34,536 bases of DNA from an uncultured Bacteroidales bacterium. Its GTDB lineage: Bacteria; Bacteroidota; Bacteroidia; Bacteroidales; FEN-979. The stretch lies in the NCBI GenBank assembly GCA_903845055.1, contig CAIMWF010000073.1, positions 1-34,536 of the forward strand, in the 5' to 3' direction. Position 1 is the first letter of the stretch, and each line of letters begins with the position of its first letter. The notes below the pieces were generated by a model. That model searched no databases. It was not told where the DNA came from and saw only the letters and a program-made list of their open reading frames with translations. This document shows, piece after piece, positions 1-34,536 of the stretch. The translations under genes were made by a program, and so were the position numbers.

Positions 1-852
1 AAATTCAGCGACAATCTGAAAATTACGGTGATACAACAACCCGAAAATCAGGTCCATCGATTTCATTTCGGGTTTGCGGAGAATCTGCTTCGTTTTTGCG
101 GTATCCTTGTCCACATCGTAAACAAAAAGCCTGATCTTCACACCTGCCTTTTCCAGGGAATCAAGCGCCATGCGAAGCCCTTCATAAAATGGAAGGAACT
201 GGAATGATTTTTCCGTCTCAAGAATATTGGGATCGGGATTTTCGGCATTCAGGGATTCAACATCCGCAAGGACAAGGGGAATCATCAGGGCCACTTTATA
301 GACCGGCTTTTTGGTTGAATGATCCTTGCCGCATGGCAGTTCCTCCGCGATCACGGAGTCCTTTTTGACAGCCTGGGGTTCGGGGGTCACAGGTTTTGCG
401 GGTGCAACCGGAGGTCTGGGTGCCGTGGACCCGGTCCTGGTTCCCTTCACCTGTACCTTTTCCTGTTTTGGTTTTGTGGTTGTTCCCCCATCAACCGGTT
501 TTACAGCCGGGGTTTCATCCACCTGGCGCGCAGCGGCCTGGTTTGCCTCCATGGCATCGGCTGGTTTCGGGCCGACCACCGGGATCCTCAGTTTTTCATC
601 AGCTTTCAATCCCTCCCTGACCTGCGGGTTTTCGCGGATCAGGTCGTTCACCTCCACGCCATACGCCTTTGAGATCATGTAAAGCGTCTGCCCCCTTTTG
701 ACGTTGTGGATGTAATACTCTTTTCCGCCGACCTTCTCATAAACCTTTGAACGCATCTGTTTCAGCAGTTCCTGCGAAGTCTGGGCTTCCGCCCCCGACC
801 CGCCGAACATAATAAATACCACAAGAAGAACAAACGCCTGGAAATATCTCAT
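1..852 (-). CDS. LysM-domain periplasmic-binding-protein-like exported protein, C-terminus cut by window edge
   Basis: The frame is open from an ATG at 852 to base 1, giving the first 284 residues. Residues 1-24 form a signal peptide ending AEAQ. Residues about 47-91 are one LysM domain (YYIHNVKRGQTLYMISKAYG, then a LIREN core and the KLRIP end), which in this family binds peptidoglycan. A Pro/Thr/Lys-rich linker follows to about residue 170. The start of a Rossmann-like domain of the type I periplasmic-binding-protein kind comes next (VALMIPL, then FYEGLRMALDSL and a FGLLYHRN segment near the cut). In Bacteroidota, LysM plus receptor-family ligand-binding proteins are common, usually annotated as amino-acid ABC substrate-binding or LysM proteins of unknown ligand. 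It lies 86 bases downstream of guaA with a repeat array between, so it may have its own promoter. The domain order is seen directly; the ligand and role are not known. Confidence 0.82.
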   Translation of the reverse strand, partial: MRYFQAFVLLVVFIMFGGSGAEAQTSQELLKQMRSKVYEKVGGKEYYIHNVKRGQTLYMISKAYGVEVNDLIRENPQVREGLKADEKLRIPVVGPKPADAMEANQAAARQVDETPAVKPVDGGTTTKPKQEKVQVKGTRTGSTAPRPPVAPAKPVTPEPQAVKKDSVIAEELPCGKDHSTKKPVYKVALMIPLVLADVESLNAENPDPNILETEKSFQFLPFYEGLRMALDSLEKAGVKIRLFVYDVDKDTAKTKQILRKPEMKSMDLIFGLLYHRNFQIVAEF

Positions 853-902
853 CGGGAAACTCTAAAATCCAACCCTAAAAATACAAAAAAAGTTTCACTA
901 TT

Positions 903-934
903 TCGCTACCTCGCTACCTCGCTACCTCGCTACC
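903..934 (-). repeat. Tandem array, four exact 8-bp TAGCGAGG units
   Basis: On the minus strand the unit TAGCGAGG is repeated with period 8, followed by a degraded unit reading AGCGAAATAGTGAAA toward 897. It begins 4 nt after the guaA stop codon (939-941) and reads in the same direction as guaA. The same unit occurs at 20487-20518 and 31801-31848. It is not self-complementary, so it is not a hairpin terminator. Confidence 0.9.
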
Positions 935-938
935 TGTT

Positions 939-2468
939 TTACTCCCACTCAATCGTTGCCGGCGGTTTTGAACTGATATCATAAACCACGCGGTTCACCC
1001 CCTTCACCTTGTTGATGATGTCGTTACTCACCTTCGCCAGGAATTCATATGGCAAATGAGCCCAGTCGGCGGTCATCCCGTCGGTGGAGGTCACCGCCCG
1101 CAATGCCACTACGTTTTCATACGTACGTTCATCGCCCATCACGCCGACCGACTGAACCGGCAGCAGCACGGCAAATGCCTGCCATACGGTGTGATAAAGT
1201 TTGGAGGTACGCAACCCGGAGATGAAGATATCATCGACATCCTGGAGCAACCTGACCTTTTCACGGTCGATATCGCTCAGGATGCGCACGGCAAGCCCGG
1301 GACCGGGGAAGGGGTGACGGTCGATGAACTCGTTTTCCAGCCCGAGCGTCTTTCCAACCTTGCGCACCTCATCCTTGAAAAGGCTGTTCAACGGTTCCAC
1401 GATCTTCAGTTTCATGTAGTCGGGAAGTCCGCCAACGTTGTGATGCGATTTGATGGTTGCCGAAGGGCCCTTTACCGAATGCGACTCGATCACATCGGGA
1501 TAAATGGTTCCCTGGGCAAGCCATTTGATCTCCTCGATCCGGTGCGCCTCCGTATCGAATACATCGATGAAGGTCTTGCCAATGATTTTGCGCTTCTTCT
1601 CCGGGTCGACCACCCCTTTCAGGGCATCAAGGAAAAGGCCGGATGCATCCACGCCGGTCACGTTGAGATCAAGCTGTTTGTAGCGTTCCAGCACACGGTT
1701 GAATTCATCTTTGCGCAGCAGGCCGTTGTCGACGAATATGCAATACAGGTTCCTGCCGACAGCCCGGTGAAGCAACATGGCCGCCACGGACGAGTCGACA
1801 CCGCCCGAAAGTCCAAGCACCACCTTGTCTTTACCGAGTTTTTGCTTCAGCGCGGCAATCGTGGTTTCCACGAACGATTCGGGGGTCCACGACTGCTGGC
1901 AGCCGCAAATGCCAACAACAAAATTCTTCAGTAGTTTCAGCCCTTCGGTGGTGTGATAAACCTCAGGGTGGAACTGGATGCCGTAGGTGGGTTCACCCAG
2001 GATGCGGTAACCTGCAAACTCTACATCGCCGGTGCTGGCGATTACGTGGAATTCCCCCGGGACACTCAGGATGGTGTCGGCATGAGACATCCACACCTGC
2101 GTTCCTTCCGAAAGGCCGTGCATCAGCTCGCTGTCGTGTTCGATAAACGAAAGGTTGGCCCGGCCGTACTCACGGATTTTAGAAGGCGCCACCACGCCGC
2201 CCGACGATTGTGCAAGGTACTGCGCGCCATAGCACACTCCCAGTAACGGCAGCTTTTTCCTGATATTTTCAAGATCAGGGAAAGGGGCATTTTCATCGCG
2301 CACCGAAAAGGGACTTCCTGAAAGGATCACCCCCCGGTAGTTTTTACCTTCCAACGGGAATTTATTGAAAGGATGAATTTCACAGTAAACGTTCAGTTCC
2401 CTCACCCTCCTGGCTATAAGCTGGGTGTACTGGGAACCGAAATCAAGGATCAGGATGGTTTCTTGCAT
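939..2468 (-). CDS. guaA: GMP synthase (glutamine-hydrolysing)
   Basis: Converts XMP, ATP and glutamine to GMP in the cytoplasm, the last step of guanine nucleotide synthesis. The 509-residue length is normal for the two-subdomain bacterial enzyme. Residues 1-190 are the class I glutamine amidotransferase: the nucleophile is C79 in GVCYGAQ, with H167 and E169 in QFHPEV completing the triad. Residues about 200-385 are the ATP pyrophosphatase, with the P-loop [10 protein letters not shown] at 218-227 and the [16 protein letters not shown] loop. The C-terminal dimerisation and XMP-binding domain ends in KPPATIEWE, typical of GuaA. The ATG at 2468 starts directly at the conserved [20 protein letters not shown] segment. 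It lies 19 bases after the M23 peptidase gene. A TAnnTTTG box sits immediately upstream, so it may be transcribed alone with almost no leader. Confidence 0.98.
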
Positions 2469-2472
2469 GATA

Positions 2473-2480
2473 CAAACTTA
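2473..2480 (-). promoter_or_regulatory. Candidate Bacteroidota -7 element upstream of guaA
   Basis: Minus strand reads TAAGTTTG, matching TAnnTTTG exactly, and ends 4 nt before the guaA ATG. A start site a few bases downstream would give a leaderless guaA mRNA. No -33 TTTG at proper spacing is visible, so this is tentative. Confidence 0.35.
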
Positions 2481-2487
2481 CAAATAT

Positions 2488-4206
2488 TTACCGGATCAGG
2501 GTTGCCTCATACTTTGAGGTATTTCCCGCCCCGTCGGTGACATGCAGCACGAACACGTTCTTGCCGGGCTTCATCAGTTCGTCAAAGGCATAAGTGAGCA
2601 GGTGGTTTTTTTCATCATAATCCATCAGGATCCACTTGCCGTTGAGCGTTCCCCGGTAACTCTTAACCCCCGAAAGATTATCATGCAGCTTCACCATGAT
2701 CGATGACTGCTTTTTGACCTTCTTGTTCGGGAATATATTTATCGGCTTGATGACCGGGGGCTCGGTATCGACCGTGACGGTGTAATTCCCGAAATCGCGC
2801 ACCTTTGCGGTAACCCACCCGTTCTCATAAGTCCCGCCAGCGCTGGCAAACGAGTTTCCTTCTCCTACCGAAACAATGACCGCCTTCGACACAAGGTTTT
2901 TAGGAACTTTGTCGGCCCTGATCGACAGGGTACAGAAGGTGTGGAGGGGGGTGTACCGGTTGTGCAGGTGGTAAACCCCGGCGAAGGAACCACGCACAGG
3001 CGGCGTTACATCATATTCAAACTGCAGATCGTCGTATATGGCATCTTTCGGAATGTCAAACTTGAGGTCGGCCCTTTCCACGTGGTTGTCCGTCTTGTAC
3101 GACATGAACTGGGCTCCCGGTGGGAGCGGCCGGGCAGGCTGTTTCACCGGGGGGTGGCTCATGACCCTGAATTCAAGCGCGGAGGCCTTCCCGAATGCAT
3201 CCTTCACCACGTAGCGGATGGTGTGAAGTTTTGAATCGTTGAAGCTAATGATCCCCCGGTTTTTAACTTCGGAATAAACGCTGAGCTTGTTGTTCGGGGC
3301 CACATAGGAACGCTGGACCTTACGGCCGTTCTGCAGGAAAGCAGGGTAATCCATCAGGCTGTTCACGTAGCGTGTTTCGGCAAAGGCGAACCGGTCGATA
3401 TTCTGTGAGAATACCTTTACCCCGTCTACGGTGAGCGTGATGTTGTGTACGCCGGTCTTCATGCCTCCTTCGGCGATGGCAAAGGTTTCGATGCCGAACA
3501 TGACATTGCCTGAAACCGCCAGGCTGTCGACCATCTTCAGCCGGCAGTTATCGCCCTTGCCTGTAACCGGCAACAGCAGCGGCCGGGGAAGATGGTTCAC
3601 CATCGCGTCGTTGTCCATGGGGTAAACCTTGAGCCAGTTGATGTCGGGAACGATACCGCTGGGCTTCATGAAGCCGAAATCGAGCGGATCGATGATCTCC
3701 TGGGTCTTCGCATCCCTGATTTCGAAATGGAGGTGTGGTCCTCCCGAGGCTCCGGAATTGCCGGAGTAGGCAATGATGTCGCCCTTTTTCACCTTCAGCA
3801 GACCGGCAGGCACCTCAAGATCGATGGCAAACGATTCCTGTTTGAACTGCTGCGCCCTTGCATAGCTTGCGATGGCTCCCGCATACCGGCTCAGGTGACC
3901 GTAAAGCGACAGGTAACCATTCGGATGGATGATGTACAGCGCTTTGCCAAATCCACCAGACGAAATGTTTATCCTGGAAATGTACCCGTCGGCAATGGCA
4001 TACACCGGTTTCCCGACAACCCCCTCGGTGCGGATATCAATGCCCGAGTGGAAATGGTTCCGGCGGACCTCCCCGAACGACCCTGCCAGGGTGACCGGGA
4101 AACTGACGGGCGACCGGAAGTAGTTCTTCGGGTATTCCTGCTGGCCCATCACAAGGTAAGCGGGTAAAAGAAGCAGCATCACCAGGATGGCGGGTCGGTT
4201 GTACAT
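2488..4206 (-). CDS. Exported M23-family metallopeptidase (LytM/lysostaphin fold)
   Basis: A zinc endopeptidase of the family that cuts peptidoglycan cross-bridges. Residues 1-21 are a signal peptide (LLLLPAYLVMGQ). The M23 domain spans about 35-178. H53 and D57 in HFHSGID are zinc ligands, H104 in LYGHLS is the usual active-site histidine, and H158/H160 in GGPHLHFEIRD complete the HxH motif. All key residues are present, so the enzyme should be active rather than a degenerate EnvC-like activator. Residues 180-572 are a long beta-rich region of Ig-like segments (for example TEPPVIKPINIFP and KLHDNLSGVKSYRGTLNGK near the C-terminus), an arrangement common in Bacteroidota M23 proteins. There is no sorting tail, so it is periplasmic or outer-membrane associated. 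Its ATG lies 5 nt after the stop of the M49 peptidase gene, which implies co-translation. The physiological substrate is inferred from the family. Confidence 0.9.
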   Translation of the reverse strand: MYNRPAILVMLLLLPAYLVMGQQEYPKNYFRSPVSFPVTLAGSFGEVRRNHFHSGIDIRTEGVVGKPVYAIADGYISRINISSGGFGKALYIIHPNGYLSLYGHLSRYAGAIASYARAQQFKQESFAIDLEVPAGLLKVKKGDIIAYSGNSGASGGPHLHFEIRDAKTQEIIDPLDFGFMKPSGIVPDINWLKVYPMDNDAMVNHLPRPLLLPVTGKGDNCRLKMVDSLAVSGNVMFGIETFAIAEGGMKTGVHNITLTVDGVKVFSQNIDRFAFAETRYVNSLMDYPAFLQNGRKVQRSYVAPNNKLSVYSEVKNRGIISFNDSKLHTIRYVVKDAFGKASALEFRVMSHPPVKQPARPLPPGAQFMSYKTDNHVERADLKFDIPKDAIYDDLQFEYDVTPPVRGSFAGVYHLHNRYTPLHTFCTLSIRADKVPKNLVSKAVIVSVGEGNSFASAGGTYENGWVTAKVRDFGNYTVTVDTEPPVIKPINIFPNKKVKKQSSIMVKLHDNLSGVKSYRGTLNGKWILMDYDEKNHLLTYAFDELMKPGKNVFVLHVTDGAGNTSKYEATLIR

Positions 4207-4211
4207 GGGGA

Positions 4212-6266
4212 TTATCTGACCGGTAAAAAGGAATATTTTTTCGAATAGAACATCATCTGCTTTGCAAAATCTTCCGGGTAGCTGATCGTTACATCGGTGA
4301 TGGTTTCACCTTTCTTCACCAGCGTGTATTGTGGGTTGATGAACCCCGAATAGGGTGCGATGTTCAACTTGCCGTAACGTTCAAGCACCTCCTTGTGCAA
4401 CTCCCCGTCAACCTGGACGGCGTATGTCTCAACAAGGGTTTTCGCTGCATTGTAGTCCCCTTCGGAGGTGATCCGCTGGATGATTTTCAGCAGCTCGCCA
4501 AACTGGTTCCGGAGACCTTCATAATCGTTAATACGGAAATAGCTTTTCCCGTCTTTCTTCACCATCTCGATGATGTTCTTCTCTTTCCCCTTTTCAAACA
4601 CCCAGTGGGCGATCAGCGATCTGTCGCGCATGTGCGCCTCCTCTATGGTCTTGCCCGGGTGGATGCGCACGAGCTGCGTCATCAACCCGTTGCGGATATA
4701 ACTGTCGTATTCGGCCTTGCCTGTTTCATCGTCGGGCACCAGCCCGAACTTGACCATGACAGGATCCATGATGTAATAAAGTGCGAACAGGTCGGCGCGT
4801 GCCTCTTCGATGGTTGAATGATAATTTTTAAGCGCATCGGCGTTGACCCCTTCGTTCAGCTGGCCGGAGCCATGGCCGAGGCATTCGTGCAGGTCGGTGG
4901 TGAGGTTGCCGGCCAGGTGACCGTTCTTCGTGCTGCGGTCAATCTCCGCTTTCGAAAAGGCGAACTCTTCGAGGAAACCATTTCCCAGGGCAGCCTGGTC
5001 ATAGGCATAGGTGATGTTGTCCATGGTCACCGACTTTGAACCGTATTCTTTCCTGATCCAGTTGGCATTCGGCAGGTTGATCCCGATCGGGGTGGTCGGG
5101 TCGTTTTCACCACCCAGCTGGGCAACCGTGATCACCTTGGCCGTGACACCCTTTACCGTTTTCTTTTTAAACGCGGGGGCTACCGGCGAATGGTCCTCGA
5201 AGAACTGGGCATTTTTACTCAGTATCTCCGTGCGGCGGGTGGCCTCCACATCCTTGAAATTGACAACCGACTCCCAGGTTCCCTTCATGGCCATCGGGTC
5301 GCCGTATACTTCAATAAAACCATTGACAAAGTCGACCAGCGAGTTCAGGTCCTTCACCCAGGCGATGTTGTATTCGTCCCATGTGGTGAGACTTCCCGAG
5401 CGGTAATAGGCGATCAGCTTTTCAATGACCACATGCTGTTCGGGGGTTTCGGCAACGGTCAGCGCTTTTTCGAGCCATGAAACCACCTGGGTGAGGGCAG
5501 GGGAATAGAGTCCGCCGACCTTGTAGGGCTTTTCGAAGATTTTCCCATTTTCCTTCACCAGTTTTGAATTCAGGCCATGGGCGATGAGGGTGTCGAGCTT
5601 GTTCTTTTTGGCATCCTGTTTCATGCCGTTGTAAAACTTTTCGGCCTCCGCCTGGGTTAATCCTTCATAAAAATTGGATGCCGATTTCAGTACCATGTCG
5701 CTGCCAGGGTCGAGGCTCACCCTTTTCGGGGCGATTGCAGGATCGAACATCACCGGGGAAAGTTCCGCGATAAATTTTTCAACCGATTGCCCCGGCGACA
5801 GGGGCAGCAACTCCTTTTTGGTCTCCTTAACCAAGGTGGCAAAATAGGCCTGGGTGAATTCCGGAAGGAACTTATCCGTTGAATAATGGTGATGGATGCC
5901 GTTGCAGAACCACACCCTTTTCAGGTATACCGTAAACTTTTTGAAATCATCGCTTTTCCGGTCCCCTTTGAAATCCTGGTAAATGGCCTCGAGGGTCTTC
6001 CGGATGAGCAGGTTTGACTTGAAATTCTGATCGTAGGTGATGTCGCGACCGCACAAAGCCGCCTGGCTCAGGTAATAGACAAGCTTCTTTTGCTGCAGCG
6101 TGAGGGTTTCAAAGCCGGGTACCTGGTACCGGAGAATCTTTGCATCGGCAAATTGTTCCGTCAGGAATTTAAATTGGCTTTTTCCTTTTTTTTCCGCTGT
6201 GCCCCGGAGTGGACTCGCGATTGCTATTGCTATGGACATGATCAGGATGGTTCTAATTATTTTCAT
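4212..6266 (-). CDS. Dipeptidyl peptidase III family metallopeptidase (M49), exported
   Basis: Zinc exopeptidase that removes dipeptides from oligopeptide N-termini. The family signature is clear: HECLGH at residues 460-465 is the M49 HEXXGH motif and EEARAD at 487-492 is the second motif, so H460, H465 and E488 are the expected zinc ligands and E461 the catalytic acid. The length of 684 residues fits bacterial DPP III. Residues 1-24 look like a signal peptide (ILIMSIAIAIASPLRGTA), which places it in the periplasm, unlike the cytosolic eukaryotic enzyme. It sits 5 nt before the M23 peptidase gene and 40 nt after the ComB-like gene. That makes a plausible cell-envelope peptidase pair, perhaps feeding on peptides released from protein or murein turnover; this role is inference. 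An AGTCATTT-rich 40-nt gap upstream shows no clear promoter. Confidence 0.92.
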   Translation of the reverse strand: MKIIRTILIMSIAIAIASPLRGTAEKKGKSQFKFLTEQFADAKILRYQVPGFETLTLQQKKLVYYLSQAALCGRDITYDQNFKSNLLIRKTLEAIYQDFKGDRKSDDFKKFTVYLKRVWFCNGIHHHYSTDKFLPEFTQAYFATLVKETKKELLPLSPGQSVEKFIAELSPVMFDPAIAPKRVSLDPGSDMVLKSASNFYEGLTQAEAEKFYNGMKQDAKKNKLDTLIAHGLNSKLVKENGKIFEKPYKVGGLYSPALTQVVSWLEKALTVAETPEQHVVIEKLIAYYRSGSLTTWDEYNIAWVKDLNSLVDFVNGFIEVYGDPMAMKGTWESVVNFKDVEATRRTEILSKNAQFFEDHSPVAPAFKKKTVKGVTAKVITVAQLGGENDPTTPIGINLPNANWIRKEYGSKSVTMDNITYAYDQAALGNGFLEEFAFSKAEIDRSTKNGHLAGNLTTDLHECLGHGSGQLNEGVNADALKNYHSTIEEARADLFALYYIMDPVMVKFGLVPDDETGKAEYDSYIRNGLMTQLVRIHPGKTIEEAHMRDRSLIAHWVFEKGKEKNIIEMVKKDGKSYFRINDYEGLRNQFGELLKIIQRITSEGDYNAAKTLVETYAVQVDGELHKEVLERYGKLNIAPYSGFINPQYTLVKKGETITDVTISYPEDFAKQMMFYSKKYSFLPVR

Positions 6267-6306
6267 ATAGGGGATCAGAATTTAATGGATCAGATGATAG
6301 AAATGA

Positions 6307-7056
6307 CTAAATTTTTACCACGGGTATCACGTTTAATATTTCACTGCCTTCGAACACCGGCACCACTTCGGTGCTGTTTAGGGTGAAGGAATAGGGGATC
6401 ACATCATCCAGCCCGAGTTTCTTAAGCCGGTGGCGATGGGCGGCCTTTTCGATGTATCCGGTCACATCGGGCTTTGCGACCGACCAAAGGTCGATGGCGG
6501 CATGTGCCGAATCGCAGTGGGTTTCGAACCGGCCTCCAAGCAAAAGGTTTTGGGCCAATGCCCCGGCAAAAATGGCATCTTCAAGGCAGAATTTGTTTTT
6601 CCAGCCTGAACAGAGGATCACCACATTTTTTTCCTGCGCATTCAGCCAGTTGGACAGGGATTGAAGGTTGACGAAGGCCCCGATGGCGATCTTTTCAGCC
6701 CGCCTGGCGGTATCGAGTGCCCGTGTGCCGTTGGTGGTGCAGTATACGAGTGTCTTCCCGCCGATCGCCTCACGGGTGAAGTTAAAGGCGGAATTTCCGA
6801 AATCGGCGAAATCGAGTTTCTTTCCATCCTGCTCCGAAGCGACGAGATACCCCTCCGACTTGAGGTTCCGGGCCTCCTCAAGGGTCGCCACCGGGATGAT
6901 GTTTTTAACCCCGTTGGCAAAGGCGGTACAGATGGAAGTTGTGGCACGCAAAATGTCCACAAGCACTACGATATAGTTCCCGCAGGTTACCACCTCCGGG
7001 AAGAGTTTCGGGGTGAAACAAACTTCAATGCTGTGTTTTTCTGCAGGGCTCGCCAT
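6307..7056 (-). CDS. comB: 2-phosphosulfolactate phosphatase family protein (ComB-like)
   Basis: ComB hydrolyses 2-phosphosulfolactate to sulfolactate, a step of coenzyme M synthesis in methanogens. Bacterial homologues are widespread and their in vivo role in Bacteroidota is not settled. With the ATG at 7056 the protein has 249 residues, normal for the family. Motifs visible in order are VDILRATTS (33-41), SEQDGKKLDF near 75, GNSAF (87-91), VYCTTNGTRA (104-113) and ILCSGWKNKFCLEDAIFAG (147-165), the last being characteristic of ComB. A TTG codon overlapping the upstream stop (7063-7065) would add three residues. I prefer the ATG because homologues begin just before the IEVCFTP strand. It starts 5 nt after the leucine-rich-repeat gene, so it belongs to that operon. 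No other coenzyme M or sulfonate gene is in the window. Confidence 0.9.
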   Translation of the reverse strand: MASPAEKHSIEVCFTPKLFPEVVTCGNYIVVLVDILRATTSICTAFANGVKNIIPVATLEEARNLKSEGYLVASEQDGKKLDFADFGNSAFNFTREAIGGKTLVYCTTNGTRALDTARRAEKIAIGAFVNLQSLSNWLNAQEKNVVILCSGWKNKFCLEDAIFAGALAQNLLLGGRFETHCDSAHAAIDLWSVAKPDVTGYIEKAAHRHRLKKLGLDDVIPYSFTLNSTEVVPVFEGSEILNVIPVVKI

Positions 7057-7061
7057 CCGGA

Positions 7062-9629
7062 TCAATAAAAAATAATTTCACATTTGGGATGAACCTGCTT
7101 CAGCTTTTCCACGCGTTTTTCCGAGACTTTCGTTTTGAACATCTTCACCGATTCAAGTTTGCTCATGCCTTCGAGCACATCCACATTGCCCACGCGGGAA
7201 TTGTAAAATTCCAGTACCTTCAGGTTCACCAGTTTCTGAAGGTATTTGAGATTTTTAACCTGCGTTCCGCTGAACTTCAGCACCTCCAGTTGCATCATGT
7301 TCTGGATGGCTTCCAGGTCCTCCACGAGGGTGTTGGAGAAGTCGAGTTCTTTCAGGTTTGGCAGACCCGCAATGGGGGCAAGATCGCTCACCGGGTTTTT
7401 CGGGCACCGGATTACCTGCAACCGGGCCATCCTGGAAAGCGGGTCGAGTTTGGAAACCGAAGTTCCTGAAAACTGGAGTTCGGCGAGGCGGGCCAGGTGC
7501 TGCAGGGGTGCCAGGTCGGTCAGCTGGGTATTTTCGGCGACACTGAATTTCGTCATGCCGGCGATCTGCTGAAGCTGGATCTTGTCCGGATCACCCTTCA
7601 TTTCCACCTGTTGCAGGAGGATCTCTTTCCACGCAGGGCTAAGGTTTTTCCACCAGTCACGGTTGTCGAAGGTCTGGAAGACCAGCATGCAACCCGGGTT
7701 CTTCATGAAAAAATTATCGGCCTCTTTCGGATTGACTGCAGTGTTGTCGGCAAAAACAAATTTTAGTTGTTTCATCGTGTACAACGGCGACAGGTTCCCG
7801 ACCGGGGTATTGTCGAAGTTGAGTACTTCAAGATTTTCCAGTCCGGCCAGTGGCTGCAGGTCGGCAACCTTTGTATTCGATGCATTGATCACCTGGAGTT
7901 CGCTGAGTTCCGACAGTGGTGCCAGCGAACTGATTCCTGTGCTCTGGCATTGCAGGTTGCGGAGCAGGATGAGTTTCTGCAGCGGGTCGAGCGAAGTGAT
8001 GGTCATACGGCCTGTGATGTTGATGCTGTCGAGCAGGGCCAGCTTGTGCAGTTGTTCGGTGGTGGGGGTGTCGCCCATCTTGACATAAAAATTAAAGAGG
8101 TTCTGCCACTCACTGCTCATTCCCTTCCACCAGGCGGCCAGCTCTTTCGAGGCATATACCAGCGATACGTCTGGATGTTTTTTCAGGAAACTCAGCGCCG
8201 CCTTCTGGTTGATCCTGGTATTGTTGCAATAAACGCGCTGCATTGATTTCAGTGCGTCGAGCGGAGCCAGGCTGCTGATCATGGTACTGTCGCACAACAG
8301 GATGTTCAGGTTGGTCATTCCTTTAACCGGATCGAGCGTCTCAACAGGAGTGGATGAAATATTGAGCATTTCCATTTCTGCCAGGGCGCTCACCGGCGCC
8401 AGCTCCTTTACCCGCGTGTGGTTGATCCGGAGGTCTTTAAGGTGTGCAAGTCCCTCAAGAGGTTCAAGGGAGGTAACCTGTGTCCCGTTAAGGTCGAGCA
8501 CCGTCAGGCCGCTGAAGGTCGATACGATGGAGAGATCGGACACGGGGATGCCCCTCATCCGCAGCTGGCTGATCAGCAGACAGAAGCGCAGCGGCTCGAG
8601 GCTTGTGACATTTGTGGCCGAAATATCCAGGTTTTCGAGTTTGTTCAGGTTGCGCAAAGGCATCAGGTCGGAAACGCCGGTCCCCGAAAGGTTGACCTCG
8701 CGCAGGCCCGACAGTTTGCCAAGAGGCTCGATGCTCGTGATCTGGCGGTTGCCCGAAATATCCACCCTGCCCGACTGGATGATCTGTGAAAGGTACTGGT
8801 AAAACTGGCCCTTGTCGATCGCCTGGGTCACGCCGCCTGAACGGGCGACCGTATCGTTGAAATTCTCCACCTTCGCCATCGGCATTGAACCCAGTTGCAT
8901 GTCCTTTGCAAGAATATCCTTCCAGTTCTGCGCCAGACCGTTCCACCAGTTGCGCAGGTCGTCCTTTTCGTTCAGTTTCGTTGTATAAACGCTTTTAATC
9001 TTCAACTGCTGCTTCACCGAGTCGAAATTGATCTCGATGTAACGCACCTGGTTGTTGTTGACCGAATCGCCTTTGAGATCGATGGCCTTCAGGCTTCGGT
9101 TGGCCGTAACCTTGAAATAGGTCAGCCCCTGCTGGTCCGTTTCCACGCTCACATCCTGGACCATGTACTGGAACCGGGCGGAGCGGAAAAAGAAATCCAC
9201 ATCGCTCAGGTAGGCCCGCATGTCCTTGGCAATAGGTACCAGGCGGTGGGCGTCGAGGTCGTCCTCCACCTGCACCTTGTCGTCCCAGCACCATTTCAGG
9301 TAGCTTTCGGTGATGATGGTCTGCCGCTCCTGCACCGATGTGCGCTTGTCTTTGAGGTAGTTCAGCGCATTCTCGAATGTTTTGACAAGCGGGGTGACCT
9401 GGAGTTTGAAAGTGTCGAGTTTGCTCGCGGCGATCATGCCGGCCTTTGAATTTGCCTGGGTTGTTTTTGCCGGCTGGGGCTGTTTTTTCTGGGTGGCAGG
9501 CGTGGCTTTTTTAGGGGTGGTTTTGGAAGTGGCCGGTTGTTTTTTTGTGGTCGTCGGCTTTTGCTGGGCCGCAACGGGGATCACCCCTGTGCACCATACC
9601 AGCAACAGCAGCAATAAGACTTTCCTCAT
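7062..9629 (-). CDS. Large exported leucine-rich-repeat protein with three WW-capped LRR modules
   Basis: 855 residues, function unknown. Residues 1-21 are a signal peptide (VAAQ). Residues 22-62 are a Lys/Thr/Pro/Gln-rich linker. Residues about 70-222 form a mixed alpha/beta domain that may resemble the 192-residue protein encoded two genes upstream. Three modules follow, each opening with a WW..L...W..IL segment (WWNGLAQNWKDIL at 228, WWKGMSSEWQNLF at 500, WWKNLSPAWKEIL at 659). Each continues with SDS22/internalin-type repeats of about 22 residues (L..L..L..L.(I/F)..T.V..L.PL). Each module closes with a (N)T.(V/I)...A..F..K.P.C.(L/I)V(F/Y) tail, seen at about 469-492, 628-652 and 834-855. 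There is no outer-membrane sorting tail. LRRs of this type are binding surfaces, so a periplasmic or surface scaffold is the likely role. It lies 5 nt from both neighbours. Confidence 0.85.
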   Translation of the reverse strand: MRKVLLLLLLVWCTGVIPVAAQQKPTTTKKQPATSKTTPKKATPATQKKQPQPAKTTQANSKAGMIAASKLDTFKLQVTPLVKTFENALNYLKDKRTSVQERQTIITESYLKWCWDDKVQVEDDLDAHRLVPIAKDMRAYLSDVDFFFRSARFQYMVQDVSVETDQQGLTYFKVTANRSLKAIDLKGDSVNNNQVRYIEINFDSVKQQLKIKSVYTTKLNEKDDLRNWWNGLAQNWKDILAKDMQLGSMPMAKVENFNDTVARSGGVTQAIDKGQFYQYLSQIIQSGRVDISGNRQITSIEPLGKLSGLREVNLSGTGVSDLMPLRNLNKLENLDISATNVTSLEPLRFCLLISQLRMRGIPVSDLSIVSTFSGLTVLDLNGTQVTSLEPLEGLAHLKDLRINHTRVKELAPVSALAEMEMLNISSTPVETLDPVKGMTNLNILLCDSTMISSLAPLDALKSMQRVYCNNTRINQKAALSFLKKHPDVSLVYASKELAAWWKGMSSEWQNLFNFYVKMGDTPTTEQLHKLALLDSINITGRMTITSLDPLQKLILLRNLQCQSTGISSLAPLSELSELQVINASNTKVADLQPLAGLENLEVLNFDNTPVGNLSPLYTMKQLKFVFADNTAVNPKEADNFFMKNPGCMLVFQTFDNRDWWKNLSPAWKEILLQQVEMKGDPDKIQLQQIAGMTKFSVAENTQLTDLAPLQHLARLAELQFSGTSVSKLDPLSRMARLQVIRCPKNPVSDLAPIAGLPNLKELDFSNTLVEDLEAIQNMMQLEVLKFSGTQVKNLKYLQKLVNLKVLEFYNSRVGNVDVLEGMSKLESVKMFKTKVSEKRVEKLKQVHPKCEIIFY

Positions 9630-9634
9630 GTTTT

Positions 9635-10468
9635 CTAATTAATGTGTGTGTAATGCCGCAACAGTTCAATCTTTTCCTTGTCGTTTACCCGCAGTATGTT
9701 GGAGATGAGCCAGCCGGAATTTGCGTCGTTCCTGTTGAAGTAGGAAATTTCAAAATACCAGTTCTGAACCTGGAAAACATGAAATTTGACATTGTTGACC
9801 GAGATGAAATTCAGATTCCCGTTCTTCATTTCCATGACGAAAAGGGAGGTCATGTCGGGCTGGTATTCTCGTTCGAAGTAGTAATCGAGGTTCTCTGGTT
9901 CCCTGAATACCTTGTGCAGGTTCATGAAATCGAGTTCGTGGCTCATCGGGTGGATGAAATATTTCAAGTTGACTGTGTCGTTAAGATGGGTAAACCATGA
10001 TTCGAACTTGTCGAAATAGACGTTCGAAATGACCCATTTGTATCCCTTCAGTTGTTTTTCGATCTTCAGGTAAAGGATGATGTTCACCTTTTCCTTTTTG
10101 TACTGGAAGGTGGTCGTTACTTCGGCAAACCATCCTTTTGAATAGAAATCGAGCATGGCGGGCGCTTTTTTGTTCAGCGACTCGTCGATAAAGACGAACT
10201 TCGTGTCGGCCGTGATGTTCGAGTTCGAATTATCGAAGAGGATGTTCATGAACTTTTTCCTCAACTTCAGGTCACGGTATGAGGGATCGCCCGGGTAATA
10301 ACGTTTTCCCTTGATGTCTTCCTCTCCGTTGAAACGCAGGAAAAACTGGTTCACCTGTTTGGTCTGGGCATAGAATACCGACTCATCGCCGGTCAATGAG
10401 CCGATTGATCCCTGGCAAAAGCCGGCTGCCGGCAGTAACAGGAACAACAACCATGAGAATCTTCGCAT
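9635..10468 (-). CDS. Exported protein of unknown function, probably two tandem copies of one domain
   Basis: 277 residues; I do not recognise the family. Residues 1-19 are a signal peptide ending GFCQ. The mature part seems duplicated. The first half runs from VNQFFLRFNGEED through WFAEVTTTFQY to GYKWVISNVYF; the second runs from about 174 through WYFEISYF to SGWLISNILRV. Both halves end in the same G.W.ISN(V/I) strand. The protein is rich in aromatic residues and beta strands and has no lipobox, transmembrane helix or sorting tail, so it is probably soluble in the periplasm. It is the third gene of a compact run of exported proteins. The start is 48 nt downstream of the preceding stop, with an AT-rich inverted repeat between, and its stop is 5 nt before the LRR gene. 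Confidence 0.75.
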   Translation of the reverse strand: MRRFSWLLFLLLPAAGFCQGSIGSLTGDESVFYAQTKQVNQFFLRFNGEEDIKGKRYYPGDPSYRDLKLRKKFMNILFDNSNSNITADTKFVFIDESLNKKAPAMLDFYSKGWFAEVTTTFQYKKEKVNIILYLKIEKQLKGYKWVISNVYFDKFESWFTHLNDTVNLKYFIHPMSHELDFMNLHKVFREPENLDYYFEREYQPDMTSLFVMEMKNGNLNFISVNNVKFHVFQVQNWYFEISYFNRNDANSGWLISNILRVNDKEKIELLRHYTHIN

Positions 10469-10516
10469 AGTCTGGAATTAAAAATTACTCCTGTAATTCG
10501 AAATTTTAATCTGCAA

Positions 10517-11095
10517 TTATTTAGAGGTTTCTTTTACGCGGATATCGCCCAGCATAACATCCCAGAAACTAATGAGCCTTCCGCCGATCTGGGTCTCTTT
10601 GCGCTTGACATATACCGTGATATCCTTCTTGGTCGTATCTTCATACACCAGTCCCTTTTCCTTGCTGAAGCCCTGGAAACGCTGGTAAATGGTGATGACG
10701 CCGACATAAGTGCCGTCGGGCTGGCGCACGAGGTCGCTCACATACTGGATCTTATACCAGTCGATGGTAACCTTATCGTAATTGAGCTGGATGAGGCGGT
10801 CGAAATATTCACGAACCTTGTAGTAGTTCACATCCTGTTTGCCGATGGAGGAAACGCCGATCTCGCTGCTTTCCATGAAAAGTTCGGTGGCCCGCTCGAT
10901 CACGCGTTGGGCATCCGACCATGGGGTCGCTTTATCGCCGATGATGCTGATGTATTTACTCAGGTCGCGGACCTTTTCGAGCGCGAGACTGTCGATGGCC
11001 TGTTTGCGCTGCGGGGAGAGGTTATCCTGGGCGGCACCCTTGTTTGCCACTGCAAAAAAGGAGACCATGATGATTACTGAAAGTATCTTGTTCAT
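10517..11095 (-). CDS. Small exported protein of unknown function
   Basis: 192 residues; not a family I can name. Residues 1-22 are a signal peptide (VSFFAVANKGAAQ). The mature protein starts with helices (QRKQAIDSLALEKVRDLSKYIS, RVIERATELFM), followed by strands with a YKIQYVSDLVR segment, a DGTYVGVITIYQRF strand pair, KKDITVYVKRK and a terminal WDVMLGDIRV strand. This order resembles residues 70-222 of the LRR protein, where FQYMVQDVSV, GLTYFKVTANRSL and LKIKSVYTTK occupy the same places. The two may therefore be paralogous domains; this is a by-eye alignment only. The ATG at 11095 lies 5 nt after the preceding stop, so it is co-translated. Confidence 0.75.
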   Translation of the reverse strand: MNKILSVIIMVSFFAVANKGAAQDNLSPQRKQAIDSLALEKVRDLSKYISIIGDKATPWSDAQRVIERATELFMESSEIGVSSIGKQDVNYYKVREYFDRLIQLNYDKVTIDWYKIQYVSDLVRQPDGTYVGVITIYQRFQGFSKEKGLVYEDTTKKDITVYVKRKETQIGGRLISFWDVMLGDIRVKETSK

Positions 11096-11100
11096 ACCGG

Positions 11101-11922
11101 TTACTTTTTAATTAAATCGAGTCCCTTGATCTTGCCGTTGGCATCGGTCATGATGGCGTCAATGTCGTTTTTGCTGGCTTTGGTATCCCTGAGGAAATTC
11201 AGGTACCGTTTGATGGTCGTGGGTTTGTCATAATCCACCATGGAGCCTTCCCTGCTGATGATGATCAGTACCGGAACATCTTCCGAGCTGAAAAACTGCA
11301 GGGTCTTCTGGATGGTGTTGTCGGCCTGTGGAAGGTTTCCGCTTTTTGCCGAGCTGGCAATGGCGGCAAAGGCATTTTCAAGCTGCGTCTTGACCGGCAG
11401 GTTGGCGCCGTTTCCGCCCGAGGCTCGCATCTCTTTTATCTTCTTCTCAACCCGGCTGACCAGGTCGTCAATCTGCGAATCCTTCAGGTTCTGCGATTTG
11501 ATCGCGGCCAGGTCGCGTTCGAGTTCATCGGCCGACCTGTTGTCCTTGTTCAGCAGCATGTCGTACAATGCCGCACGGGCAACATCGACCTTCTGGGCTT
11601 TGACCTTCTCCTGCTCGGCAAACGCGATCTTCAGCTTAGCCTGTGCATCCTCGATCATGGAATTGAGCACAGGGTCGTTGTAGTTCTTCGAAATGATTCC
11701 CTTAACAATGCGCTGCTGTTCTTCAAGCGAAAGTGTTGACGTTCCGTTGACAATCGGTTCCAGCTGTTTCTTGGCGCTTTCAATCTGGGCTTTGCGCTCC
11801 TTTTTTGAAAGTTTTCCGCTTGATTTGCAGCTGTCCGCTCCAACCACGATGAGCGCCATCAGCATGATGAACATCACGTGCTGCCAGCGTACGATTTTGA
11901 TTTTATTGATGATTTCCGACAT
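11101..11922 (-). CDS. Membrane-anchored or exported coiled-coil protein of unknown function
   Basis: 273 residues from the ATG at 11922, which has AAAGGA just upstream. A longer reading from a TTG at 11961 has no support. A hydrophobic stretch at about residues 16-27 (VMFIMLMALIVVG) is followed by ADSCKSSGK. This could be a lipoprotein signal, but Asp at -2 of the Cys is unusual for a lipobox, so an uncleaved anchor is also possible. Residues 35-190 are highly charged and helical, probably coiled coil (KKERKAQIESAKKQLE, AFAEQEKVKAQKVDVARAALYDMLL). The C-terminal 70 residues look globular (VPVLIIISREGSMVDYDKP, then TIKRYLNFLRDTKASKNDID). It is the first gene of the run that leads to the LRR protein, and the 192-residue protein starts 5 nt after its stop. 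Function not recognised. Confidence 0.75.
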   Translation of the reverse strand: MSEIINKIKIVRWQHVMFIMLMALIVVGADSCKSSGKLSKKERKAQIESAKKQLEPIVNGTSTLSLEEQQRIVKGIISKNYNDPVLNSMIEDAQAKLKIAFAEQEKVKAQKVDVARAALYDMLLNKDNRSADELERDLAAIKSQNLKDSQIDDLVSRVEKKIKEMRASGGNGANLPVKTQLENAFAAIASSAKSGNLPQADNTIQKTLQFFSSEDVPVLIIISREGSMVDYDKPTTIKRYLNFLRDTKASKNDIDAIMTDANGKIKGLDLIKK

Positions 11923-11998
11923 ATCCTTTTGTTTAAATGAATGAATGAACCTGTTTCGCAATGCTTACCTGTGTTACGCTACACATTACGTTTTAGCA

Positions 11999-13087
11999 TT
12001 ATGATTTGTAGAAAGGAAATTTCACCACCTTCGCCCGCAGTATCTTTTCGCGGATTTTGATGTGGATTTCGCTTCCCTCTTTCGAGAGGGCTGAAGGGAC
12101 ATAACCCATGCCGACCGGGATCTTCACGCTCGGGCCCATGGTGCCGGAGGTGACCTCGCCGATCCTGTTACCTGCTGCGTCCACAATTTCGTATTCGTGG
12201 CGCGGGATGCCCTTGTCGACCATCTCGAACCCGACCAGCCGGTGGGCGGTCCCCTCCTGCTTCTGCTTCAGCAGTGCAGCTTTATTGATGAAGTCCTTGT
12301 AATCAGTGAATTTCGTAATCCAGCCGAGTCCCGCTTCAATGGGAGAGGTGGTGTCGTTTATGTCATTCCCGTACAGGCAGTAGCCCATTTCCAGGCGCAG
12401 GGTGTCGCGTGCGGCAAGACCGATCGGCTTGATCCCGAACTCTTTGCCGGCTTCGAACACAGCTTCCCAGATTTTCGGGGCATCTTCGTTGGCCATGTAG
12501 ATTTCGCAACCACCGGAACCTGTATATCCGGTGGTGGCAAAGATCACATCGGGAACCCCGGCAAAGGTCAGCTTTTTGAAGGTGTAATACTCCATGTCGG
12601 TGACCGCGGTGTCGGTGAGTTTCTGCATGGCCTTGAGCGCAAGGGGGCCCTGGATGGCAAGCTGGGAAATTTCGTCGGAGGCATTGTAGAGGATGGCGCC
12701 CATTTTGTTCTGTTTGTTGCACCAGGCCCAGTCCTTGTCAATATTCGCCGCGTTGACCACGAGCAGGTAAGTCAAATCGTCGACCTTGTAAACGAGCAGG
12801 TCGTCGACAATGCCGCCGGTTTCATTCGGGAAGCAGGAATACTGAACCTTCCCGGGAACCAGTTTTGAAGCGTCGTTGGAGGTCACCCACTGGATAAAGT
12901 CAAGTGCTTTCGGGCCTTTCACCCAAAATTCACCCATATGCGACACGTCGAAAACGCCGAGCGTTTTGCGAACCGTTTCGTGTTCCGCGTTGACACCTTC
13001 GTACTGCAGTGGCATGTAATAACCTGCAAAAGGGACCATTTTAGCGCCCATCGCTTCATGATACTTTGTGAATGCTGTATTTTTCAT
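11999..13087 (-). CDS. gcvT: Glycine cleavage system T protein (aminomethyltransferase)
   Basis: Transfers the methylene carbon from lipoyl-bound aminomethyl on GcvH to tetrahydrofolate and releases ammonia, as part of glycine cleavage. 362 residues is the normal bacterial length. Visible family features are the N-terminal [35 protein letters not shown], the NAANIDKDW segment near residue 115, [29 protein letters not shown] and the C-terminal barrel with [20 protein letters not shown]. All parts of the folate-binding and C-terminal domains are present, so it should be functional. The gcvH and gcvP partners are not in the window, which is common in Bacteroidota. A 207-base gap separates it from the divergent dehydratase gene and holds a TAnnTTTG box for gcvT. 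No glycine riboswitch is apparent. Confidence 0.97.
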
Positions 13088-13200
13088 GTTTCAGTATTTA
13101 TATTTACCTTAAGGTCTTGAAAATGCCAGTTTGCGGGAGTATCTGCGGGATAAATCCCGGTTTCTGCAAAAATGCCGGATGGGTTGATTTGCAAACGTGG

Positions 13201-13208
13201 CAAAAGTA
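13201..13208 (-). promoter_or_regulatory. Candidate -7 element for gcvT
   Basis: Minus strand reads TACTTTTG (TAnnTTTG), about 113 nt upstream of the gcvT start, in the divergent intergenic region 13088-13294. A short stem, CGGGA-TAAA-TCCCG, lies between it and the gene at 13146-13159. No -33 box is evident. Confidence 0.3.
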
Positions 13209-13282
13209 GGAAAAATTGCACGGAGATTTCCCGAGTGTTCATATTTTACGGCAAATGTTCATATGTTCAGGCGAATAATCTG

Positions 13283-13290
13283 TAAATTTG
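13283..13290 (+). promoter_or_regulatory. Candidate -7 element for the dehydratase gene
   Basis: TAAATTTG on the plus strand, an exact TAnnTTTG match ending 4 nt before the ATG at 13295. Initiation at the usual distance would fall on or beside the ATG, giving a leaderless mRNA. Confidence 0.35.
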
Positions 13291-13294
13291 GCGC

Positions 13295-15163
13295 ATGCTT
13301 TTGACCCGTGAAAATACGCCCCGCTGGCTGATCTTTCTCATCGATCTCGCGATCGCCCTTTCGGCCGTCATCCTGGCCTACATGCTCAGGTTCAACTTCG
13401 CGATCCCGGCGAGGGAACTCAGGCCCCTGCCACAGATCCTTCTTTACATGGCCGTGGTCCGCTCGGCGAGTTTCATCATCGCCCGCTCCTACGCCGGGAT
13501 CATCCGCTACACCAGCACGGGCGACGCCCTCCGGGTGTTCGGGACGGTCTTCGCCGGCAGCATCTTCTTCGCACTCACCAACCTCTGCACCTTTTTCATC
13601 ATCGGCCATTTTTTCTTCATCCCGTTTTCGGTGATCATCATCGACTTCCTGGCCACCTCTTTCGGGATGATCGCCTTCCGCCTGCTGGTCAAACTGGTCT
13701 ACCTTGAATTCCTCCACACCGACCGCGAAAAGGTAAACGTACTGATTTATGGCGCCGGCGAAGCCGGGATCACCGCCAAACGCACCCTCGACCGCGATGC
13801 CGGGACACGTTACAAAGTACTGGCATTCCTCGACGACAGCCCGAACAAGCAGGGAAAAAAACTCGAAGGGGTCGACATCCTCAGCCCCGACCGGCTCGAC
13901 GATCTCCTGTCGGCAAAAGATATTTCCCAGATCATCCTGGCCGTCATGCACATCGACCCGGCAAAAAAGCAGGCGCTGGTCGACAAATGCCTGGCATATC
14001 ATACCCGGGTGCTCGCCGTCCCCCCCATGATCCGCTGGATCAACGGGGAACTGAGCTTCAACCAGATCAAGAATATCAACATCGAGGACCTGCTCGAGCG
14101 CGAGGAGATCAAACTTGATGAAAACCGCCTGTCGCAGGAGATCACCGGGAAGACCATCCTGGTAAGCGGTGCTGCCGGATCAATCGGCAGTGAACTGGTG
14201 AGGCAGCTCGGTCGTTTTGCCCCGCGCAAACTGATCCTGATCGACCAGGCCGAAACCCCGCTCCATTACCTGGAGCTTGAAACCCTCGCCGGCAACCCGT
14301 CGTTTGAGGTTGAGTTTATCCTGTGCGACATCTGCAATGAAAACCGGATGCGGAAGATCTTCAGCGCTTTCCGCCCCGACCTTGTATACCATGCCGCCGC
14401 TTACAAGCATGTTCCGATGATGGAGAACAACCCGGCGGAGGCGGTATTGACCAACGTCAGGGGAACCCGGATCATCGCCGACCTTTCCGTTGAAACGGGG
14501 GTCAGGAAATTCATCATGATCTCAACCGACAAGGCAGTGAACCCTACCAATGTCATGGGGGCGTCCAAACGCATCGCCGAGATTTACACCCAGGCACTCA
14601 ATTCCCCGGCCGGTACACGATTCATCACCACCCGGTTCGGCAATGTACTGGGTTCCAACGGCTCCGTCATCCCCATGTTTCGCAGCCAGATCGAAAAGGG
14701 TGGGCCGGTCACCATCACCCACCCCGACGTAACGCGCTTTTTCATGACCATCCCGGAGGCATGCCAGCTTGTGCTCGAAGCGGGCGCCTGCGGACTGGGC
14801 GGTGAAATTTTCATTTTCGACATGGGCAAATCAGTGAGGATCGTCGACCTTGCCAAAAAAATGATCCAGCTCTCGGGGCTGACCCTCGACAAGGATATCC
14901 AGATTCGTTATATCGGGCTCCGTCCGGGTGAAAAGCTTTTCGAGGAGTTGCTTAATGTCGAGGAAAACACCATCCCCACCCATCACCCGCTGATCCTGGC
15001 GGCCAAAGTACGCCCGTGTGCAGCGGAAGTGATCGGGCATGAGATTGATGAACTGACCGGCATGCTGCCCGGCCGGAATAATTTCGAGATCATCCGCAAG
15101 ATGAAACAGATCGTGCCTGAATACAAGAGCCAGAACTCCGTGTATGAAGAGCTCGACAACTGA
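13295..15163 (+). CDS. Membrane-bound nucleotide-sugar 4,6-dehydratase (WbpM/PglF/CapD-like)
   Basis: Probably converts UDP-GlcNAc (or a related UDP sugar) to the 4-keto-6-deoxy intermediate used for surface polysaccharide or protein glycans. The N-terminus (about 10-140) has four hydrophobic helices. Residues about 145-270 form a Rossmann domain with YGAGEAG at 152-158. The catalytic SDR domain starts near 285 with SGAAGSIG at 291-298. The active site is STDKAVNP at 410-417 followed by M421-GAS-K425: Met replaces the Tyr of the usual YxxxK, the hallmark of this long-form dehydratase family. Later motifs are TTRFGNVLGSNGSVIP and VTHPDVTRFFMTIPEA-type residues near 475-490. The length of 622 is typical. 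It is followed by miaA with a 20-nt overlap. Substrate identity is inferred; no other glycan genes are nearby. Confidence 0.93.
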   Translation: MLLTRENTPRWLIFLIDLAIALSAVILAYMLRFNFAIPARELRPLPQILLYMAVVRSASFIIARSYAGIIRYTSTGDALRVFGTVFAGSIFFALTNLCTFFIIGHFFFIPFSVIIIDFLATSFGMIAFRLLVKLVYLEFLHTDREKVNVLIYGAGEAGITAKRTLDRDAGTRYKVLAFLDDSPNKQGKKLEGVDILSPDRLDDLLSAKDISQIILAVMHIDPAKKQALVDKCLAYHTRVLAVPPMIRWINGELSFNQIKNINIEDLLEREEIKLDENRLSQEITGKTILVSGAAGSIGSELVRQLGRFAPRKLILIDQAETPLHYLELETLAGNPSFEVEFILCDICNENRMRKIFSAFRPDLVYHAAAYKHVPMMENNPAEAVLTNVRGTRIIADLSVETGVRKFIMISTDKAVNPTNVMGASKRIAEIYTQALNSPAGTRFITTRFGNVLGSNGSVIPMFRSQIEKGGPVTITHPDVTRFFMTIPEACQLVLEAGACGLGGEIFIFDMGKSVRIVDLAKKMIQLSGLTLDKDIQIRYIGLRPGEKLFEELLNVEENTIPTHHPLILAAKVRPCAAEVIGHEIDELTGMLPGRNNFEIIRKMKQIVPEYKSQNSVYEELDN

Positions 15164-16094
15164 CATGGTCGCCATCCTGGGCCCTACGGCCTCGGGAAAA
15201 ACCGCCCTTGCCGCCAGGCTTGCATACGAGATCTGCGGCGAAGTGATCAGCGCCGATTCCAGGCAGGTTTACCGCCGGATGGACATCGGCACAGGGAAGG
15301 ACCTGGGCGATTACATGGTTGAAGGCACGGTCGTTCCGCACCATCTCATCGACATTGCGGAACCGGGTTACGAGTACAACATCTATGAATACCAGCGCGA
15401 TTTCCTGGATGCCTACCGGATGATCACCGGGATCGGCCGGATCCCGGTGCTTTGCGGGGGTTCGGGCATGTACCTCGAAGCGGTGCTGAAGGGCTACCGT
15501 CTCACGAAAGCGGAAGAGGATCATGCGCTGTCTGACGTGCTCCGGGATAAGACCGATGCAGAACTGGTCAGCATGCTGATGTCCTGTAAAACCCTGCACA
15601 ACACCACCGATCTTGAAGACCGGCCAAGAATACTGAAGGCCATCCTGGTGGCCCGTGCACAAGATGATAACGGATATACCGGCGCCTCCCGTGGAGCTGC
15701 CGGCGACAAACCTCCTTTCCCCGCGATCAGGTCCGTCATCTTTGGGGTCGCCTTCCCGCGCGACCTGGTGATGCGAAGGATCACCGAACGGCTGGAAAAC
15801 CGTCTCGAAACCGGGATGATCGGTGAGGTTGAAGCGCTGCTCGCGGAAGGAATACCGCCTGCAAGACTGATCAGGTACGGGCTTGAATACCGCTATATCA
15901 CCCTGTTCCTCCAAGGAAAACTCTCCCGTTCCGAGATGTTTTTCTCGCTGAACATCGCCATCCGGCAGTTTGCGAAGCGGCAGATGACCTGGTTCAGGCG
16001 GATGGAACGCCGGGGAATGAAGATAAACTGGCTCGACGGCAATCTGCCCGATGTAAAAAAAATTGAAATGATCCGGAATTTTGCCGGGATTTAA
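15144..16094 (+). CDS. miaA: tRNA dimethylallyltransferase
   Basis: Adds a dimethylallyl group to N6 of A37 in tRNAs reading U-starting codons. 316 residues, near the family norm. The P-loop LGPTASGKT is at about 12-20, the substrate-binding DSRQVYRRMDIGTGK at about 38-52, and the HHLIDI motif follows near residue 68. GGSGMYLEAVLKGY and DRPRILKAI are also conserved. The C-terminal part carries RYGLEYRYI and RQFAKRQMTWFRR, the tRNA-binding segment typical of MiaA. The ATG at 15144 overlaps the dehydratase gene by 20 nt. A second ATG at 15165, one base after that gene's stop, would remove seven residues and is also plausible. Either way translation is coupled to the upstream gene. Bacteroidota often carry two MiaA paralogues; which one this is cannot be told here. 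Confidence 0.96.
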   Translation: MKSSTTDMVAILGPTASGKTALAARLAYEICGEVISADSRQVYRRMDIGTGKDLGDYMVEGTVVPHHLIDIAEPGYEYNIYEYQRDFLDAYRMITGIGRIPVLCGGSGMYLEAVLKGYRLTKAEEDHALSDVLRDKTDAELVSMLMSCKTLHNTTDLEDRPRILKAILVARAQDDNGYTGASRGAAGDKPPFPAIRSVIFGVAFPRDLVMRRITERLENRLETGMIGEVEALLAEGIPPARLIRYGLEYRYITLFLQGKLSRSEMFFSLNIAIRQFAKRQMTWFRRMERRGMKINWLDGNLPDVKKIEMIRNFAGI

Positions 16095-16113
16095 CCCCGT
16101 ATCAATTTTTTGC

Positions 16114-16121
16114 TATCTTTG
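16114..16121 (+). promoter_or_regulatory. Candidate -7 element for the PKD/FISUMP gene
   Basis: TATCTTTG, an exact TAnnTTTG match, 22 nt before the ATG at 16144 and 20 nt after the miaA stop. It predicts a leader of roughly 18 nt. No matching -33 element at 17-23 nt spacing is seen. Confidence 0.4.
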
Positions 16122-16143
16122 TGTTAAGTTACCTGCCTAACAC

Positions 16144-19100
16144 ATGATCATGTTGGTTCTCCACCGATGGTCCGGTTTTAAGATTTTTCACGCATCCAGA
16201 CAGTTTCTGTGCTCATGCATCATGGTCCTCTTTGCCATTAGCGGGGCATACGGCCAGGGTATCACCATCCAGCCCTTCACCGACCCGACCTGCCTTGGAA
16301 ACAGCACCACGCTGACGGCGGTGGTCACCAGTACCGATTACGGGACCGACAGCTATTCTTTCCAGGTGATCCCCTATGCACCCATGGATACGACGACCGG
16401 CACCCCGCTTGACCAGACCCTCACCCACTGCTCCTCTACCAACGGAGGGAAGGACGACTGCTGGGGCGGGCCTTACAACATCGGGTTCAATTTTTGCTTT
16501 TTCAGCCAGCTTTACACCAACTTCTTTGTCGGGTCAAACGGATGGATCGGGTTCCGTTCGCCCGGGGCCAACCCATGGAACACCTACATTGCCCGGGCGA
16601 TTCCCGACCATGCGGCAGATTCGGCCTCCCCGAAGGACTGCATCTTCGCCCCCTGGCAAGACTGGCTTCCAACCCTGTCGGGGATCAACGACATTTTTTA
16701 TTACACCACCGGTATGGCCCCCAACCGGGAACTGGTGGTTTACTGGAAAAACTGCCCCATGTTCAGCTGCACGACCACCAAAGGGAGTTTCCAGATCGTG
16801 CTGAAGGAGCAGGGCGGGGTTATCGAAAACCACCTCCAGGTCAAGCCCTACTGCGTCTGGCAGGGCAACAAGGCCACCCAGGGCGTGCACAACAACAACG
16901 GGACCATCGCCTTTACCGCCGTGGTCAACGGCACAAACCGCAACAACACCAGCTGGACCGCCACCCAGGAAAGCATGCGGTTTGTTCCCAATGGTGTTTC
17001 CTGGCACAGCGGATCCTCCACCGGCCCGGTGCTCGGCTACGGCGACACGGTAACCTTCAGCCCGACCGTGACCACCTGGGTATATGCCGTCATGAACACC
17101 TGTCTCGGGGTGGTTCACTACGATTCGGCCCTGGTGCATGTCGTACCTACCATCACCGGCCCGGTATCGGTATGCAAAGGCAGCACGGTCACCTACCTCA
17201 CCGAAGCAGGGATGACCAACTACGTGTGGAGCGAATCGGCCGGGGCACAGATCGCCGGCGGCGGCGACGCAACCAGCAATTTTGTAACCATAACCTGGGC
17301 CTCCCCAGGGAGCCAGAGCGTCAGCGTGCGGTTTACCGACCCGGTGACCGGCTGCACCTCAACGGTAAACAGGACCATCAGCGTGAATGTGATGGATACG
17401 CCGGTTCCGGTTATCACCGGCGGACAGAGTTTCTGCCTCAACTCCACGGGTCACCTGTATTCCACACAGGCAGGGAAAGCCAATTACCAATGGGTTGTTA
17501 CCGGGGGGTCAGTATCACTGGGCGGTGGCACCGGTGATGCAGCCTGCACCGTGACGTGGACATCAACAGGATCGCAGTCGGTAAGCGTGGTCTATACCGA
17601 CCCGGTGACCACCTGCACGGCACTGGCACCGGCCATCCTTCCTGTTACTGTCAACCCGCTGCCGGTCCCGTCCTTCACCTCCGGGGAAGCGCTTTGCTGT
17701 GTAACCATTCCCGGGCATGTATATTCAACCCAGCCCGGCAAGGTCAGCTATGTCTGGAATATCACCGGCGGCAGCATCACCGGTGGCGGAGGAGCCGGCA
17801 ATTCAACTGCAATGGTCACCTGGACTACACCGGGAACGGGTACGATCAGTGTCAATTATTCGGAACCGGGCACCCTTTGCACCGCGCCGGTACCGGCAGT
17901 ATTCCAGGTACAGGTGGTTCCTCTTCCGGTCCCCTCCATCACGGGGATCGCAACTATTTGTCTGGACGCTTCCCAAGGAACCTATACCACCCAGGGATCG
18001 ATGAGCAACTACACCTGGACCATCACCCCGCCTGCGGCAGGAACTATCCTTTCGGGCGGCAGCACCTCCTCAATCCTGGTGCAGTGGAACCTGCCCGGTT
18101 CATTTGTCGTAAAGGTTAGCTATACCGATGCCAACGGTTGCACAGTTGCCGCCCCGGCCCAACAGCCGGTTGTGGTGACCCCGGTCCCGAACACGACCAT
18201 CACCACCGCCCCCGGTGTGATCTGCTCCACCCTGTCGTACCCCTACCAGGTGCCCCCCGATGCGGTCTGTACCTTCACCTGGACCATAACCCCGCCGGGG
18301 CTCGGGAACATCGTCTCAGGCCAGGGTTCGAATGCAATCAGCATCAACTGGCTTTCCGAAGGAGATGCACAGGTACAGGTAACTGGTTCGAACAACTACC
18401 ATCCCTGCTTCTCCGCCTCATCGGTAGCGGTGCCGGTTAAGCCCACCCCTGTTCCGGAGTTTACGGCCTGCTTCGACACGAAAACAACATTGAACGCTGT
18501 GAAATACCTCCTCAGGGGTGCTTCGCCTTTCATTGCCGGACAGGGCGTTTTCAGCGGTTCGGGCGTGACTTCGCCATCACCGGGCGTCTTTGAATTCAAC
18601 CCGTCAGTCGCCGGGGCGGGCAGCACCGCCATCACCTACACCTACACCAATAATTACGGTTGTACCGCACAGGCGGCACCCGTCACCATCCAGGTGCAGC
18701 AGGTGAATTTCAACTGCGGCGGCACCCTCACCGATGTGCGCGATGGTAAGACATACTCTACCGCCATGTTCAATGGCAAATGCTGGATGACCAAAAACCT
18801 TGATTATGGGACCATCCTGGCAGGCGGTATTGCAATTCCGCAGACCGACAACTGCATCGTTGAAAAATACTGTGGCCCCGGCGACCCGAACTGTACGGCC
18901 AACGGCGGCTTTTACCAATGGGACGAGATCATGCAGTATGCCGGCACACCCGGCAGCAAAGGGGCCTGCCCCCCCGAATGGCATGTGCCGACAGACGCCG
19001 AATGGCAGGCGCTGATCGACAACATCACGGCGGGGATCATTGCGCCGGACGCAAACGGGCTTTCCGGATCGAAACTGAAGGACCTGGCTGCCGTTAACGG

Positions 19101-19308
19101 GTTCCAGGGCCTCCTGGGCGGGATCGATTACATGGATAATTCATGGGATTTCACCGCAGCCCCGCTAACGGGAACCATGTACTGGTCGTCAACCCCCGGA
19201 GGTTCGTTCAATGCGGTGGCCCGTGGGTTGAATCTTATCAACCCCAGCGTCTCCTATTACATCAATTCCCGGTGCAATGCCTTCCCTGTGCGGTGCGTGA
19301 AAAATTAA
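16144..19308 (+). CDS. Large secreted protein with PKD-like repeats and C-terminal FISUMP domain
   Basis: 1054 residues. A signal peptide ends near residue 38 (FAISGAYGQ). Residues 40-335 form an all-beta N-terminal domain with NIGFNFCFFSQ and FVGSNGWIGF, the style of lectin-like heads in Bacteroidota surface proteins. Five PKD-like Ig repeats follow at about 339-417, 422-505, 509-593, 597-680 and 685-768. Most have a Cys near their start and the Y.W.(I/V)TGG core and SV.YTDP.T.C strand. A sixth, divergent repeat spans about 770-852. Residues 856-1053 are a Fibrobacter succinogenes major paralogous (FISUMP) domain: DVRDGKTYSTAMFNGKCWMTKNLDYG, CPPEWHVPTDAEWQAL (split here for length) and a final CNAFPVRCVKN. 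There is no recognisable type IX sorting tail after FISUMP. It probably acts in adhesion or binding outside the cell; the ligand is unknown. It is convergent with aguA with overlapping stops. Confidence 0.88.
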   Translation: MIMLVLHRWSGFKIFHASRQFLCSCIMVLFAISGAYGQGITIQPFTDPTCLGNSTTLTAVVTSTDYGTDSYSFQVIPYAPMDTTTGTPLDQTLTHCSSTNGGKDDCWGGPYNIGFNFCFFSQLYTNFFVGSNGWIGFRSPGANPWNTYIARAIPDHAADSASPKDCIFAPWQDWLPTLSGINDIFYYTTGMAPNRELVVYWKNCPMFSCTTTKGSFQIVLKEQGGVIENHLQVKPYCVWQGNKATQGVHNNNGTIAFTAVVNGTNRNNTSWTATQESMRFVPNGVSWHSGSSTGPVLGYGDTVTFSPTVTTWVYAVMNTCLGVVHYDSALVHVVPTITGPVSVCKGSTVTYLTEAGMTNYVWSESAGAQIAGGGDATSNFVTITWASPGSQSVSVRFTDPVTGCTSTVNRTISVNVMDTPVPVITGGQSFCLNSTGHLYSTQAGKANYQWVVTGGSVSLGGGTGDAACTVTWTSTGSQSVSVVYTDPVTTCTALAPAILPVTVNPLPVPSFTSGEALCCVTIPGHVYSTQPGKVSYVWNITGGSITGGGGAGNSTAMVTWTTPGTGTISVNYSEPGTLCTAPVPAVFQVQVVPLPVPSITGIATICLDASQGTYTTQGSMSNYTWTITPPAAGTILSGGSTSSILVQWNLPGSFVVKVSYTDANGCTVAAPAQQPVVVTPVPNTTITTAPGVICSTLSYPYQVPPDAVCTFTWTITPPGLGNIVSGQGSNAISINWLSEGDAQVQVTGSNNYHPCFSASSVAVPVKPTPVPEFTACFDTKTTLNAVKYLLRGASPFIAGQGVFSGSGVTSPSPGVFEFNPSVAGAGSTAITYTYTNNYGCTAQAAPVTIQVQQVNFNCGGTLTDVRDGKTYSTAMFNGKCWMTKNLDYGTILAGGIAIPQTDNCIVEKYCGPGDPNCTANGGFYQWDEIMQYAGTPGSKGACPPEWHVPTDAEWQALIDNITAGIIAPDANGLSGSKLKDLAAVNGFQGLLGGIDYMDNSWDFTAAPLTGTMYWSSTPGGSFNAVARGLNLINPSVSYYINSRCNAFPVRCVKN

Positions 19309-20387
19309 ATCAGCGGGTTGAACAATCCACCGGGTGCTTCGGGTTCCTGCTGCGACAGGCAGTGAAAGGAACCCAGTCCCCAGATGATCTCCACCGAATC
19401 GATGCCGATGATGCTGCGGCCCGGGAAACACTCCTCGAGAAGGCGCATGGCCTGGTCGTCCTCGCGGCACCTGAAATTGGGTACGATCACCGAATTGTTG
19501 GCAATGTAAAAATTGGCATAGGAAGCGGGCAGCCGCTGACCGTCATAGATCACCGGTTTGGGCATCGGGATCTCGGCAATGTTCAACTGCTTGCCGTTCA
19601 ACAGGCGGAATGACTTCAGTTTGCGCAGGTTTTCATCCAGGATCGCGTGGTTTGCATCCGAACGCCTGGGTTCAACCATGGTAACAACACCATCCTCACA
19701 AAAGAATCGTGAAATATCATCGATGTGCCCGTTTGTGTCATCCCCGTCGATGCCCTCGTCAAGCCAGAGCACCTGGTCCACACCATAAAAGTCCTTCAGG
19801 TACTCCTCGATTTCATGCTGGAAAAGATCCGGGTTCCTGTTTTCATGCAGCAGGCACTGTGTCGTTGTAAGCAGGGTTCCCTTCCCGTTGAAATCGACAG
19901 ATCCCCCCTCCATGACAATCCCGGGTGTAAAAAGGCGCAGGCCGAGGTATTTGGCAACCAGCCCCGGGATTTGCTCATCCAGGTCGTGGTCGTATTTGTT
20001 TCCCCAGGCATTGTATTTCCAACCGACGATGACTTTGGGGTCGGCTGCCCCGGGCCGCAGCAGGAAAGCAGGGCCATGATCGCGGCACCATGCGTCGTTT
20101 GTCGGATGGAGCAATAACTTTATCCGCGACATATTCACCCCCAGTTTCTCAAGCTCCAGTCTGACACGCTGCTGCAACGCCTCATCGCGGACATTGATGC
20201 AAACCTCCTCCCCCTTCGATAACTCGAGGATGAAGCGGTTGTAAAAAGGAAAGATATTCTTCAGGGTTCCCGGCCACGAGTAGGAATCATCGTGCGGGTA
20301 ACTCAGCCAGGTGGCCCGGTGGTTCGCCCATTCAGCCGGAAAAGTATAACCCAGCTCCCTGGGACTCGGATCGTGAAAGTCGGTCAT
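19305..20387 (-). CDS. aguA: Agmatine deiminase
   Basis: Hydrolyses agmatine to N-carbamoylputrescine and ammonia, in the plant/bacterial route to putrescine. 360 residues, matching the family. Active-site features of the guanidino-modifying fold are visible: NDAWCRDHGP (97-106), MEGGSVDFNGKG (159-170), GDDTNGHIDDISRF with H221, and the nucleophile C343 in GLGSFHCLSQQEP. In most agmatine deiminases this last motif reads GGGNIHC; the GLGSFHC variant keeps the Cys and the QQEP end. A porphyromonad-type peptidylarginine deiminase is less likely because there is no signal peptide or secretion tail. The stop overlaps the convergent FISUMP gene stop in a TTAA (4-nt overlap). It follows aguB with 114 bases of repeats between. 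Confidence 0.94.
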   Translation of the reverse strand: MTDFHDPSPRELGYTFPAEWANHRATWLSYPHDDSYSWPGTLKNIFPFYNRFILELSKGEEVCINVRDEALQQRVRLELEKLGVNMSRIKLLLHPTNDAWCRDHGPAFLLRPGAADPKVIVGWKYNAWGNKYDHDLDEQIPGLVAKYLGLRLFTPGIVMEGGSVDFNGKGTLLTTTQCLLHENRNPDLFQHEIEEYLKDFYGVDQVLWLDEGIDGDDTNGHIDDISRFFCEDGVVTMVEPRRSDANHAILDENLRKLKSFRLLNGKQLNIAEIPMPKPVIYDGQRLPASYANFYIANNSVIVPNFRCREDDQAMRLLEECFPGRSIIGIDSVEIIWGLGSFHCLSQQEPEAPGGLFNPLI

Positions 20388-20411
20388 TTCGCAAATTCAG
20401 GTTAATATTCA

Positions 20412-20467
20412 GGCAATAGGCAATAGGCAATAGGCAGTGGGCAATAGGCAATAGGCAATAGGAATCA
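20412..20467 (+). repeat. Heptamer array, GGCAATA x8 (two units degenerate)
   Basis: Eight consecutive 7-bp units: three GGCAATA, one GGCAGTG, three GGCAATA and one GGAATCA. It lies between the aguB stop and the aguA start, in the orientation opposite to the genes. Shorter arrays of the same unit are at 28179-28206 and, inverted, at 31883-31910. Confidence 0.92.
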
Positions 20468-20486
20468 GGTCATATTAGCAGTTTTT

Positions 20487-20518
20487 ATTTTCGCTACCTC
20501 GCTACCCCACTACCTCGC
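20487..20518 (-). repeat. Octamer array GCGAGGTA overlapping the 3' end of aguB
   Basis: On the minus strand four 8-bp units read GCGAGGTA, GTGGGGTA, GCGAGGTA and GCGAAAAT. The first two supply the last residues of AguB and the start of the third provides part of the run containing its stop codon (20502-20504). This is the same unit as at 903-934 and 31801-31848, and again reads in the direction of the preceding gene. Confidence 0.88.
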
Positions 20519-21398
20519 TTTTACTTTTATCGATGTATCTTTCCCGCACCGGCCCGTAACTGTCGATCCTGCGGTCGCGCAAAAAGGGCCAGTGCACGCG
20601 GATTGCCTCAGTCCGGGAGCAATCGAGTTCATGTACATGGATCACTTCTGAATCGTGCGGCGCCTTGTACAGCAACTCGCCGAAAGGGCCGGCAACAAAG
20701 GAGCCTCCCCAGAAATTCATCTCTCCCTCTTTCCCGGTGCGGTTGACTGAAACAACAAACACGCCGTTGGCGACGGCATGCCCGCGCTGGATGATCTGCC
20801 AGGCATCATACTGCTCGCGGTTTAAGGCTTCCGGCTGTGAGGAGGCCCACCCGATGGCAGTGGGGTAAAAGATGACCTGGGCACCCATGAGGCTGGTGAT
20901 ACGGGCAGCTTCGGGATACCACTGGTCCCAGCAGATGAGGGTCCCTATACGGCCGTATTTTGTGTCGAATACCTTGTAGCCGCCGTCGCCGGGTGCAAAA
21001 TAGAATTTTTCATAATACCCGGGATCATCGGGAATGTGATGCTTTCGGTAAATGCCCATCAAAGAACCGTCGGCATCGAAAACGGCCACGGTGTTGTGAT
21101 AAACCCCTTCGGCCCGTTTTTCAAACAGGGAGGCAATGATCACCACATCAAGTTCACGCGCCAGTTTGCCGAAGGTTTCCGTTACCGGGCCCGGGATGGC
21201 ATCGGCCAGCAAAAAATTATCATAATTTTCCTCCCAGCAGAAGTAGGTGGTGGAAAAGAGCTCCTGCAGGCAGATGACCTTTGCGCCCATGGCGGCGGCT
21301 TCACGTACGTTTTTTTTGGCCTTTCCGAGGTTGGATGCCTTTTCCGGGCAGCAGGTCATCTGGATCATGCCTGCCTTGATTGTTTTTGCGATCATCAT
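20502..21398 (-). CDS. aguB: N-carbamoylputrescine amidase (nitrilase superfamily)
   Basis: Releases putrescine, CO2 and ammonia from N-carbamoylputrescine, the step after AguA, whose gene follows. 298 residues. The nitrilase-superfamily triad is complete: E46 in CLQELF, K119 in YRKHHIPD and C156 in LICWDQWYPEAAR. The phrases FYFAPGDGG, YPTAIGWA and the FWGGSFVAGPFGELL segment fit the N-carbamoylputrescine amidase branch rather than beta-ureidopropionase. The adjacent agmatine deiminase strongly supports this choice. The last residues, KSEVVG, are encoded by a TAGCGAGG-type repeat array that also carries the stop codon, so the natural C-terminus was probably altered by the array. The arginine decarboxylase that would supply agmatine is not in the window. 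Confidence 0.95.
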   Translation of the reverse strand: MMIAKTIKAGMIQMTCCPEKASNLGKAKKNVREAAAMGAKVICLQELFSTTYFCWEENYDNFLLADAIPGPVTETFGKLARELDVVIIASLFEKRAEGVYHNTVAVFDADGSLMGIYRKHHIPDDPGYYEKFYFAPGDGGYKVFDTKYGRIGTLICWDQWYPEAARITSLMGAQVIFYPTAIGWASSQPEALNREQYDAWQIIQRGHAVANGVFVVSVNRTGKEGEMNFWGGSFVAGPFGELLYKAPHDSEVIHVHELDCSRTEAIRVHWPFLRDRRIDSYGPVRERYIDKSKSEVVG

Positions 21399-21482
21399 TG
21401 AAAATTTAAAGGATGGTTTTTCCGGCCGGTGATTCCTGGAATAAAAAAATACATTTTCTGCCTGGTACGCTGTAATACAGGG

Positions 21483-22406
21483 CTACAATTGTTTGTTAAG
21501 GAAAAACTTTTTGGTAAAGGACAGGTGGTCATGGATCACTTGCACCACGTAAACGCCCCGCGGAAGGTTGTCGTATGGGAGAATGGTGCGGCTTTTATCA
21601 ACGAAACCGGGGTCGCAGCTGAATACACGCCGTCCCCTCATGTCGGTCAGACTGACACGGACATTCTGCGCCTTCGGAAAATCGTAAAAGACCATCAGCC
21701 TAGAGGTTTCACGATCGTTGAAGATCTGGACGCCGGCGGCGGGGTCCTTTTCGTTGAACCCTGTCGTGTAATCCAGGAAGAGATTGTCAACATACAAAAC
21801 TGTTCCCGGCGTCATCACCTGCTGCGCGGTCGACATGGCAATGATGTTCATGGTATCGGGCTGAACGGTGCTGATGTAATCGATCCAGGCCGAGAAGGGG
21901 GTCCAGTCGGGGATGGTATCCTTGGTTGAAAAACTGCCGTAGGCAATGGTATCCTTCACCGCCCCGGTGGTCTTGGTCAGCCCGATCCCGATAGCGCAGC
22001 TGTCACCGCCCTTGGGAAAGAATTTGTAATATCCCTTCAGGTGGGTCGGAAGGTCAACACAGGGGACGCCACCCGAGAGTATGTAGGTTCCTGCCGTGAT
22101 ATTCACCGTCAGGGTGCCGCAGGTCATAAACCCGGGGACATCGAGCGGGGGCAGGGTCAGGTGCTTTGTCTCGAGCCGGGCTGAATAACTTCCCGATCCC
22201 TGGTGATCGGTGCTTTTTGTCACCACCGAGAAGCCGAAAAAAGGTATCGACATCAGCTCCTGGTTGGGCGTATCCCAGCCCGTCGGGTCGGTATAGTTGC
22301 TGAAGGTGGTCCAGTTCTCAAAACCCGGGTTCGGGATTACCGTCTGGGCAACCATGGCAGTTGTTCCGAATAATAAAAAAGAGAGCAGGGAGAATATTTT
22401 TTTCAT
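21483..22406 (-). CDS. Type IX-secreted protein, PCMD-like N-terminal domain with C-terminal sorting domain
   Basis: 307 residues from the ATG at 22406, where a signal peptide begins (MKKIFSLLSFLLFGTTAMVA, then Q). An upstream extension of 70 codons is open but reads through intergenic repeats and overlaps the divergent promoter, so I reject it. The mature protein opens with IPNPGFENWTT and TGWDTPNQ, the pattern of the putative carbohydrate metabolism (PCMD) and related beta-sandwich domains of Bacteroidota. A jelly-roll-like body follows (LKGYYKFFPKGGDSCAIGIGL, shortened here to KGYYKF). The last 75 residues form a type A sorting domain: VQIFND, VRVSLTDMRGRRVF and LPRGVYVVQVIHD with a terminal KKFFLNKQL. 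It should be exported by the type IX system to the cell surface. Ligand or substrate unknown; confidence in the sorting tail is higher than in the N-terminal family. Confidence 0.85.
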   Translation of the reverse strand: MKKIFSLLSFLLFGTTAMVAQTVIPNPGFENWTTFSNYTDPTGWDTPNQELMSIPFFGFSVVTKSTDHQGSGSYSARLETKHLTLPPLDVPGFMTCGTLTVNITAGTYILSGGVPCVDLPTHLKGYYKFFPKGGDSCAIGIGLTKTTGAVKDTIAYGSFSTKDTIPDWTPFSAWIDYISTVQPDTMNIIAMSTAQQVMTPGTVLYVDNLFLDYTTGFNEKDPAAGVQIFNDRETSRLMVFYDFPKAQNVRVSLTDMRGRRVFSCDPGFVDKSRTILPYDNLPRGVYVVQVIHDHLSFTKKFFLNKQL

Positions 22407-22424
22407 GGCTGGCGTGATGTATGA

Positions 22425-22492
22425 AATGAATATTGAATATCGGACATTGAATGTCGAATGTCGACTACCCGGTTTTGAGTTTTGAGTTTTGA
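22425..22492 (+). repeat. Two abutting heptamer arrays in the divergent promoter region
   Basis: Bases 22425-22466 are six 7-bp units of the form RTYGAAT (AATGAAT, ATTGAAT, ATCGGAC, ATTGAAT, GTCGAAT, GTCGACT), equal to ATTCRAY on the other strand. Bases 22472-22492 are three units of GTTTTGA. The first family recurs at 33234-33275, the second at 27031-27049. The region also contains the leader of the minus-strand cargo gene. Confidence 0.8.
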
Positions 22493-22571
22493 TCTTTAAG
22501 TTTTTAACAGTCCCCGGCATTATTTTCAGATGGTGCCGGGTTCCATGATGTAAAATTAAGACATTTCGGCA

Positions 22572-22579
22572 TATCTTTG
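22572..22579 (+). promoter_or_regulatory. Candidate -7 element for the PorE-like gene
   Basis: TATCTTTG on the plus strand, an exact TAnnTTTG match 13 nt before the ATG at 22593. It predicts a leader of about 10 nt. No -33 match at standard spacing. Confidence 0.4.
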
Positions 22580-22592
22580 AAAAAATTTCCCG

Positions 22593-24581
22593 ATGAAGCC
22601 GCATCCTTCCTGCCATTTCCTCCCTTTTTTATGGCTGTTCATCCTCCTGTTCCCGTTCCTTGCCGGTGCCTTTCCTGCAGGCGATTCGTGTAAGATAAAG
22701 CTGGATAAAAAAACAGAGAAAATTTACCAGGATGGCATCGATTTCCTGAAACACAACGAGTACAACATGGCCGGCCTGCAGATGAGGCATGTCGTGGCAA
22801 CCGAGCCCGGCTGCGTGGATGCATGGTTCGTGCTCGGGCTTATCAATGTAAAGAAGAGGGACAACAATTTCAAAGAGGCAGAAAAAGCATTCCGGAAGGT
22901 GGTGGAACTCTGTCCGGCCTATGATGTCTATACCTACTACTATCTCGGCGAGATTTATTACGGCCAGGAAAACTTCGAGCTCGCTGCCGCCAACCTCGAT
23001 CTCTTCCTGAAGGATGTCGACAAGATCAAAAAGGATGAAGATTACAACCGTGCGATAGAGTTACAGAAATATTCGAAATTTTACCTCGAGTTGACTCGCA
23101 ACCCGGTGCCCTTCGCCCCGAAGGTGGTCGAAGGAATCTCAACCGCCGAGAACGAGTACCTCCCGATCCTGTCGCCCGACAACCAGGTGGCCCTCTTCAC
23201 CCGCGAGAAAAAGATGGATGCCGGCAGGAACAGCGTGGTGCAGACAACGCGGACGAAAGAGAAGTTCATGTACAGCGAACGCCAGCCCGACGGTAAATTC
23301 GCCGAAGGCGAGGAGATGCCCGAACCCTTCAATGTGAACGACAATGAAGGCGGGGCAACGCTTACAGCCGACAACAACACCCTGTATTATACCGTGTGCA
23401 AATACGATAATGTGAGCAAATACCTGAACTGCGACATCTATTATTCGGAGAATATTGCCGGTGAGTGGAGCCCGATCAAAAGCGTCAGCAACAAGATCAA
23501 CCTGCCCGGCTCCTGGGAATCGCAGCCCTCGATTTCGGCAGACGGCCGCACGCTCTATTTTGTCAGCGACCGGACCGGGGGATACGGGGGTTATGATATC
23601 TACCGCTCCATCAGGAACGATTCGGGCGAATGGGGAACACCGATCAACCTGGGACCCACCATCAATTCAAAGGGTAATGAAAAGGCGCCCTTCATCCATC
23701 CCGACGGGAAAACGCTCTATTTCTCATCCGACGGATGGCAGGGGTTGGGCGGGTATGATATTTTTTTCAGCAAGCTCGATGAACACGGCAACTGGTCGAA
23801 ACCGAAAAATATTGGATACCCGATCAATTCTCCGGATGACGAGGTGGGTTTTTTTGTGAGCACCGACGGTCAGCAGGGTTTTTTCGCATCCAACAAATAC
23901 AACGGGAAAGGTGGCTGGGACCTCTATTCGTTCGACCTGTACGAAGGGGCGCGTCCAGAAAAGGTACTGTTCATCAAGGGGAATGTCAAATCGGAATCGT
24001 CGATGGAACCGCTCAACGCGCATATCGAACTGAAGAACATCGAAACGAAAAAGATATCACGGATCCCCATGGATTCGATTACCGGTAATTATGTCGCGGT
24101 GGCCCCCTTCAACAGCGACTATATCATGACGGTCAAAAAAGCCGACCACGTGTATGAATCAAAATACATCTCGAAGGTCGATACGATCTTTAAAACGCCC
24201 GCCAAGATCGATATCGAGATGAAGCCCATCGAACTGAACAAATCATACCGCATCAACGACATCTATTTCCCGTTCAACTCCTTTGACCTTTCCGACGAAT
24301 CGAAGGTGGTCCTCGACCAACTGCTCGATTTCCTGAACGAAAACCAGACCATCCAGATCCAGATACAGGGACACACTGATAACATCGGGAACGACGCCAG
24401 CAACCTGAAACTTTCCGAAAATCGTGCGAAATCAGTATACAGCTACCTCATCGAAAAAGGGATCGCAGAAAACCGTCTCACCTACAAGGGATTTGGCAAG
24501 TCGATGGCGGTATCAGGGAATGAAACAGAAGAGGGCCGCGCCAAAAACCGCCGTACCGTCTTTGTGATCACCCATAAGTAA
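22593..24581 (+). CDS. PorE-like outer-membrane anchor: TPR, WD40-like propeller, CRD and OmpA domains
   Basis: 662 residues. An N-terminal signal peptide ends near residue 26-29 (FLAGAFPAG). Residues about 38-170 are TPR-like helices (YNMAGLQMRHVVATEP, YYYLGEIYYGQENFELAAANLD). Residues about 180-455 contain PD40/WD40-like propeller blades (ISADGRTLYFVSDRTGGYGGYDIY, given as separate motifs ISADGRTLYF and GGYGGYDIY; FIHPDGKTLYFSSDG; FVSTDGQQGFFASN). Residues 460-545 match a carboxypeptidase-regulatory-like fold. The OmpA C-terminal domain spans about 550-660, with the peptidoglycan-binding motif GHTDNIGNDASNLKLSENRA at 593-612 and the NRRTVF end. This four-part order is that of PorE, a component of the type IX secretion system that ties the machinery to peptidoglycan. 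Paralogues with the same order exist, so the PorE assignment is likely but not certain. It stands alone, convergent with ribH. Confidence 0.85.
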   Translation: MKPHPSCHFLPFLWLFILLFPFLAGAFPAGDSCKIKLDKKTEKIYQDGIDFLKHNEYNMAGLQMRHVVATEPGCVDAWFVLGLINVKKRDNNFKEAEKAFRKVVELCPAYDVYTYYYLGEIYYGQENFELAAANLDLFLKDVDKIKKDEDYNRAIELQKYSKFYLELTRNPVPFAPKVVEGISTAENEYLPILSPDNQVALFTREKKMDAGRNSVVQTTRTKEKFMYSERQPDGKFAEGEEMPEPFNVNDNEGGATLTADNNTLYYTVCKYDNVSKYLNCDIYYSENIAGEWSPIKSVSNKINLPGSWESQPSISADGRTLYFVSDRTGGYGGYDIYRSIRNDSGEWGTPINLGPTINSKGNEKAPFIHPDGKTLYFSSDGWQGLGGYDIFFSKLDEHGNWSKPKNIGYPINSPDDEVGFFVSTDGQQGFFASNKYNGKGGWDLYSFDLYEGARPEKVLFIKGNVKSESSMEPLNAHIELKNIETKKISRIPMDSITGNYVAVAPFNSDYIMTVKKADHVYESKYISKVDTIFKTPAKIDIEMKPIELNKSYRINDIYFPFNSFDLSDESKVVLDQLLDFLNENQTIQIQIQGHTDNIGNDASNLKLSENRAKSVYSYLIEKGIAENRLTYKGFGKSMAVSGNETEEGRAKNRRTVFVITHK

Positions 24582-24618
24582 TCCACAGAACAAAGGTTAT
24601 ACTTCTCTGCGACCTGTA

Positions 24619-25080
24619 TTAAATCTCCCGCATCAGGTTTGCCATTTCAATGGCGGCAAGTGCTGCGTCGAAACCTTTGTTGCCACCCTTGGTACCGGCA
24701 CGTTCGATGGCCTGTTCCAGGTTTTCGGTCGTGAGTACCCCGAAAATGACGGGCATGCCTGTTTCAAGTCCCACATGGGCGACACCTTTTGACACCTCCG
24801 CGGCAACATAGTCGAAATGGGGCGTAGCCCCGCGGATCACCGCACCCAGGCAGATGATGGCGTCGTATTTTTTCCCGGTGGCCAGTTTCTTGGCCAACAG
24901 CGGAATTTCGAACGAGCCTGGCGACCAGACGATGTCAATATTATCCTCCTCAGCGCCATGGCGCCGCAATCCGTCAATACAGCCTGAAAGCAGTTTCCCG
25001 CTGATAAATTCATTGAACCGGGCTATCACGATACCGAATTTCAGTCCTTTTGCGTCAAGTTTCCCTTCGATGGTCTTCAT
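24619..25080 (-). CDS. ribH: 6,7-dimethyl-8-ribityllumazine synthase
   Basis: Condenses 5-amino-6-ribitylamino-uracil with 3,4-dihydroxy-2-butanone 4-phosphate to form lumazine, the penultimate step to riboflavin. 153 residues, the standard length. Conserved elements are [10 protein letters not shown] near the start, the [16 protein letters not shown] loop, the [17 protein letters not shown] motif with the catalytic His of HFDY, and [19 protein letters not shown]. It is the last gene of the ribD-ribE-ribBA-ribH operon, 62 nt after ribBA. Product is used cytoplasmically by RibE, encoded in the same operon. Regulation is expected through the FMN riboswitch upstream of ribD. It is convergent with the PorE-like gene, with 37 bases between and no clear terminator hairpin. 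Confidence 0.98.
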
Positions 25081-25142
25081 ATCAATTCAATTTAAGTGTG
25101 ATCTATTTATATTAAAAAATGGTATGGGTTAACACTGCAGCC

Positions 25143-26369
25143 CTAATCCTTGATGACATCATCGGAAAAGGTGAGCAGGTGCCCGAGTTTTTCCCTTTTT
25201 GTTTTCATGTAACGGATGTTGCTTGCGTTACACTTGGTCTGGATCGGGATGCGTTCAATGAGTTCCAGTCCGAATCCCTCAAGTCCCGAAATCTTCTGAG
25301 GGTTGTTGGTAAGCAGCCGCAGCTTTTTGATGCCGAGATCGACCAGTATTTCAGCGCCGGTGCCGTAATCCCGCAGGTCGGCGTCGAATCCCAGCGCTAC
25401 GTTGGCCTCCACGGTATCCATCCCCTTGTCCTGCAACGAATAGGCCCGCATCTTGTTGCTCAGGCCGATGCCACGACCCTCCTGCCGCATATAGAGCAGC
25501 ACCCCGCGGCCTTCCCTGGCGATCTGTTTCATGGCATATTCCAGCTGGTCGCCGCAGTCGCACCGCATCGAACCGAACACATCACCCGTGAGACATTCCG
25601 AATGCACCCGCACCAGCACCGGCTCGCCGTCGGCAATATCGCCCTTGACCAGCGCCAGGTGGTTTTCCTTGCTTATCTTGCTTACATAGCTGTATGCTGT
25701 GAATTTGCCGTATTTTGTAGGCATGTCGACCACGGCGGCGCGTTCGACCAGGGTTTCCGACTTCCTGCGGTAATCGATGAGGGAAACGATCGTGATGATC
25801 TTCAGGTTATGTTTTTTCACATAATCCATGAGCTCCGGAACCCTGGCCATGGAACCGTCTTCGTTCATGATCTCGCAGATCACCCCGGCGGGATAGAGCC
25901 CTGCCATCTTGACCAGGTCGACGGAGGCTTCGGTGTGGCCTGCCCTAATGAGCACGCCGCCCTCACGGTATTCAATGGGAAAGATATGCCCCGGCCGGGT
26001 GAAGTCCCGGGCCTTGGTCTGGTTGTCGATGACGCGCTTGATGGTCAGCGCCCGCTCCTGGGCCGAAATGCCTGTGGAGCATTCGATGGCGTCGATGGAA
26101 ACGGTAAATGCGGTCCGGTTCGGATCGGTGTTTTTCACCACCATCCGTTCTATGTTGAGCTCCTCCAGCCGGTCGCGGATGATCGGCATGCAGATGAGGC
26201 CGCCGCCGTGTTTGGCCATGAAGTTGATGATGGCGGGTGTAACCTTCTCGGCTGCAACCACCAGGTCGCCCTCGTTTTCACGGTCCTCATCATCAACGAC
26301 TACGATCATCTTTCCCTTGCGGATATCCTCGAGCGCCTCTTCAATCGTGTTGAATTTGTAGTTTGTCAT
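25143..26369 (-). CDS. ribBA: Bifunctional 3,4-dihydroxy-2-butanone-4-phosphate synthase / GTP cyclohydrolase II
   Basis: Makes both early precursors of riboflavin, from ribulose 5-phosphate and from GTP. 408 residues, the usual fused size. The N-terminal RibB half (1 to about 205) has the acidic loop [17 protein letters not shown] with the metal-binding Glu/Asp cluster, [15 protein letters not shown] and the FTRPGH motif. The C-terminal RibA half has [21 protein letters not shown], containing the three zinc Cys (in ECLTGD and RCDCG), then [11 protein letters not shown] and LLTNNPQKI. Both halves look complete and catalytically intact. The start ATG overlaps the ribE stop as ATGA (26366-26369), so translation is coupled. 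It is third in the operon. Confidence 0.98.
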
Positions 26370-27007
26370 AGAAAATTATTTTTTGCCAGGAAGTCCATGT
26401 CGATTTTCGATCCGTGACCTCCCGGTGAACTTAATTTCTCAATATACTTGGCCATGATATCACACTCGATGTTGAGCAGATCACCGGCCTTTTTTTCCGT
26501 CAGGGTCGTAACCTGCTGCGTGTGGGGAATTACCGACACACTGAAGGAGCGTGCATCGACCGACGTCACTGTCAGACTGATGCCATCCAGCGCCACCGAA
26601 CCTTTTTCAACGATATACCTCAGGACCGGTTCATCGGCTGTGACGGTGTACCAGACTGCATTGTCCTCCTCCCATTTCCGGGAGATTTTACCTGTACCGT
26701 CGATGTGGCCGTTCACAAGGTGTCCGCCAAGCCGGTCGGACAGTCTCAGCGCACGCTCCAGGTTGACAGGGCTTCCGGGTTTCAGGGTGGCGAAATTGGT
26801 ACGGCGCAGGGTTTCGGGCATGACGTCGAGGGTGAACCAGTCGCTGCCAAAGGTCGTTACCGTCAGGCAAACGCCATTGGTACAGATGCTGTCGCCAATC
26901 TTTACATCTTTGAGGATCTTCTGTGCCCCAACGGTGACCTGCGACGACCGGGCACCATGCTGAACCGCCCTGATGATCCCTGTCTCTTCAATAATTCCTG
27001 TAAACAC
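26366..27007 (-). CDS. ribE: Riboflavin synthase, alpha chain
   Basis: Dismutates two lumazine molecules to riboflavin and the pyrimidine precursor, the final step. 213 residues, with the expected internal duplication of two beta-barrel lumazine-binding domains. Domain 1 begins at the invariant [10 protein letters not shown] and has the [13 protein letters not shown] strand. Domain 2 begins near residue 97 with [15 protein letters not shown] and has [12 protein letters not shown]. The C-terminal helix follows [14 protein letters not shown]. Second gene of the riboflavin operon, 69 nt after ribD. That gap holds a GTTTTGA-type heptamer pair (27031-27049) and a GGATTAA-AAAC-TTAATCC stem (27051-27068) without a U-tract. 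Its stop overlaps the ribBA start. Confidence 0.98.
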
Positions 27008-27030
27008 GGCTTGTTATTAACTTTACATAT

Positions 27031-27068
27031 AAAACTCAAAACTCAAACCAGGATTAAAAACTTAATCC
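27031..27068. repeat. Heptamer repeat and small stem between ribD and ribE
   Basis: Bases 27031-27049 read AAAACTC twice plus a partial copy (GTTTTGA family on the other strand, as at 22472-22492). Bases 27051-27068 form a 7-bp stem GGATTAA with a 4-nt loop. There is no poly-U after the stem in the direction of the operon, so it is unlikely to terminate transcription. Confidence 0.6.
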
Positions 27069-27076
27069 AGAATATT

Positions 27077-28165
27077 TTACAGCCAGGCTTCGATCATGAT
27101 GTCGTTGCCCATCCGGGTGGTTTTCAAATCTTTCAGATCCAACGCACCGTCCATGTTTGCGATGCCGGCACCGCCAACCGGGGTCGGCGCGGTGGCCCCC
27201 CCGAGTATTTTGGGTGCGATAAAGGTGATCACCTTGTCAACGATCCTTTCTTCCAGCGCGGAGAAGGCAAGGGTGCTCCCCCCCTCGATCATCACGCTGT
27301 CGATCTCCATTTCGCCAAGCGACCGCATCACATAGCCGAGATCGACCTTCCCGTTTTTCAGCGGGCAGACAATCACCTGGACCCCCATCCGCTCCAGCTC
27401 CTTTATCTTTGCCTTTGGGGCCAGTCCGGTGCTGGCAATGATGGCCAGTTGTGGATCATTTGCCAGTAACTTTGCCCCCATGGGGATGCGGCAATGGGTA
27501 TCGGCGATAATTTTCAGCGGGTTCTTCCAGTTGCCCTTCAGCCGGATGTTCAGCAAGGGGTCATCGGCCAGTACGGTATCAACGCCCACCATCACGGCAC
27601 TCAGCTCCTGCCTCAGCCGGTGGACCTTCCTGCGTGAAGACTCCCCCGTGATCCATCTGGATGCATTGGTCACGGTGGCGATCTTCCCGTCGAGGGTCAT
27701 GGCCGATTTCAGCACCACGAATGGCAGGTGGTTGGTGATAAATTTGTTGAACACCTCGTTCAGCCGCCTGGACTGATTGCGGAGGACGCCGGTTTCAACG
27801 ACGATTCCATTCGATTCAAGGAAACGGATCCCTTTCCCGTTGACCAGCGGGTTCGGATCGGCGGTACCGATCACCACCCGTCCGATTTGTTCATCGACCA
27901 GCATTTTTGAACAGGGAGGCGTTTTGCCTTCATGTGCGCAGGGTTCGAGCGTAACGTAAAGGGTTGCACCCGCAACCGGCCCGCTGGCTGATCTGACTGC
28001 ATTCACCTCCGCGTGAGGCCCGCCGAAATATTCATGGTGCCCCTCCCCGATGATCTTCCCGTCGCTGACGATCACAGCACCCACCATCGGGTTGGGATTC
28101 ACCCATCCCGCGCCCTTTTTAGCAAGGGCAATGGCACGTTTCATGTATTTTTCGTCAGCGGTCAT
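27077..28165 (-). CDS. ribD: Bifunctional diaminohydroxyphosphoribosylaminopyrimidine deaminase / 5-amino-6-(5-phosphoribosylamino)uracil reductase
   Basis: Carries out the second and third steps of the GTP branch of riboflavin synthesis. 362 residues from the ATG at 28165. A GTG reading at 28210 would add MILPVAYCLIPYFEI, which is merely the translation of a heptamer repeat, so I reject it. The deaminase domain (1 to about 145) has MKRAIALAKKG, NPNPMVGAVIV, the zinc motif HAEVNAV and PCAHEGKTPPC. The reductase domain (about 146-362) has KSAMTLDGKIAT, SRWITG, VMVGVDTVLADDPLLN and MIEGGSTLAFSAL. First gene of the operon, with an FMN riboswitch and intrinsic terminator upstream. Its 5' leader between terminator and start is filled with 7- and 8-bp repeats. 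Confidence 0.97.
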   Translation of the reverse strand: MTADEKYMKRAIALAKKGAGWVNPNPMVGAVIVSDGKIIGEGHHEYFGGPHAEVNAVRSASGPVAGATLYVTLEPCAHEGKTPPCSKMLVDEQIGRVVIGTADPNPLVNGKGIRFLESNGIVVETGVLRNQSRRLNEVFNKFITNHLPFVVLKSAMTLDGKIATVTNASRWITGESSRRKVHRLRQELSAVMVGVDTVLADDPLLNIRLKGNWKNPLKIIADTHCRIPMGAKLLANDPQLAIIASTGLAPKAKIKELERMGVQVIVCPLKNGKVDLGYVMRSLGEMEIDSVMIEGGSTLAFSALEERIVDKVITFIAPKILGGATAPTPVGGAGIANMDGALDLKDLKTTRMGNDIMIEAWL

Positions 28166-28178
28166 TATTTCAAAATAA

Positions 28179-28206
28179 GGAATCAGGCAATAGGCAACAG
28201 GCAATA
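28179..28206 (+). repeat. Heptamer array GGAATCA-GGCAATA-GGCAACA-GGCAATA
   Basis: Four 7-bp units in the ribD leader, starting 14 nt upstream of the ribD ATG and opposite in orientation to ribD. In that reading direction the array contains no stop codon, which creates the false N-terminal extension of ribD. Confidence 0.85.
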
Positions 28207-28223
28207 TCACACCAAAATCATTT

Positions 28224-28263
28224 CCACATCCTCAAATTTTCAAATCCTCAAATCCACAAATTG
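28224..28263 (+). repeat. Octamer array, TCAAATCC family
   Basis: Five 8-bp units: CCACATCC, TCAAATTT, TCAAATCC, TCAAATCC, ACAAATTG. It lies in the ribD leader between the riboswitch terminator and the start codon. No second copy of this family is seen in the window. Confidence 0.7.
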
Positions 28264-28268
28264 CTTTT

Positions 28269-28304
28269 ATTCGAATATTCCTGCATTCCAATATTCAATT
28301 ATTC
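28269..28304 (+). repeat. Octamer array, ATTC at 8-bp intervals
   Basis: ATTC recurs at 28269, 28277, 28285, 28293 and 28301 with degenerate filling bases. It abuts the U-tract of the riboswitch terminator. It resembles the period-7 ATTCRAY arrays at 22425 and 33234 but with one more base per unit. Confidence 0.65.
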
Positions 28305-28340
28305 AAAAAAAAAAGCCCGTCACTCAATGGCAACAGGGCT
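28305..28340 (-). terminator. Intrinsic terminator of the FMN riboswitch
   Basis: On the minus strand AGCCC (28340-28336) pairs with GGGCT (28318-28314), extendable with a one-base bulge, and is followed by about ten U (28314-28305). It lies about 40 nt after the aptamer and 140 nt before ribD, the place expected for an attenuator. Confidence 0.85.
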
Positions 28341-28380
28341 CAATCCTATTTAACGTGATAAATGGTCAGATTAAATAAGT

Positions 28381-28521
28381 TTCTTCTTTCATCCAGACTT
28401 TACTGTCGGTGCCGTAATTTCAACGGCTCGGTTCCCTGTAAACAGGCGGTCCGGGGATCGCCGTTCGTCAGGAAGTCGCGGACTTTACCGCCGGTCGGGA
28501 ATTTCACCCTGCCCTGAAGAA
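28381..28521 (-). promoter_or_regulatory. FMN riboswitch (RFN element)
   Basis: An aptamer that binds flavin mononucleotide and turns off the riboflavin operon. On the minus strand the conserved blocks appear in order: outer stem TTCTTC (28521-28516), then GGGCAGGGTGAAATTCCC, ACCGGCGGTAAAG, the CCGCGAC segment, a variable arm, GCACCGACAGTAAAGTCTGG, ATGAAAGAAG, and the closing GAAGAA (28386-28381). These blocks match the RFN consensus closely. A terminator follows. CAGGGC inside the aptamer (28516-28511) is complementary to GCCCTG in the 5' arm of the terminator (28339-28334), so it could act as an antiterminator when FMN is absent; that pairing is my inference. Confidence 0.96.
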
Positions 28522-28564
28522 CCAAATTCTATGTGTATGAACAAGTGATCATCAATTCAGACTG

Positions 28565-28572
28565 CAAAGATA
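28565..28572 (-). promoter_or_regulatory. Candidate -7 element for the riboflavin operon
   Basis: Minus strand reads TATCTTTG, an exact TAnnTTTG match about 45 nt upstream of the riboswitch outer stem. It is the most plausible operon promoter. The perfect palindrome at 28575-28616 lies just upstream, where the -33 region would be. Confidence 0.45.
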
Positions 28573-28574
28573 CA

Positions 28575-28616
28575 AAAATTAAATCACTGTTAAAATTTTA
28601 ACAGTGATTTAATTTT
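28575..28616. terminator. Perfect 42-bp palindrome, probable bidirectional terminator
   Basis: Two 21-bp arms with no mismatch and no spacer, centred between 28595 and 28596, flanked by A-rich sequence on one side and T-rich on the other. It lies 9 nt after the stop of the minus-strand cargo gene (28626) and has U-runs for either direction. It would separate that gene from the riboflavin operon. An operator for a dimeric regulator is a less likely alternative. Confidence 0.75.
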
Positions 28617-28625
28617 ATCCTTTTC

Positions 28626-30980
28626 TTACTGAACGATCATCTTCTGGGTGATCACCTTGCTCCCTGCGTTGAGTTGTACAAAATAGATTCCTTTTGCAAA
28701 GCCGGAGAGATCAATCTGTTTCAGAACCGGTGTTCCCGTGGCCTCATTGCGTTCGGTGAAGAGAACCTTCCCGTCCATAGAGGTAATGGTAAGTCCGTAG
28801 TAGCCAGTGCCGATGCCGCTGATGGCGAAGGTGACATTGCTGTGGGCCGGGTTGGGCTGGATCAGCAGGGCCGGTATGTTGTTGTTTTTACCATCGATGC
28901 CTGTACAGACGCTAAACGTCACATGCTTGGTGGCGATCACGTTCTGGGTGCAGGGAGGAGAGGGAACCCCGGTAAAATGGAGATTCACCGAGCCGGCAAG
29001 TTTATCGGCGAGCGTAGGTGCGTATGTGGTGGAAAATGTCGACGGGTTGGCGAATGTTCCGGTTCCGGAAGTGGTCCAGTTGATGGAATTCACATTGGTG
29101 GCGGTTCCGTTGACATTGATGGAGGTCACATACCAGCACACGATGGTATCAGCGCCTGCTGAAACGACCGGTTTTGCCACCACGTCCACCATCACGGTGT
29201 CGGTGCGGTTGTTGGTGCCGTCGCTGACTGCAACGATGTATTGTGTCGGCACGGCAGGGGCCACCTTGGGGGTCTGCTGCGTCGAAGTGAAACCGGCAGG
29301 GATTGAGGTCCATGAATAGGTATAGTTGCCGGGGGCTCCGCAGTTGGCCTGCACGCTGAGCTGTGCAGAATCGCCTGCGCACACCTGCTGCGGTGATGCG
29401 AATGCTGAAGCTGCGAAGAAAGAGAATGAACCGATGCGGGTTTTCCAGTTGCTTCCTGAGGTGGAGGAATAATACTCCTGTGTATACCAGAATTTACGCA
29501 GCTGCGACGGGTCGGCGGTCATACTGCTGTAGTCGCCCCAGCGGCTCATGTTACCGGTTGCAGTCTGTGCGCCGGCGCCATTGATGATCCCCTTTTCGGC
29601 CATGGTCATCAGTCCAACTGAATCGCAAATCATGCGGCCGGTGTATCGGATCGAAGGATACATGTTTGATCCTGAAATGGAGAATCCAAGCGCGATGTTC
29701 CCGATCGAGTCCATGGCGATGCTGCCCATCCAGCGTGAATTGCCGTCGGCCGGGGCATAGGTTGCCTGCTGGTAAATGCTCCAGGGAGTTGTTGCACTGT
29801 TGCGCAGTTCGTACCAGCGGCAGCCGGCAACGCCTGAACCTGCATTCACAACATGGTTCGTTACGATGGCATTATAGCCGTTAAAAGTGCGATACTGTAC
29901 ACGGTACATCAAACGGTCGGTAATGGCAGGCACCTTGACGGAGGTTCCCTTCTGGGGGATGCCGCCTGAAAGCGACGAGTTGAAGGAGGCTACCGGCACG
30001 GCCAGGTTGTTGCCGTAGGTGGAGTTTGCGGGGGTGACCCAGTCGGTATGGAATTCATTGATGCCGAGATGCTGTGATCCGCTGGTACGGATATAGACGA
30101 AATACTCAGGTGTTCCCATCGGGGGGAACGGGCCGTCGCAGTCGGCGGGAATGGCTGTAAAAGCTTCGTTCGACGAAGGAAGTGTAAAGGATACCCTTGC
30201 CGCGGTGGGGCTGCCCGAAAGCATGGCCGTGCGGTCGAATGCATCGGCACCGGTTCCCGAATAGGAGGATCCGTTGGCAAACCGGTTGCTGCTCATGTAA
30301 TAGCCATCGGGCCAGATGCCGAACTTGGGATAGTCGGGCATGGCGGTGAACGAATACTGGTAGCGGTACCACGAACCGGTCGGGTCGTTGGTCTGCGAAA
30401 TGGCGATCATCTGGAAGTTACCTGCACTGGGTAGTGAAAACTGGGTGAACAGCCAGCGGTCGGCGATTTCGTCATACAGGACAACCGCGTCGCCGTCGTT
30501 TGAGTTGTTGGGCATCCCGTTCCAGACGGTGCTGCTGGCAAAGGGTCCGAGGACCTTTACGCCGAGTTTGTTGTAGATGGCATAGGAGCAGTTGACGACC
30601 TGGAAAAAGAAGTTCTTGCCAACGTCGCCGTGGGTGTCGGGGGGATTGTAGCCGCCGATGTTGTTGACACCGTCAAAATTCTGGATGGTGGTATCGGTCG
30701 ACAGCCTGCCGAAATGATCCTGGTAAACGGCATTCAGGATGCTGGCGATGCGCGGGTTCTGGTTCGGATCTTCCTTGAAAATATTGAACTTATTTTTAAT
30801 AATCCCGTCTTTCCAGGAATTGTCGGCTTTGGGTATCGCAGTTTTGATCATATCCCTCAGTGGCGGGGAAATGTCGAAATACACAGGATAAGCCACCTCC
30901 GGTTTCAGCGGCTGGTTCTGTGCAGATAAAAAGTTCATGCCGGCGATGACCAGCAGGAACAGGAGGAACAACTTTTTCAT
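28626..30980 (-). CDS. Large type IX-secreted protein with N-terminal propeller-like region and sorting domain
   Basis: 784 residues. The signal peptide ends at about residue 20 (GMNFLSA, then Q). Residues about 95-505 form an all-beta region rich in W, Y and G with GGYNPPDTHGDVGKN, DRWLFTQFSLPSAG, WPDGYYMSSNRF and SRWGDYSSMTADPSQ. This is the pattern of exported proteins annotated as hypothetical or propeller-like in Bacteroidota; I cannot name the fold with certainty. Residues about 520-700 contain Ig/PKD-like segments (QQVCAGDSAQLSVQANCG, SAGADTIVC). The last 78 residues are a type A sorting domain: LLIQPNPAHSNVTF, LTITSMDGKVLF, LSGFAKGIYFVQL and a final QKMIVQ. It should be secreted by the type IX system and attached to the surface. 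The DTHGDVG and DRW motifs could be metal- or ligand-binding, but this is not established. Confidence 0.88.
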   Translation of the reverse strand: MKKLFLLFLLVIAGMNFLSAQNQPLKPEVAYPVYFDISPPLRDMIKTAIPKADNSWKDGIIKNKFNIFKEDPNQNPRIASILNAVYQDHFGRLSTDTTIQNFDGVNNIGGYNPPDTHGDVGKNFFFQVVNCSYAIYNKLGVKVLGPFASSTVWNGMPNNSNDGDAVVLYDEIADRWLFTQFSLPSAGNFQMIAISQTNDPTGSWYRYQYSFTAMPDYPKFGIWPDGYYMSSNRFANGSSYSGTGADAFDRTAMLSGSPTAARVSFTLPSSNEAFTAIPADCDGPFPPMGTPEYFVYIRTSGSQHLGINEFHTDWVTPANSTYGNNLAVPVASFNSSLSGGIPQKGTSVKVPAITDRLMYRVQYRTFNGYNAIVTNHVVNAGSGVAGCRWYELRNSATTPWSIYQQATYAPADGNSRWMGSIAMDSIGNIALGFSISGSNMYPSIRYTGRMICDSVGLMTMAEKGIINGAGAQTATGNMSRWGDYSSMTADPSQLRKFWYTQEYYSSTSGSNWKTRIGSFSFFAASAFASPQQVCAGDSAQLSVQANCGAPGNYTYSWTSIPAGFTSTQQTPKVAPAVPTQYIVAVSDGTNNRTDTVMVDVVAKPVVSAGADTIVCWYVTSINVNGTATNVNSINWTTSGTGTFANPSTFSTTYAPTLADKLAGSVNLHFTGVPSPPCTQNVIATKHVTFSVCTGIDGKNNNIPALLIQPNPAHSNVTFAISGIGTGYYGLTITSMDGKVLFTERNEATGTPVLKQIDLSGFAKGIYFVQLNAGSKVITQKMIVQ

Positions 30981-31009
30981 GTGGATAATTTTGGTTAAGG
31001 TTCAGACAG

Positions 31010-31017
31010 CAAAGTTA
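31010..31017 (-). promoter_or_regulatory. Candidate -7 element for the large cargo gene
   Basis: Minus strand reads TAACTTTG (TAnnTTTG), 29 nt upstream of the ATG at 30980. It lies back to back with the plus-strand box at 31031-31038 in the divergent region. Confidence 0.4.
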
Positions 31018-31030
31018 TTGAAAAGTTCTC

Positions 31031-31038
31031 TATATTTG
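31031..31038 (+). promoter_or_regulatory. Candidate -7 element for the SDR gene
   Basis: TATATTTG on the plus strand, an exact TAnnTTTG match 50 nt before the ATG at 31089. It predicts a leader of about 45 nt. No -33 match at normal spacing. Confidence 0.4.
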
Positions 31039-31088
31039 ACCATCGCTAAGTGAGATTTATTTGTTTTTATTTTAAAAATCATCATTCT

Positions 31089-31793
31089 ATGAATATAATT
31101 ATAACGGGGGCCAGCAAAGGAATCGGCTTCGAACTTGTTAAGGTGTTAGCCAAACATAAGCAGAATAAGATCGTCGCCATCTCGCGCAACGGGAAAGCGC
31201 TCAGAGAGCTCGTGGCGGAATGTGTACGGCTATATCCCGATGCAAAAGTCATCCCTTACGAGTTCGACCTGAACCAGTTTGAGTTCTACCCGTTCATCGT
31301 CCAGCGCCTCGAAACGTTCATCCACAAGTGCGATATACTGGTCAACAACGCGGGCAAGCTGTTCAACAAACCCTTCAGCAAATTCGAGATAACCAATTTC
31401 GACGACACCTTCAACGTGAATGTCAAAAGTCCCTTTTTCCTCACCCAGGCGCTGTTGCCGATGCTGAACAAAGGGGCACACGTGGTGAACATCGGGAGCA
31501 TCGGGGGCGTCCAGGGGAGCAAAAAATTCCCCGGGCTTGCCGCTTACAGCGCAAGCAAGGGAGCCCTGGCCATCCTCACCGAGGTGTTGGCCGAAGAACT
31601 TGCCGAACAGGAAATAACCGTCAACTGCCTGGCTCTCGGCGCCGTTCAGACCGAGATGTTCGCCAAAGCCTTCCCGGGGGCAAAGGCGCTCCAGAACCCC
31701 GAACAACTGGCCCATTTCATCGCCGATTTCTGCATCAGCGGGCAAAAGTATTTCAACGGGAAGGTGGTGCCGGTGTCGATGTCGGTGCCCTGA
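31089..31793 (+). CDS. Short-chain dehydrogenase/reductase
   Basis: 234 residues of the classical SDR family, NAD(P)-dependent and cytoplasmic. The cofactor motif TGASKGIG is at residues 6-13, NNAG at 86-89, the catalytic Ser in NIGSIGG (S137), and the Y153-SAS-K157 pair of YxxxK. The NVKSPFFLTQALLP helix and VNCLALGAVQTEMF region fit. SRN after the second strand suggests NADP preference, by analogy. The ATG at 31089 begins right at the first beta strand. A GTG reading from 31050 adds a lysine- and histidine-rich stretch with no homology expected, so I reject it. The specific substrate cannot be assigned. The gene is monocistronic: divergent from the cargo gene and convergent with hydF, with repeat arrays after it. 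Confidence 0.93.
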   Translation: MNIIITGASKGIGFELVKVLAKHKQNKIVAISRNGKALRELVAECVRLYPDAKVIPYEFDLNQFEFYPFIVQRLETFIHKCDILVNNAGKLFNKPFSKFEITNFDDTFNVNVKSPFFLTQALLPMLNKGAHVVNIGSIGGVQGSKKFPGLAAYSASKGALAILTEVLAEELAEQEITVNCLALGAVQTEMFAKAFPGAKALQNPEQLAHFIADFCISGQKYFNGKVVPVSMSVP

Positions 31794-31800
31794 AAAATGA

Positions 31801-31848
31801 TAGCGAGGTAGCGAGGTAGCGAGGTAGCGAGGTAGCGAAATAGCGAAA
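31801..31848 (+). repeat. Octamer array, TAGCGAGG x4 plus TAGCGAAA x2
   Basis: Six consecutive 8-bp units, four exact, beginning 7 nt after the SDR stop codon and reading in the same direction as that gene. Same unit as at 903-934 and 20487-20518. The array tail changes to TAGCGAAA, as it also does in the other two copies. Confidence 0.93.
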
Positions 31849-31882
31849 AAAAATGAAAAAGCAGAAACGGGTTGGAGTTGTT

Positions 31883-31910
31883 TATTGCCTATTGCCTGAT
31901 GCCTACTGCC
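31883..31910 (-). repeat. Heptamer array, GGCAATA family, at the hydF stop codon
   Basis: On the minus strand four 7-bp units read GGCAGTA, GGCATCA, GGCAATA, GGCAATA. The TAG stop of hydF (31912-31910) merges into the first unit. The array lies 34 nt from the TAGCGAGG array that follows the convergent SDR gene. Confidence 0.88.
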
Positions 31911-33139
31911 TATAAATAATCTTCGACCCCTTCGGAGCCCCCGGTGAACGGCGCGATGGCGCGGTTGTAAATGCCATGGATGTAGGCAATGGCCATGCCG
32001 TAGTTGGTGACGGGGATACCGGCGTCGATGGCCGGTTTCAGGCGGCTCTGCAGTTGTTTCCGGGTGATCATGCAGCCGCCGCACTGGATCACCATCGCGT
32101 AATCGGTGATGGGCCGCGGGATGGGGCTCAACCCGGCAACCACTTCGAATTCAAGCTTTTTTCCTGAAAAACTGGTCAGCCACCGGGGGATCTTGACCCG
32201 GCCGATGTCGTCGCACGACACATGGTGTGTGCACGACTCCAGGATCAGCACCCGGTCGCCGTCGCCGAGCTTCGACAGGTGCGGGGTTCCCTTCATATAG
32301 CTCGCGAAATCGCCCTTCTGCCTCGCCAGTACGATGCTGAAGCTGGTCAGGGGTATCTCTTTCGGGATGGAGGCATCGGCCTTCGGGAAGACCTGGCTGT
32401 CGGTGACCACGAGCACGGGTTTCGGGTTCATCTTCCGCAAAAAGGCATCCACCTCCCGCTCCTTGCAAACCACGGCAATCCCGTCGTGGTCGAGCACGTC
32501 GCGGATCACCTGCACCTGCGGCAGGATCATCCTCCCCTCGGGTGCCTCGATGTCAATGGGGGTGATCAGCAATACCATGTCGCCATAGGAGATCAGGTCG
32601 CCCACGAGGGTCTGCTTCCGGAAGGCCGTTTCGGGGATCGTCTCCCGGATCAGGCTGACCAGCGCTTCGAGGTTGCTGGGAAGCAGCGCGCTGAAACCGA
32701 TGACCGGCACATTGTATTTTTCGGCGATCACGCCTGACAATTCCGGGCGAATCTCCTCCTCATCCGATTTGTTGTGGATGACCATGCAGGGCAGGTCATT
32801 GGCCCTGAAATCGCGCAGCAGGTTCTTTTCCGGCTCGTCAAACTGGTTGCCGGCGATCACCAGGATAGCCATGTCGATGATCTTCAGCACCTCCAGCGTC
32901 TTTCCAACCCGTTTCATCCCCAGCTCGCCGCTGTCGTCAATGCCGGCGGTGTCGATCATCACCACCGGGCCGATCCCGCCGATCTCGATCGACTTTTTCA
33001 CCGGGTCGGTGGTCGTGCCCGCCGTCTCCGACACGATGGCGATCTCCTGCCCGGTCAGAACGTTGATGAGGGAGCTCTTCCCGTTGTTACGCCTGCCGAA
33101 GATGCCGATGTGGGGTTTGGTGTCGCGGGAAGAGTTCAT
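31910..33139 (-). CDS. hydF: [FeFe]-hydrogenase H-cluster maturation GTPase
   Basis: Scaffold on which HydE and HydG products assemble the di-iron subcluster before transfer to [FeFe]-hydrogenase. 409 residues. The GTPase domain has the P-loop GRRNNGKSS (15-23), TAGTTTDP (39-46), DTAG (63-66) and NKSD (123-126). The dimerisation domain follows to about 280. The cluster-binding domain has C303-T-H305 in ESCTHHVSCDD and C353/C356 in IQCGGCMITR, the CxH...CxxC ligand set of HydF. GDGDRVLILESCTHH and the RPITDYAM region are diagnostic of this family, ruling out EngA-type GTPases. This implies anaerobic hydrogen metabolism. HydE, HydG and a hydrogenase are not in the window. A TAnnTTTG box lies upstream, and the stop codon is contributed by a heptamer repeat. 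Confidence 0.97.
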   Translation of the reverse strand: MNSSRDTKPHIGIFGRRNNGKSSLINVLTGQEIAIVSETAGTTTDPVKKSIEIGGIGPVVMIDTAGIDDSGELGMKRVGKTLEVLKIIDMAILVIAGNQFDEPEKNLLRDFRANDLPCMVIHNKSDEEEIRPELSGVIAEKYNVPVIGFSALLPSNLEALVSLIRETIPETAFRKQTLVGDLISYGDMVLLITPIDIEAPEGRMILPQVQVIRDVLDHDGIAVVCKEREVDAFLRKMNPKPVLVVTDSQVFPKADASIPKEIPLTSFSIVLARQKGDFASYMKGTPHLSKLGDGDRVLILESCTHHVSCDDIGRVKIPRWLTSFSGKKLEFEVVAGLSPIPRPITDYAMVIQCGGCMITRKQLQSRLKPAIDAGIPVTNYGMAIAYIHGIYNRAIAPFTGGSEGVEDYL

Positions 33140-33156
33140 AAGTTTTGGAGGAAAAT

Positions 33157-33175
33157 AATTAAAAATTAAAAATTA
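33157..33175 (+). repeat. AATTAAA heptamer repeat in the hydF leader
   Basis: Two units of AATTAAA and a partial third, period 7, 18 nt upstream of the hydF start. A related AATTAAAAATTAC stretch occurs at about 10486-10498 between two genes of the exported cluster. Confidence 0.6.
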
Positions 33176-33233
33176 CGGAAACGCAGGTAAAAGGCAGGAG
33201 GTGCTTTTCATTTGTTCGTCATTCATTTATTCC

Positions 33234-33275
33234 GTTCGACATTCGATATCCGACATTCGATATTCGAAATTCAAC
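33234..33275 (+). repeat. Heptamer array, ATTCRAY family
   Basis: Six 7-bp units: GTTCGAC, ATTCGAT, ATCCGAC, ATTCGAT, ATTCGAA, ATTCAAC. It lies in the intergenic region between the ABC-F gene and hydF, downstream of the predicted hydF promoter box, so it would be transcribed as leader. Same family as 22425-22466. Confidence 0.85.
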
Positions 33276-33292
33276 CGGCAATAACAGAATGA

Positions 33293-33300
33293 CAAAGGTA
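33293..33300 (-). promoter_or_regulatory. Candidate -7 element for hydF
   Basis: Minus strand reads TACCTTTG (TAnnTTTG), 16 nt after the ABC-F stop and 153 nt before the hydF ATG. The long leader it predicts contains the ATTCRAY and AATTAAA arrays. Confidence 0.35.
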
Positions 33301-33315
33301 CAAAAAATGAATTTC

Positions 33316-34536
33316 TCAGCTCTTCCGCTCCAGCTCTTTCAGGTTCTCGAGTTTTTTCTTCTGCAGGAAGCTGTGGATGTCGCCGAGATGCTCCTTTACC
33401 CTCCGGTTTCCGAATTCAAACACCTTGTTGACCAGCCCGTCGAGAAAATCGCGGTCGTGCGAAACGAGGATCATGGTGCCGTCGTAATCCTGCAGGGCGC
33501 TCTTCAGGATATCCTTGGTCTTCAGGTCGAGGTGGTTGGTGGGTTCGTCGAGGATGAGCAGGTTCACCGGCTCGAGCAGCAGCTTGATCATGGCCAGCCG
33601 TGTACGCTCCCCGCCCGACAGAACCTTCACCTTGTTGGAGGATAGGTCGCCGCCGAACATGAAGGCGCCCAGGATGTCGCGGATCTTCGCGCGGATGTCG
33701 CCCCTGGCGGCATCATCGATGGTCTGGAACACGGTGATCTCCTCGTCGAGCATCGAGGCCTGGTTCTGCGCGAAATAGCCGATCATGATGTTGTGGCCCA
33801 GCGTCAGGGTGCCGGTATAGCCCTTTTCGCCCATGATGGCGCGCACCAGGGTGGATTTCCCCTCCCCGTTCTTGCCGACGAAGGCCACCCGTTCGCCACG
33901 CTCGATGCTCAGGGATACGTCGCCGAATACCTGGTGGTCGCCATAACTTTTCGACAGCCCGCCCAGGATCAGCGGGTAGCTGCCCGAACGGGGCGATGGA
34001 GGGAACCTGAGCCGCAGGGCCGAGGTATCCTCCTCGTCGATCTCAACCAGCTCCAGTTTCTCCAGCATCTTCACCCGCGACTGCACCTGCAGGGTCTTGC
34101 TGTAGGTACCCTTGAACCGTTCTATGAACTCCTGCGTTTCGGCGATTATCTTCAGCTGCTCGTCAAATTTCTTCTGCTGCTGCTGGCGCCGCTCGAGCCG
34201 GAGCTGCTGGTAAGCAGTATAGTTCACCTTGTAATCGTAAATCCTCCCCATGGTCACCTCGATGGTGCGGGTGGTGATGTTGTCGACGAAGGCCCGGTCG
34301 TGCGAGATCACGATGACCGCCCTGGCGCTGCTGATAAGGAACTCCTCGAGCCACTGCACCGATTCGATGTCCATATGGTTGGTCGGCTCGTCGAGCAGGA
34401 TGAGGTCGGGTTTCTGCAGCAGGATCTTGGCAAGCTCGATGCGCATGCGCCAGCCCCCGCTGAACTCGCCCGTGGGCCGCGTGAAATCGCTCCTGAGGAA
34501 GCCAAGCCCCATCAGTATCTTCTCGATCTCCGCGTC
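33316..34536 (-). CDS. ABC-F family ATPase, N-terminus cut by window edge
   Basis: Soluble protein with two fused ABC domains and no membrane part; members act on ribosomes in translation or antibiotic protection. The frame stays open to base 34536 (GAC GCG GAG ... reading D-A-E-I-E-K-I-L before an internal Met at 34512), so the listed 406 residues are the C-terminal two thirds. Seen first is the end of domain 1: FSGGWRMRIELAKILL (signature), LILLDEPTNHMD (Walker B). A linker of charged helices follows (QQLRLERRQQQQKKFDEQL and after), the P-site tRNA interaction motif region of ABC-F proteins. Domain 2 has Walker A GKNGEGKST, LSGGERTRLAM, LLILDEPTNHLD and the ISHDR/VSHDRDFL switch. A short basic tail ends the protein. 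It most resembles the Uup/YheS-like branch; the exact subfamily cannot be set from this part. Confidence 0.95.
   Translation of the reverse strand, partial: DAEIEKILMGLGFLRSDFTRPTGEFSGGWRMRIELAKILLQKPDLILLDEPTNHMDIESVQWLEEFLISSARAVIVISHDRAFVDNITTRTIEVTMGRIYDYKVNYTAYQQLRLERRQQQQKKFDEQLKIIAETQEFIERFKGTYSKTLQVQSRVKMLEKLELVEIDEEDTSALRLRFPPSPRSGSYPLILGGLSKSYGDHQVFGDVSLSIERGERVAFVGKNGEGKSTLVRAIMGEKGYTGTLTLGHNIMIGYFAQNQASMLDEEITVFQTIDDAARGDIRAKIRDILGAFMFGGDLSSNKVKVLSGGERTRLAMIKLLLEPVNLLILDEPTNHLDLKTKDILKSALQDYDGTMILVSHDRDFLDGLVNKVFEFGNRRVKEHLGDIHSFLQKKKLENLKELERKS

Follow-up and report, generated by a model that had tools for sequence, protein, structure and literature searches.

The short tandem arrays that lie between the genes of the bacterial genome studied here hold fixed positions and orientations relative to gene ends, stand in register with stop codons, follow one another in a fixed order and have been replaced wholesale at many sites in a pair of sister genomes. 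We propose, with a probability that we put at roughly 0.6, that the arrays are modules of stop-anchored cassettes which are swapped among gene ends by ectopic copying and filtered by stop codons. Such a cassette would consist of several short tandem arrays in series, each with a unit of 7 or 8 nt. Read in the direction of the gene, the stop codon would be followed by a proximal array (often purine rich; here TAGCGAGG grading to TAGCGAAA and TGGCGAAA), then by a core that is A/T rich or a hairpin, and finally by a distal array (TATTGCC). The cassettes would spread and replace one another within a genome by ectopic copying, perhaps by gene conversion or by template switching at shared repeat words, and their copy number would afterwards drift through slippage. 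The copying step itself is one that we infer rather than see directly. An array that enters the 3′ end of a gene would presumably survive best in the orientation that gives a stop codon in every frame; if so, the octamer array would be fixed in the sense orientation at the stop, and the polarity of the two-array sites described below would follow.

Arrays in the Window

The window, that is, the whole stretch of DNA that was analyzed, is contig CAIMWF010000073.1 from position 1 to 34,536 (34,536 nt), and the genome to which it belongs is GCA_903845055.1 (G000 where a label is needed). We use O for the octamer family of TAGCGAGG and H for the heptamer family of GGCAATA, which reads TATTGCC on the opposite strand. 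Gene calls and gene ends come from our own simple ORF scorer, not from a standard annotator, and misassembly of arrays is possible, as the assemblies are drafts. Gene names that go beyond the Pfam domains found are provisional.

Table 1. Repeat arrays and associated features of the window
Feature	Positions	Strand	Basis or location
H array, GGCAATA x7.4 (called as AGGCAAT)	20411-20462	+	Tandem Repeats Finder
A/T-rich spacer between first-site arrays	20463-20488		letters
O array x3.6 (TCGCTACC on plus, TAGCGAGG on minus)	20491-20519	-	Tandem Repeats Finder
Amidase C-terminal codons S-E-V-V-G and TAG stop (20502-20504), written by O octamers	20502-20519	-	letters and translation end
O array, TAGCGAGG x5.8, TAGCGAAA units at end	31801-31846	+	Tandem Repeats Finder
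A-rich spacer between second-site arrays	31847-31882		letters
H array, TATTGCC x4.4 (GGCAATA on minus)	31883-31913	-	Tandem Repeats Finder
O array x4.1, without H partner	903-935	-	Tandem Repeats Finder
H-like array without O, minus sense TATTGCC TGTTGCC TATTGCC	28185-28206	+	upstream of ribD
Purine-rich TTTGAGGA-type and TTGGAATA-type arrays	28220-28304	-	tandem repeats
TGTCGAA-type 7-nt array	33235-33272	-	44 nt past stop of gene 33316-34512
A/T 7-nt array	33157-33175		tandem repeats

The two sites at which O and H arrays face each other present the same succession in gene sense: a stop codon, an O array ending in TAGCGAAA, an A/T-rich spacer and then H read as TATTGCC (table 1). At the first site, the O array, which spans 20489-20520 when its mismatched ends are included and has TAGCGAAA as its last unit, overlaps the 3′ end of an amidase (CN_hydrolase) gene; the H array appears as TATTGCC when read along the two flanking genes, both on the minus strand, and lies 24 nt ahead of the start codon of a gene of the agmatine deiminase type (PAD_porph). 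At the second site, the O array begins 7 nt past the stop of a short-chain dehydrogenase (SDR) gene, and the TAG stop (31910-31912) of the convergent hydF gene (31910-33139; HydF domains found) sits in the degenerate H end unit TAGGCAG. The O array that has no H partner is directly 3′ of the GMP synthase stop (TAA AACAGG TAGCGAGG...). With up to three mismatches allowed, the window contains 15 occurrences of GGCAATAGGCAATA where 2.2 are expected, a number that none of 100 shuffles reaches, and TAGCGAGGTAGCGAGG occurs 10 times against 0.08 expected. This excess over shuffles, together with the calls of Tandem Repeats Finder, bears out the description in an earlier note of facing GGCAATA and TAGCGAGG arrays at both sites. 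The octamer array does end in TAGCGAAA beside an A/T-rich spacer in both copies, as that note had remarked, and this ending is common genome-wide, the array-ending type AGCGAGGTAGCGAAA being found at 59 places. The spacer lengths that it gave, 20 and 34 nt, should read 26-28 and 36 nt, and the two copies are mirror images in their layout, not in the sequence of their spacers.

The H-like array upstream of ribD and the purine-rich arrays next to it make up a degenerate copy of the composite cassette described below, and match that of the relative G011 at 71% over 87 nt. An FMN riboswitch, the sole match to Rfam at gathering thresholds within the window, precedes ribD at 28377-28525 (minus strand). 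The degenerate cassette (TTTGAGGA arrays, then TATTGCC) lies between the terminator-like hairpin of this riboswitch and the ribD start, and so occupies a 5′ leader instead of the end of a gene.

A Dictionary of Short Units in Fixed Order

Exact arrays of at least two copies were counted in a sample of 520 kb, consisting of six contigs that are whole or nearly so (the first 49 kb in the case of C61) and that were not a random draw, one or more O or H places having been located beforehand on each; a 717-kb sequence set was chosen around O and H. In the whole-contig sample, there are 70 arrays of period 7 in 51 kb of intergenic DNA against 22 in 469 kb of coding DNA, and 26 of period 8 against 9, and for periods 5, 6 and 9-12 no intergenic enrichment was found. 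An enrichment of period 9 was considered on the strength of the array-centred sample (9 intergenic arrays in 73 kb vs 13 coding arrays in 555 kb) and discarded on that of the whole contigs (1 vs 10). Nine-nucleotide arrays of the GCATTGTCT type follow H arrays at L100 and L117 (G014), L118 (G005) and C14:18666 (G000), and are rare relative to periods 7 and 8. An array with a 7- or 8-nt unit is carried by 54 of the 232 intergenic regions of at least 40 nt. Periods 7 and 8 are likewise in excess in four relatives (one of another genus), which have units of their own, in stretches partly chosen for known arrays.

That these two periods stand out, and that the 96 intergenic arrays comprise 37 units, many of which occur singly, is what local replication slippage would produce if it acted alone: the arrays would have grown in place from chance duplications, with a step of 7-8 nt set by the footprint of the polymerase. 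Slippage with a preference for 7 nt is an older proposal, as reported in PMC4679880 and PMC4692102. However, six units make up 56 of the 96 arrays, non-repeat cores are common to several loci, and the O units change from GG to AA with a fixed polarity (see below). Slippage as the whole explanation seems to us improbable.

The families follow a set order in gene sense: TAGCGAGG, TAGCGAAA and TGGCGAAA come first, followed by AAATCGT, TTTTTAA or TATTGCC; TTTGAGGA or TGGTAAAA precedes TATTGCC, and TGACGAG precedes AAATCGT. When the first sense occurrence of each family is scored in codirectional regions (371 of 544) and antisense arrays are left out, 61 ordered pairs and no reversed ones are found in 37 regions, and 22 of these regions go beyond O variants alone. 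The surroundings of H are similarly one-sided, since another exact array lies within 150 nt of intergenic sequence on the 3′ side of the GGCAATA strand at 24 of 36 loci and on its 5′ side at only one; in this respect the earlier note was right to hold that pairing and polarity are not a matter of chance slippage. The array-poor side is the shorter one (median 50 vs 80 nt). Among H sides of at least 40 nt, an array is present on 23 of 33 fixed sides and on 1 of 21 opposite sides, and random intergenic pieces of 100 nt hold an exact array in 63 of 655 cases.

GC-rich palindromes stand beside some H arrays, and none was noticed in the O-H pairs. Seven H loci of G000 (on C3, C32, C84, C103, C120, C140 and C148) share such a palindrome together with a ATCAAAAAGTAATT-like spacer before a TAATTTT array, and a similar layout, with a terminator-like hairpin, is seen at the congeneric locus L097. 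A profile of this hairpin core (nhmmer) gave strong matches only to its 7 seeds; the next matches (E 4e-4 and weaker) lie mostly in the TAATTTTTAA part, with a few at E 0.006-0.09 in the hairpin part. The core thus defines a small subclass.

O and H as Separate Families

O and H are separate families. In their own genome, the H pattern (GGCAATAGGCAATA) was found at 45 places and the O pattern (TAGCGAGGTAGCGA) at 116, and the reversed controls at none. In the stretches analyzed, all 45 H places are included and fall into 36 clusters, and 115 of the 116 O places fall into 70 clusters, one of them inside a gene call. Among 61 genomes, our own and 60 from its genus, family and order, O is present in 19, H in 21 and both in only 6, a distribution that lends no support to a single O+H element; the reversed H control matches 1-3 times in six genomes, so genomes with a single H place may be there by chance. 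The paired pattern, with a gap of 10-40 nt, was positive in 1 of the 61, and a conserved O+H unit was rejected on this ground.

Within our own genome O and H share an intergenic region five times, always with the polarity reported in the earlier note, an agreement that has a probability of about 0.12 given the gene bias of each family. These five of the 36 H clusters compare with 1.6-2.4 expected (P 0.03-0.09). The suggestion of the earlier note was that the pair is one element copied as a unit in either orientation. The uniform polarity would agree with this, as would the O-type sequence found within 150 nt of 7 of the 36 H loci once degenerate units are allowed. On the other hand, exact units are unpaired in 65 of the 70 O and 31 of the 36 H clusters, the five O-H spacers look dissimilar by eye, and at the second site the relative G005 carries an array of the TATTGCC type but no O. 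We regard a single O+H element as very improbable; what endures of the suggestion is that a composite cassette with a TATTGCC-type array is dispersed. The co-occurrence of O and H in one polarity arises because both families obey gene ends. Two opposite O arrays occur within one intergenic region at C163:9247-9295 and at C118:1254-1335 of G000, and those on C163 include the inverted repeat TAGCGAAA-A-TTTCGCTA.

Anchoring to Stop Codons

Sixty-six of the 70 O clusters lie between two called genes, three at an edge and one inside a gene call. In 53 of the 66, the array is in sense after the stop of a gene (41 codirectional, 12 convergent); the rest are nine codirectional cases in the other orientation and four divergent ones. 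The array starts by +12 nt from the stop in 46 of the 53, against 12.1 (SD 2.8) under uniform placement, and among 558 gene ends there are 46 with a sense O array starting this close and none with an antisense one. Stop codon and octamer share one register in 29 of the 46 (5.75 expected, P 1e-15). The array itself supplies the stop in 17 of these 29, in frames 0, 1 and 2 in 8, 6 and 3 cases, respectively, and in the remaining 12 a degenerate unit opens with the stop triplet; so closely is O tied to the stop codon that array and stop coincide in 17 of the 46. From the stop outward, the O units grade from TAGCGAGG to TAGCGAAA and TGGCGAAA, and this gradient from GG to AA has a fixed polarity. 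Thirty-three H loci have a called gene on either side, and 25 of them read TATTGCC when viewed in the direction of an upstream gene, with 14 codirectional loci in sense and five the other way, and 11 convergent loci to which both readings apply; their median distance from the upstream stop is 75 nt. More generally, 30 arrays touch gene ends in the whole-contig sample (371 ends): 20 have a stop codon in the sense orientation and 10 do not, 7 would have one if flipped, and 11 are in register with the stop.

The proposed filter does not cover everything. The O arrays that start past the stop, where they do not supply it, are likewise sense only (29 vs 0), which a pure stop-supply filter leaves unexplained and which makes a targeting step or a 3′-end function possible. 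The other orientation, seen in 9 of 50 codirectional O clusters and in 5 of 19 H clusters, also counts against the proposal, as does the lack of a sense stop codon in 10 of the 30 arrays at gene ends of the whole-contig sample.

A 3′-end function would be primary if the array chain were a selected signal of the mRNA 3′-UTR, serving transcription termination, RNA protection or as a fail-safe stop, with words that are either conserved or convergent. We consider this rather unlikely. The sense orientation of O past the stop, the fixed order of the families, the TAG that the O unit gives in every frame and the GC-rich palindrome between arrays at some H loci would all suit such a signal, whereas H in the sense orientation has no stop codon and the predicted folds of the 36 H compounds (mean z -0.44) do not surpass those of 73 control regions (-1.08). 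The fold z of the two window sites is -0.36 and -1.94, the latter matched by 5 of 200 shuffles. Pairing of O with H in the RNA was set aside as a candidate, as good a value being reached by 5 of 200 shuffles at one window site and by 70 of 200 at the other, with no group signal among the 36 H loci; the G-quadruplex was set aside too because, on inspection, the units hold GG only and not runs of at least three G.

Orthologous Sites in Relatives

The genus provides 19 genomes (our own and 18 congeneric relatives) including one pair at 96.8% identity, which allows filled, empty and swapped sites to be set against one another at single-base resolution. In a four-protein tree G000 groups with G005, and G006 stands beside G011. 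Between the amidase and agmatine-deiminase-type genes, TATTGCC is found in G008 and G011 and TAGTGAAA/TGGTGAAA in G014; the two genes overlap in G001 and G010 and are 4-28 nt apart in G017, G016, G005 and G003, and in several relatives the array again carries the stop codon. The earlier note had asked whether such sites are empty in relatives: O is missing here from all 18 (in two of which the next gene was not found) and six have no more than 28 nt between the genes, but others hold arrays of different type. A site at which O is present in none of 18 relatives and TATTGCC arrays in two does not favor a selected 3′-UTR signal. After the SDR gene, no O array was found in the 170 nt read in the 18 congeneric relatives (one contig ends there); G005, the nearest relative, has a TATTGCC-type array alone, and inspection by eye shows short arrays of other kinds in about nine more. 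An exact 7- or 8-nt array lies near the stop in 7 of 80 named amidase orthologues, which makes the feature uncommon at the amidase site outside the group. The entry SACF01000043.1 (L181), titled Alphaproteobacteria, has the same sequence after the amidase stop as contig C323 of G006, and its label looks wrong.

Replacement of Cassettes in Sister Genomes

In 281 kb of alignment, the genomes G006 and G011 share 96.8% identity. Among 138 orthologous intergenic regions of at least 20 nt, 13 contain exact 7- or 8-nt arrays in one or both genomes. A length change of more than 1 nt has occurred in 10 of these 13 against 8 of the 125 without arrays (P 2e-8), and identity has fallen below 85% in 7 of the 13 against 9 of the 125 (P 8e-5). 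The change starts between -35 and +14 nt from the stop codon in five codirectional cases. Against our proposal, 6 of the 13 array regions stay at least 85% identical, while the 9 non-array regions have also changed. The array regions are clustered, 7 of the 13 being on C323 of G006 (C81 and C33 of G011), and long stretches elsewhere are almost without arrays.

Nineteen regions were changed, and 15 of them (9 array, 6 non-array) were long enough for a comparison of segments. The G011 segments are better matched elsewhere in G011 than by the G006 orthologue in 6 of 9 array regions and 1 of 6 non-array regions, and for the G006 segments a locus of their own genome beats the G011 orthologue in 6 of 9 and 0 of 6, in a test that sets the best of many loci against one orthologue and uses sequence enriched in cassette loci. 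Changed segments that resemble other loci of the same genome more than their own orthologue speak against slippage, and wholesale replacement at most of the changed sites speaks against a selected 3′-UTR signal. We argue from these data for cassette exchange between gene ends over slippage in place.

The cassette at the amidase site of G011, used as a 103-nt query, has at least 44 matches in G011 and at least 47 in G006, many of them partial; the candidates scored were 40 of 70 in G011 and 40 of 85 in G006. The same query has 48 matches in G008, mostly to the TATTGCC part among the matches listed, 26 in our own genome, two of which among the matches listed span most of the query, 1 in G012 and 0 in G001. 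The composite cassette, which runs from purine-rich arrays through a GTGAAAATTTTTAATT-like core to a TATTGCC array, was recognized at 13 distinct places in G011 and G006.

Dispersed composite copies that share a core, and a palindrome in one subclass, might also be expected of a non-autonomous mobile element (MITE or REPIN) that is moved by a transposase and has the arrays as internal repeats. This strikes us as highly improbable: the copies vary in length and module content, the change begins close to the stop in the five codirectional cases mentioned above, and neither constant ends and terminal inverted repeats nor target-site duplications were seen by eye at the sister-genome breakpoints. 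REPIN palindromes have a GTAG or CGTC tag at one end, as described in PMC3733652. In our own genome, whose assembly is rated 95% complete, a search limited to the Y1 family found no Y1 (RAYT) transposase (PF01797; matches in 5 of 14 controls). No reverse transcriptase (PF00078; matches in 3 of 14 controls) was found in this draft assembly either. A reverse-transcriptase origin (retron, group II intron or telomerase-like) and a RAYT origin were set aside, the genes not being found in our own genome.

Discussion

A bolder form of the cassette proposal, which we hold to be possible although doubtful, is that the arrays are mobile transposase-free cassettes which home to the stop codon, travel by recombination between the 7- and 8-nt words of a dictionary specific to each genome, are ordered as if by a grammar, and rewrite the last codons and stops of genes. 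Since cassettes so understood would rewrite the last codons and the stop codons, related species would keep their genes and exchange the punctuation between them. Repeat traffic, if cassettes are exchanged between gene ends as we propose, remodels gene C-termini as well as intergenic spacers.

To our knowledge, there is no accepted account of how one heptamer unit spreads to many bacterial loci. In the titles and the opening parts of abstracts of the open-licence literature we found no description of ordered stop-anchored repeat cassettes. The arrays described here have the attributes of intergenic hepta- and octanucleotide repeats: units within the range of 5-11 nt repeated beyond chance, many intergenic loci and rarity in genes. 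In most of the genomes that were surveyed for long simple sequence repeats (units of 5-11 nt), these are most often heptamers (Mrazek 2007, via PMC4679880); the latter source describes them without the ordered chains, stop register and cassette exchange found here. The multicopy sequences of Geobacter metallireducens (PMC2700814) resemble ours in that their families include elements built from four or five units of 7 or 8 nt in tandem; several of these are reported as missing from the related G. sulfurreducens. They differ in being proposed as regulator sites or regulatory RNAs, and anchoring to stops is not part of their description in the sections consulted. The tandem repeats of Borgs (PMC9879509) are, like ours, fast evolving, intergenic or at the ends of ORFs, and unlike between close relatives. 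However, their example units are of 18-21 nt, with perfect copies and independent origins, and the portions of that report consulted describe no shared dictionary or cassette order of the kind seen here.

The closest known systems are the repeats of GGGNATC (PMC4692102) and TAACTGA (PMC4679880). The GGGNATC heptamers of Xanthomonas and Nostoc lie on the sense strand near stop codons (Rehm 2015). They differ from our arrays in their G-tracts, evidence of quadruplexes and preference for four units, whereas our units have GG only, and 83% of their sites are reported as kept between two Xanthomonas species, whereas here the array regions mostly differ in the sister genome. The TAACTGA heptamers are intergenic repeats of the Beggiatoaceae, some Cyanobacteria and five Bacteroidetes (MacGregor 2015); according to that paper, they have no evident mechanism of transfer. 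As with our arrays, they are described as 7-nt direct repeats at many intergenic sites, with forward stops in three frames; sets of them overlap the stop codon of the upstream gene, and close relatives have shorter spacers without obvious repeats. They differ in consisting of one unit, which in the main genome described lies mostly immediately before start codons, whereas our arrays draw on several 7- and 8-nt units, keep a fixed order after the stop, belong to larger cassettes and are replaced between sister genomes.
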